The notes under the pieces were generated by a model that did not search any database, was not told the DNA's origin, and worked only from the letters and a program-made list of their open reading frames with translations. A stretch of 51,193 bases of DNA from positions 1 to 51,193 of the forward strand of contig CAIJKV010000276.1 of the NCBI GenBank assembly GCA_903821335.1, given 5' to 3'. Source of the stretch: an uncultured beta proteobacterium (GTDB lineage Bacteria; Pseudomonadota; Gammaproteobacteria; Burkholderiales; Burkholderiaceae_B). How positions within the stretch are numbered: position 1 is the stretch's first letter; each line of letters opens with the position of its first letter. The translations under genes and the position numbers were made by a program. Shown piece by piece: positions 1-51,193 of the stretch.

Positions 1-70
1 AAGATACCCACGGCCCATGGCGTGAAGACCGCTAGACACGATGCACCACGCGCACAAGCAACATGACGCC

Positions 71-92
71 GGGCGCGCGCTCAGGCGCGCCC
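71..92 (-). terminator. possible hairpin after aapJ
   Basis: An 8-bp GC-only inverted repeat (GGGCGCGC / GCGCGCCC, 6-nt loop) lies about 20 bp beyond the stop codon of the amino-acid binding protein gene. No clear T-tract follows on the minus strand. It may therefore be an attenuating or mRNA-stabilising hairpin between the binding protein and permease genes that would lie left of the window, rather than a true terminator. Confidence 0.3.
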
Positions 93-112
93 CTTGTCAC
101 GCAGAGCAATGA

Positions 113-1129
113 TCAGCGAATCGGCCAGGCATACATGATGCCGCCTTTGTTCCACTGCTGGTTCAAGCCACGCGGCAACTTCATGACGCTGGCGTCGCCC
201 AGGTTACGGTCGAAGCTCTCGCCGTAGTTGCCAACTTGCTTGACGATGTTGTAGGCCCACTTCTCGTCCACGCCCAGGTTCTTGCCCATTCCGGGCGTCA
301 CACCCAGGATGCGCTGCACGTTGGGGTTGGTGCTCTTGAGCATTTCATCGACGTTTTTCGAGGTGATGCCATACTCTTCGGCCTCGACCAGCGCGAACAA
401 GGACCAGCGCACAACGTTGAACCACTGTTCGTCACCCTGGCGGACCATGGGGCCCAGGGGCTCTTTGGAGAACTCTTCGGGCAAGATCACATAGTTGTCG
501 GGGTGTTCAAAAGTGGTGCGCGAACCCGCCAGGCCGGACTTGTCGGTGGTGAACGCATCACAGCGGCCAGACTGGAATGCACGCAGGACTTCGTCCAGTT
601 TCTCAATCACGACCGGCTTGAATTCAATCTTGTTGGCACGGAACCAGTCAGCCAGGTTCAGTTCGGTGGTGGTGCCTGGCTGCACACAGATTGTTGCGCC
701 GTTGAGTTCCTTGGCGCTCTTGATATTGAGGTCCTTGCGCACGATGACGCCCTGGCTGTCGTAATAATTAACGCCGGCACCCAGCATGCCCTGCGTGGTA
801 TCGCGGGTCAGCGTCTGGGTCGTGTTACGCGTCAGCACATCGATTTCACCAGACTGCAGGGCGGTGAAACGCTGCTGCGAGGTCAGGGGCGACACTTTGA
901 ATTTGGTCGCGTCGTTAAACATGGTGGCGGCGATGGCGCGACACATATCAATGTCCAGACCCTGCCATTGACCCTTGCTGTCTGCAATCGAGAAGCCGGT
1001 CACGCCTGTGGATACACCACACTGAACGAAACCTTTTTTCTTGACGTTGTCAAACGTCGTGCCTGCCTGGGCCAAGGTGCTGGCCGTCAGCAATGCTGCG
1101 CCGACGGCGGCGAGTTTAAGAAATTTCAT
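113..1129 (-). CDS. aapJ: general L-amino-acid ABC transporter, periplasmic substrate-binding protein
   Basis: A 338-residue periplasmic binding protein of the AapJ/BztA type, which delivers polar and acidic L-amino acids to an AapQMP-like permease. Residues 1-22 form a typical Sec signal peptide (KFLK, then a hydrophobic core, then AQA-G). The mature part begins with the family pattern of a VQCGV strand near residue 35, followed by the GLDIDMCRAIAA helix and the LTRNTTQTLTRD segment. Length is normal for the family. The ATG has a GGAG element 8 nt upstream. Downstream partners would lie beyond the left edge, because only 112 bases remain. The gene is divergent from ftsE across about 200 bp. 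The family assignment is secure; the exact substrate range is inferred from the family. Confidence 0.88.
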   Translation of the reverse strand: MKFLKLAAVGAALLTASTLAQAGTTFDNVKKKGFVQCGVSTGVTGFSIADSKGQWQGLDIDMCRAIAATMFNDATKFKVSPLTSQQRFTALQSGEIDVLTRNTTQTLTRDTTQGMLGAGVNYYDSQGVIVRKDLNIKSAKELNGATICVQPGTTTELNLADWFRANKIEFKPVVIEKLDEVLRAFQSGRCDAFTTDKSGLAGSRTTFEHPDNYVILPEEFSKEPLGPMVRQGDEQWFNVVRWSLFALVEAEEYGITSKNVDEMLKSTNPNVQRILGVTPGMGKNLGVDEKWAYNIVKQVGNYGESFDRNLGDASVMKLPRGLNQQWNKGGIMYAWPIR

Positions 1130-1329
1130 GGTCTATCTCCGAATGACAACAAAGGACGGCTGCCGCCCGAACAAGCGGCATGGCTCAAGGCAAGGCAGCC
1201 CACACCGTGCAAGCCACGAATGGTAGCCTTAGATACGTCCCGAATGTATGAGGTAAATCCCTTGCCGTCAATACGTCAAAAACAGGGTTGACGGCGCGGT
1301 TACTATAAGAGACTCATTCAAGACATGCC

Positions 1330-2076
1330 ATGATCGAATTTCAACACGTCTTCAAATCCTATGGCCGCGGCCACAATATTCTGGTCGACATCTCCTTTCG
1401 GGTCACGGCCGGAGAGTTCATTTTTGTCGCCGGCCCCTCGGGCGCAGGCAAATCCACTCTGCTCAAGATGATAGGCGGGCTTGAGCCACCCAGCCGTGGA
1501 TCCATTCAGGTCAACGGCCAGCGCCTGGACCAACTCTCTGCACGAGCCCGTCCTTACCTCAGGCGTGCAGTGGGTGTCATCCTGCAGGATACCCATCTAC
1601 TGTACGACCGAAGCGCCATCGCCAACGTGCTGCTGCCGCTGGCTGTCACGGGACTCGCGCCCGAGGCTGCACGCGCCCGTGCGCGCGCGGCACTCGAAAA
1701 AGTGGGTCTGTCCTCCAAGGAAGACATGAACCCGATCGAACTGTCGGGTGGTGAGCAGCAGCGCCTCGCGATCGCACGGGCAATCGTCAACCGCCCGGCC
1801 ATCCTCATTGCCGACGAACCCACTGCCAATCTTGACCGTGAAACCGCGCATCGCATCATGTCGGTGTTCAAGGACTTCAACCGTGTGGGTGTCACGACGC
1901 TGATCGCCTCACATGACGAAGCCCTGATGGACGAGTACTCGAGCCGCACCTTCAGGATCACGCCAGGCCGCTTTGTTGACCTGGGCGACAAGCACCAGGC
2001 ACCCATCGGCCACGTATCCGCATCGCACGCCGGGTCGGCCACTACTGCCCAGGGCAGTTCACGGAAACCCGCATGA
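1330..2076 (+). CDS. ftsE: cell division ABC transporter ATPase FtsE
   Basis: The cytoplasmic ATPase that pairs with FtsX at the division septum, where the complex activates periplasmic peptidoglycan hydrolases through EnvC-type partners. Seen directly: Walker A GPSGAGKS (35-42), Q-loop Gln86, signature LSGGEQQ (138-144), Walker B ILIADE (158-163) and H-loop His195. The open reading frame overlaps ftsX by 4 bases (ATGA), so translation is probably coupled. At 248 residues it is about 25-30 longer than the usual 216-222. The excess is a low-complexity Ser/Ala/His-rich C-terminal tail after about residue 218. No strong Shine-Dalgarno is visible before the ATG. Identification is certain from the motifs plus the adjacent ftsX. 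Confidence 0.95.
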   Translation: MIEFQHVFKSYGRGHNILVDISFRVTAGEFIFVAGPSGAGKSTLLKMIGGLEPPSRGSIQVNGQRLDQLSARARPYLRRAVGVILQDTHLLYDRSAIANVLLPLAVTGLAPEAARARARAALEKVGLSSKEDMNPIELSGGEQQRLAIARAIVNRPAILIADEPTANLDRETAHRIMSVFKDFNRVGVTTLIASHDEALMDEYSSRTFRITPGRFVDLGDKHQAPIGHVSASHAGSATTAQGSSRKPA

Positions 2077-2981
2077 AAGGCCTCCTGAGACAGCACCGCT
2101 ATGCACTGGCCGTCACGCTCAGGCGTCTGGCGGCCCAACCATTTTCATCACTCGCAAACCTGTTGGTGATCGCGCTGGCCCTGTCCTTGCCTCTGCTGGG
2201 TGCGGCCTTGTTGGTTTCGGTCGAACCGGTCGCGCGGCAGGTATCGGTCACGCCAGAACTGACCGTTTTCCTGAAAGTCGACGCCCCACCCGCACTGGCC
2301 GAACAAATCGCCACGCGCATCCGCAAGGAACACGCTGATCAAGCCGACCGCGTGCGCGTCATCAGCAAAGACCACGCCCTGACCGAACTACGCACCAATC
2401 CGGCCTGGGAACAGGCCCTTAAGGTTCTGCCAGGCAATCCGTTGCCAGATGCCGTGGTGGTCACCCTCACGCCAGCAGAAGACCTGGCCACGCGCGCAGA
2501 CAAACTGGCACAAACCTGGCGCAAATGGACAGGCGTTGACCTGGTCCAGCTCGACAGTGCCTGGGTACAGCGCCTGGAAGCACTGTTGCGATTCGCCCGG
2601 ATCGGTCTGCTGCTGCTGGCCATCAGCGTGGCGCTGGTCGTGCTGGCGACCGTGTTCAACACGGTGAGGATGCAGGCCTTGTCTCAACGGGAAGAAATCG
2701 CCGTCGCCCGGTTGGTCGGCGCGACAGAATCCTTCGTGCGCAGGCCATTCCTGTACTTGGGAGCCATGACATGCAGCCTGGCTGCGCTCATCGCGATCGC
2801 GGTAGCACGGGCGGCACTGATTCCACTGAATAATGCGCTCTCAAGCCTGGCGCGCAGCTATGACGCCGAGTTCGCCCTGCATCTGCCGCCCACCTCCGTG
2901 CTGGTCCTGTCAGTGCTCGCCGTCGCGGCACTTGGCGCACTGTCAGCACGCTGGTCCGTTTCACGCAATACCCGCTTCTAG
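2073..2981 (+). CDS. ftsX: cell division permease-like protein FtsX
   Basis: The 302-residue integral membrane partner of FtsE. It shows the FtsX arrangement: a short cytoplasmic N-terminus, one membrane helix around residues 25-48, a large periplasmic domain (about 50-170, with the FLKVDAPP strand typical of the family) and three further helices in the C-terminal half (roughly 172-196, 225-247 and 273-293). The segment between helices 2 and 3 contains the REEIAVARLVGAT motif that contacts the ATPase. It overlaps ftsE by 4 bases and is followed within 15 bases by an intrinsic terminator, so ftsEX is a two-gene operon. Confidence 0.94.
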   Translation: MKGLLRQHRYALAVTLRRLAAQPFSSLANLLVIALALSLPLLGAALLVSVEPVARQVSVTPELTVFLKVDAPPALAEQIATRIRKEHADQADRVRVISKDHALTELRTNPAWEQALKVLPGNPLPDAVVVTLTPAEDLATRADKLAQTWRKWTGVDLVQLDSAWVQRLEALLRFARIGLLLLAISVALVVLATVFNTVRMQALSQREEIAVARLVGATESFVRRPFLYLGAMTCSLAALIAIAVARAALIPLNNALSSLARSYDAEFALHLPPTSVLVLSVLAVAALGALSARWSVSRNTRF

Positions 2982-2992
2982 CGCGACGGACA

Positions 2993-3014
2993 GGGGGCCA
3001 CTGCGCCCCCTTTT
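2993..3014 (+). terminator. intrinsic terminator of ftsEX
   Basis: GGGGGC / GCCCCC stem (2993-2998 and 3005-3010) with a 6-nt loop followed by TTTT, 12 bases after the ftsX stop codon. It sits in the short convergent gap before the 3' end of the oxidoreductase gene. Confidence 0.8.
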
Positions 3015-3025
3015 GTTGCCCGCCT

Positions 3026-6000
3026 TCAGGCCGCCTCCGTATAAGGAATCGCGCTGCATGCGGCGCCAAAGGCGGCCAGTTTTTCCCGTCGCAGTTCAAC
3101 CGCACGCAGCATGGATGCGTCTTTTACGTGCCCGAAGCCCCGGATGTGCTCGGGCACCGACGCCACCTCAATGGCCGCGCTAAGCGATGCGCCGGACAGC
3201 CCGGCCAGCATGTCCCGGATCGTCTGCTGATACTGCACGATCAACGCGCGTTCAGCGCGGCGTTCGGCGGTGCGTCCAAAGGGGTCAAGCCAGGTGCCGC
3301 GCAACCCACGCATGGCCGCCATGGCGCGAAACACCCACAGCATGCGCGACGAGTAGGCCTTCTTGACCAAGTGCCCCTGATCATCTTTGCGCGCGAACAG
3401 CGGCGGAGCAAGATAGAACTTAAGCGTCCAGTCACCTTCAAACTTCTGGTCGAGTTCGCGCTGGAAGGTTCCATCGGTGTAAAGCCGCGCGACTTCATAT
3501 TCGTCTTTGTACGCCATCAGCTTGAAGGCATACCGGGCAACCGCCATGGCCAGGCGGTTGGTTCCGCAGGCTTGCAACTCGGCAGCGGTCACCCGGTCAA
3601 CGAGTTCGACATATTGCCGCGCGTAGGCCTGATTCTGGTACGCCAGCAAGTCAGCCGCACGATGATCGCGCAGCGACTCAAGGGCATGCGTATCGTGGCC
3701 GGCTGACTTGAACTCAACCACGGTCGTCCCAGGCACCGCGTGAACGTTCACGCTGGCCGGTGGATGAATCAGTGCGTTGATCATCACCGGGTCGTGTGCC
3801 GCGCGCCTGCCCCAACTAAAAGCCTCGATATTTTTTTCGATCTGTACACCATTGAGTGTAATGGCCCGCTCAATCGACTCTCGATGCAGGGGAATCCAAC
3901 CCTTCTGCCAGGCGTACCCCATCATGATCGGGTTGGCGTACACCGCGTCACCCAACACCTTGACAGCAAGTTCCGAGGCATCCACGCTTTCGACGCGCTG
4001 CTCTCCGCAGGCCTGCGCAATCTCGCGCTTCAAGTCATCACCCGCCAGCGTCCAGTCAGGATTGCCAATGAATGCCGCGGTGGGTGCGACGTCCGAGTTC
4101 AGCAGCGTATGGGTATGCCCGGCGCGCATGCGTGCGATCGCGTCGGCGCTTGTGCCCACGACCAGATCCCCACACAGCACCAGATCGGCATCGCCCAGAG
4201 CAATTCGGGTGTTGTGGATGTCATCGGCCGTCGGCGCAATCACCGCGTGTGAATACACAGCGCCACCCTTTTGAGCCAGCCCCGCCATGTCCAGTACAGA
4301 ACCCGCCCGGCCTTCCACGTGCGCAGCCATCCCGAGCAACTGACCAATCGTGACCACGCCAGTACCGCCCACGCCTGCGATAAAGATACCAAAGGACTTG
4401 TCGAGAATCGGCAAGACCGGGTCAGGCAACGCGTGCGCCGCATGTCCTGCGCCCTGCACGACCTTGGGCGCACGTAACTTACCGCCCTCAACTGTGACGA
4501 AACTGGGGCAAAATCCGTTCAGACAAGAAAAGTCTTTGTTGCAACTTGACTGGTTAATGACCCGCTTGCGCCCGAATTCTGTCTCGAGTGGTTCAACCGA
4601 CAAGCAGTTGGACTTTTCAGAACAATCCCCGCAACCCTCACAAACACGTGCATTGATGACCGCACGCCGATCCGGATCGGGGTAGGCATTGCGTTTTCTT
4701 CGGCGACGCTTTTCCGTCGCGCACGTCTGGTCATAAATCAGGACCGAGGTGCCAGGATATTCACGCAACTCTTTTTGCACACTGTCGAGCGCATCGCGAT
4801 GCATGATGGGCGTGCCAGCGGGCAGGTCTGCAACCTGCGCGTACTTTTCGGGTTCATCGGTCACGACTACTATTTTTTCAACCCCTTCGGCGGCGACTTG
4901 GCGCGCGATCATCGGAACCGTGATCGGTCCGTCTATGGGTTGCCCGCCAGTCATCGCCACGGCGTCGTTAAACAAAATCTTATAGGTCATGTTGACCTTG
5001 GCCGCGACTGCAGCCCGAATCGCGAGCAGGCCGGAATGGAAGTAAGTCCCATCACCCAGGTTGGCGAAGACGTGCTTCTCGTCAGTAAAGGGAGCCTGAC
5101 CAATCCAGGGTGCGCCCTCGCCACCCATCTGGGTATAGACCTGCGTATTGCGCCCCATCCAGGTCACCATATAGTGACAGCCGATGCCGGCCAGCCCACG
5201 CGACCCTTGCGGCAAACGGGTCGAAGTATTGTGCGGGCAGCCCGAGCAAAACCAGGGCTTACGCTCAGTCACCACACGCGGGCGGGCGAGCTCGCGCGTG
5301 CGTGCAGCAAGAAAGGCCAGGCGCGCTTGAATTCCCGCACGCACGTCGTCGGGCAGGGTCATGCGCAACAGGCGAGAGCCAATTGCACGGGCAACGATCG
5401 CGGGCGAGAATTCATAATGCGCAGGAAGTAGCCAGTTGCCCTGCGGCACCGCCCATTCCCCACCGTCCTTATCATCAAATTTTCCAACCACGCGTGGAAT
5501 TTTCTGGTGCCTGCCCACCCATCCGAACAGTTCTTCCTTGACCTGGTACTCAAGCACTTGCCGCTTTTCTTCAACAACCAGGATTTCGTCCAGATTTTCG
5601 GCAAACGTCTGCAGGCCGGTTGATTCAAGGGGCCAGACCATCCCGACTTTAAAGAGCCGCACGCCAATACGCTGGCAGATTTCCGGCGTCAGTCCCAAGT
5701 CCAGCAGGGCTTGCATGGTGTCCAGGTATGCCTTGCCCGAAGTCATGATGCCGAGGCGCGCATCGCGATCAGGAACCTGCCAGATCTGCCTGTTGATGCG
5801 ATTGGCTCGCGCAAAAGCCAGCGCCGCATACAGCTTGTAGTCCAGCAGACGCGCTTCCTGCGCAAGGGGGGTGTCAGGCACACGGATGTTGAGCCCGTCG
5901 GGCGGCAGGATGAAGTCCTCGGGCAACAGGATGCGCACGCGTTCCGGATCGACTTCCACAGAGGCCGAGACTTCGACAATGTCGGTAATACATTTCATTG

Positions 6001-6622
6001 CCACCCAAACACCCGCATAGCGGCTCATCGCCCAGCCGATCATCCCGTAATCCATAACCTCTTGCACACTCGCGGGAAACAACACCGGCATCATGCAGGC
6101 TTTCAGAATGTGGTCACTCTGATGCGGCAACGTTGAAGACTTTGCCGGATGGTCATCGCCCGCCACCACGAGCACGCCACCGTGCGGCGCTGTCCCCGCA
6201 GCGTTGGCGTGCTTAAAGACATCGCCACAGCGATCCACGCCGGGTCCCTTGCCGTACCACATCCCGAAAACACCATCGTATTTGGCGCCGGGAAAAAGAT
6301 TCACCTGTTGCGAGCCCCACACCGACGTGGCGGCAAGATCTTCATTGACCCCTGGCTGAAACACCACATGATGCGCGGCAAGGCTGCTCTTGGCCTTCCA
6401 CAGGTTCTGATCCAACCCGCCAAGCGGTGAACCGCGATAGCCCGAGATAAAGCCTGCCGTATTGAGTCCCGCGCGCTGATCCTGCAAGCGCTGATTCATG
6501 GGCAGGCGCACCAGGGCATGAATGCCACTCATCCACGCGCGTCCTGATGACAGCGTGTACTTGTCGTCCAGCTTGACCGCGTTCAGGGCCTGCCATTGTT
6601 CCGGGCTAAGGGGGGCATTCAT
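3026..6622 (-). CDS. fused indolepyruvate:ferredoxin oxidoreductase (IorA-IorB type)
   Basis: A 1198-residue cytoplasmic enzyme of the large fused 2-oxoacid:acceptor oxidoreductase family, thought to decarboxylate aryl-pyruvates such as indolepyruvate to acyl-CoA with ferredoxin as acceptor. Domains in order: an N-terminal pyrimidine-binding domain (GFISGYRGSPLGG near residue 60), a CxxCPHN cysteine pair near 475, the thiamine diphosphate-binding domain (NLGDGTYFHSG near 540), a cysteine-rich segment (CEGCGDCSEKSNC and CNKDFSCLNGFCP, about 660-720) for Fe-S clusters, the gamma domain (GVGGTGVVTIGQ and LAQKGGAVYSH, about 755-820), and a C-terminal extension found only in the fused forms. I chose the start at 6622 because an AAGGAG element lies 9 nt upstream. 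The frame is open for 28 more codons, to 6706, without a better ribosome site. It is monocistronic and divergent from mutY. In vivo substrate is uncertain. Confidence 0.85.
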   Translation of the reverse strand: MNAPLSPEQWQALNAVKLDDKYTLSSGRAWMSGIHALVRLPMNQRLQDQRAGLNTAGFISGYRGSPLGGLDQNLWKAKSSLAAHHVVFQPGVNEDLAATSVWGSQQVNLFPGAKYDGVFGMWYGKGPGVDRCGDVFKHANAAGTAPHGGVLVVAGDDHPAKSSTLPHQSDHILKACMMPVLFPASVQEVMDYGMIGWAMSRYAGVWVAMKCITDIVEVSASVEVDPERVRILLPEDFILPPDGLNIRVPDTPLAQEARLLDYKLYAALAFARANRINRQIWQVPDRDARLGIMTSGKAYLDTMQALLDLGLTPEICQRIGVRLFKVGMVWPLESTGLQTFAENLDEILVVEEKRQVLEYQVKEELFGWVGRHQKIPRVVGKFDDKDGGEWAVPQGNWLLPAHYEFSPAIVARAIGSRLLRMTLPDDVRAGIQARLAFLAARTRELARPRVVTERKPWFCSGCPHNTSTRLPQGSRGLAGIGCHYMVTWMGRNTQVYTQMGGEGAPWIGQAPFTDEKHVFANLGDGTYFHSGLLAIRAAVAAKVNMTYKILFNDAVAMTGGQPIDGPITVPMIARQVAAEGVEKIVVVTDEPEKYAQVADLPAGTPIMHRDALDSVQKELREYPGTSVLIYDQTCATEKRRRRKRNAYPDPDRRAVINARVCEGCGDCSEKSNCLSVEPLETEFGRKRVINQSSCNKDFSCLNGFCPSFVTVEGGKLRAPKVVQGAGHAAHALPDPVLPILDKSFGIFIAGVGGTGVVTIGQLLGMAAHVEGRAGSVLDMAGLAQKGGAVYSHAVIAPTADDIHNTRIALGDADLVLCGDLVVGTSADAIARMRAGHTHTLLNSDVAPTAAFIGNPDWTLAGDDLKREIAQACGEQRVESVDASELAVKVLGDAVYANPIMMGYAWQKGWIPLHRESIERAITLNGVQIEKNIEAFSWGRRAAHDPVMINALIHPPASVNVHAVPGTTVVEFKSAGHDTHALESLRDHRAADLLAYQNQAYARQYVELVDRVTAAELQACGTNRLAMAVARYAFKLMAYKDEYEVARLYTDGTFQRELDQKFEGDWTLKFYLAPPLFARKDDQGHLVKKAYSSRMLWVFRAMAAMRGLRGTWLDPFGRTAERRAERALIVQYQQTIRDMLAGLSGASLSAAIEVASVPEHIRGFGHVKDASMLRAVELRREKLAAFGAACSAIPYTEAA

Positions 6623-6839
6623 TCGTGTCGACTCCTTGTGGGTAGTGCGGTTGCCGGCATTTCGCGTCTGTCGCTCTTGTGGAACGACCACGTCTGTCCG
6701 GTTCATCAGGTGGCGGATAACACCACATTACTGTTTTTGTAACCTCCTCTGTGCTTTCGGGCAAGTGCCCTCTAAAACCCACAGGAACCACATGGTCATA
6801 TTCAGGCTATCCCTCATGGTCGCAGGCATAATTGACACC

Positions 6840-7910
6840 ATGAATATTGCGGCCCCACTGATCTCCTGGCAGCGCCAGCATGGACGCCACGGTTTGCCCT
6901 GGCAACAGACCCGCGACCCCTATCGCGTGTGGCTCTCCGAAATCATGCTGCAGCAAACGCAGGTCAGCGCGGTCATTCCGTATTACGAGCGGTTTCTGGC
7001 AAGTTTTCCCGATGTCGCAGCACTGGCGCGGGCACCCTCGCAAGATGTCATGGCTCACTGGGCTGGCCTGGGCTATTACGCTCGCGCACGTAACTTGCAC
7101 GCCTGCGCACAGGCCGTGATGCGCGACTGGTCGGGTGCGTTCCCGTCCGATGCGGCCGGTTTGTGCACCCTGCCCGGCATTGGCCCATCGACGGCCGCAG
7201 CCATTGCGGCCTTCTGCTTCGCTGAGCGGGCGGCCATCCTGGACGGCAATGTCAAACGCGTCCTGGCCAGGCATTTTGCCATCGATGGCGACCCCACCAC
7301 TCGTGCCGTTGAAACGCGCCTTTGGGAGGTGGCTCGCGCGCAGGTGCCCACGCAAAGCATGTTGCGCCGCGAGCCAGACGCGATGTCGTCCTACACGCAG
7401 GGGCTGATGGATCTGGGTGCCACGGTGTGCGGGCGCGCCCGGCCACGCTGTGAAACCTGTCCATTACAAAAAACATGCATTGCCTTCAAAGCGGGGCGCA
7501 CCGAAGAGCTTCCCTGGCCTCGTGCGCGTAAAGCCCTGCCCGAACGCAGTATTGGCATGCTGGCGGCCTGGCACGACGACAAGTTGCTGCTGGTGCACCG
7601 TCCGGCCAACGGAATCTGGGGTGGGCTCTGGAGCCTGCCGGAATTTGAGGTTTCGCTAGGCACCGCCGCCGGTTGCCGCAAGGCCGGGATCGACCCGGTC
7701 GAGATACAGCCACTAGCTGCGTTCTTGCATACCTTCACGCACTATCGACTCACGATACATCCTGTACTGGTCCAGGCAAAAACCCTGGCACTGCCAGACA
7801 CCGGTGCGATGCAGTCAGAGTGGGTGGAACTGAAAGCACTTGCTGGCCGCGGGCTCCCTGCGCCCGTGCGCAAACTGATCAGCGGGTTGCAGGCAGACGC
7901 TCTGCTGTGA
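6840..7910 (+). CDS. mutY: adenine DNA glycosylase MutY
   Basis: Removes adenine mispaired with 8-oxoguanine in base excision repair. The 356-residue product has the full catalytic set: Glu34 in SEIMLQQT, the helix-hairpin-helix LPGIGPSTA (111-119), Asp135 in ILDGNVKR, and the C-x6-C-x2-C-x5-C [4Fe-4S] cluster (Cys197, 204, 207, 213). A NUDIX-like 8-oxoG recognition domain follows (about 230-350, with GIWGGLWSLPEFE). The start at 6840 fits the normal N-terminus (LISWQRQHGRHGLPW). ATGs at 6792 and 6816 are in frame, and 6792 has an AGGAA just upstream, so a 16-residue longer form is possible. It ends 10 bp from the convergent rodA stop. Confidence 0.95.
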   Translation: MNIAAPLISWQRQHGRHGLPWQQTRDPYRVWLSEIMLQQTQVSAVIPYYERFLASFPDVAALARAPSQDVMAHWAGLGYYARARNLHACAQAVMRDWSGAFPSDAAGLCTLPGIGPSTAAAIAAFCFAERAAILDGNVKRVLARHFAIDGDPTTRAVETRLWEVARAQVPTQSMLRREPDAMSSYTQGLMDLGATVCGRARPRCETCPLQKTCIAFKAGRTEELPWPRARKALPERSIGMLAAWHDDKLLLVHRPANGIWGGLWSLPEFEVSLGTAAGCRKAGIDPVEIQPLAAFLHTFTHYRLTIHPVLVQAKTLALPDTGAMQSEWVELKALAGRGLPAPVRKLISGLQADALL

Positions 7911-7920
7911 CGCCACCGGA

Positions 7921-9057
7921 TCAGTGCGCGCGTGGCCGATACCGACTGATGCTCATCAGCATGCCGCAGGCGATTCCCATGGTCAACAGTGCGGTCCCTC
8001 CATAACTGAGCAAAGGCAGCGGCACCCCAACCACCGGTAATACACCAGTGACCATACCGATATTGACGAACACATAGATGAAAAGGATCATCGTGAGTGC
8101 GCCTGCCAGCAGCCGGCTGAAATGTGTCGGTGCGCGTACCGCGATTGTCAGGCCGCGCGCCAGCAGCATGGCATACAGCAGTAGCAGCATGACCCCGCCA
8201 TACAAGCCAAACTCTTCAGCGAAAACGGCAAAGATAAAATCCGTGGTGCGCTCCGGGATAAAGTCCAGGTGTGTCTGCGTGCCGTTCATATAGCCTTTGC
8301 CATAGGTGCCCCCCGAACCCACGGCAATGGTGGACTGAATCGTGTGAAAACCCTTACCAAGCGGATCTGTGCTCGGGTCCAGCAAGGTGCAAATCCTGTG
8401 TTTTTGATAGTCGTGCAGGACAACCCAGTCAAAGTCCTCGTCACATAACTTGTCCTGATACGCCACGACCGCACCCACGCCCACGACGCCTGCAATCAGG
8501 ACAGGGACAAGCAGTTTGAACGACAGGCCGGCGAAATAAATGACGCAAAAACCAACGCCAAATACCAGCAGTGCTGTGCCCAAGTCAGGCTGCCTGACGA
8601 TCAGCACAAAGGGAACCATGACAAGCAGCACAGCCACCAGGAAATCGAGCAGACGCATCGGCCCTTCGCGTATCTGAAAATACCAGGCCAACATCAACGG
8701 CACGGCGATTTTCATCATCTCTGACGGCTGGATACGGGTAAAGCCCAGATTCAGCCAGCGCGTGGCACCCTTGCTGGTGTCTCCAAAAAATGCCACGCCA
8801 ACAAGCAACGCCAGGCCCAATACATAGAACGGGACGGCAAACTTCATGATGATGTGCGGTGGCGTCATGGCAACCACCCACATTGCAACAAGTGCCACCA
8901 GGAAATTACGGGTCTGGTCAGCGAAACGCCAATCTGTACCACCTACGGCGGACTGCATCACCAACAATCCCACTGCCGCCAGAATCATCAGAATGATCAT
9001 CAGAGGCCAGTCGATGGAATTGAACATGCGGGCGACGAAGTCGAGCACGAATTTCAT
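7921..9057 (-). CDS. rodA: rod-shape peptidoglycan glycosyltransferase RodA
   Basis: A SEDS-family polytopic inner-membrane protein that polymerises lipid II glycan strands in the elongasome together with the transpeptidase PBP2 encoded directly upstream. The 378 residues contain about ten hydrophobic segments. Family signatures include GATRWLNLGFTRIQPSEMMKIAVP (near residue 95), RQPDLGTALLVFGVG, the loop GYMNGTQTHLDFIPERTTDFIFAVFAEEFG (near 255-285) and the C-terminal PLPLLSYGGTALLT. The start codon overlaps the mrdA stop by 4 bases (ATGA), indicating translational coupling. It is the last gene of the mre operon. Confidence 0.95.
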   Translation of the reverse strand: MKFVLDFVARMFNSIDWPLMIILMILAAVGLLVMQSAVGGTDWRFADQTRNFLVALVAMWVVAMTPPHIIMKFAVPFYVLGLALLVGVAFFGDTSKGATRWLNLGFTRIQPSEMMKIAVPLMLAWYFQIREGPMRLLDFLVAVLLVMVPFVLIVRQPDLGTALLVFGVGFCVIYFAGLSFKLLVPVLIAGVVGVGAVVAYQDKLCDEDFDWVVLHDYQKHRICTLLDPSTDPLGKGFHTIQSTIAVGSGGTYGKGYMNGTQTHLDFIPERTTDFIFAVFAEEFGLYGGVMLLLLYAMLLARGLTIAVRAPTHFSRLLAGALTMILFIYVFVNIGMVTGVLPVVGVPLPLLSYGGTALLTMGIACGMLMSISRYRPRAH

Positions 9058-11000
9058 TGCGACACCCCCGGTGAGGCATCGATTTCTTGCGTGTCAGACA
9101 TGTTGGGATTCAGTGGTTTGCGACTGATATCCGCCAAGGGCTTCTGACCGGTCTTCTGGTCTCGCAGCAACCACGCATCAAACACTTTGCGCGCGATCGG
9201 GGCTGCGACGCTACCGCCCCACCCGGCATTCTCGACGATCACGGCGACTGCGATTTTTGGATTAATGGTCGGGGCATAAGCCATGAACAAGGCATGATCA
9301 CGCAAGCGCTCGTCGATTGCAGAAGCCCTGTATTTCGAGCCACGCAGGCTATACACCTGCGCGGTGCCCGTTTTCCCCGCTGCCAGATAAGGTGCGCCGA
9401 CAAACGCCTGCCTGGCCGTGCCGACAAGCGTGACATCTGCCAGGGCGCGTTTGACCACCTGGAGATTTTCCTTTTTTAGCGGAATCGTATAGGAAGGTTC
9501 CGAAACGGTCAGTTTTTGCTCTCCGGTGCGGGCGTTCTCCAGGGCACGAACCAGGTGGGGCTTCATGTAAACACCGTCATTCGCCAAGACCGACGTCGCC
9601 TGCGCCAACTGAAGCAAAGTAAAGGCGTTGTAGCCCTGTCCGACGGCCACCGAAATTGTTTCACCCGCATACCAGCGCTGCTGATCGCGGTTCTTATAGG
9701 CGTTGCGTTTCCATTCGGTTGAGGGAAGGATGCCGCGCTTTTCCCCCTCAATATCAATCCCCGTCAATTGACCGAAACCAAACGGCTTCATAAAGTCATG
9801 TAAGGGATTCACGCCGATTTCTGGACCCAGGGAATAAAAATAAGTATCTGAAGAGACGACCAGCGCACGATGCATATCCAGCGCGCCAAACACTGTCGAG
9901 CCCGAATTACGAAACTTCTGTCCGCCAAATTCAAAATAGCCAGGATCGTTAATACGGTCTGTGGCGCGTCGCTTATTGAGTTCGAGTGCAGCAAGGGCCA
10001 CGAAGGGCTTGTAGGTTGAGCCAATCGGGTACGTGCCGTAGACCGGCCGGTTGATCAGCGGGTGATCTGGCGACTCGTTCAGTTGACGCCAGTTTTCAAT
10101 ATCAATGCCATCAATAAAAAAATTCGGATCAAAAGAGGGTTGCGACACAAACGCAAGCACGTCGCCCGTAGCAGGCTCGATCGCGACAAGCGCGCCGCGG
10201 AAATCCTTGAACGCTTCTTCGGCGACGCGCTGCAATCCCATGTCGAGGGACAACACCAGGTTGGCACCCGGAATGGGATCAACATGATGCAACACGCGGA
10301 CCGGCTTTCCACGCGCGGTCACCTCGACCTCCTGCAGACCGGTTTTCCCGTGCAATGCCGTTTCCCAGGTTTTTTCTATGCCCTTTTTCCCGATGACATC
10401 GGTGCCACGGTAGTTACCCAACTGCCCACTTTCGTCGAGCGCCACCACGTCGGGTTCGGAAATCCGTCCGGTGTAACCCACTACGTGGGCAGCCGACTTT
10501 CCCTGTGGGTACTCGCGCACCCAGCGCGCCCGCAGTTCGACACCTGCGAACCGGAATGAATGCGCTGCGAACCAGGCGGCTTCGGTTTCATTCAAATTGT
10601 TACGCAAGACCACGCTGGCGTATTTGCCAGATTCTGCTACGCGCCGCCTGAACCGACGCTGGTCGGTCGCGCTCAGGTGGACGATGGGGTTCAGTTCGCT
10701 GAATAGCTCGTCGAGATTTCCCGCGCGTGCCGGCACGACCTCAAGCGTATAGCTCAGGTAGTTGCGGGCCAGGACCTCGCCATTGCGATCCACGATTTCA
10801 CCGCGACGAGGCGGCACCGGTACCACTGCAATCCGATTACTGTCGGCACGCGCAGCCAGGCCTTCATGTCGGTCGACCTGCAACACCCAGAGCCGTGAGA
10901 TCAGGATGCCAAAACAAGCCAGCGCAAACAGACCCGCCACCACTGCACGTAGCAGAAAGCGGTTTTTTTGTTGCTGACCTGTTTTCTTGAACTCGAACAT
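9054..11000 (-). CDS. mrdA: penicillin-binding protein 2 (elongasome transpeptidase)
   Basis: A class B PBP of 648 residues that cross-links lateral-wall peptidoglycan in the periplasm, working with RodA and MreBCD. A single N-terminal membrane anchor lies at about residues 15-40, followed by the dimerisation/pedestal domain (PPRRGEIVDRNGEVLARN, 63-80). The transpeptidase domain has Ser328 in GSTYK, the second motif SSD (383-385) and KTGT (543-546). Length is usual for the family. mreD ends 12 bp upstream, and rodA overlaps its 3' end by 4 bases. Confidence 0.96.
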   Translation of the reverse strand: MFEFKKTGQQQKNRFLLRAVVAGLFALACFGILISRLWVLQVDRHEGLAARADSNRIAVVPVPPRRGEIVDRNGEVLARNYLSYTLEVVPARAGNLDELFSELNPIVHLSATDQRRFRRRVAESGKYASVVLRNNLNETEAAWFAAHSFRFAGVELRARWVREYPQGKSAAHVVGYTGRISEPDVVALDESGQLGNYRGTDVIGKKGIEKTWETALHGKTGLQEVEVTARGKPVRVLHHVDPIPGANLVLSLDMGLQRVAEEAFKDFRGALVAIEPATGDVLAFVSQPSFDPNFFIDGIDIENWRQLNESPDHPLINRPVYGTYPIGSTYKPFVALAALELNKRRATDRINDPGYFEFGGQKFRNSGSTVFGALDMHRALVVSSDTYFYSLGPEIGVNPLHDFMKPFGFGQLTGIDIEGEKRGILPSTEWKRNAYKNRDQQRWYAGETISVAVGQGYNAFTLLQLAQATSVLANDGVYMKPHLVRALENARTGEQKLTVSEPSYTIPLKKENLQVVKRALADVTLVGTARQAFVGAPYLAAGKTGTAQVYSLRGSKYRASAIDERLRDHALFMAYAPTINPKIAVAVIVENAGWGGSVAAPIARKVFDAWLLRDQKTGQKPLADISRKPLNPNMSDTQEIDASPGVSQ

Positions 11001-11012
11001 GCACGCCCGATA

Positions 11013-11573
11013 TCAGACTGAGTTGGCCTCAACATCGTCCATACGATGCTGAGGGAGCAGAAGCGCCCAGCCAACCAGTGGCCAGAGTGCGGCAGTCAGT
11101 AGGGCACCCGTGACCCAGGACCAACCCGCCCAGTAGCCGGCTGCCCAAGTGCCGATCAGGACCCCAACTAGCTTGGCCCCCACAAAAACGGGCATCATGT
11201 GCAAGGCCTGGCCCCAAAGCTCAAAACGGAGCAAGCGACGATGCAGTGCATGGGCGCCGTAGGCCACCAGGGTGTAGGTCAACGCCTGCTGACCGAGTTG
11301 CCCGACATCATGCACGTCCATTAGCAGACCGAAGATAAAGGCCGTCACCAGGCCAATCCTGCGGGACTCATGCACGCACCAGAACGTGATGACGACCAGA
11401 AGCAGATCGGGGGCTGCCGGCCAGAGCCGCCACGGCAACAACGACAACATCCAGACGCCGATGATGGTGCCCCACAGATAGCGACCGTTGGTGCGATTTT
11501 CGAGCGGATCCGGGCGCACCCACTGCGGGCGAGGCACCGGCGGGCGCGTCGCGCGTGACCGTGTGCTGGCCAT
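11013..11573 (-). CDS. mreD: rod-shape determining protein MreD
   Basis: A small polytopic inner-membrane component of the elongasome. The 186-residue protein has a basic, proline-rich cytoplasmic N-terminus (about 25 residues) and then five or six hydrophobic segments. The family pattern PAAPDLLLVVITFWCVH is followed by GLVTAFIFGLLMDVHDVGQLGQQALTYTLVAY. I start it at the ATG at 11573, one base after the mreC stop codon (a stop-start junction that favours coupling). The frame is also open to a GTG at 11597, inside mreC, which would add 8 residues. Confidence 0.9.
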   Translation of the reverse strand: MASTRSRATRPPVPRPQWVRPDPLENRTNGRYLWGTIIGVWMLSLLPWRLWPAAPDLLLVVITFWCVHESRRIGLVTAFIFGLLMDVHDVGQLGQQALTYTLVAYGAHALHRRLLRFELWGQALHMMPVFVGAKLVGVLIGTWAAGYWAGWSWVTGALLTAALWPLVGWALLLPQHRMDDVEANSV

Positions 11574-11574
11574 T

Positions 11575-12492
11575 TCACTTAGACTTGGACGTCGCACCTG
11601 TCTGCTCCGGGGTAGATTGAGGTGGTGGACTGGTCACGGGTGTCTCGTTACCATCCACGGGAACCTGTAGGACAAGAAAATGCCGATAACGTTCCGGATG
11701 GGATGAAGGCTGGCCCACGGCACGTGCAAATCCTGACGCCGAATCACGCTGCACATCTTCGATGCGGGCAACCGGTAAGCCTGGCGGAAACACCCCCCCC
11801 ACGCCGCTCGTCACCAACACGTCGCCGGCCTGAATATCCGCGTCGGCGGCAAAATAGCGTACTTCAACCTTTCCTGGAATCGACGAACCGAACGCAATCA
11901 GACGCAGACCATTGCGCAACATCTGCACAGGTATGGACACGACCTCATCCGTCAGCACGGCAGCCTCGGAGGACATAGGTGTCACACGGATGATCTGACC
12001 CACCACCCCGCCTTCGTCGATCACTGGCATACCCGGCGCAATGCCAGCGCGGCTACCCTTGTTAAAGACCAGACGTCGGTTGAACGCATTGGCAGGTTCG
12101 TAGAGCACCTCAACCACGATGGCAGGTTGTGCAACAACCCGGTCAAAAACACCCATCAGACGCCGCAGTTGTGCATTTTCCGCTGTCATCTGCGCAGCCA
12201 GGGTGCCGACTTGCGCGAGCTCAATACGCTGGCGCTGCAAGGCTTCGTTCTCGGATTTAACCAGGGCTGCGGCGTTGTACCAGTCGTGCACCATGAATAC
12301 CGCGTCGCGCGGAAACAGCACAAGACGCTGAAAAGGGTAGATCGCGATTGATACAGCCTGGCGCAACGGATTGAGGGCTTTCCAGTTGGCGTCCGTGAAC
12401 AGGAGCGCCAACGCGATCAGCACAAGGATTACGAGCTTGACCTCGGCAGAAGGGCCACGTCGGAATAGCCGAAGAGTGACGTGTCGTTGCAT
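11575..12492 (-). CDS. mreC: rod-shape determining protein MreC
   Basis: Bitopic membrane protein that links cytoplasmic MreB to periplasmic PBP2. The 305 residues contain a short cytoplasmic start, one membrane helix around residues 19-36, a coiled-coil segment (about 72-110, rich in Glu, Gln and Leu) and the beta-barrel domain with NKGSRAGIAPGMPVIDEGGVVGQI. After residue 275 there is a disordered Pro/Thr/Ser-rich C-terminus ending in Lys-Ser-Lys. It sits 34 bp after mreB and is followed immediately by mreD. Confidence 0.95.
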   Translation of the reverse strand: MQRHVTLRLFRRGPSAEVKLVILVLIALALLFTDANWKALNPLRQAVSIAIYPFQRLVLFPRDAVFMVHDWYNAAALVKSENEALQRQRIELAQVGTLAAQMTAENAQLRRLMGVFDRVVAQPAIVVEVLYEPANAFNRRLVFNKGSRAGIAPGMPVIDEGGVVGQIIRVTPMSSEAAVLTDEVVSIPVQMLRNGLRLIAFGSSIPGKVEVRYFAADADIQAGDVLVTSGVGGVFPPGLPVARIEDVQRDSASGFARAVGQPSSHPERYRHFLVLQVPVDGNETPVTSPPPQSTPEQTGATSKSK

Positions 12493-12526
12493 GGATACTC
12501 AGTACCGGGTCGCCCCGAGTCAAAGA

Positions 12527-13827
<1,301 letters not shown>

Positions 13828-14136
13828 ATGGCTCTTACAGAACAAGAAGTTGCCCGCATCGCACGGCTGGCCCGACTGCAACTGTCACCCGACCAGCAGG
13901 CACAAGCCCAAATCGACTTGACCAAGATTTTTGGCCTGATCCAGGAACTCCAGGCAGTCGACACCAAGGGAATTGAGCCACTCGCTCACCCCTTGTCCGT
14001 ACTCGCCGAGGTCGAATTACGCTTGCGCGAGGACGTCGTGACCGAGGTTGCGAGTACCGAACGGCGTGCAGCACTGATGTCCAACGCCCCTGGCACGCAC
14101 GATGGCCTGTTCCTGGTTCCGACGGTGATTGAATAA
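13828..14136 (+). CDS. gatC: Asp-tRNA(Asn)/Glu-tRNA(Gln) amidotransferase subunit C
   Basis: A 102-residue small subunit that wraps around GatA and stabilises the GatCAB complex. It has the standard N-terminal helix [19 protein letters not shown] and the C-terminal segment [12 protein letters not shown]...[10 protein letters not shown]. The start at 13828 gives the family N-terminus. The frame is open upstream, but the extension is proline-rich and not family-like. It is separated by 1 bp from gatA. The presence of gatCAB implies that Gln-tRNA and/or Asn-tRNA is made by the indirect transamidation route. Confidence 0.94.
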
Positions 14137-14137
14137 G

Positions 14138-15670
14138 ATGACGACTGCCTTGCAACGATTTTCCACCCTGGCCGCCTTGCGCCAGGCGCTTTCCGACCGT
14201 CAGCTGAGCGCCACCGAACTGGCTCAGGAAGCGCTTGCCAGCGTACGTGCGCACGACAACCTGAATGCGTTCGTGCATGTAGACGCCGACCTGACTCTGG
14301 CACAGGCCCGCCAGGCCGACGCCATGCTGGCCGCCGGCACGGCCGGGCCGCTGACCGGCGTTCCCATCGCCCACAAAGACGTCTTTGTCACCCAGGGCTG
14401 GCGCAGCACGGCCGGCAGCAATATTCTGAAAAACTACGTCAGCCCTTTTGACGCCACGGTTGTCAGCCGCCTGCTTGCGGCCGGCGCGGTATCACTTGGC
14501 AAACTGAACTGCGACGAATTCGCGATGGGTTCGGGCAACGAACACTCGGCTCACGGTCCGGCACGCAACCCCTGGGATCTGACCGCCGTGCCGGGCGGCT
14601 CGTCGGGTGGCTCGGCCGGTGCCGTGGCCGCACGCCTTGTGATGGCGGCAACTGGCACCGACACCGGCGGTTCAGTGCGCCAGCCCGCGGCACTTTGCGG
14701 TGTAAGCGGCATCAAGCCAACTTACGGTGCCGTGTCGCGTTACGGCATGATCGCCTACGGATCAAGCCTGGATCAGGCGGGTCCGCTGGCCGTGCACGCG
14801 TCCGATCTGGTCGAACTCCTTGATGTCATGAGCGGTTTTGACCCGCGTGACGCCACCAGCGCAGAAACGTGCAATGGTCAGGCTAACGCGCCCGGGCGCA
14901 TCCGTGCGGACTTCGTCCAGTTCAGCAGCCAATATGCCGCCTCGGGTGCACAGCCCCTGAAAGGCCTGCGCATCGGTGTACCGCGCGAATACTTCGGTGA
15001 CGGCCTGTCGTCACAGGTTGGTGCCGCGATCGAAGCCGCCCTGACCCAGTTCGAAGCCCTTGGCGCACAACGCGTGGAAATTTCACTGCCCCACACCAGG
15101 CTGTCGATCCCCGCCTATTACGTGATCGCCCCGGCCGAAGCCTCAAGCAACCTCTCACGCTACGACGGTGTGCGCTACGGCCACCGCAGCGACGCGTACA
15201 CAAACCTGGCCGACATGACTTCGCGTTCGCGCGCGGAAGGCTTTGGTGCCGAGGTCCAGCGCCGAATCCTGGTCGGTACCTATGTACTGTCCCATGGTTA
15301 TTACGACGCCTATTACCTGCAGGCGCAGCGGGTGCGCAGGATGATCGCCAACGACTTCCAGGCGGTACTCACCCAACAATGCGACGTCATCATGGGGCCG
15401 GTGACGCCGACAGTGGCCAAACCGATGGGCGCAGACGCCGACGACCCCACCGCAGAAATGTTAGCCGACATCTACACCCTCAGCCTGAACCTGGCTGGAC
15501 TGCCGGGCATGTCGATTCCCTGCGGCTTTGCGGCAGGCGCCTCGGGTCGCGCCTTGCCGATTGGCCTGCAAATTATCGGCAACTATTTCGATGAAGGCCG
15601 CCTGCTCGCCGTGGCACATCAATACCAGCAGGTCACCGACTGGCATCAACGCATTGCGGGGCAAGAATAA
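14138..15670 (+). CDS. gatA: Asp-tRNA(Asn)/Glu-tRNA(Gln) amidotransferase subunit A
   Basis: The glutaminase/amidase subunit (510 residues), which releases ammonia from glutamine for amidation of mischarged tRNA. It belongs to the amidase-signature family. The Ser-cisSer-Lys triad is visible as the Lys in [10 protein letters not shown] (near residue 79) and the Ser-rich loop [17 protein letters not shown] (about 152-168), with [17 protein letters not shown] following. The ATG at 14138 lies one base after the gatC stop and has GGTGA upstream. An in-frame TTG at 14129 inside gatC is less likely. The last base of its stop codon is shared with the gatB ATG. Confidence 0.96.
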
Positions 15671-17127
15671 TGGCATGGGAAATCGTCATCGGGCTCGAAA
15701 CGCACACTCAGCTTTCGACTCAATCCAAAATATTTTCAGGTAGCAGCACACGCTTTGGCGCGCTCCCCAATACGCAGGCCAACGAAGTTGACCTCGCCTT
15801 GCCGGGCTCGCTGCCGGTCATGAATCGCACCGCGGTTGATCGCGCCATCTGTTTCGGGCTGGCCGTGGGCGCGAAGATTGCGCCACGATCCATTTTTGCG
15901 CGCAAGAATTATTTTTATCCCGACTTGCCGAAAAACTACCAGATCACGCAGTTTGAAATTCCAGTCGTACAGGGCGGGTCAATTTCATTTTTTGTCGGTG
16001 ACGAGGAAAGAACGATCAACCTGACGCGCGCTCACCTCGAAGAAGACGCAGGCAAATCCCTGCACGAGAACTTCGTGGGCCCGCACGGAGAGTCTTCCAC
16101 GGGCATCGACCTGAACCGTGCGGGTACGCCGCTGCTCGAAATCGTGTCCGAACCTGAAATGCGTTCAGCCGCCGAGGCCGTGGCCTACGGCAAGACACTT
16201 CATAGCCTGGTCGTCTGGCTGGGCATTTGCGACGGCAACATGCAGGAAGGATCGTTTCGCATGGACGCAAACGTTTCGGTGCGTCCGGTGGGCCAAAAAG
16301 AATTTGGCACACGCTGCGAGGTCAAGAACGTCAACTCTTTCCGTTTTCTTGAACGCGCCATCCAGTACGAAGTGCGACGCCAGATTGAGCTAATCGAAGA
16401 CGGTGGCACTGTCGTTCAGGAAACGCGTCTGTATGACGCCGACCGCGACGAAACGCGCAGCATGCGCAGCAAGGAAGATGCGCACGACTACCGTTACTTC
16501 CCGGACCCCGACCTGCCACCATTGGTCATTTCATCAGCGTGGGTCGACGAAGTCAGGGCGCGCATGCCAGAATTGCCGGCCGCACTGCGTGTGCGCTTTG
16601 TCAACGAACACGGTCTGGCTCCGGTCGATGCCGCGCAACTGTCCTCGAGTCGCGAGTTGGCCAGCTATTTCGAAGTGGTCACCCGCGCCTTGCCGGCTGG
16701 CCAAGCCAAACTGGCTGCCAACTGGGTCATGGGCGAACTGTCTGCCGCCTTGAACCGCGAAGAAAAAGATATCGGTGACTGCCCTGTTCCGGCACTGCAC
16801 CTGGCGGCGTTGCTGGCTCGTATCATCGACGGCACCATATCGAACAAGATCGCACGCGAGGTGCTGGCCGCGATGTGGGTCGGCGAGCACGGCGGTCAAC
16901 CCGACGCCATCATTGCCGCCCGCGGTCTGACACAAATCAATGACACCGGCGCCATCGCCGCGATGATCGACACCGTACTGGAGGGCAACCCGTCCATCGT
17001 GGCCGAGTACCGTGCGGGCAAGCAAAAAGCGTTCAACTCACTGGTCGGCCAGATCATGAAGGCCGCCAAAGGCAAGGCCAACCCCCAGCAGGTCAATGAC
17101 CTGCTGAAAGCGACGCTCGACGTTTAA
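15670..17127 (+). CDS. gatB: Asp-tRNA(Asn)/Glu-tRNA(Gln) amidotransferase subunit B
   Basis: The kinase/amidotransferase subunit (485 residues), which phosphorylates the misacylated Glu or Asp and transfers ammonia to it. The catalytic cradle shows [15 protein letters not shown] at the N-terminus, the [23 protein letters not shown] block, [16 protein letters not shown], and [17 protein letters not shown]. The C-terminal tRNA-binding YqeY-like tail ends with [20 protein letters not shown]. Start and gatA stop overlap as TAATG. It is the last gene of gatCAB, followed by a hairpin region and convergent pyrE. Confidence 0.97.
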
Positions 17128-17149
17128 CCCGATATGCATTCGCGAGTGC

Positions 17150-17191
17150 GGCGCGTAGCCCGATGCAATGCAAGGCGCTCGCTACGCGCCA
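17150..17191. terminator. long-stem inverted repeat between gatB and pyrE
   Basis: A 9-10 bp perfect GC-rich inverted repeat (GGCGCGTAGC / GCTACGCGCC, about 22-nt loop) fills the 70-bp gap between convergent gatB and pyrE. It has no U-tract on either strand, so if it ends transcripts it may do so bidirectionally with help from Rho, or it may act as a 3' stabiliser. Confidence 0.4.
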
Positions 17192-17197
17192 CACCCG

Positions 17198-17872
17198 CTA
17201 CTGAATGCCATAGCGAGCGCGGTAGGCCATGACGGCATTCTGGTGCTGAGCAAATTCCGAATGGTTTTCCAGCAGCGCAAGGATGTCCGTGAGCGATGCG
17301 ATGCTGACCACAGGCAGGCCGTAGCGCTGCTGCACTTCCTGCACCGCAGAGTGTGCCGACAGATTCCCGTCTGGACCTGCGCGCTCCATGCGGTCCATGG
17401 CGATCAATACGGCGGCGGGCTCGGCACCTGCTGCCCGGATAATATCGACCGATTCGCGCACGGATGTCCCTGCAGTGATGACATCATCAATAATCACGAC
17501 CTTTCCCTGAAGCGGCGCGCCAACCAGCAGACCGCCTTCGCCATGGTCTTTGGCCTCTTTGCGGTTGTAGGCGAACGGCACGTCGCGCCCCCCCCTGCCT
17601 GGGTGGGCAGCCAGCGCCACCGCTGTCGCGGTCGCCAACGGGATGCCTTTGTAGGCAGGACCAAACAGCATGTCGAACGGTTGTCTGGAGTCAATAAGCG
17701 CCTGCGCATAAAATTGCGACAGACGCCCGACTGAACCGCCGCTATTGAACAAACCCGCATTGAAAAAGTAAGGGCTGGTACGCCCGGATTTTGTGACAAA
17801 ACTGCCAAAACGCAGCACACCCTCGTTCAGGGCGAACTGAACAAACGCACGACGATCCGAATCCGTTGACAT
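17198..17872 (-). CDS. pyrE: orotate phosphoribosyltransferase
   Basis: Converts orotate and PRPP to OMP in pyrimidine synthesis. The 224-residue protein has the type I PRTase PRPP loop [13 protein letters not shown] (125-137), the substrate segment [16 protein letters not shown] (27-42) and the [11 protein letters not shown] block (70-80). The start at 17872 fits family length; the frame is open 10 codons further, but those residues are not family-like. A GGGATG stretch precedes the ATG. It is divergent from xth with only 44 bp between start codons. Confidence 0.95.
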
Positions 17873-17916
17873 GGCATCCCAGTAATAATCCGATATGCCC
17901 ACATTATCTCATTGCC

Positions 17917-18720
17917 ATGGAGTCCACCTTGCTGCGCATCACCTCAATCAATCTGAACGGCATCCGCTCGGCCTTCAATAAGGGCCTGCTTGAATGGTTG
18001 CGCACGAATCAGGCCGACATCGTCTGCATGCAGGAACTTAAGGCACACCTGGCCGACATCTACGAAGCGCTGCGCCACCCGCTGGACTACACGGGTCACT
18101 TTTGCGCAGCAGAAAAAAAGGGCTACAGCGGTGTGGGCATCTATCTGCGCGAACAGGCAGAACGCGTCATGCTGGGCATGGACTGCGAAGAGTTTGATGC
18201 CGAAGGACGCGTCATCCGAGCCGACTGGCCCAAGTTTTCGGTGGTGAGCGCTTACCTCCCCTCCGGATCGAGCGGCCCAGAGCGTCAGGAGGCCAAGTTC
18301 CGTTTCCTGGACAAGTTTGGGCCCTGGCTACAGGGTCTGATGGACGAACACCGGACAACAGGGCGCGAATTTGTCATTTGTGGCGACTGGAACATCGCTC
18401 ACAAGGAAATTGACCTGAAAAACTGGAAATCCAACCAGAAAAACTCCGGCTTCCTGCCCGAAGAACGTGCCTGGCTGACACACGTCCTGACTGACCTGGG
18501 GTTTGTAGACGTGTTCAGGCAGCTTGATGTCCGCGCAGATCAGTTCACCTGGTGGAGCAATCGTGGTCAGGCCTGGGCCAAGAACGTGGGGTGGCGCATT
18601 GACTACCAGATCGCCACGCCAGGCATTGCGTCCACCGCACGTGCCACCAGCATCTATAAGGATGAAAGGTTCTCTGATCACGCACCACTGACGGTGGACT
18701 ACGACATTTCGCTGAGTTAG
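17917..18720 (+). CDS. xth: exodeoxyribonuclease III (AP endonuclease)
   Basis: A DNA repair nuclease of the EEP (exonuclease-endonuclease-phosphatase) family that cleaves at abasic sites and removes 3' blocks. In its 267 residues the active-site motifs are visible: SINLNGIRSAF (10-20), catalytic Glu40 in CMQELK, Asp157/Asn159 in CGDWNIAHKEIDLKNWK, and the C-terminal SDHAPLTVDYD. The ATG at 17917 precedes LLRITSINLNGIRS, giving family length. A longer frame to 17866 exists but overlaps the pyrE start. Confidence 0.94.
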   Translation: MESTLLRITSINLNGIRSAFNKGLLEWLRTNQADIVCMQELKAHLADIYEALRHPLDYTGHFCAAEKKGYSGVGIYLREQAERVMLGMDCEEFDAEGRVIRADWPKFSVVSAYLPSGSSGPERQEAKFRFLDKFGPWLQGLMDEHRTTGREFVICGDWNIAHKEIDLKNWKSNQKNSGFLPEERAWLTHVLTDLGFVDVFRQLDVRADQFTWWSNRGQAWAKNVGWRIDYQIATPGIASTARATSIYKDERFSDHAPLTVDYDISLS

Positions 18721-18728
18721 CACTTGAT

Positions 18729-18740
18729 GCGACGCGTCGC
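18729..18740. repeat. 12-bp perfect palindrome after xth
   Basis: GCGACGCGTCGC reads identically on both strands and lies 8 bases after the xth stop, in the 37-bp convergent gap before ampG. It contains an MluI-type ACGCGT core. It may form a small cruciform or hairpin; no T-tract is present. Confidence 0.4.
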
Positions 18741-18757
18741 GCGGGTGCGGTGCGCGG

Positions 18758-20068
18758 CTACTGTCGCCCTTGCGCGTCAATCCGTTCAATGTCGGCGCGT
18801 CGCCAGATCAACAGGAACAGACCAGGCATCGCGATCACAACCGTGAACAGGAAAAAGGTGGGCCAGCCAGCGTATTCGACCATAGGCGGTGTTAAGGGAC
18901 CCGCCAGGTAGGTACGCCCCACCGCCGATAGCGCCGACAACAACGCAAACTGCGTCGCTGAAAACTGCTGGTTGCACAGCCCCATCAGCAGAGCCACGAA
19001 CGCGGCGGTTCCCATGCCACCGCACAGGTTTTCAAGGCCTACGCCGAAAGCCATTAGAAACACGCTGTGCGGCCCCACGGAGATCAGCCAGAACCCGAGG
19101 TTGGATACGGCCTGCAATAGACCAAACAGCAATAATGAACGATAGAGGCCCAAGCGGGTCATCAGCGTGCCGCCGGCAAGCGCGCCCACTATCGTGGCAG
19201 CCAGTCCCAGCAGTTTGTTGACGGTTCCCACCTGTGTGGCCGTAAACCCTGCTGCGCGAATCAGGAAAGTGGTCGACAACGCGCCAGCGAAAGCATCCCC
19301 GAGCTTGTACAGCACGATCAGCAACAGCACCGTCAGGGCTTCGGGGCGACCGAAGAACTCTTTGAACGGCTCAATGACCGCGAGGGCCAGGGAGCGCGGC
19401 GGTTTGGCTGGCACTTCGGGCTCAGGTGCCCAGAGTGTGGCCAGTGAAGTCAGCAACATCAGGCCCCCCATCAAGAAGTACATGCCTGCCCAGCCCAGCC
19501 ACTGATCTGCCAGGATCAGCGCCAGACCACCCGACACCAGCATGGCCAGACGATAGCCAAGTACGGATAAGGCCGCGCCAGCGCCGCGCTCTTCCTTGTG
19601 CAGCACGTCGCTTCGATAGGCATCAAACGCAATATCTTGCGTGGCCGAGCAAAACGCCACGACGACCGCCAGCATCGCCAGTGGCAACAACCCCGTGGCG
19701 GGCGAAAACGTACCCATCCCGACCAGCCCCAGCGCCAGCAACACCTGCATCAACAACACCCACCCACGCCGACGACCCAGCCATGGCGGAGCAAACCGAT
19801 CGACCAGCGGCGCCCAGAGAAATTTCAGTGTGTAGGCCGTGCCCACCAGCGTCAGAAAGCCGATCTCCTGGAGTGAAACCTGTTCAATCGTTGCCCAGGC
19901 CTGCAACGTGCCGCCCGTCAAGGCCAGCGGCAGGCCACTTGCAAAGCCAAGCATCAGCAACGGTGCCACCCGGCGACGCGTGTAGAGCTGCATGGCGGGA
20001 ATGGCCTCAGGGGGGGCTACGCAAACGGGTGTGATGGCAGGCGGCAACGCCCGCTCGGGCGTCGTCAT
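18758..20068 (-). CDS. ampG: AmpG-family muropeptide permease
   Basis: An inner-membrane MFS transporter that imports GlcNAc-anhydroMurNAc peptides for cell-wall recycling. The 436-residue protein has about a dozen hydrophobic helices and the AmpG signatures LGFASGLPLALTGGTLQAW (near 35-55), the FLWAPLVDRF loop, and ATQDIAFDAYRSDVLHKEERGAGAA (near 150). The start at 20068 overlaps the metW stop by 4 bases (ATGA); a frame 21 codons longer runs into metW and is not needed. Co-transcription with metX-metW is inferred from the overlaps, although the functions are unrelated. AmpG activity can influence AmpR-type beta-lactamase signalling in species that carry it. Confidence 0.88.
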   Translation of the reverse strand: MTTPERALPPAITPVCVAPPEAIPAMQLYTRRRVAPLLMLGFASGLPLALTGGTLQAWATIEQVSLQEIGFLTLVGTAYTLKFLWAPLVDRFAPPWLGRRRGWVLLMQVLLALGLVGMGTFSPATGLLPLAMLAVVVAFCSATQDIAFDAYRSDVLHKEERGAGAALSVLGYRLAMLVSGGLALILADQWLGWAGMYFLMGGLMLLTSLATLWAPEPEVPAKPPRSLALAVIEPFKEFFGRPEALTVLLLIVLYKLGDAFAGALSTTFLIRAAGFTATQVGTVNKLLGLAATIVGALAGGTLMTRLGLYRSLLLFGLLQAVSNLGFWLISVGPHSVFLMAFGVGLENLCGGMGTAAFVALLMGLCNQQFSATQFALLSALSAVGRTYLAGPLTPPMVEYAGWPTFFLFTVVIAMPGLFLLIWRRADIERIDAQGRQ

Positions 20069-20709
20069 GTTGCAGACACAGCACCGGGCGCGCCAGCCGT
20101 CACACGGTATACCGCCAGCGTGCTGCGCCATTGTGCCAGCCAGTGGACCTCGTGCGCATCATTGAAGGTTGCCCGCTCAATGATGCGCAAGCCCAGTTTG
20201 CTGGCAAGGCGCTCGAAATCAAGTAGCGTACACAGGTGGATATTTGGCGTGTCATACCAGTCATAAGGCATCTGTCCGGTGACCGGCATGCGACCGCGCA
20301 AGATCGACCAGCCATGCGGCCAATAGCCAAAATTCGGGAACGACACGACGGCCTGGCGCGACACGCGCACCATTTCACGCAGGATGTGTTCAGTGTTATG
20401 CATCGATTGCAATGTCTGGGACAGCACGACGGTATCAAACTGCTGGTCGTCGAACATCGCCAGGCCATCTTCCAGGTTTTGCTGAATAACGTGCACATCG
20501 CGCTGCACACAGGTCAGGACGCGCGCATCACTGATTTCCACGCCTATACCCTTGACGCCCAGTGTCTGCCTCAAATACGCCAGCAGGGTACCGTCGCCGC
20601 AGCCCAGATCCAGCACGCGGCTGTCCGGTGTAATCCACTGGGCGATTCGCGCCAGATCTTGCCTGAGGTGCGTCGGTTGATGCGGTGCAAAATGCGTCTG
20701 AGTCGTCAT
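20065..20709 (-). CDS. metW: methionine biosynthesis protein MetW
   Basis: A SAM-dependent methyltransferase-fold protein of 214 residues that is almost always encoded beside metX in Proteobacteria and is needed for, or stimulates, homoserine acylation in several species. The SAM-binding loop [17 protein letters not shown] lies at about residues 34-50. The later [25 protein letters not shown] block is diagnostic of MetW. Start and stop codons overlap metX and ampG by 4 bases each. Whether it truly methylates anything is not known from sequence. Confidence 0.93.
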
Positions 20710-21935
20710 GCTGACGCCCTCGCAACCGGATCCACTGATCGCAACGTGGCCGCGATACGCACGAAATAGGCGCGCATCAGGTTGTGATACCGCGTGTCGT
20801 CAAGCAAAAAAGCGTCGTGCCCATGCGGGGCGTCAATTTCGGCATAGGTAGCGGGCTGACCGTTCTTGAGTAGTGTGCGCACGATTTCGCGCGACCTTGC
20901 TGGCGGGAATCTCCAGTCAGTCGTAAAAGAGACCAGCAGGAAATCAGCCGTGGCCGGTGCCAGCGCACGCTCCATGTCACCATCGGTTTCACGGGCGGGA
21001 TCAAAATAATCCAGCGCGCGCGTGATCAGCAAATAGGTATTGGCGTCGAAATAGCGAGAAAACTTTTCACCCTGGTAACGCAAATACGATTCGACCTCAA
21101 ATTCGACCCCGTAACCATAGTGGAAGGCGCCCCCGGCTGCGGGCTCGCGTTGCGTGCGGCCAAATTTTTCCGCCATATCGTCGTCAGACAGATAGGTGAT
21201 ATGCCCCACCATGCGCGCCACCGACAGACCGTGACGCGGCACCGTATTGTGCGCGTAATAATCACCCCCATGAAATTCGGGGTCGGTAATAATCGCGCGC
21301 CTGGCGACCTCGTTGAAAGCAATATTCTGGGCCGACAATCGCGGGGTGCTGGCAATTACCACGCAGTGCGCGACGCGTTCTGGGCAGGTAATCGCCCAGC
21401 TTAGGGCCTGCATACCGCCCAGGGACCCCCCCATGACAGCCGCAAAACGCCAGATACCCAGCCGATCGGCCACGCGCGCTTGCGCCAGAACCCAGTCCTC
21501 AACTGTCAGCACGGGAAATGCTGCCCCCCAGGGTCTGCCCGTTTCGGGACGAATCGAGGCTGGTCCGGTCGAACCGAAGCACGACCCCGGGTTGTTGACA
21601 CCAATCACAAAAAAAACGTCGGTGTCGACGGGCTTGCCTGGCCCCACCATGTTGTCCCACCAGCCAATGTCGTCGGGATTATCGGCAGACACGCCCGCCA
21701 CATGATGCGAGGCGTTCAGCGCATGGCAGATCAGGACCGCGTTGCTGGCGTCAGCATTCAGGGTGCCGTAGGTCTCGATGGCCAGCGCATAGGCGTCCAG
21801 TGTCTGACCGCTGGCCAACGGCAAGGGCTCGTTGAACGGCAGGAATAACGTGCGAACGACCCCTACCGAACTGCCTGTGGCAGCCTGAGGGGCAATCGGA
21901 ACTGGTGCGTCCATCTGATCGGACGAAGTGGTCAT
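20706..21935 (-). CDS. metX: homoserine O-acyltransferase MetX
   Basis: Acylates L-homoserine in the first committed step to methionine. The 409-residue alpha/beta hydrolase has the nucleophile Ser171 in [11 protein letters not shown], the oxyanion segment [17 protein letters not shown] (112-128), and the C-terminal acid and histidine in [13 protein letters not shown] and [13 protein letters not shown]. The start at 21935 is supported by an AGAGG element 5-6 nt upstream that is also the 3' end of a riboswitch-like leader. A 53-codon longer frame would consume that leader and should be rejected. MetX enzymes use acetyl- or succinyl-CoA; the acyl donor cannot be fixed here without structure-based residue comparison. 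Confidence 0.94.
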
Positions 21936-21940
21936 ACGGA

Positions 21941-22010
21941 CCTCTTTAGCGGGATTTATGAGGCGCCCGCAAGCAGACCTAGGGATGTCATCTCTAGCAA
22001 ATCGGCGCCA
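21941..22010 (-). promoter_or_regulatory. probable SAM-II type riboswitch upstream of metX
   Basis: The metX leader contains, in order on the minus strand, the conserved core elements of the SAM-II pseudoknot: a GC stem strand GGCGCC followed by GATTTG, then TTGC just before the second stem strand GGCGCC, then CATAAAT, and finally GCTAAAGAGG. The two GGCGCC strands (22004-22009 and 21962-21967) pair perfectly. The terminal GAGG is the metX Shine-Dalgarno, 5-6 nt before the ATG, so SAM binding would hide it and block translation. The loop carries an extra small hairpin (CTAG ends at 21976-21996). A weak promoter pair (TGGCAC/AGTTTA as read on the plus strand, 22044-22049 and 22022-22027, 16-bp spacer) would start the RNA just before it. 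Pattern matched by eye; a covariance-model search was not possible. Confidence 0.65.
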
Positions 22011-22029
22011 ACTGAGCGTGAAGTTTAGC

Positions 22030-22322
22030 ATTTCGAAGCGGTCTGGCACCGCGGACCGGCTAACCGGATATGTTGTTACCGATGTGACAAGCACTGAAAC
22101 AAATGAACCTGCAAATAGGTGATTTTTTTACGCCATCCAGCGCCGACCCCGACGCAAACCAGCATGGACGCAAGCTGGAACAACAGCGGCACACCAAACA
22201 CCCAGCATCCCGTCACGTCAGAGGTCTGGTTACATCACAGGGATTTTGCGAATTTTCAGATTCGAAATATGCATTCAAACTAGGCATATTCTGGTCAGCA
22301 CACGCTGGGGAGTACTCAATCA
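22030..22322. other. non-coding gap between metX leader and luxR-type gene
   Basis: About 290 bp without a supported gene. It holds the presumed metX promoter on the left and, on the right, the leader of the small HTH gene with a GGGGAG element 10 nt before its ATG. A TTGCGA / TATGCA pair with a 16-bp spacer (near 22244-22271, plus strand) is a possible promoter for that gene. The stretch is more A+T-rich than its surroundings, and no repeats stand out. Confidence 0.4.
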
Positions 22323-22553
22323 ATGGTCAAACTGCCAATATCCGGACGAGAACTTCAATGTCTGGAGTGGGTGTCAAAAGGCAAGACAAGCTGGGAGACG
22401 GCCGCTATTCTGGGTCTAAGTGAACGCACGGTGAACTTTCACCTGCTCAACGCCTGCCGCAAGCTCAACGTCTACGGTCGACAGGCAGGGGTTGTTCAAG
22501 CCATGCGGCTCGGATATCTCGCGGGGGCTATTTCAGTGCCAATGAACGCATGA
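22323..22553 (+). CDS. orphan LuxR/GerE-type helix-turn-helix protein
   Basis: A 76-residue protein consisting almost wholly of a LuxR C-terminal DNA-binding domain: the start ISGRELQCLEWVSKGKTSWE is followed by the scaffold and recognition helices AAILGLSERTVNFHLLNAC and RKLNVYGRQAGVVQAMRLGYL. It most resembles the HTH of acyl-homoserine-lactone regulators (the KTSWE.A.ILGLSERTVNFH pattern), but no autoinducer-binding or receiver domain is present. An in-frame stop lies about 35 bases upstream of the ATG, so it is not a simple run-on. GGGGAG upstream supports the start. Its last 26 bases overlap the convergent lipoprotein gene. It may be a free-standing regulator or the surviving end of a decayed luxR gene. 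Confidence 0.7.
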   Translation: MVKLPISGRELQCLEWVSKGKTSWETAAILGLSERTVNFHLLNACRKLNVYGRQAGVVQAMRLGYLAGAISVPMNA

Positions 22554-23037
22554 ATTCAGTCGCGTGCTCGTGCGACAGCGCCTGCGTGGGCCCAGTCACC
22601 ACGACCTGCATCAGCATTCCCCGATGCACCAGCACTCGGGCCAGCATCCAGGATGGCTGACCGGATACGGTGGCCGCCAGTTCAAATGGTTCGCCCTTGA
22701 AAGCCCCTGGCGCAGGCTCTGCGCCCCCGACCGCCAACGACTGCACCAAGCCCCGGACGAGTGCCTCGGTTTGATCCGGGCTGATCCCAACGGGTAAGGG
22801 TGCCGAACCCACAGCGAAAACCGAAGGACCCACGTAGGCCGAAGCCAACGAGAAAATCAGGTTCAGCCCTTCAAATTGCAACGCACGCTGCTCGGTCTGG
22901 ACACGCGCGGGAAATGCAATCATGGCGTGGTCTGCAGCAACCATCACCTCGCGCCAGTTGTATTCGGGTGTACAACCTGCCAGCCACGACATCACCAGCC
23001 ATCCGACCAGAGTCCACACACATTTCAAGGTACGCAT
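22528..23037 (-). CDS. putative lipoprotein of unknown function
   Basis: A 169-residue product with a type II signal sequence: a basic N-terminus, a hydrophobic core and the lipobox LAGC with Cys22. This predicts a lipid-anchored periplasmic-facing protein. The residue after Cys is Thr, not Asp, so outer-membrane sorting is expected. The rest is a mixed alpha/beta sequence with no motif I recognise; it ends with ATEFMRSLALK. It overlaps the tail of the small LuxR-type gene by 26 bp in convergent orientation and is divergent from gshA across 130 bp. Function unknown. Confidence 0.7.
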   Translation of the reverse strand: MRTLKCVWTLVGWLVMSWLAGCTPEYNWREVMVAADHAMIAFPARVQTEQRALQFEGLNLIFSLASAYVGPSVFAVGSAPLPVGISPDQTEALVRGLVQSLAVGGAEPAPGAFKGEPFELAATVSGQPSWMLARVLVHRGMLMQVVVTGPTQALSHEHATEFMRSLALK

Positions 23038-23167
23038 TCAGTCAGCCTTTTCCGCGAAGCAGGCTTGCAGTGAGGCAAACCGTAAAATTGACATCAATTT
23101 TAGTTACAAAGGGTCAAGTTCCGGCTTACCTTAAAATCATCGCAGTTCACCATCAAAAGGATCCTCC

Positions 23168-24742
23168 GTGGCCAACACGTTGTCCAACCGCCTTGCCCGC
23201 TTGCGAGCCAGCCCCGAGATTCTGGGCAAGTCGCTCCGTGGCATCGAGAAAGAGGGCTTGCGGGTCGATCTCTCCGGGCGCCTGTCTACTCGCCCCCATC
23301 CGGTAGTCCTTGGGTCAGCGCTCACGCACCCGCGCATCACCACAGACTACTCTGAGGCGCTGCTTGAGCTGATCACCGGCACACACCCGCGGGTCGACAA
23401 CCTGATGGCCGAACTCAACGAGATCCATCGCGTGGTGGCCTGTTCGGTGACCGACGAGCTGATGTGGAATCACTCCATGCCGGCCACCCTGCCGCCCGAG
23501 GCCGATATTCCTATCGCTTGGTATGGCACCTCAAACACAGGCATGCTCAAGCATGTCTACCGGCGAGGTCTGGCTGAACGGTACGGGAAAACGATGCAGT
23601 GCATCGCCGGGCTGCATTACAATTTTTCGTTTGATGAAGCATTCTGGGAATTGCTGGACATGCCGGGCGCTAACGCCCAGGAGCGCAGATCGACGGGCTA
23701 TATCGCGCTGATCCGCAATTTCACACGCTACAGCTGGCTACTGATGTACCTGTTCGGAGCCTCTCCGGCGTTATCCAGGGATTTCTTGCGCAACGACCCG
23801 GTCAACCTGCTGTCACTCGACGCCCAGACCCTGTACCTTCCCTACGCCACCAGCCTGCGCATGAGCGACCTGGGTTACCAGAACAAAGCGCAGTCGGGCC
23901 TGAAACTTTGCTACAACGACCTTGGCACGTTTTTGCAGCGAATCTACAGCGCAGTCACGACGCCCTGGCCCGCGTATGAGCAGATTGGCACTCACCGCAA
24001 TGGCGAGTGGATACAGCTCAACACGAATGTGCTGCAAATTGAAAATGAGTTTTATTCCAGCATCCGTCCCAAGCGCACGACTGGGCCCTGCGAGCGCCCG
24101 ATTACTGCACTCGCCGAACGCGGGATTCAATATGCGGAAGTGCGTTGCCTTGACATCGATCCGACCCAGGCCACCGGCATTTCCCCGCAGTCAGCACGTT
24201 TTGTTGAAGCCTTCCTGTTGTATTGCGCCTTGCAGGACAGTCCGACCTTCACGGATAGTGGGTTTTGCCCTGAGAGTGCGGACAATTTTTCAACAGTCGT
24301 CACGCGGGGACGCGAACCTGGTCTGACACTCCGGCGGCAAGATAAGAATATTGAGCTCCACACCTGGGCAAGCGAGTTGCTCGAGGGCATCGGTGAATGT
24401 GCCGACATCCTCGACATGTCCCTGGAGGAACAGAGCTACGCCCTGGCCGTTCGGGGGCAATACGCCAAGGTGTACAACCCGGAAAGCACGCCTTCGGCAC
24501 GTTTGCTGCACACACTAATCGCGGAAAAAATTTCCTTCCATGACTACATGTTGCAGCAAAGTGCGATGCACGCGAGCACACTGCGCGAACAAGGCCTTTC
24601 AGAGGAAGAATCGATTCAGGCGCGACGGCAGGCTGAGCAGTCGCTGATTGCGCAGCGCGAAACCGAAGCTGCCGATACTGAGACTTTTGATGAGTACGTA
24701 CGGCGGTTTCATGAGGCGCTGATGGCGCCAGACCTACGCTGA
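23168..24742 (+). CDS. gshA: glutamate-cysteine ligase
   Basis: The first enzyme of glutathione synthesis, ATP-dependent, of the gammaproteobacterial (E. coli-like) class at 524 residues. Visible family features are the N-terminal RGIEKEGLRVDLSGRLSTRPHP segment (about 22-43), TDYSEALLELITGTHP (about 57-72), and QLNTNVLQIENEFYSSIRPKR (about 276-296), with AERGIQYAEVRCLDIDP following. The start codon is GTG, preceded by AAAAGGA at a 6-nt distance. The frame offers no better start. It ends 11 bases before the 3' end of the antisense tRNA-Arg gene. Glutathione made here would also support monothiol glutaredoxin GrxD, encoded elsewhere in the window. Confidence 0.95.
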   Translation: MANTLSNRLARLRASPEILGKSLRGIEKEGLRVDLSGRLSTRPHPVVLGSALTHPRITTDYSEALLELITGTHPRVDNLMAELNEIHRVVACSVTDELMWNHSMPATLPPEADIPIAWYGTSNTGMLKHVYRRGLAERYGKTMQCIAGLHYNFSFDEAFWELLDMPGANAQERRSTGYIALIRNFTRYSWLLMYLFGASPALSRDFLRNDPVNLLSLDAQTLYLPYATSLRMSDLGYQNKAQSGLKLCYNDLGTFLQRIYSAVTTPWPAYEQIGTHRNGEWIQLNTNVLQIENEFYSSIRPKRTTGPCERPITALAERGIQYAEVRCLDIDPTQATGISPQSARFVEAFLLYCALQDSPTFTDSGFCPESADNFSTVVTRGREPGLTLRRQDKNIELHTWASELLEGIGECADILDMSLEEQSYALAVRGQYAKVYNPESTPSARLLHTLIAEKISFHDYMLQQSAMHASTLREQGLSEEESIQARRQAEQSLIAQRETEAADTETFDEYVRRFHEALMAPDLR

Positions 24743-24753
24743 AGGTCAGTTTT

Positions 24754-24828
24754 TGGTGCGCCCGACAGGAATCGAACCTGTATCGAAAGCTTCGGAAACT
24801 CTTATTCTATCCATTGAACTACGGGCGC
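24754..24828 (-). tRNA. tRNA-Arg (anticodon CCG)
   Basis: A complete cloverleaf of 75 nt including an encoded CCA. The acceptor stem GCGCCCG pairs with CGGGCGC, the T-arm is ACAGG-TTCGATT-CCTGT, and the anticodon loop TTCCGAA carries CCG, reading the CGG arginine codon. The anticodon stem contains two G-U pairs. The discriminator base is A. It is antisense to and just downstream of gshA. Confidence 0.93.
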
Positions 24829-24838
24829 CAAGCGGGGA

Positions 24839-24866
24839 ATTATAACGGTACGGCAACGCTTGTGCA
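24839..24866 (-). promoter_or_regulatory. promoter of tRNA-Arg(CCG)
   Basis: A perfect TATAAT (-10, 24839-24844 as read on the minus strand) with TGCACA (-35, 24861-24866) and a 16-bp spacer. This places the transcription start about 4 nt upstream of the mature tRNA 5' end, as expected for a tRNA promoter. Confidence 0.6.
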
Positions 24867-24895
24867 TTGTCTGCACCGACATCGCCGTATCCCGC

Positions 24896-24901
24896 TATAA
24901 T
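24896..24901 (+). promoter_or_regulatory. candidate -10 box for the cytochrome c gene
   Basis: A perfect TATAAT on the plus strand about 115 bp before the cytochrome start. The -35 region is poor (GCACCG at 17 bp), so activator help or a different -35 is possible. Together with the minus-strand tRNA promoter it forms a compact divergent promoter pair. Confidence 0.4.
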
Positions 24902-25016
24902 CGCTCGGTTTGTAAGAATACCGTCACGCCACTTCAATCCAGATGCCTTGTTGCCACCACGATGCGAACAAACCGCTCGGACCGGATAACAACGTTAAGA
25001 CTTGCAGGATTTGGTC

Positions 25017-25568
25017 ATGAGCAATACGCAACAATCGCACGTTGAACATGTCGAAGAGCACTCCTCTCCGATCAAGACGCCCAAGCAACTCATCGTTACG
25101 GTGCTGCTGGCATTTATTGTCCCGATCATCATCATTTTCATGTTGGTGAACCTGGTCGTGTCTGACAATAAAGTCGGTGCAGGCTCTGATACGCTTACCC
25201 CCGAGGCGATCGCCACCCGCATCGCGCCTATTGCCCGACTCAGTCTGGTCGATGCCAGTGGCCCCAAGGTCTTCAAAACCGGCGAACAGGTTTATACGTC
25301 CGTCTGTTCTGGCTGCCATAAAGCCGGTGTTGCGGGTGCCTTCAAATTTGGCGACGCCGCAGCCTGGGCACCATCCATCAAGACGGGTCAGGACACCATG
25401 ATTGCCAACGCGATCAAAGGCAAGAACGCCATGCCACCCAAGGGCGGCAACCCACTGCTCGATGATTTCGAAATCGCTCGTGCGGTGACCTACATGGCCA
25501 ACAATTCCGGTGCCCAGTTCCCTGAACCAGCCGAGCCAGCACCGGCCGCGCCCGCCGCAGCAAAATAG
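25017..25568 (+). CDS. membrane-anchored c-type cytochrome (cytochrome c5 family)
   Basis: A 183-residue monohaem cytochrome facing the periplasm. An N-terminal cytoplasmic stretch is followed by one uncleaved membrane helix (about 25-48). The haem-attachment motif CSGCH is at 97-101 and the probable axial Met139 is in NAMPPKGG. The C-terminus is an Ala/Pro-rich tail (EPAEPAPAAPAAAK). The ATG at 25017 has AGGA about 8 nt upstream. It would shuttle electrons toward a terminal oxidase or similar acceptor; which one is not shown. It is a single gene, ended by a very strong hairpin. Confidence 0.85.
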   Translation: MSNTQQSHVEHVEEHSSPIKTPKQLIVTVLLAFIVPIIIIFMLVNLVVSDNKVGAGSDTLTPEAIATRIAPIARLSLVDASGPKVFKTGEQVYTSVCSGCHKAGVAGAFKFGDAAAWAPSIKTGQDTMIANAIKGKNAMPPKGGNPLLDDFEIARAVTYMANNSGAQFPEPAEPAPAAPAAAK

Positions 25569-25616
25569 TCCTTGCGAACCAGGCTGCTGACACCTCGTCC
25601 GCACTCTGGGTTCTCA

Positions 25617-25652
25617 CAGTAAAAATGCGTCCTTCCGGACGCATTTTTACTG
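25617..25652. terminator. strong bidirectional terminator
   Basis: A perfect 16-bp stem (CAGTAAAAATGCGTCC / GGACGCATTTTTACTG) with a TTCC loop. The A-run and T-run lie within the stem on both sides, so it can terminate the cytochrome transcript (plus) and the convergent dehydrogenase transcript (minus). Confidence 0.9.
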
Positions 25653-25669
25653 AACGCAGCATTCAACGC

Positions 25670-27202
25670 TCAACGCGTGCCGCAAGCCGCCGGTGCCAGC
25701 AACGACATGCCCAATTGCACACGACGCTGCAGCCACAAGCTGGGGCGATATCGTGGGTCGCCTGTCACTGCCTGCAGATTGCGCAAGATCTCGAGCACTT
25801 TGGCCGCGCCCAGTGCATCCCCGAGCGCCAGGGGCCCCTTGGGGTAACCCAGTCCAAGATTGACGGCACGATCAATATCGTGAGGGGTAGCAATACCCTG
25901 CTGCGCGATATCACAAGCGATGTTCACAATCATTGCAATCATGCGTTGGGCAACGAAACCAGGCGAATCCTGGATCACACTCACCGGAACGCCGTCACGC
26001 CCTACCAACCCCAGGGCAATATCGCGCCAGGCCGGTGCAGTGGCAGGCGAAACCATCAGTGTGCGACGGTGGGTTTGGTCAAAGCCGTTGAAAGTATCCA
26101 GCCCGACCGTCCGACTGGGGTCAAGTCCCTGCTCGGCTACTGCTGTTGAAACATCCTGACCGTAAGGCGTCACAATCAAGAGGCAGTCAGCCTCGGGCTT
26201 GCTGCCCATTTGCTGGGCCGCGCCCAGGCCGCGCAGCAGATTGCCCGCCATCGCATGACCTTGTTCATGCGCATGACTGATCCAGACCTTGGGTGCATGA
26301 TCCAGAAGCGGCACGGCAAGTTTGGGAGCAAGCTGCTTTTGCCCATCGATGTACTGATAAAACCCACCCTGCGTTTTCCGACCATATATCCCGCCCGCCA
26401 CGCGTACCGTTCCGATGGGTGAGGGCTTGAAGCGCGGTTCGTCGTAAAACTGACGGTATACGGATTCCATGACGGCGTGCGATACGTCCAGTCCTGTCAA
26501 ATCCATCAGTTCAAACGGCCCCATTCGGAAACCTGCCTGTTCGCGCATGATCTCGTCTATGGTCTGGAAAGTCGTCACACCCTCCTGCGCCACGCGCAGG
26601 CCTTCAGTGTTCATTCCACGACCCGCATGGTTCACGATAAACCCGGGCATGTCCTTGGCACGCACCGGCGTGTGGCCCATCCGGACAGACAGGTCCATCA
26701 GCGCGTCGCCGACCTTGGGGTCGCTGCGCAAACCGTCAATGACCTCGACCACTTTCATCAGCGGCACAGGGTTAAAAAAGTGATAGCCCGCGACCCGCTC
26801 GGGGTGCGCACACGCTGACGCAATCGACGTGATAGAAAGTGACGAGGTGTTGGACACCAGCATGCACTCAGGTGTCACGATTGCTTCCAGATCATGGAAA
26901 AATTTTTGTTTGATGTCGAGTCGCTCAACAATGGCCTCAATCACCAGATCACAGTCGGCTAGCGCTTGAATGTCAGCGGCTGGGTGAATGTTAGCCAAGG
27001 CGGCCTGAGCCTGCTCGTCTGTAATTTTTCCTTTGGACACGAGCGTGGCCCACGTTGCTGCCAGGTTCTCGCGCGCTGCGGCGACGGCAGCAGCCTGGAC
27101 ATCGAACATTCTGACCACAATGCCGGCTTGCGCCGCGATCTGGGCGATACCACGCCCCATGGCTCCTGCACCCGCAATACCAATAGTCTGTATTTTCTTC
27201 AT
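25670..27202 (-). CDS. 3-hydroxyacyl-CoA dehydrogenase (PaaH-like, two-domain)
   Basis: A 510-residue NAD-dependent dehydrogenase that oxidises (S)-3-hydroxyacyl-CoA. It starts with the Rossmann dinucleotide motif IAGAGAMGRGIA (9-20). The catalytic-domain pattern SNTSSLSITSIA is followed by HPERVAGYHFFNPVPLMKVVEVI, which contains the catalytic His. Two C-terminal dehydrogenase domains are recognisable (NHAGRGMNTEGLR near 190, and DSPGFVAQRMIAMIVN near 410), as in PaaH/PaaC-type enzymes longer than the usual 280-residue FadB2 form. Phenylacetate-pathway 3-hydroxyadipyl-CoA or a general beta-oxidation intermediate are both plausible substrates. No other paa genes are in the window. Confidence 0.87.
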   Translation of the reverse strand: MKKIQTIGIAGAGAMGRGIAQIAAQAGIVVRMFDVQAAAVAAARENLAATWATLVSKGKITDEQAQAALANIHPAADIQALADCDLVIEAIVERLDIKQKFFHDLEAIVTPECMLVSNTSSLSITSIASACAHPERVAGYHFFNPVPLMKVVEVIDGLRSDPKVGDALMDLSVRMGHTPVRAKDMPGFIVNHAGRGMNTEGLRVAQEGVTTFQTIDEIMREQAGFRMGPFELMDLTGLDVSHAVMESVYRQFYDEPRFKPSPIGTVRVAGGIYGRKTQGGFYQYIDGQKQLAPKLAVPLLDHAPKVWISHAHEQGHAMAGNLLRGLGAAQQMGSKPEADCLLIVTPYGQDVSTAVAEQGLDPSRTVGLDTFNGFDQTHRRTLMVSPATAPAWRDIALGLVGRDGVPVSVIQDSPGFVAQRMIAMIVNIACDIAQQGIATPHDIDRAVNLGLGYPKGPLALGDALGAAKVLEILRNLQAVTGDPRYRPSLWLQRRVQLGMSLLAPAACGTR

Positions 27203-27395
27203 CTTCTTTACCTGGTTGCTCCATTCTTCTCAAACCACATTTTGCCTCATTCGCACGAGGCAGTGTTTGACCCAGCCCAACAGACCCTGAACCAATCATG
27301 ACAAGTATTGCTGCTGGACGTTCGCGTCGATTTCCCGCACGCGTCTTTTGGCACTACAGTAGAGATCATCTTTCCAAATTTACTGCATCACCATC

Positions 27396-28280
27396 ATGAC
27401 AACTTCTCTGGCAACCGGCAGTCCCATCACCTCGCAACAGGTCTATCCGGTCTTTGCTCCACGTCCCGCAGACGGGCACAAGGGCACTTTCGGCTCGGTC
27501 GCTATTCTGGGCGGTGCGGCAGGCATGACGGGGGCCGCAATGCTGGCAGCACGGGCCGCACTCAAGGCGGGTGCTGGCAAGGTGTTTGTCGCGCTGGTCC
27601 AAACGCCGATTCCAGTTGCCTACGATACCGTCCATCCTGAACTGATGCTAAACGATGCAGAGTCCTTGCTGGAGGACGCGGCGAACATGAGCGCCTGGGC
27701 CGCCGGCTGCGGGTTGGGTCAAGCCAGCCATGCGCTTGCCATGTTGCGTCAATTATTCCTGCGACGTCAGGAACGCCCTCTGGTGCTGGACGCGGACGGC
27801 CTGAATGCCCTGGCGTGCGGATCGATCGCGCCGACGTGGGGACGCGGTGAAGTCGTTCTCACACCCCATCCAACCGAAGCAGCCCGGTTGCTCGCCACCG
27901 ACACAACGTCGATTCAGGAAGACCGTCCGGGTGCCGCCAAGGCGATTTCGCAACGGTACGACGCCTGGGTGGTCCTCAAGGGTGCAAATACTATCGTCTG
28001 CGCGCCAGACCAGTCCTGGCAAACGAACCCGACTGGCAATGTCGGGCTGGCCACGGGCGGAACCGGTGACGTACTCGGTGGAATTATCGTGAGTCTGCTG
28101 GCACAGGGGTTTGAAGCCGCCATTGCGGTACCCGCCGCGGTATGGCTGCATGGTGCAGCCGCTGACCTGCTTGTCGAACGTGGCATTGGCCCGATCGGCA
28201 TGGTGGCGACCGACCTGACCGATGCCGTGCGCGACCTGCGCAACCATACTACGACGCTTGCGCGCATCGGATTTCACTAA
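27396..28280 (+). CDS. nnrD: ADP/ATP-dependent NAD(P)H-hydrate dehydratase
   Basis: A metabolite-repair enzyme of the YjeF C-terminal (ribokinase-like) family that dehydrates damaged NAD(P)H hydrates. The 294-residue protein carries GTFGSVAILGGAAGMTGAA (about 31-49), the LTPHPTEAARL motif (about 155) and the nucleotide-binding and catalytic stretch NPTGNVGLATGGTGDVLGGI (about 210-230). The N-terminal epimerase domain found in the fused E. coli enzyme is absent, so a separate NnrE is expected elsewhere. It is divergent from the dehydrogenase across 193 bp and convergent with rep. Confidence 0.92.
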   Translation: MTTSLATGSPITSQQVYPVFAPRPADGHKGTFGSVAILGGAAGMTGAAMLAARAALKAGAGKVFVALVQTPIPVAYDTVHPELMLNDAESLLEDAANMSAWAAGCGLGQASHALAMLRQLFLRRQERPLVLDADGLNALACGSIAPTWGRGEVVLTPHPTEAARLLATDTTSIQEDRPGAAKAISQRYDAWVVLKGANTIVCAPDQSWQTNPTGNVGLATGGTGDVLGGIIVSLLAQGFEAAIAVPAAVWLHGAAADLLVERGIGPIGMVATDLTDAVRDLRNHTTTLARIGFH

Positions 28281-28310
28281 ACTGACGTTGGCTGGCACTG
28301 TGCGGGAAAA

Positions 28311-30368
28311 TCAGCCCGACTTGTTCAGCAACGCGCGCAGCATATCCATGCGCGCCTTAGGGGTCATGGCCTCGGCCTCGGGCTGATCCTCGGGTGCCGC
28401 CGACAAGCCCATCTCTTCGATAAACCGTGAGGGTTCACGCACAAGATCTTCACGTGCCCGCCTGCGTTTCTTGCACCAACTCAGGTGCAGGCTGCGCTGC
28501 GCGCGCGTAATGCCCACATACATTAGCCGGCGCTCTTCCTGTATACGCATCACCAGCGCATCCGCGGACTTGGCCGGATCGACATCCTCTTCGTCTCGAC
28601 CCTGATGGGGAAGCAAGCCTTCTTCGACGCCAAGCAAATACACGTGTGGGTACTCCAGACCTTTTGAAGCATGCAAGGTCGAAAGCTTGATCGCATCCGG
28701 ATCGTCTTCGTCACCGCGCTCCAGCATCGTGATCAGCGCCACGTGCTGGACCAGGTCAAACAACCCCATGCTGTCCTCCTCGGCCTTGCGTTTGAGCCAA
28801 CCCACCAGTTCCAGTACGTTTTGCCAGCGCGACTGGGCGGGCTTTTCATCGAACATGTCGTACAGATGACGTTCGTACTGAATAGCGCCCAGCAGGTCGT
28901 CCAGAATGACACCGGCAGGTTCGGCGGCACGCACTTTCTGACCGGCTGGCGATCGTCCGGCGCGGTGCTGAATGCGGGTAATGAATGCGCCAAAAGTGCG
29001 CAAGGGCTCAAGTTGCCGGGCGTTCAGGCGCGACTCGAGTCCTTGTTCGAAGAGCGCGGCAAACAACGAAATTTTTCGTTCACCAGCGTACTGACCAAGC
29101 GACTGCAACGTCGCCTGACCAATGCCGCGCTTGGGCGTCGTGGCAGCACGAATAAAGGCCGGATCGTCGTCATCATTGGCGATCAGGCGCAAGTAAGCAA
29201 GCAGGTCGCGTACCTCGGCCTTGTCAAAAAAACTCTGGCCACCGGAAATCGTGTAAGGAATGTGCAGATTACGCAACGCCTGCTCAACAACGCGAGCTTG
29301 GTGATTGCCGCGATACAACACCGCGAAATCTCTCCAGGACGCCTGTTTTTCAAAACGTGTGGCTGATATCTTCATGGCGACATTCTCGGCCTCGGCCTCG
29401 TCGCTGAGCATTGCCGTCACACTAATCGCGTCACCCGTACCATGCTCGGACCAAAGTTTTTTCTCGAACAGCTTGGGGTTTTTGGAAATGACATTGTTGG
29501 CGGCCGCCAGAATGCGTTGACTGGACCGATAGTTCTGCTCGAGCTTGATCAGGCGAATCGTCGGGTAGTCGGTGGTGAGTTTGGCCAGATTTTCAACCGT
29601 GGCGCCACGCCAGGCGTAAATAGCCTGATCATCGTCGCCCACCGCGGTAAACATCGCGCGCGGTCCGGTCAGCCACTGAACCAGTTTGTATTGGCACACG
29701 TTGGTATCCTGATATTCGTCGACCAGCAGGTAGCGCACACGGCTTTGCCACTTTTCGCGAACCTGCGCATTGTCGGCAAAGATCTGCGCCGGCAAGGCGA
29801 TCAAATCATCAAAATCAACGGCCTGGTATGCGGCAAGCGTAGCGTTATAGCTCCGGTATACGCGCGCTGCCTCGACCTCGCTTGGCGTTGCGGCAACGTT
29901 CGCGGCCTGATCCGGACCCAGGAGATTGTTTTTCCAGAGTGAGATGGTTTGCTGCACAGAGCGCAGCCGTCCCCGGTCGGTCGTCGCCAGCAAATCCTGA
30001 ATAATCGCCATGGCATCGTCAGCATCGAGAATCGAGAACTGCGGCTTGAGTCCGGCATGTGCAGCCTCTTCGCGCAAAATCCGTACCCCCAGTGAGTGAA
30101 ACGTACTAATCGTCAACCCCTTGGCCAGGGTCTTATCGACCAGCGCCTTGACCCGGTCGTCCATCTCGCGTGCGGCCTTGTTGGTGAATGTGAGGGCAAC
30201 AATATTTCGCCCCGAATAGCCGCAATCACGCAACAGGTACGCGATCTTCTGTGTGATCACACGTGTTTTGCCTGAACCGGCTCCGGCCAGCACCAGACAT
30301 GGCCCGTCCAGATACAACACCGCTTCACGCTGCGAAGGGTTCATACCGGTTGTTGCGTATGTCGACAT
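28311..30368 (-). CDS. rep: ATP-dependent DNA helicase Rep
   Basis: A superfamily 1A 3'-5' helicase of 685 residues, which clears protein roadblocks and helps replication forks restart. Visible motifs are the Q-motif MNPSQREAVLYL (9-20), Walker A GAGSGKT (29-35), VALTFTNKAAREM, Walker B LLVDEYQDTN (near 220), GDDDQAIYAWRGA and the C-terminal LSTLHASKGLEYPHVYL. The N-terminal GPCLVLAGAGSGKTRVIT and GYSGRNIVALTFTNKAAREM segments are closer to Rep than to UvrD. The chosen ATG at 30368 is 10 bp after the priA stop. A TTG at 30398 inside priA is in frame. Co-transcription with priA fits a shared role in restart. Confidence 0.9.
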   Translation of the reverse strand: MSTYATTGMNPSQREAVLYLDGPCLVLAGAGSGKTRVITQKIAYLLRDCGYSGRNIVALTFTNKAAREMDDRVKALVDKTLAKGLTISTFHSLGVRILREEAAHAGLKPQFSILDADDAMAIIQDLLATTDRGRLRSVQQTISLWKNNLLGPDQAANVAATPSEVEAARVYRSYNATLAAYQAVDFDDLIALPAQIFADNAQVREKWQSRVRYLLVDEYQDTNVCQYKLVQWLTGPRAMFTAVGDDDQAIYAWRGATVENLAKLTTDYPTIRLIKLEQNYRSSQRILAAANNVISKNPKLFEKKLWSEHGTGDAISVTAMLSDEAEAENVAMKISATRFEKQASWRDFAVLYRGNHQARVVEQALRNLHIPYTISGGQSFFDKAEVRDLLAYLRLIANDDDDPAFIRAATTPKRGIGQATLQSLGQYAGERKISLFAALFEQGLESRLNARQLEPLRTFGAFITRIQHRAGRSPAGQKVRAAEPAGVILDDLLGAIQYERHLYDMFDEKPAQSRWQNVLELVGWLKRKAEEDSMGLFDLVQHVALITMLERGDEDDPDAIKLSTLHASKGLEYPHVYLLGVEEGLLPHQGRDEEDVDPAKSADALVMRIQEERRLMYVGITRAQRSLHLSWCKKRRRAREDLVREPSRFIEEMGLSAAPEDQPEAEAMTPKARMDMLRALLNKSG

Positions 30369-30378
30369 ATTGGAATCA

Positions 30379-32472
30379 TCAGATTTCGAGAGGATCAACC
30401 TCTAGTTGCCAGCGAACCCGGCGCACATCAGGATTGTCATGCATGGCGGCGAGCCATTGCCGCAAAAGGCTCTGGAGTGCCGGTCGATGGGTCGCCTCAA
30501 GCAAAAGCTGGGCACGACACATATTGTCGACTCGCACGATCCGCAGGGGAACAGGGTCATATAAAGTAATCAACTCCTCGGTCCGGTCGCGCACAAGCAA
30601 GGCAAGCGCGGCATCCCGTGCGGACTGCAGAAATCCCAATGCCACGTTCAGTTCACGTGCCTCGGCCGTCAGCAGCGCCTGATGAGAGTATGGCGGCAGC
30701 GTCGCTGACTCGCGTTCCTGCATGGAATGGCGCGCAAAGCCCGCATAATCATGGCGCAACAACGCCTGATACACCGGCTGTTCAGGGTAGCCAGTCTGCA
30801 CGATCACTTCGCCGTGGCCCGCGTGACGTCCGGCGCGCCCTGCCACCTGCATCAGCTGGGCAAACAAACGTTCCGGTGCCCTGAAATCCTGGGAAAACAG
30901 CATGGCGTCCGCGTTCAGTACGCCCACCAGTCCGAGGTTGGCAAAATCGTGGCCTTTGGCAACCATTTGCGTACCCACCAGTATGTCCACTTCACCCGCG
31001 TGCACACTTGCAAACAGGGCTTGCGCGCTACCCTTTTTTCGCGTGCTGTCGGCATCAATACGGGCCACACGCGCTTGCGGAAACAGTTCTGCCAGGTGCT
31101 CTTCTATCCGTTGGGTGCCGCGCCCCATCGGCCGCAGGTCCTGGTCACCGCAATCGGGGCAGGCCGATGGCACGCGCTGCTGGTAGCCGCAATGATGGCA
31201 ATGCAACTGATGGCGCCCGCCGGTCATTCGGTGCAACACCGTGAAGGTTGTGCAGCGCGGGCACTGGCTGACCCATCCGCAAGACGCGCAGTGCAACGCC
31301 GGTGCATAACCACGCCGATTCAGAAACACCAGCACCTGTTCGCCGTTGGCCAGGCGTTTGTGCATCGCGTCGAGCAAATACGGCGACATGCCATGTTCCA
31401 TCGACAAACGACGGGTATCGACCAGACGCACGGTGGGCAGTGTCACATCACGGGCCCGCGCTGGCAACGGCAGCCGCCGGTAAGTCCCGCGCTCGGCATG
31501 CACCCAGCTTTCGAGAGACGGGGTCGCCGACCCGAGCACGACGGGAATATTCAGGTCGTGGGCGCGCCACACCGCAAGGTCCCTGGCCGAATAGCGCAAA
31601 CCATCCTGCTGCTTGTAGGACGGGTCATGCTCTTCGTCGACGACCAGCAGCCCCAAGTCACTGATCGGCGCAAAGATCGCCAGACGGGTGCCCAGCACCA
31701 CACGCGCCTGGCCACGCTGCACCCGCAGCCATGCCCGCAAGCGCTCGCCATCGGATAGGGCGCTATGCAGCACGGCCACGCCGCCCTGGCCAGCAACGGG
31801 CTCCAGGCGGGCACGCAGTGCCTGTTCAAACTGAGGCGTCAGGTTGATCTCTGGCACGAGCATTAGCACGCGCCGTCCTCGCGCCAGGGTATGTGCCGCA
31901 GCATGCAAGTAGACCTCAGTTTTCCCGCTGCCGGTCACACCATGCAACAGGAATGCCTGAAAACCGGTGGCGCCAGTCATCGCATCGACAGCCAGTTGCT
32001 GTGCTTCGTTCAGAGCAGGCGGCTCACTCGCCTGAACCGCTGCAACCACTGGTGGGCTTCGTTGATCAAGCCTTGCCACGGGACCGCCACCAGAGCGCTT
32101 GCCCTGATAGGCAGCCACGCTGCGCAGTGCCATTGGCAGTGCCGGCAAAATGACCTCACCCAGGGGACGCTGGTAGTAGTCGGCGGCAAATCTGGCAAAT
32201 CTCAGCCAGTGCGCGGGCATGGGGTCAACATCGGTCAAGACCACTTCGACATTTTTGATCAGGACCGGGTCATAAGCCGGAGTCTCAGGCAAGTCGATGA
32301 CCATGCCGATCATTTTGCGACGCCCAAACGGAACGATGACACGCATCCCCGGTGTAACAAATTCGTCACAACGATAGTCAAAAGGGCCTGGCAATGGCAC
32401 ATCGAGTACGACACGCACCCATCCCGTAACCTGAGCGACAGGACCGGCACCAGAGGGGAGGTTTTGGGCCAT
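30379..32472 (-). CDS. priA: primosomal replication restart helicase PriA
   Basis: A 697-residue superfamily 2 helicase that recognises stalled forks and reloads the replisome. It shows an N-terminal fork-binding domain (VVLDVPLPGPFDYRC, near 21), Walker A GVTGSGKTEVYL (near 180), DEEH box VVDEEHDPSYKQQDG (near 275), and the zinc-binding region with eight cysteines (CASCGWVSQCPRC and CHHCGYQQRVPSACPDCG, about 405-460). Helicase motifs QMVAKGHDF and QVAGRAGR follow. Length is typical. It is the first gene of the priA-rep pair; upstream lies an unusual A+T-rich gap with a DnaA box. Confidence 0.95.
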   Translation of the reverse strand: MAQNLPSGAGPVAQVTGWVRVVLDVPLPGPFDYRCDEFVTPGMRVIVPFGRRKMIGMVIDLPETPAYDPVLIKNVEVVLTDVDPMPAHWLRFARFAADYYQRPLGEVILPALPMALRSVAAYQGKRSGGGPVARLDQRSPPVVAAVQASEPPALNEAQQLAVDAMTGATGFQAFLLHGVTGSGKTEVYLHAAAHTLARGRRVLMLVPEINLTPQFEQALRARLEPVAGQGGVAVLHSALSDGERLRAWLRVQRGQARVVLGTRLAIFAPISDLGLLVVDEEHDPSYKQQDGLRYSARDLAVWRAHDLNIPVVLGSATPSLESWVHAERGTYRRLPLPARARDVTLPTVRLVDTRRLSMEHGMSPYLLDAMHKRLANGEQVLVFLNRRGYAPALHCASCGWVSQCPRCTTFTVLHRMTGGRHQLHCHHCGYQQRVPSACPDCGDQDLRPMGRGTQRIEEHLAELFPQARVARIDADSTRKKGSAQALFASVHAGEVDILVGTQMVAKGHDFANLGLVGVLNADAMLFSQDFRAPERLFAQLMQVAGRAGRHAGHGEVIVQTGYPEQPVYQALLRHDYAGFARHSMQERESATLPPYSHQALLTAEARELNVALGFLQSARDAALALLVRDRTEELITLYDPVPLRIVRVDNMCRAQLLLEATHRPALQSLLRQWLAAMHDNPDVRRVRWQLEVDPLEI

Positions 32473-32805
32473 AGACTTAAAGTGATTTCTTGAATTAGAG
32501 GCTAATACGCTGACACATCAGTAGTTACAACGTCAGGCCTCAAGCCTGTGGATAACTTTGGGGAAAACTACAGTGCAATACAGTTGTTCTCTGGCACTCG
32601 CATGCCATCAACATGTTCACAAATGACAAGAAGTTGTCATTTATTATTAAATATCAATGAATTATGAAACTATTCAAGAATTGACTTATTGATTTTAGGG
32701 ATTTCCCTGAAGCCTTGAATATTGTGCACAACTTATCAGGCAGTGCCTGTGTTTTCAGGCAAAAACCGTTGCGACGCCAGCATTGACGCCACAACGGCAT
32801 AACAA
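32473..32805. other. A+T-rich intergenic region with DnaA box and inverted repeats
   Basis: A 333-bp gene-free gap between priA and hemE, clearly A+T-richer than its surroundings. It contains a perfect DnaA box (TTATCCACA on the minus strand, 32547-32555), a palindrome TTGTGCACAA (32722-32731) that is one mismatch from a DnaA box on each strand, and a perfect 9-bp inverted repeat AAATGACAA / TTGTCATTT with a 4-nt spacer (32621-32642). A run of A+T follows (32641-32675). Two smaller repeats, CAGGCA-G-TGCCTG (32738-32750) and GCCTG / CAGGC (32746-32760), lie near the hemE 3' end. It presumably carries the priA promoter. An origin or DnaA-regulated promoter is possible but unproven. Confidence 0.6.
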
Positions 32806-33882
32806 CTAGGCATGCAGGTTGCGGCTGTACGTGTGCACTTCATCGACCAGTACGCCTACGGCCTCAGGAGGCGTAAATTGTGAAATGCCGTGCCCGAGGT
32901 TGAACACATGTCCACCTTGGCCGACTGGTCCGAAAGCATCCATGACACGACGTGCTTCGGCACGCAGGGCGGGTTCACCCCCAAACAGTGCCATCGGGTC
33001 CAGGTTGCCCTGCAAGGCGACAGAATCACCCACACGGCGCCTGGCAGCGGCCAGGTCAACTGTCCAGTCGAGTCCGACTGCATCGCATCCGCACGTCGCG
33101 ATGGACTCCAGCCACTGGCCACCACCCTTGGTAAATACGATCACCGGCACGGCACGACCTTCACGATCACGCTTTAACGCATCGACAACCCGTTTGGTGT
33201 AGGTAAGGGAAAATTGCTGAAACAGCCCATCGGCCAGCACACCGCCCCAGCTATCAAAAATCATGACAGCCTGGGCACCGGCATCTATTTGCGCATTCAG
33301 GTAGGTCGCCGTCGTTTGCGCGTTGATATCAAGAATGCGGTGCAGCAAGTCGGGGCGCGCATACAGCATGCTTTTGATCAGGCGATAGTCATCACTGCCC
33401 TTGCCTTCAACCATGTAGCAGGCAACGGTAAATGGGCTGCCTGCAAAGCCAATGAGTGGCACTCGACCATCAAGTTGTTGACGAATAACCTTCACGGCAT
33501 CAAACACATACTGAAGGCGGGACATGTCCGGAACCGCCAGGCGGGCGACATCCTGTTCGGTTCGCAAGGGATGCGCAAACCGTGGGCCTTCACCTTGTGC
33601 GAACGACAGGCCCAGGCCCATTGCGTCGGGCACCGTGAGAATGTCTGAAAAAAGAATCGCCGCGTCGAGATCAAACCGCTCAAGCGGTTGCAGCGTCACT
33701 TCGGCTGCATAGTCAGGACTTTGTGCCAGCCCCATGAAGGAACCGGCACGCGCGCGCGTGGCGTTGTATTCAGGCAAATATCGCCCCGCCTGGCGCATCA
33801 GCCATACCGGCGTGTAGGGAACCGGCTGACGCATCAGGGCACGCAACAGGACATCATTCTTTAGAGGGGTAACTGAAGACAC
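32806..33882 (-). CDS. hemE: uroporphyrinogen decarboxylase
   Basis: Decarboxylates uroporphyrinogen III to coproporphyrinogen III in haem synthesis. The 358-residue protein has the invariant [10 protein letters not shown] motif (30-39), with both substrate-binding arginines. It also has the [19 protein letters not shown] segment carrying the catalytic Asp (near 78-96), [16 protein letters not shown] and the C-terminal [14 protein letters not shown]. The start codon is GTG, with AAAGGA about 5 nt upstream. hemA, the pathway's first gene, lies 15 kb away in the same window. Confidence 0.96.
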
Positions 33883-33955
33883 AATATTCCTTTAACCAAC
33901 GTCCACGTTCGGGGCACCCCCTTGCGCGCGACAACAAATACACGATGCGGGGATT

Positions 33956-34867
33956 TTACTCTGCGCAATCGTCTGATCGAAATTGTTCGGCATCAATCAG
34001 GTGCTTGCGCATCAATGCCCAGAACGCCCGGCGATGTTTGCTTGATGCACGCGCAGCCATCGCAATGTTGCCCTGGTGTCTCGCCAGCGCCCCGGTGATG
34101 TACTGACGCTCAAACTCATCGACGATCTGACACTTTGCGCTACGAAATGACTCAGGTACAACCGGAGGCTCACGACGGCCACCGTACGCTGGTGCCTGCA
34201 CCTTTCCTGCGTGTTGCACGCGCAGGCTCGTCTGGCCCACGGCCTGGCGCGTCACGCCTCTGCCCGCACGCAGCGTCGACGATGTAGAAGGCAATGTGAC
34301 GCTGCGGCCTGCTGCACGAGGCGCCAGCACCTGCGCTGGAGTGACCAGGGCGGGTAACTGTCGCGACAACGCGGCATGCACCCAGGGTTGGACGCCCGCG
34401 TGGTCAGGCTCACGCAGTACTCCAGGCCTGGGCATACGCGCGACAATCGCCAGAATCCGCGCGCGAAACTCTTCGGCGCAAAGCGGCTGCCGTACAAAAT
34501 CCGCAAGCCCGAGTTCGAGCAGGTCTTGCATCGCAGCAGACTTCAGACCGTTGAATACACCAAGAAGAGGGACGAATGGCCCACGCGGAATCGCTGCCAG
34601 AGCCTGCCGGGTCCACCCCAGTGTATCGAGTGAGACAGGAACGATACACAGATCGTACCGGCGCAGGCTGACACTCGCTTGCGCAAAGGCATAGACAGGC
34701 AGTCCAATGGAGCTACCGTCCTGAGAACGTTCTGGCCCCATCAACTCCCAGTCAAGTTCATGCATGCGTATTCGATTCAACCCACAAGCCACGCTTTCCA
34801 AGGCTGCGGGCAGCCAATGGGAGTGGGCACTTAACTTCAACACTGCACAATCAATTTGCTGACGCAT
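33956..34867 (-). CDS. degenerate receiver-like regulator with Fis-type HTH
   Basis: A 303-residue protein with two recognisable parts. Residues about 65-145 look like the later half of a response-regulator receiver domain (YDLCIVPVS, then VPLLGVFN, then LGLADFVRQPLCAEEFRARILAIV). The usual phosphorylated Asp is replaced (CIVPV) and the conserved Lys of the KP motif is Arg-Gln (RQP). A low-complexity linker (about 150-245) leads to a Fis/NtrC-type HTH (EFERQYITGALARHQGNIAMAARA, 251-274, then RRAFWALMRKH). No AAA+ domain is present. Phosphorylation-independent DNA binding is inferred. The ATG at 34867 has GGAG 7 nt upstream; a TTG at 34888 is less likely. It lies between hemE and the atp operon, and its target is unknown. 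Confidence 0.72.
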   Translation of the reverse strand: MRQQIDCAVLKLSAHSHWLPAALESVACGLNRIRMHELDWELMGPERSQDGSSIGLPVYAFAQASVSLRRYDLCIVPVSLDTLGWTRQALAAIPRGPFVPLLGVFNGLKSAAMQDLLELGLADFVRQPLCAEEFRARILAIVARMPRPGVLREPDHAGVQPWVHAALSRQLPALVTPAQVLAPRAAGRSVTLPSTSSTLRAGRGVTRQAVGQTSLRVQHAGKVQAPAYGGRREPPVVPESFRSAKCQIVDEFERQYITGALARHQGNIAMAARASSKHRRAFWALMRKHLIDAEQFRSDDCAE

Positions 34868-34920
34868 CTCCGGGCTCCAAACCAACAAGGAGCCGAAAGA
34901 CTAGTCTGTATGCGCATGGT

Positions 34921-34953
34921 GTCATATCCGGAATCTACGCATCGGGATATGAC
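34921..34953. repeat. 9-bp inverted repeat upstream of the Fis-type regulator
   Basis: GTCATATCC and GGATATGAC form perfect 9-bp arms separated by 15 bp, 54 bp upstream of the regulator's start. Arm centres are 24 bp apart (a little over two helical turns), which suits two protein dimers or one elongated dimer. No T-tract follows on either strand, so an operator is more likely than a terminator. Confidence 0.5.
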
Positions 34954-34989
34954 CGCATAGGCTGCAAAAAGCCATGACCGCAATGCAAA

Positions 34990-35007
34990 CACGCCCTTGC
35001 GGGCGTG
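34990..35007 (-). terminator. terminator of the atp operon
   Basis: CACGCCC-GCAA-GGGCGTG stem-loop on the minus strand followed by TTTG, about 30 bases after the atpC stop. A second 7-bp hairpin (ATCGGCT / AGCCGAT, 35020-35036) touches the atpC stop codon, so two tandem hairpins end the message. Confidence 0.65.
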
Positions 35008-35035
35008 CCTGACTCAGACATCGGCTACAAGCCGA

Positions 35036-35458
35036 TCAGTGATGCGACTGCTCACGCAAGCGGCGGGCCGCCGTGGCCTGCGCCACCAGCATTGCAAGTT
35101 CGGCTTCGACGACAGCGATATCAGCCTTATCGGTCGCCTTAGCTAAGGCTTCCTGCGCCTTCTTGCGTGCAGTCTCTGCCTTGGCTTCATCCAGGTCTGC
35201 TGCGCGAATTGCAGTATCAGACAGGACGGTGACGTGTTTCGGTTGCACTTCAAGCAGGCCGCCCGCCACGAAGATACATTCTTCAGTGCCATCTTCATGC
35301 ACGATCTTGACTACACCCGGACGAATCCGGGAGATCAGGGGCGTGTGCCCGGGCAGAATACCCAATTCACCGGCTTCACCCGGCAACACGACAAACTTGG
35401 CTTCGCCAGAGTACAGAGACTTCTCTGCACTGACGACGTCCACTTTCAAGGTAGCCAT
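35036..35458 (-). CDS. atpC: ATP synthase F1 subunit epsilon
   Basis: The 140-residue epsilon subunit of the central stalk, which couples and can inhibit ATP hydrolysis. An N-terminal beta-sandwich ([37 protein letters not shown]) is followed by a C-terminal helical hairpin (about 88-135), rich in Ala, Glu and Lys. It is the last gene of the operon, 9 bp after atpD. Confidence 0.96.
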
Positions 35459-35467
35459 GACGGTTCC

Positions 35468-36877
<1,410 letters not shown>

Positions 36878-36923
36878 TTACTTGATAACTGTCTGATGGG
36901 AAACCGGGAAGCTGTCTGAATGA

Positions 36924-37829
36924 CTACACTGCCGCGGCGCCCCCCACGATTTCCGAAATTTCTTTGGTAATAGCTGCCTGACGAGTCTTGTTGTAGACCA
37001 GTTGCAGGTCGCCGATGACCTTCTTTGCGTTGTCCGAAGCGGCCTTCATGGCCACCATCCGGGCAGACTGCTCAGAGGCCATATTTTCTGCTACTGCCTG
37101 ATAAACAAGGCCTTCAACGTAGCGTTGCAACAACTCGTCAATGACGACCTTTGCATCGGGTTCGTAGATGTAGTCCCAGTCATGTTCCGTGTCAAGCTTG
37201 GTTTGCCCCTGCGGCGCGGTGAACGCCGTGTAGGGATCAGGCAAGGCACCGGGCAAAGGCAGTAAACGCAGAAATACCGGCTCTTGTTTCATCGTATTGA
37301 CGAAACGGTTGGTTGCCAGATAGAGCGCATCGATGCGTCCGGCGATGAAATCATCGAGCTGGACCTTGACGGCACCAACAAGACGATCAAGCTCGGGTGC
37401 ATCTCCAAGCTGGATTTCCTGCGAAACCAGATTGGCACCAATACGTGTCAGCGTACCCAGGCCCTTGTTGCCAAAGGCCGTGAACTGGCAACTGATATTC
37501 TTTTCGCCAAATTCACGCAGACGTGCCAGCACCAAACGCATGATGTTGGTGTTCAAGCCACCGCACAAGCCTTTGTCGGTTGACACCACCACCACACCCA
37601 CTGCCTTGAGATCAGAGCGTTCGATCAGATAAGGGTGGCTATAGTCGGGGTTGGCTTGCATCAGGTGCGCAGCCATGTCGTGTACTTTCTGGGCATAAGG
37701 ACGGCCTGCGCGCATCCGTTCCTGCGCTTTGCGCATTTTGGATGCGGCCACCATCTCCATGGCCTTCGTGATCTTCCGCGTGTTTTGCACGCTTTTGATC
37801 TTGGTTCGAATTTCCTTAATTCCTGCCAT
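36924..37829 (-). CDS. atpG: ATP synthase F1 subunit gamma
   Basis: The rotating central shaft (301 residues). The N-terminal coiled-coil helix [38 protein letters not shown] and the C-terminal helix [44 protein letters not shown] are diagnostic. A mid-region insert (about 190-215, [19 protein letters not shown]) is rich in Pro and Leu, as in other beta-proteobacterial gamma subunits. A 104-bp gap separates it from atpA. Confidence 0.97.
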
Positions 37830-37933
37830 TTCGCTTCCTGTGTCAGACCCGACTTTCCAGGTATCAGACCATCTGCTTAGCGCGTACCGGGGTACAACCT
37901 ACGCCCCCCGGCCGTCACGCGATAGCGGGTTCC

Positions 37934-39475
37934 TTAATACGAGCCGTGTTTCTTGAACTCTTGCACAGCGGCAACCAGCTCGATTTCGTCGTCCTTGGAC
38001 AATTCTTTCGAACTTTCGATGCGTTCAATCATGGCAACGTGCTTGGCCTTGAGGTGATCCTTGAGGCCTTTCTCGAAAGAAAGAACCTGCGAGACGTCCA
38101 CATCGTCCAGATAGCCGTTGTTCACGGTGAACAGCGTCACGCCGAGTTCCCAGACCTGGAGAGGCTGGTACTGGGGCTGCTTGAGCAGTTCGACCACGCG
38201 CTTGCCGCGCTCGAGCTGACGACGCGTTGCATCATCGAGGTCGGACGCAAACTGGGCAAATGCAGCAAGTTCACGATACTGAGCCAAATCGGTACGAATA
38301 CCGCCGGACAGCTTCTTGATGATCTTGGTCTGGGCAGCGCCACCTACTCGCGACACCGAAATACCGGCGTTAATTGCGGGGCGAACACCTGCGTTGAACA
38401 GGTCAGTTTCAAGAAATATCTGACCGTCAGTGATCGAGATCACATTGGTCGGCACGAAAGCAGACACGTCGCCAGCCTGCGTTTCAATGATCGGCAGTGC
38501 CGTCAGCGAACCAGTCTTGCCTTTGACGGCGCCCTTGGTGAATTTTTCAACGTAGGCTTCGTTTACACGCGCGGCACGCTCTAGCAGGCGTGAGTGCAGG
38601 TAGAACACGTCGCCGGGATAAGCTTCGCGGCCTGGTGGGCGGCGCAACAACAATGAAACCTGACGGTATGCCCAGGCCTGCTTGGTCAGATCGTCATAAA
38701 CGATCAGCGCATCTTCGCCACGGTCGCGAAAGTACTCGCCCATCGTGCAGCCAGCGTAAGCTGACAGATATTGCATCGCGGCTGAGTCAGAAGCCGCAGC
38801 GGCGACAATGGTGGTGTATTCCATTGCGCCAAACTCTTCGAGTTTGCGCCATACGTTGTTAATGGTCGATGCTTTCTGACCAATCGCGACGTAGACGCAT
38901 TTCACGCCCTTGCCCTTCTGGTTGATGATGGCATCGATGGCCACGGCGGTCTTACCCGTCTGGCGGTCACCGATGATCAGCTCGCGCTGACCACGGCCAA
39001 TCGGCACCATGGAGTCAATAGCCTTCAGGCCGGTCTGGAGTGGCTGCGACACGGACTGGCGGGCGATCACACCAGGCGCGACCTTTTCGATCACGTCGGT
39101 TTCTTTGGCGTTGATTGGGCCTTTGCCGTCGATAGGCACACCCAGTGCATTGACCACGCGGCCAAGCAGTTCTGGACCAACCGGCACTTCCAGAATGCGA
39201 CCGGTTGCCTTGACGGGGTCACCTTCGGAAATACCGGTGTAGTCACCCATCACCACGGCACCGACAGAGTCGCGCTCGAGGTTGAGTGCCAAGCCAAAAA
39301 CGTTGTTGGGGAATTCAAGCATTTCGCCCTGCATCACGTCGGACAGACCATGAATACGGGTAATGCCGTCGGTCACGGAAACGACCGTGCCTTGCGTACG
39401 AATATCGGACGATGTACCAAGACCCTCGATACGGCTCTTGAGTAGTTCGCTAATCTCTGACGGATTGAGTTGCAT
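37934..39475 (-). CDS. atpA: ATP synthase F1 subunit alpha
   Basis: The non-catalytic nucleotide-binding subunit (513 residues). It has the N-terminal delta-contact helix ([14 protein letters not shown]), Walker A GDRQTGKT (169-176), the [18 protein letters not shown] block, and the arginine-finger region [13 protein letters not shown] (near 370). The usual length is preserved. It is followed by atpG and preceded by atpH with a 30-bp gap. Confidence 0.98.
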
Positions 39476-39505
39476 GTTCAGACTCCTGGAATCTTTTGAA
39501 TGGCG

Positions 39506-40045
39506 TTAAGCTGCCATCATGTCGCGCATGCGGACCAACTGGGCTTGCACGGATGTGTCGAGTACGTGGTCACCCACGATGACGCGCACTCCCCCGATCA
39601 GGGAAGCGTCAACGGTAACGTGGGGCTTGAGCTTGAGCCCGAACTTGGGTTCAAGCAGCTGAATCAGCTGTGAAACCTGCTCATCGGACATCGGGAATGC
39701 GCTGTTGATGTTGGCCTGGGCCACACCCTCGGCTTCATCCTTGAGGGCATGAAACTGCTCAGCGATCAGAGGCAGAAGTAACAGGCGATCATTCGTGATC
39801 AACAATGTCACGAAATTCTGCATCGGCTTGTCGACATCTGAACCAAGCAGGCTGAGAAAAATGCTGGTTCGCTGCGCATCTTCGAGGCGAGGGTCAGTCA
39901 TGACCACACGCACGTCTGGATTGCTCGCGACATCAGCAAGTTGCTGCACCTGATCGGCCCACGAGGCCAGGCCTGCCTTGTCGTCACGCGCCGCAGCAAA
40001 CAGCGCTTCGGCGTAGGGACGGGCAACGGTTGAAAGTTCTGCCAT
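39506..40045 (-). CDS. atpH: ATP synthase F1 subunit delta
   Basis: The stator cap subunit (179 residues), which joins F1 to the b-subunit dimer. The helical N-terminal domain ([17 protein letters not shown]) and the C-terminal [35 protein letters not shown] are typical. It is 14 bp after atpF. Confidence 0.96.
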
Positions 40046-40059
40046 GTCGACCCCGGGGA

Positions 40060-40530
40060 TTAAAGCTGAGCCTTAAGCTGCGCAAGCAACTCGGCATGGG
40101 CACGGGCGTCAACCTCGCGCTTAAGGATCTGCTCTGCGCCTTTGACAGCGAGGTCAGCCACATCGTCACGCAAAGCATCACGTGCGCGCTGTACTTCCTG
40201 CGCGGCATCTTGCTTGGCTTGCGCAACAATGCGTGCACGCTCGACTTCGCCTTCGGCACGGGCCTGCTCGATAATTTGAGCAGCGTGTTTTTCAGCGTCC
40301 GTCATGCGGACATGCAGGTCAGATTTGGCAGATGCCTCGATCAAACTGATGCGAGCCTGCGCTTGTGCCAGGTCAGCTTTGCCTTTTTCGGCAGAAGCCA
40401 GCCCGTCAGCAATTTTCTGGCGTCGCTCATCAATTGCCTTTGTCAGGGGAGGCCAGATGAACTTCATCGTGACCCAACCCAGGACAAAGAACACGATCAT
40501 CTGGAAAAAGATCGTCGCGTTCAGATTCAC
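40060..40530 (-). CDS. atpF: ATP synthase Fo subunit b
   Basis: The peripheral stalk subunit (156 residues), a single N-terminal membrane helix (about 5-27, [21 protein letters not shown]) followed by a long charged alpha-helical coiled coil. I start it at a GTG (40530) with GGGAAA 5 nt upstream, because this gives the standard length and N-terminus. A longer frame to 40578 adds 16 residues that no family member has. Confidence 0.95.
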
Positions 40531-40664
40531 GGTCGTTTCCCTATTACAGCTATGCCCCACAGACAAAATGTCTCGCAAGGCTGAATCGATAAGCCGTTAG
40601 CAGGCAAAGCCTGCCAGCGGCGCGTTCGCCCGACCCGGAACCCCGGGGCGAGCACCCGAACTAT

Positions 40665-40985
<321 letters not shown>

Positions 40986-41031
40986 AATCTGTTCTGACCG
41001 ACGATCCCGAAGGATGATGATCGACCCGACA

Positions 41032-41913
41032 TCAATGCCCTTCGTGAGCCTGACCGATGTAAACCAGTGTGAGCATCATAAAAATAAAAGCTTGCAACAA
41101 CACGATCAGGATATGGAAAATTGCCCAGATCGAGCCCGCCAGAATATGACCGACCCCCAGGCCGATGCTCATCGCATTGAAACCCGTCCATGCGCCGCCC
41201 AGCAAGGCGATCAGCATGAACAGCAGTTCGCCGGCGAACATGTTGCCGAACAACCGCATGCCAAGAGAAACCGACTTCGCTGCATATTCAACCAAATTCA
41301 GCAGAAAGTTGGCAGGAGCAAGAATCCAGGCGCCGATGCCGTGGGCATGGAAGGGAGCCGTAAAGAGTTCTTTGACAAAACCGCCAGGGCTCTTGATTTT
41401 GATGCCGTAATAAAGCATCAGCAACAAGACGCCCATTGACATACCCATCGGTATGTTCAGGTCGGCCGTCGGCAGTATCCGGTGATAGTAAAGTGGGTCG
41501 GTTGGCTCATGGCCAAAGCCCAGCGCGTGAATAATGACACTGGGCAGATCAACTGGCACCAGGTCAAGCGCGTTCATCAGAATGATCCACACAAACACCG
41601 TCAGAGCCAGTGGCGCCGCAAATTTGCGGGTCGCTGGACTGGAGATGATGCTGCGAGCCTGCTGGTCGACCATGTCAACCAGCATTTCGATCGCGCCTTG
41701 AAACCGGCCAGGCACGCCAGCCGTTGCACGACGGGCTGCGAGCCACATCACGAATACGGCGATGAGACCCATCGCTGACGACCAGAAAATCGAGTCGTAG
41801 TTGATGATATCGAACTGGGCGATCAGATCCTGCTTGTGCCCAGAACTATTGAAATGGACCAAGTGGTGCTGAATATACTCAGACTGGGGTGATGCGTCAG
41901 CGGCAGCAGACAT
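41032..41913 (-). CDS. atpB: ATP synthase Fo subunit a
   Basis: The stator proton-channel subunit (293 residues) with five or six membrane segments. The essential Arg220 lies in [18 protein letters not shown]. The [13 protein letters not shown] segment (near 115-125) and a His/Glu-bearing C-terminal helix ([11 protein letters not shown] at the end) agree with the family. It is separated from atpE by a 127-bp A+T-rich leader and from atpI by 96 bp. Confidence 0.97.
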
Positions 41914-42009
41914 AAATGATCTCTACTTTAAATCTTGACCGGAAACAGCGCAAAAGCACTGTTGTACGTAATCGACAAGGCTCGCCGCGTATTGCCTGGC
42001 AAGTCCATG

Positions 42010-42486
42010 CTAGCGGGATCGGGAACGCCCGAACGCGAACATCAATACATAACCCTTGAGTACCGCGACCAACCCGACCAACACAGCCAGCCACTGGACA
42101 CGATCACCACCCAATCGGGCTACCAACCACAACAAACCAACCGCCGCGCCCATTTTCAGCATCTCGCCCACCAGGAACAGGAAGGGGCCGGAGCCTTGAG
42201 GGCGGTGCGTTGCAAGGATTAACCGCAACGCAAACAACGTGTTTGGCACAAAATATGCCGCAGAACCAGCCAACGCTGACAAGGCGGCATCTAACCCGGC
42301 AACCATCCAGGCTAGCAGGGCAACCAACAACCCCAGCCCGGCTTGCGCCATCACAATCTGCATCAACTCGCGTCTGGCACGCGCATTCATCCGGTCGCGG
42401 TCTGCTTGCGTCAGCACAAGCATTTCTGCCTGGATCGCTGGCGACTGCGGTTCTGTCGGCGACTGCCGCACAACTACGTCTGCCAT
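42010..42486 (-). CDS. atpI: ATP synthase accessory protein I
   Basis: The 158-residue first gene product of the atp operon, a small polytopic membrane protein thought to help c-ring assembly or Mg2+ supply. About four hydrophobic segments follow a polar N-terminus, with the family pattern GSAAYFVPNTLFALRL (near 75-90) and the GPFLFLVGEMLKMG helix. The start at 42486 has GAGGG about 8 nt upstream. A 70-codon longer frame would cover the promoter region and is rejected. Confidence 0.88.
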   Translation of the reverse strand: MADVVVRQSPTEPQSPAIQAEMLVLTQADRDRMNARARRELMQIVMAQAGLGLLVALLAWMVAGLDAALSALAGSAAYFVPNTLFALRLILATHRPQGSGPFLFLVGEMLKMGAAVGLLWLVARLGGDRVQWLAVLVGLVAVLKGYVLMFAFGRSRSR

Positions 42487-42550
42487 CGAACGACCCTCGC
42501 CACTAAACCAGACCACGTCTACGCACATTCCGCAAGCGTCAAACCACGAA

Positions 42551-42580
42551 AGTATAGCCGGTTTTAGTGCCTTGACGCAA
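42551..42580 (-). promoter_or_regulatory. candidate promoter of the atp operon
   Basis: TATACT (-10, 42551-42556) and TTGCGT (-35, 42575-42580) on the minus strand with an 18-bp spacer. The predicted start is about 58 nt upstream of atpI. This is the best match in the 222-bp gap between atpI and the enoyl-CoA hydratase gene. Confidence 0.45.
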
Positions 42581-42708
42581 ACCATACCCAGGCAAGGGTT
42601 AAGTGCCCCTTGACCCCATATTGTCAGCGGCCGTCCCACAGCGTGCAGGTGGCGCCACGCTGACCGACCTGCCCGGCTCAGCGCCCCTGCGCCCAATGCT
42701 TGAACGCC

Positions 42709-43485
42709 TTAATGATGCTTGAAATCCGGTTTACGTTTTTCGACGAAAGCAGCCATCCCTTCTTTCTGGTCCTCCGTCGCGAACGTGGAATAGAACACGC
42801 GACGCTCAAACAGGACACCTTCGTTGAGGGAAGACTCGTAAGCGCGGTTAACGCACTCCTTTGCCAGAAGCACAGAAGGCAACGACATACTGGCAATGAT
42901 GGTCGCAGCCTCAAGGGCCTCATCGAGCAACCGGTCTGGCGCCACCACGCGCGACACCAGGCCAGCCCGCTCAGCCTCGGCCGCATCCATCATGCGTGCG
43001 GTCAGCACCAGGTCCATCGCCTTGGCCTTGCCCACTGCACGCGGCAACCGCTGCGTGCCGCCCGCGCCAGGTATCGTACCCAGCTTGATTTCGGGCTGTC
43101 CGAACTTCGCCGTGTCTGCGGCGATGACAATGTCACACATCATCGAGAGTTCACATCCGCCGCCCAGCGCGTATCCAGCCACGGCCGCGATCACGGGTTT
43201 GCGCACGCGGCGCAGTGTTTCCCAGTTGCGCGTAATGTATTCAGACTTGTATACGTCCAGATATGACCAGTCTTTCATCGCGCCAATGTCAGCGCCTGCT
43301 GCAAAAGCCTTTGCACTGCCGGTGATGATGATCGCGCCAATGTCGTCGCTGGCATCGAATGCCAGCAACGCCGCACCCAGTTCGTCCATCAACTGGTCGT
43401 TCAGCGCGTTAAGCGCCTTGGGACGATTCAACGTCAGCAGGCCGACTCGACCACGGGTCTCGATCAGGACAAGAGGTTCGCTCAT
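42709..43485 (-). CDS. enoyl-CoA hydratase
   Basis: A crotonase-family hydratase of 258 residues that adds water to trans-2-enoyl-CoA in beta-oxidation or aromatic degradation. Both catalytic glutamates are visible, in [11 protein letters not shown] and [25 protein letters not shown]. The CoA/oxyanion loop [15 protein letters not shown] is typical. The start at 43485 follows AAGGAGA at 4 nt. It is very close to mitochondrial-type short-chain enoyl-CoA hydratase (ECHS/PaaF-like). It is a single gene, divergent from the M61 peptidase across 36 bp. Physiological chain length is not evident. Confidence 0.92.
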
Positions 43486-43521
43486 GGGTGTCTCCTTGGA
43501 AATGTGAAATAACATAGCGAC

Positions 43522-45297
43522 ATGAATATCAAGCCCATACTTTACAGCCTGGAGCCCCATGACCCGGCGGGTCATCGCTTCAGAGTGACCATGACCATAC
43601 CTGATCCGGCCCGCTCGGGGCAAACCCTGTCGCTACCCGCCTGGATTCCCGGCAGCTACCTGCTTCGCGACTTCGCCCGCCAGATTGAAACGATTTCAGC
43701 CAAAGCGGGCTCGCGCAGCCTGCCGGTCACGAAAGTGAGCAGCCACAGCTGGCGTGTCGCCCCGTGTGACGGCCCACTGCACGTCACAACGATCATTTAC
43801 GCCTGGGATTTGTCTGTACGGGGTGCGCACCTGGACGAAACCCATGGGTTTTTTAATGGCACGAGCGTCTTCCTTCAAGTACACGGGCACGAACAGCGCC
43901 CTTGCCTGGTCACGTTACTGCCGCCGCCAACACCCTCGCACTGGAACGTCTACACAAGCCTGCCCGAGGTCAGTCACGCTCGTCTGGCGGGGCCGCATCG
44001 CGGATTTTGCGCCTATCGCGCGGATAACTATGATGCGCTGATTGACCACCCGGTTGAAATGGGCACGCCACAGGTCGTTCGCTTCAACGCCTGTGGGGCA
44101 CCGCACGAGATGGTGTTCACCGGGCAGATTCCCAACCTTGATCTCAAGCGGATCGCGGCCGACGTGAAACGGATTTGCGAAACACAAATCAGGTTCTTCG
44201 AACCGGATACACATCGCGCGCCCTTTCTCGACAGCGCGTCGCGCTACCTGTTCATGACCATGGTGACGGGCGACGGCTACGGCGGACTTGAGCACCGCGC
44301 GTCGACAGCACTTGTCGCGTCGCGCAAAGATCTGCCCGTGCGCGGCGTGGCCGACGCACCAGAGGGCTACCAGACATTTCTCGGGCTCGTGAGTCATGAA
44401 TATTTTCACACCTGGAACGTCAAGCGCATCAAGCCCGCAGCCTTCGCTCCCTACGACTTATTACGCGAGAACCACACGCGTCTGCTCTGGATATTCGAAG
44501 GGTTCACCTCGTATTACGACGACCTGATGCTGCTGCGCAGCGGCGTGATCGACCGGCATGCCTATCTGGGCATGCTTGCCAAACAGATCTCCAGCGTCGT
44601 CTCCAGTCCCGGTCGCCATAAGCAGTCCGTTGCCGACAGCTCCTTCGACGCCTGGACGCGCTACTACAAACAAGACGAAAACTCGAGCAACGCACTGATC
44701 AGTTACTACACCAAAGGTGCCCTGATCGCGCTGGGACTTGATCTGACCATACGCGCGGCCACCCAGGGGCAGCGCAGTCTGGATGATGTCATGCGCCTGC
44801 TGTGGGTTCGCTTTGGCCGTGACTTTTATCGTGGCCCGGGACAGGGGCTGTCCGAAACCGCTTTCCCGAAACTGGTTCGCGAGGCGACGGGCGTGGAGGT
44901 AGCCGACCAGGTCGAACGCTGGGCGTACGGCACGCAAGACGTGCCGTTGGAGCGCCTGCTGGCCACACAGAACGTGGCACTGTCATGCAAGGCCGCAGGC
45001 AATCGCCCCTCGCTGGACGCGCGGGTTCGGCAGCAGGCAGACCAACTCGTCCTGGCTTCTGTCGTTGAACATGGTGCTGCCCACCAAGCCGGCCTGTCAG
45101 CGATGGATGCGCTGGTGGCGATCGATGGCATCAAGGTGCCTGCTGCGCCCGGTGCGCTCGACGCGCTGCTGTCGCGCTACCAGGCCGGCGACGTGGTCGC
45201 CATGCATGTATTCCGGCGCGACGAGTTGCGCTGTTTCAATGTTCGGTTGACGGCACCGTCGGCCGCCGAATGCACACTTCAAGACTTGACAAGGTAG
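43522..45297 (+). CDS. M61-family metallopeptidase with PDZ domain
   Basis: A 591-residue peptidase of the glycyl-aminopeptidase-like M61 family. An N-terminal beta-rich domain (about 1-180) precedes the thermolysin-like zinc site HEYFH (292-296), with the third zinc ligand Glu probably in [12 protein letters not shown] (Glu326). A C-terminal PDZ domain (about 505-580, [23 protein letters not shown]) should bind peptide termini. No signal peptide is evident, so a cytoplasmic location is suggested. It lies 7 bp upstream of selU, so the two are probably co-transcribed, although no functional link is known. Confidence 0.87.
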
Positions 45298-45304
45298 GCC
45301 CTGA

Positions 45305-46399
45305 ATGCGACCCAATACTCAGGACTACCAGTCTCTGTTTTTGAATGACACGCCATTGCTGGACGTGCGCGCTCCGGTCGAGTTCGCACAGGGTGCCTTT
45401 CCTGGCGCCGTCAACGTGCCACTGATGACTGACGACGAGCGTCACCAAGTCGGACTTCAATATAAGCAGAGGGGTCAGGAATCGGCAATCCGACTCGGAC
45501 ACCAGTTGGTGTGCGGCGAGACCAAGGCGGCCCGCATCGCGCGCTGGGCAGAGTTTGCCCGCAAGCACCCGGATGGCTATCTGTATTGTTTCCGTGGCGG
45601 GTTGCGTTCGCAGATATCACAGCAATGGCTGAATGAAGCGGGGATCGAATATCCACGCATCCTGGGTGGCTACAAGGCCATGCGCGCCTTTCTGCTTGAG
45701 TCACTTGAACAAACCATTGCCCACTCATCGTTCCTGCTCGTCGCCGGGTTCACGGGTTGTGGCAAAACCGAGGTCATTCATGATATTGACGCCACCGTCG
45801 ATCTTGAAAAACTTGCGCATCACAGGGGTTCGAGTTTTGGCAAACACGCTACCGACCAACCCGTGCAAATCGACTTTGACAATCGCCTGGCGATCGCGTT
45901 GTTGAGGCTGCATGCCCGTGGTATCAAGCACATTGCGCTAGAGGACGAGTCCAGGCTGATCGGTCGCTGTGCCTTGCCGATCAGCCTGCGTGACATCATG
46001 CTCAAGAGCCCCGTGGTTTGGCTCGAGGAACCTACTGAGACGCGCGTCGAACGCATTTTGCATGATTACGTCGAAGACCTTGGCAACCAGTTCAATTCGC
46101 TGCACGGATCCATCGACGGCTTTGACGCGTTTTCGCAACGCCTGCTCGAGAGCCTGCAGAATTTGTACAAAAGGCTAGGTGGCGAGCGGCACGCACGCCT
46201 CGATGCTGCCATGCGTGAAGCGCTGGCCGCACAGAAAGCGACAGGTTCGATTGACCTGCATCGGGAATGGATCCGTCCATTACTGACCGAATACTACGAC
46301 CCGATGTACGAACACCAACGCGAGAGCAAAGCCGAGCGCGTGGTGTTCTCGGGAGATCGCCAATCGGTCACCCAATATCTGAAAAGCACTGGTTACTGA
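45305..46399 (+). CDS. selU: tRNA 2-selenouridine synthase
   Basis: A tRNA-modifying enzyme (SelU/MnmH, 364 residues) that converts 2-thiouridine at the wobble position to 2-selenouridine through a geranylated intermediate. The N-terminal rhodanese domain (LLDVRAPVEFAQGAFPGAVNVPL) carries the catalytic Cys95 in YCFRGGLRS. A P-loop GFTGCGKT is at 148-155. Selenophosphate from SelD would be needed as donor; no selD is in the window. It follows the M61 peptidase gene by 7 bp. Confidence 0.92.
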   Translation: MRPNTQDYQSLFLNDTPLLDVRAPVEFAQGAFPGAVNVPLMTDDERHQVGLQYKQRGQESAIRLGHQLVCGETKAARIARWAEFARKHPDGYLYCFRGGLRSQISQQWLNEAGIEYPRILGGYKAMRAFLLESLEQTIAHSSFLLVAGFTGCGKTEVIHDIDATVDLEKLAHHRGSSFGKHATDQPVQIDFDNRLAIALLRLHARGIKHIALEDESRLIGRCALPISLRDIMLKSPVVWLEEPTETRVERILHDYVEDLGNQFNSLHGSIDGFDAFSQRLLESLQNLYKRLGGERHARLDAAMREALAAQKATGSIDLHREWIRPLLTEYYDPMYEHQRESKAERVVFSGDRQSVTQYLKSTGY

Positions 46400-46478
46400 A
46401 TACCCACACCCATCACGATCATCGAGCGACCCAGATCCTCATCAGGCACCTGCGTACCCGTTGGCCCCAGCCTGCGGA

Positions 46479-46805
46479 TTACGATGTGGCGTCAGCGTCG
46501 GTCAGCAGCTTCTTGAGTTCGCCACTTTGATCCATCTCGGTCATGATGTCCGAGCCGCCGACGAATTCACCGGCAACATATAGCTGGGGAACCGTCGGCC
46601 ATTTGGAAAAGTCCTTGATGCCCTGGCGGACATCTTCGTCTTCGAGGACATTGACAGTCACCAGTTTGGTGACACCACAGCCCTTGAGGATCTGGATGGC
46701 TTTCCCGGAAAACCCGCACTGTGGAAATTGTGCCGTGCCTTTCATGAATAGCACAACCGGATTGCTGGTTACGGTTTCACGAATAAAAGTTTGAACGTCG
46801 CTCAT
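46479..46805 (-). CDS. grxD: monothiol glutaredoxin GrxD (Grx4)
   Basis: A 108-residue CGFS-type glutaredoxin (CGFS at 30-33) that binds and transfers [2Fe-2S] clusters with glutathione. The [21 protein letters not shown] segment provides the cis-Pro and glutathione-binding loop. It lies 65 bp downstream of prmC on the same strand and may belong to the hemA-prfA-prmC operon. Function in iron-sulfur trafficking is from family knowledge. Confidence 0.95.
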
Positions 46806-46870
46806 GATGCACCTGAAGTATGAAAGTCTTTGAAAGTATGCAAATTCAAAAAGTTGAAGCCTGTCGGCAA

Positions 46871-47683
46871 TTATAGTGAACCGCCAGTGACGCGCGGCAA
46901 CCCGGCCAAATCCACTTCGGTGCGCACGACCGCAAAGCCAGCCTGTACCAACATCTGGCGCACCGGCTCGGCCTGGTCATAGCCATGTTCAAGCCACAAC
47001 TGACCGCCTGTATTGAGATGTGCACACGCCCCAGCGATAATCTGGCGCAATGCGGTCAACCCATCGGCTCCATCCGTCAACGCCGAGGCCGGCTCAAACC
47101 GCAAATCACCTTGCTGCAAATGCGCATCATCCATGTGAATATACGGCGGGTTTGAGGCAATCAGGTCAAATCGCCCTTCTGAGGGAAGGGCTTCATACCA
47201 ACTCCCGTGCCACCACTGCACGCGAGCACCAAGCGCTTGCGCGTTGCCCTGGGCAACCGTCAGCGCGGCAACGCTCAAGTCGGTGGCCACGACCCTGGCA
47301 TCCGGTCGCGCAAGGGCCAGGCTGATCGCGACCGCACCGCTGCCCGTGCCAAGATCCAACATGGCCGGCGCGGACCTTGTTGCAACCGCTGTCAATGCCA
47401 CATCGACCAGCAACTCAGTTTCCGGACGGGGAATGAGAACATCCGGCGACACGGTAAACCTATGCCCCATGAATTCCCGATGACCGACCAAGTACGCCAT
47501 GGGCACGCCCTGCCGGCGGCTGGCGGCAAGTGACAATACTGTCGTCACAGGCTCGGGGGCAAGGGCATCCGTGCCATGCGCAAGTAGCCAGGCTCTTGGC
47601 TGCCGCAAGACATGCTCAATCAACATCCGCGCCTCAAGGCGCGGCAAGCCACACATTTGCACGAGTGTGTCGACCGTTTGCAT
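46871..47683 (-). CDS. prmC: release factor glutamine methyltransferase PrmC
   Basis: Methylates the Gln of the GGQ motif of RF1 and RF2, raising termination efficiency. The 270-residue protein has the SAM motif [14 protein letters not shown] (109-122) and the glutamine-binding NPPY (178-181). The start codon shares one base with the stop of prfA, its substrate gene, giving tight translational coupling. Confidence 0.96.
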
Positions 47684-48765
47684 CAGAGCTCGTCACCCAG
47701 CGCAGCGAGCTGCTCGGCCTGGTGTTCGGCGATCAGCGCACCCGTCAGTTCGGTCAAATCACCTTCCATGATGGCACCAAGTTTGTAGAGAGTCAGGTTG
47801 ATGCGATGATCGGTCACCCGTCCCTGTGGGAAATTGTAGGTTCGAATGCGCTCGGAACGGTCGCCCGAGCCAACCAGACTTTTGCGCTGCGCGGCTTCCT
47901 TATCGTGTCGCTCACGCTGCACCTTGTCTTTCAAGCGCGCGGCCAGCACCTGCATGGCCTTGTCTCTGTTGCGATGCTGCGACCGGTCATCCTGGCATTC
48001 AACCACCAGTCCGGTCGGAAGGTGCGTGATCCGGACGGCGGAATCTGTCTTGTTGATATGCTGCCCGCCAGCGCCACTCGCCCGAAAGGTGTCAATGCGC
48101 AATTCGCTCGGATTGATCACTATCTCGGTGGCGGGATCGGCCTCTGGCATCACAGCCACCGTGCAGGCCGAGGTATGGATACGACCCTGGGCCTCGGTGG
48201 CTGGCACGCGCTGCACACGATGGGCACCGGACTCAAACTTGAGTCTTCCGTAAGCACCCTCACCGTCGATACGCACGATCACCTCTTTGTAGCCTCCAAG
48301 TTCGGAAGGGCTTTCAGACATGAGTTCAATGCGCCAGCCCTGTTGTTCGGCAAATCGCGTGTACATGCGCAGCAAATCGCCAGAGAACAACGCACTTTCA
48401 TCGCCACCGGTTCCCGCACGGATCTCGACAAAAACACTGCGTCCGTCGTCTGGATCACGCGGCAGCAACTGCAGTTGCAGATCGATTTCGAGCTGTTCAA
48501 TACGAGCCTTGCACGCCTCGATTTCGTCAAGCGCCATGGCCTTCATTTCTGGGTCATCCATCATCTGGCGCGCACCGTCCATTTCCGACTCGGCGGTCTC
48601 GAACGCGGCAAATGCCAGCACGACGGGTTCGATTTCCGAGCGCTCGCGCGAGAGCTTGCGAAACTGCGTCATGGAAGAGGCCGCATCAGGTTCGGCCAGC
48701 AGGGCATCGATCTCGACCAAGCGTCGTGAAAGGTGCTCCAGGCGGGCGCGCATTGATGTTTTCAT
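47683..48765 (-). CDS. prfA: peptide chain release factor 1
   Basis: Reads UAA and UAG stop codons and triggers peptide release. In its 360 residues the tripeptide anticodon PAT is at 188-190 (PxT is the RF1 type) and the catalytic GGQ at 233-235. An N-terminal helical domain and the [19 protein letters not shown] block are normal. It lies 77 bp after hemA and overlaps prmC by one base. Confidence 0.97.
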
Positions 48766-48842
48766 GGGGGGAAATTTAGAGAGGTCAACAAACGGGACAA
48801 CGCACGTCGTCCCCGCGAAAGCGAGGTCAGGAGCCAGCGCAG

Positions 48843-50117
48843 CTAACGGCGTTCGTTACCTGAAGGAAAGATGCGTGGGAGCAGTGACAGCAGTTGCTTT
48901 CTTTCCGCGTCTTCACTGTGATTGAGCGCGGCAAGCGTGCCGTGCAGGTACTTTTGAGTCAGGCCGTGGGCGAGTTGCTCGAGCACGGCCTCGGGGGAGT
49001 CACCGCGCGCCAGCATCCGGCGGGCGCGTTCAAGTTCCTGCGCCTGAACAACCTGAGCAGTGGCCTGCAAATTCTTGATCACCGGTACATTGGCACGCAC
49101 CTGCATCCAGTGCATAAAGTGCTGCACCCGCGTGTCAATGATGGTTTCCGCATGCACGACCGCAGCACGGCGGGCATCGGTGCCTGTCTGCACGACGGCT
49201 CCCAGGTCATCGACAGAGTAAAGGTAGACATCATCCAGACGTGCGACCTCGGGTTCGATGTCGCGTGGCACGGCCAGGTCGACCATCACCATGGGCTTGC
49301 GCCGACGCTGACGGGTTGCACGCTCGACCATCCCAAGACCCAGGATGGGCAAGGTGCTTGCCGTACAGGAAACGATGACATCAAACTCGGCGAGCCGATC
49401 AGGCAAGTCGCCCAGCCGCATCGTGGTCGCTGCGAAACGGCTGGCCAGTTCCTCGGCGCGCTCGATCGTGCGGTTGGCGACAACGATCCCAGCAGGCTGG
49501 CGTGCGGCGAAGTGGGTCGCACACAGTTCAATCATTTCGCCCGCGCCGATGAACAGCACGCGGCTTTCATGCAAATCACCAAATACGCGTTCAGCCAGAC
49601 GCACAGCGGCTGCCGCCAGCGACACGGACTGCGCGCCAATCGCGGTTGTGGAGCGCACTTCCTTGGCAACCGAGAACGTACGCTGAAACAACTGATGCAG
49701 CAAAGTGCCCAGGGCACCGGCCTCGTCGGCGGCGCGCACGGCATCCTTCATCTGGCCCAGAATCTGGGGTTCACCCAACACCATCGAATCCAGCCCACTG
49801 GCGACACGAAACGCATGACGCACAGCGTCGTGGCGGTCATGCACATAGACATGTGGCTTGAGCGCACCGGCATCGATTTTGTTGAAATCCGCAAGCCATG
49901 CAGGCAATTGCTCGGCCACATGAGGTTCGGCTGCACAATAAAGCTCTGTCCGATTACAGGTCGAGAGAATGGCTGCCTCGGTCACTGCCCCGCCAAAAGC
50001 GGCGCGCAACGCCGTCAGCGCGGGCAGAACCGAATCTTCGGGCATGGAAACACGCTCGCGCACCGCGACGGGTGCCGAGACATGATTCAGGCCCAGAGCG
50101 AGGACGTTGACCGACAT
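48843..50117 (-). CDS. hemA: glutamyl-tRNA reductase
   Basis: Reduces glutamyl-tRNA to glutamate-1-semialdehyde, the start of the C5 route to 5-aminolevulinate and haem. The 424-residue protein has the catalytic Cys54 in [10 protein letters not shown], the [15 protein letters not shown]-terminus (8-21), the [15 protein letters not shown] segment (about 114-128) and the NADPH-binding fold ([22 protein letters not shown]). Length is normal. It is the first gene of hemA-prfA-prmC(-grxD). A short C-terminal Lys/Glu/Arg-rich end is present. No strong ribosome site is visible before the ATG. Confidence 0.96.
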
Positions 50118-50281
50118 GGCGTGAAAAAGATGACCTCAAGCAATTCTGGCTATACGCAATGGACAAAATGGCACATCGCGGCATTTCCAGCAGAAGTCCG
50201 CCATTATAGGGCGGCTTTAGTCCGGAACGAAACGCTCGCGACGAGCGCCTCAATTTTGGTGTAATATCATGCCCTTCAGTT
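50118..50281. promoter_or_regulatory. divergent promoter region hemA / tRNA-Phe
   Basis: A 164-bp gap between divergent hemA and tRNA-Phe. A 6-bp inverted repeat CGCTCG-CGA-CGAGCG (50233-50247) lies just upstream of a TAATAT box (50262-50267) that could be the -10 of the tRNA gene. No consensus -35 is apparent. A hemA promoter must also lie here, but I cannot pick it out. Confidence 0.35.
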
Positions 50282-50357
50282 GGCCTGGTAGCTCAGTCGG
50301 TAGAGCAGAGGATTGAAAATCCTTGTGTCGGTGGTTCGATTCCGCCCCGGGCCACCA
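50282..50357 (+). tRNA. tRNA-Phe (anticodon GAA)
   Basis: A complete 76-nt cloverleaf with encoded CCA. The acceptor GGCCTGG pairs with CCGGGCC (one T-G), the anticodon stem-loop GGATTGAAAATCC has GAA, and the T-loop is TTCGATT. It is followed by a strong intrinsic terminator, so it is a single-gene transcript. Confidence 0.96.
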
Positions 50358-50363
50358 GATTGC

Positions 50364-50397
50364 AAACCCCAACTCGTATGAGTTGGGGTTTTTTATT
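50364..50397 (+). terminator. intrinsic terminator of tRNA-Phe
   Basis: An 11-bp perfect stem AACCCCAACTC / GAGTTGGGGTT with a GTAT loop followed by TTTTATT, 7 bases after the tRNA 3' end. A textbook Rho-independent terminator. Confidence 0.93.
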
Positions 50398-50755
50398 GGG
50401 CGATCGGGCGGGATGCCGCGTGTTGTCGGGGGTTCGTGCGGAAACTTGCGGACTTCGCCTTCGTCACCACCACGCCGGACCTGGGTCTGATTCTCTCTCT
50501 TCTGACCAATTCTCTCTGCGCCGCCGGGGTTCGACTACATGCCGAAGTCCACAAGACACGCACAACAGGGTCAATCAGATCAACGGTCTACAAGTTGTCG
50601 AAGCGATTGGTTCGATTCAGGAATTGGTAGCCAAACTAATCGTGACGCAACGGATGTCCGGTCAAGGCACACCACCGGTCAGTCCGGGGCCACCGACAGA
50701 TGATCAAATCGGCCGCAAGCGGTAATTCGGGCTGCCATTGCCACCGTGGACGTCA
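50398..50755. other. gene-poor segment after tRNA-Phe
   Basis: About 360 bp with no convincing gene. Several short frames are open, but none has a ribosome site or recognisable family. An 11-base match (TGGTTCGATTC) to the tRNA-Phe T-arm occurs near 50605-50616, which is probably chance but is the kind of residue an old integration event could leave. The composition looks less protein-like than the rest of the window. Confidence 0.4.
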
Positions 50756-51010
50756 TTACTGAACCCTGACCCCGATATTGCCGCCCGCCAGCACCTGCCC
50801 ACTGCGTGCCTCAGCCGTCACGCCTGCGTAGGCAGAGGCGTTATCCGCAAACTTCACTGTGCCGTACATACCGGCTTGTACGAACGCAGCACCGGCGCTT
50901 GGCGTGTTGATCATAGTTATCCTGCCGGCAAGCGATGCGTTGAGTTGCGGGTTGAGTACGTTGGTTGAATCCATACCCATCTCTACGTTATATCGGTGCG
51001 CGTGGGTCAC
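50756..51010 (-). pseudogene. fragment resembling the end of an autotransporter barrel
   Basis: An 84-codon frame whose final 40 residues (SAGAAFVQAGMYGTVKF, then NASAYAGVTAEARSGQVLAGGNIGVRVQ) look like the last beta-strands of a type V autotransporter barrel, such as the Bordetella type. The upstream passenger and most of the barrel are missing. The frame ends in Gln instead of the usual aromatic residue of outer-membrane proteins. It is therefore most likely a remnant. The upstream part (MTHAHRYNVEMGMDSTNVLNPQL) has no clear counterpart. Confidence in the family is moderate because the fragment is short. Confidence 0.45.
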
Positions 51011-51109
51011 GAACTTCTAAATAATCGTTGTGCCGAGTTTCTTAGGTAGAATATATGGCATCTCGCTCGACCCCTGAATCGTCCTAAACGGATAAGTGCG
51101 AAGTGAAAA

Positions 51110-51193
51110 GTGGCGAACGAATCTCATCCCATCGCAATCTCGGGCGCAAATCACAATATTCATGAATCTGATATTGCTGCTGAGCTTGTCATC
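51110..51193 (+). CDS. possible start of a gene leaving the window
   Basis: From a GTG at 51110 a frame stays open for 28 codons to the right edge, reading ANESHPIAISGANHNIHESD and then IAAELVI. An in-frame stop lies 3 bases before the GTG codon's preceding triplet, so this is the first possible start. The product is not recognised, and the ribosome-site evidence is weak (purine-rich GAAGTGAAAA upstream). It may equally be chance. Confidence 0.25.
   Translation, partial: MANESHPIAISGANHNIHESDIAAELVI

Follow-up and report, generated by a model that had tools for sequence, protein, structure and literature searches.

A SAM-II riboswitch upstream of metX with a probably lineage-specific insertion in its loop

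We identified the metX leader of the window (the whole 51,193-nucleotide stretch of DNA analyzed here, from an uncultured beta-proteobacterium) as a SAM-II riboswitch, an identification that is secure as sequence homology. The overall reading, to which we give a probability of roughly 85%, is that a SAM-II riboswitch lies near the 5' end of the metXW mRNA and carries a lineage-specific, tolerated loop insertion. All the named SAM-II motifs were found at positions 21935-22011 of the minus strand, in the order that the original prediction had given for them. Toward the gene, the order of elements is P1 GGCGCC, GATTTG, a long loop, GCTTGCG, P1 GGCGCC, TCATAAATCCC, GCTAAAGAGGTCCGT, and the metX ATG (21935-21933), with a spacing of five bases between AGAGG and this start codon (Table 1).

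Table 1. Parts of the SAM-II element and neighboring genes in the window
Feature	Position	Strand	Basis or remark
P1 5' strand GGCGCC	22004..22009	minus	Pairs 6/6 with 21962-21967; RF00521 and family-model alignments
L1 GATTTG, part of the SAM-pocket strand in SAM-II	21998..22003	minus	Invariant in 62 family leaders
Stretch CTAGAGATGACATCCCTAG between GATTTG and the P2a region	21997-21979	minus	Read from sequence
CTAG	21994-21997	minus	With the insertion, possible weak hairpin
15-base insertion AGATGACATCCCTAG	21979..21993	minus	3 bases there in 99/100 other family loci, 4 in one
P2a 5' strand GGTCT	21975..21979	minus	Pairs with 21939-21943: G-C, G.U, U.G, C-G, U-A
P2b 5' strand CTTGC (TTGC 21972-21969)	21969..21973	minus	GCTTGC invariant in 62 family leaders
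P1 3' strand GGCGCC	21962..21967	minus	Sequence; RF00521 and family-model alignments
L3 TCATAAATCCC, A-rich	21951..21961	minus	11 nt, as in 87/100 other family loci
CATAAAT motif	21960-21954	minus	Read from sequence
P2b/P2a 3' strand GCTAAAGAGGTC, holding Shine-Dalgarno AGAGG 21941-21945	21939..21950	minus	GCTAAA (21945-21950) invariant in 62 family leaders
GCTAAAGAGG	21950-21941	minus	Read from sequence
metX, homoserine O-succinyltransferase, 409 aa	20706..21935	minus	NCBIfam NF047916, 650.1 bits (cut-off 560)
metW, overlapping the metX end (operon metXW)	20065..20709	minus	TIGR02081, 279.9 bits (cut-off 189.5)
Probable extended -10 element TGCTAAACT, 12 bases before P1	22022..22030	minus	Recurrent box in genus leaders

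Identity of the metX leader

With cmscan, the leader matched RF00521 (SAM_alpha, that is, SAM-II) across its full model length, scoring 24.7 bits with an E-value of 0.0012 on 351 bases. This match is the best in its genome but falls short of Rfam's 36-bit gathering score, which is a database threshold and not a structural feature, so a standard Rfam run misses the element. The inserted bases are most likely the cause of this low score. Across the 3.99-Mb genome the leader ranked first for RF00521 (E 0.00335), followed by a runner-up of 16.7 bits, and none of 14 control genomes had a match at E ≤ 0.01, while all 14 had one at E ≤ 10. A covariance model built from 62 distinct family leaders, with the window excluded and P1 as its sole stem, scored the leader at 62.8 bits, with an E-value of 1.3e-16 in the window (such E-values are rough); genome-wide, the metX leader was its only strong match (E 1.0e-14; second match 18.2 bits). 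The core is common to leaders of the genus and the family, and a protein of MetX length was identified downstream in 57 of the 59 leaders tried.

SAM-II and SAM-V are described as having a common fold and many similar ligand contacts (PMC2704228), and the original prediction had proposed a comparison with the SAM-V model RF01826. That the element is SAM-V or another pseudoknotted SAM class instead of SAM-II has a vanishingly small probability: when all Rfam families were run against positions 21850-22200, RF00521 was the only one reported at E ≤ 10, with RF01826 absent from the matches, and 27 of the 32 genus genomes exceed the RF00521 cut-off. Elsewhere in the window, two tRNA genes (24757-24828, minus strand, and 50282-50354, plus strand) were the sole Rfam matches over cut-off.

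Closely similar leaders were found in the genus. Those of L041, L058, and L065 share P1, GATTTG, GCTTGCG, L3, and GCTAAAGA(A)GGTC immediately ahead of the metX start. They differ from the window in lacking its 15 extra bases between L1 and P2a and in having GATCC where the window has GGTCT, and most genus members have one more A before GGTC than the window does. The founding example of the class, the Agrobacterium metA element, likewise combines one stem with one pseudoknot ahead of a methionine gene and was proposed to be an off switch (PMC1273637).

Promoter and predicted mode of control

A consensus promoter scan found no promoter in the leader region. A box of the form TGNTA[AG]A[AC]T was present 11 or 12 bases ahead of P1 in all 30 genus leaders compared, and the metXW mRNA probably starts just before P1, a start position that has been described for SAM-II (PMC1273637).

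The element directly precedes the metX start within the operon metXW, which supports its proposed control of metX, and the Shine-Dalgarno sequence does lie inside the pseudoknot strand as predicted. P1, L1, P2b, L3, and the strand shared by P2a and the Shine-Dalgarno sequence follow one another up to the gene, leaving no room for a terminator, and none was found in the metX leader. We class the expression platform as translational. The window copy presumably binds SAM. Abundant SAM would be bound in the L1-P2b triplex, P2a would close over the Shine-Dalgarno AGAGG in the SAM-bound state, and translation of metXW would then fall, turning methionine synthesis down.

Extent and uniqueness of the insertion

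The 15 extra bases follow L1 and precede the P2a 5' strand, and the window runs GATTTG, CTAGAGATGACATCCCTA, GGTCT, GCTTGC with the P2a register kept; in relatives the P2a 5' strand is mostly GATCC or GATCT. The exact boundaries of the insertion are ambiguous because CTAG is repeated. The loop from GATTT to TTGC spans 26 nt in the window; among the 197 parsed loci, every one of the other 196 has 8-12 nt. The set is made up mostly of top-scoring RF00521 matches or matches picked by hand from those listed, and so biased toward short loops, with some near-copies among them and with a parsing script that favored short loops in ties. These 197 leaders are the 199 loci scanned minus L134 and L224, which did not parse; L002-L008 and L067-L093 had been omitted beforehand. 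In L102 and L202 it was the second, tandem copy that was parsed, and their first copies are also short-looped.

No second SAM-II with a long loop was found in pattern searches of the genome contigs and of 268 family genomes, searches that need exact conserved blocks, so that diverged copies escape, and in which the records closest to the window may be absent from the contig set. The sole exact-block match among the genome contigs, L073, has a second GATTTG upstream of P1 and no insert; it is the same sequence as the genus loci L059/L092 (22/22 60-mers in common). A looser pattern gave 19 matches in 18 of the family genomes, and P1 paired 6/6 at the matched GATTTG only in the window. Another of these matches, L082, pairs 5/6 in P1 and lacks the SAM-II L3, and the remaining ones, including a false match in L092, have 4 or fewer P1 pairs. 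Judged by eye among the RF00521 matches listed with at least 24.7 bits, the window match is the longest at 94, followed by one of 83; in the large groups, filtering was stricter and weak matches drop out.

A MetX tree was built from 57 proteins; of the 59 leaders tried, two were set aside because the protein was shorter than 300 residues or was not read. In this tree the window groups with its genus, weakly supported (84/71) and on a long branch, and the insertion is therefore assigned to the window's own branch only. Two genomes, G248 (no metX match) and G257 (a weak match of 33% identity), were left out of the comparison. A repeat or mobile origin of the insert was rejected, as the 19-mer occurs in a single copy in the genome, at its own site only, with up to 3 mismatches allowed.

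We consider the insertion most likely to be lineage-specific and tolerated, able to fold as a small hairpin and replacing the turn, and it probably costs some P2a stability. An assembly or sequencing artefact in the loop, with a true leader like those of the relatives, would fit a genome in 408 contigs, the failure to find the insert in a second genome, and the CTAG that flanks the insert on both sides. This explanation is very unlikely, however: next to the insert the P2a strand carries a substitution as well, the sequence runs on unbroken on either side with metX intact, and the single occurrence of the 19-mer shows that it is not a mis-joined repeat.

Folding of the insertion and stability of P2a

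The original prediction had described a CTAG-ended hairpin in the loop. The 15 extra bases are plain on the contig, but the structure itself is weak: CTAGAGATGACATCCCTAG folds with seven pairs, one A.C mismatch, and a three-base loop at -2.8 kcal/mol, and equal stability was reached by 15/200 dinucleotide shuffles; among 5000 shuffled inserts the share was 10%, and among 5000 random 15-mers it was 19%. Because shuffled and random sequences so often fold equally well, we regard a selected hairpin as possible rather than demonstrated. Placed on the published SAM-II fold, in which P2a holds the Shine-Dalgarno sequence and L1 forms a triplex with P2b (PMC12434664, PMC5352136), a hairpin at the L1/P2a site would replace the three-base turn and leave L1, P2b, P1, and L3 untouched. 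Base 21979 is claimed by both its closing pair and P2a.

Five standard pairs are possible in P2a (GGUCU with AGGUC), two of them adjacent G.U wobbles that result from the A-to-G change. The calculated energy of P2a is +0.8 kcal/mol in the window versus -2.8 for GAUCU and -2.2 for GAUCC, and that of the whole P2 is -2.3 kcal/mol versus -3.7 to -5.5 in relatives. The P2a strand pairs of the family were tabulated, the alignment having misplaced the extra A of the genus. The lowest-energy nested fold of the leader, at -20.1 kcal/mol by energies that exclude pseudoknots, pairs the bases AGAGAU of the insert with GGUCUGCU, and this pairing competes with both P2 strands. An RNA with two disrupted P2 pairs lost its response to SAM (PMC1273637), and a weak P2a in the window could for this reason mean a weak switch.

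These features raise the question of whether the switch is decaying, with the insertion and the A-to-G change having crippled it so that P2a no longer closes and metX is left on. The positive P2a energy, the presence of the insert in one genome only among those searched, and the sequestering of GGUCUGCU in the nested fold all point that way. Decay would, however, be expected to leave changes scattered through the element; L1, P2b, and L3 are identical to those of many genus relatives, and the five standard P2a pairs that remain include the U-A pair of the GATCT members. We find decay rather unlikely. The insert could instead be a tuning element: without SAM, AGAGAU, which resembles the Shine-Dalgarno strand, would pair with GGUCU(GCU) and form an anti-pseudoknot helix that raises the SAM level for repression. 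The fold with the AGAGAU pairing has a lower energy (-20.1 kcal/mol) than those of four relatives (-15.7 to -17.1), and pairing probability over GGUC is 0.12-0.92 in the window versus 0.03-0.11 over GAUC in the relative L041. Yet leaders with shuffled inserts were more stable on average (mean -22.8 kcal/mol; 92.5% of 2000 had equal or lower energy), so that nothing marks the AGAGAU pairing as selected, and the insert is without a homologue for covariation. We hold this tuning role to be quite improbable.

Covariation cannot test the insert because no examined relative has it. A doubtful extension of the preferred reading, that of a tolerated insertion in a SAM-II riboswitch, is that the element gained a peripheral hairpin at the turn between L1 and P2a. 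By stacking on P2a or competing with it, this hairpin would shift the SAM level that hides the Shine-Dalgarno sequence. Such a hairpin would be the sole case among the loci examined here, and if this were true, SAM-II could accept modular insertions at that turn. At the insertion site one lineage has enlarged a small SAM aptamer, and the case offers a concrete test of what the L1/P2a turn can tolerate.

Distribution of SAM-II and its expression platform

The presence of SAM-II in a probable Alcaligenaceae genome had been put forward as noteworthy, a view that our counts do not bear out. At the database cut-off, RF00521 matched 186 of the 268 family genomes, and its occurrence in beta-proteobacteria is already in print: Bordetella SAM-II was listed in 2005, with Bordetella bronchiseptica in the legend of the founding alignment (PMC1273637), terminator-linked SAM-II is described from alpha- and beta-proteobacteria (PMC2258182), and SAM-II from Alpha-, Beta-, and Gammaproteobacteria (PMC2704228). 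Being common in the genus and family as well, the instance as such is ordinary for the family, and the unusual part is the loop. Two genera of the family, g23 (16 genomes, G142-G157) and g22 (8 genomes, G134-G141), had no RF00521 match better than E 0.1. Further out, 184 of 399 sampled genomes of the order (69 over cut-off) and 94 of 398 of the phylum (69 over cut-off) match at E ≤ 0.01. All counts are restricted to the cut-off or to E ≤ 0.01, as at E ≤ 1 or 0.6, respectively, 7 and 6 of the 14 control genomes also match.

Using a simple script, we identified a terminator after SAM-II in only 1 of 101 family loci. In other families of the order 68 loci were tried, with a terminator in 58 of 67; in the rest of the phylum 30 were tried, with one in 24 of 29, and these loci are probably alphaproteobacterial by their sequence type. 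Of the 58 terminators, 21 contain a run of 7 or more bases that complements the aptamer, a count made without a chance control, and such a run is likely to be an antiterminator. Many members of the founding SAM-II set also have a putative terminator after P2 (PMC1273637), whereas the window has none. Across the loci compared, the absence of the terminator is a family trait, and the platform appears to have changed between this family and the other families of the order. This contrast within a single order, with the family's SAM-II placed over the ribosome site and the others mostly linked to terminators, matters more widely than the window itself.

Relation to the metXZ element

A new element, metXZ, has been described before metX and metZ in beta-proteobacteria, including 3/3 Alcaligenaceae genomes (PMC4239095). 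In it, regions 1x4 and 2x6 form a pseudoknot, regions 3 and 4 are GC-rich, and a terminator follows; its ligand was given as unknown, and the same source reports SAM_alpha only in Rhizobiales and Rhodobacterales (PMC4239095). The window's element resembles metXZ in its place in a metX/metZ leader, its pseudoknot, its GC-rich regions, and its presence in Alcaligenaceae, and it differs in that metXZ is described with a terminator (PMC4239095), a part also missing in the Alcaligenaceae-type loci here.

Set against metXZ by description only, SAM-II with a terminator is very probably what the orphan element is, hitherto unrecognized as such. At 30 order-level SAM-II loci, the longest ORF starting within 800 bases downstream was MetX in 10 by blastp, two of these from the window's family. 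Four other order-level loci had N-terminal pieces matching models for O-succinylhomoserine sulfhydrylase (metZ), a cystathionine gamma-synthase family protein, metK, and metH, each piece being 60 residues, so that the scores lie far below whole-protein cut-offs. We found no statement equating metXZ with SAM-II in searches of an open-licence library. If the two are the same, an orphan element gains a ligand. The loci drawn on for this comparison were L094-L123 and L194-L233, mostly from the order level.

Tandem arrangements

An enlarged SAM-II arrangement is known from the Pelagibacter tandem of SAM-II and SAM-V (PMC11508383), which adds a second aptamer, whereas the window has bases inserted in a loop. 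Among the loci compared here, two SAM-II-like elements in tandem, with a terminator-like hairpin after the first, were identified in L237 (G538), L238 (G467), and L239 (G583), the last by eye as the script did not parse it. They precede a small ORF of unknown function beginning M[FY]DC, of 114, 102, and 109 aa, respectively, which could possibly be a double-gated, uncharacterized SAM-II target. In L237 and L239 an ORF further downstream is presumably a MATE transporter. L102 (G474) also has SAM-II in tandem, one copy with a terminator and a second, of the GATTTA...ACTTGC type, about 100 nt further on, followed by an ORF that we take to be a Sel1/TPR-repeat protein.
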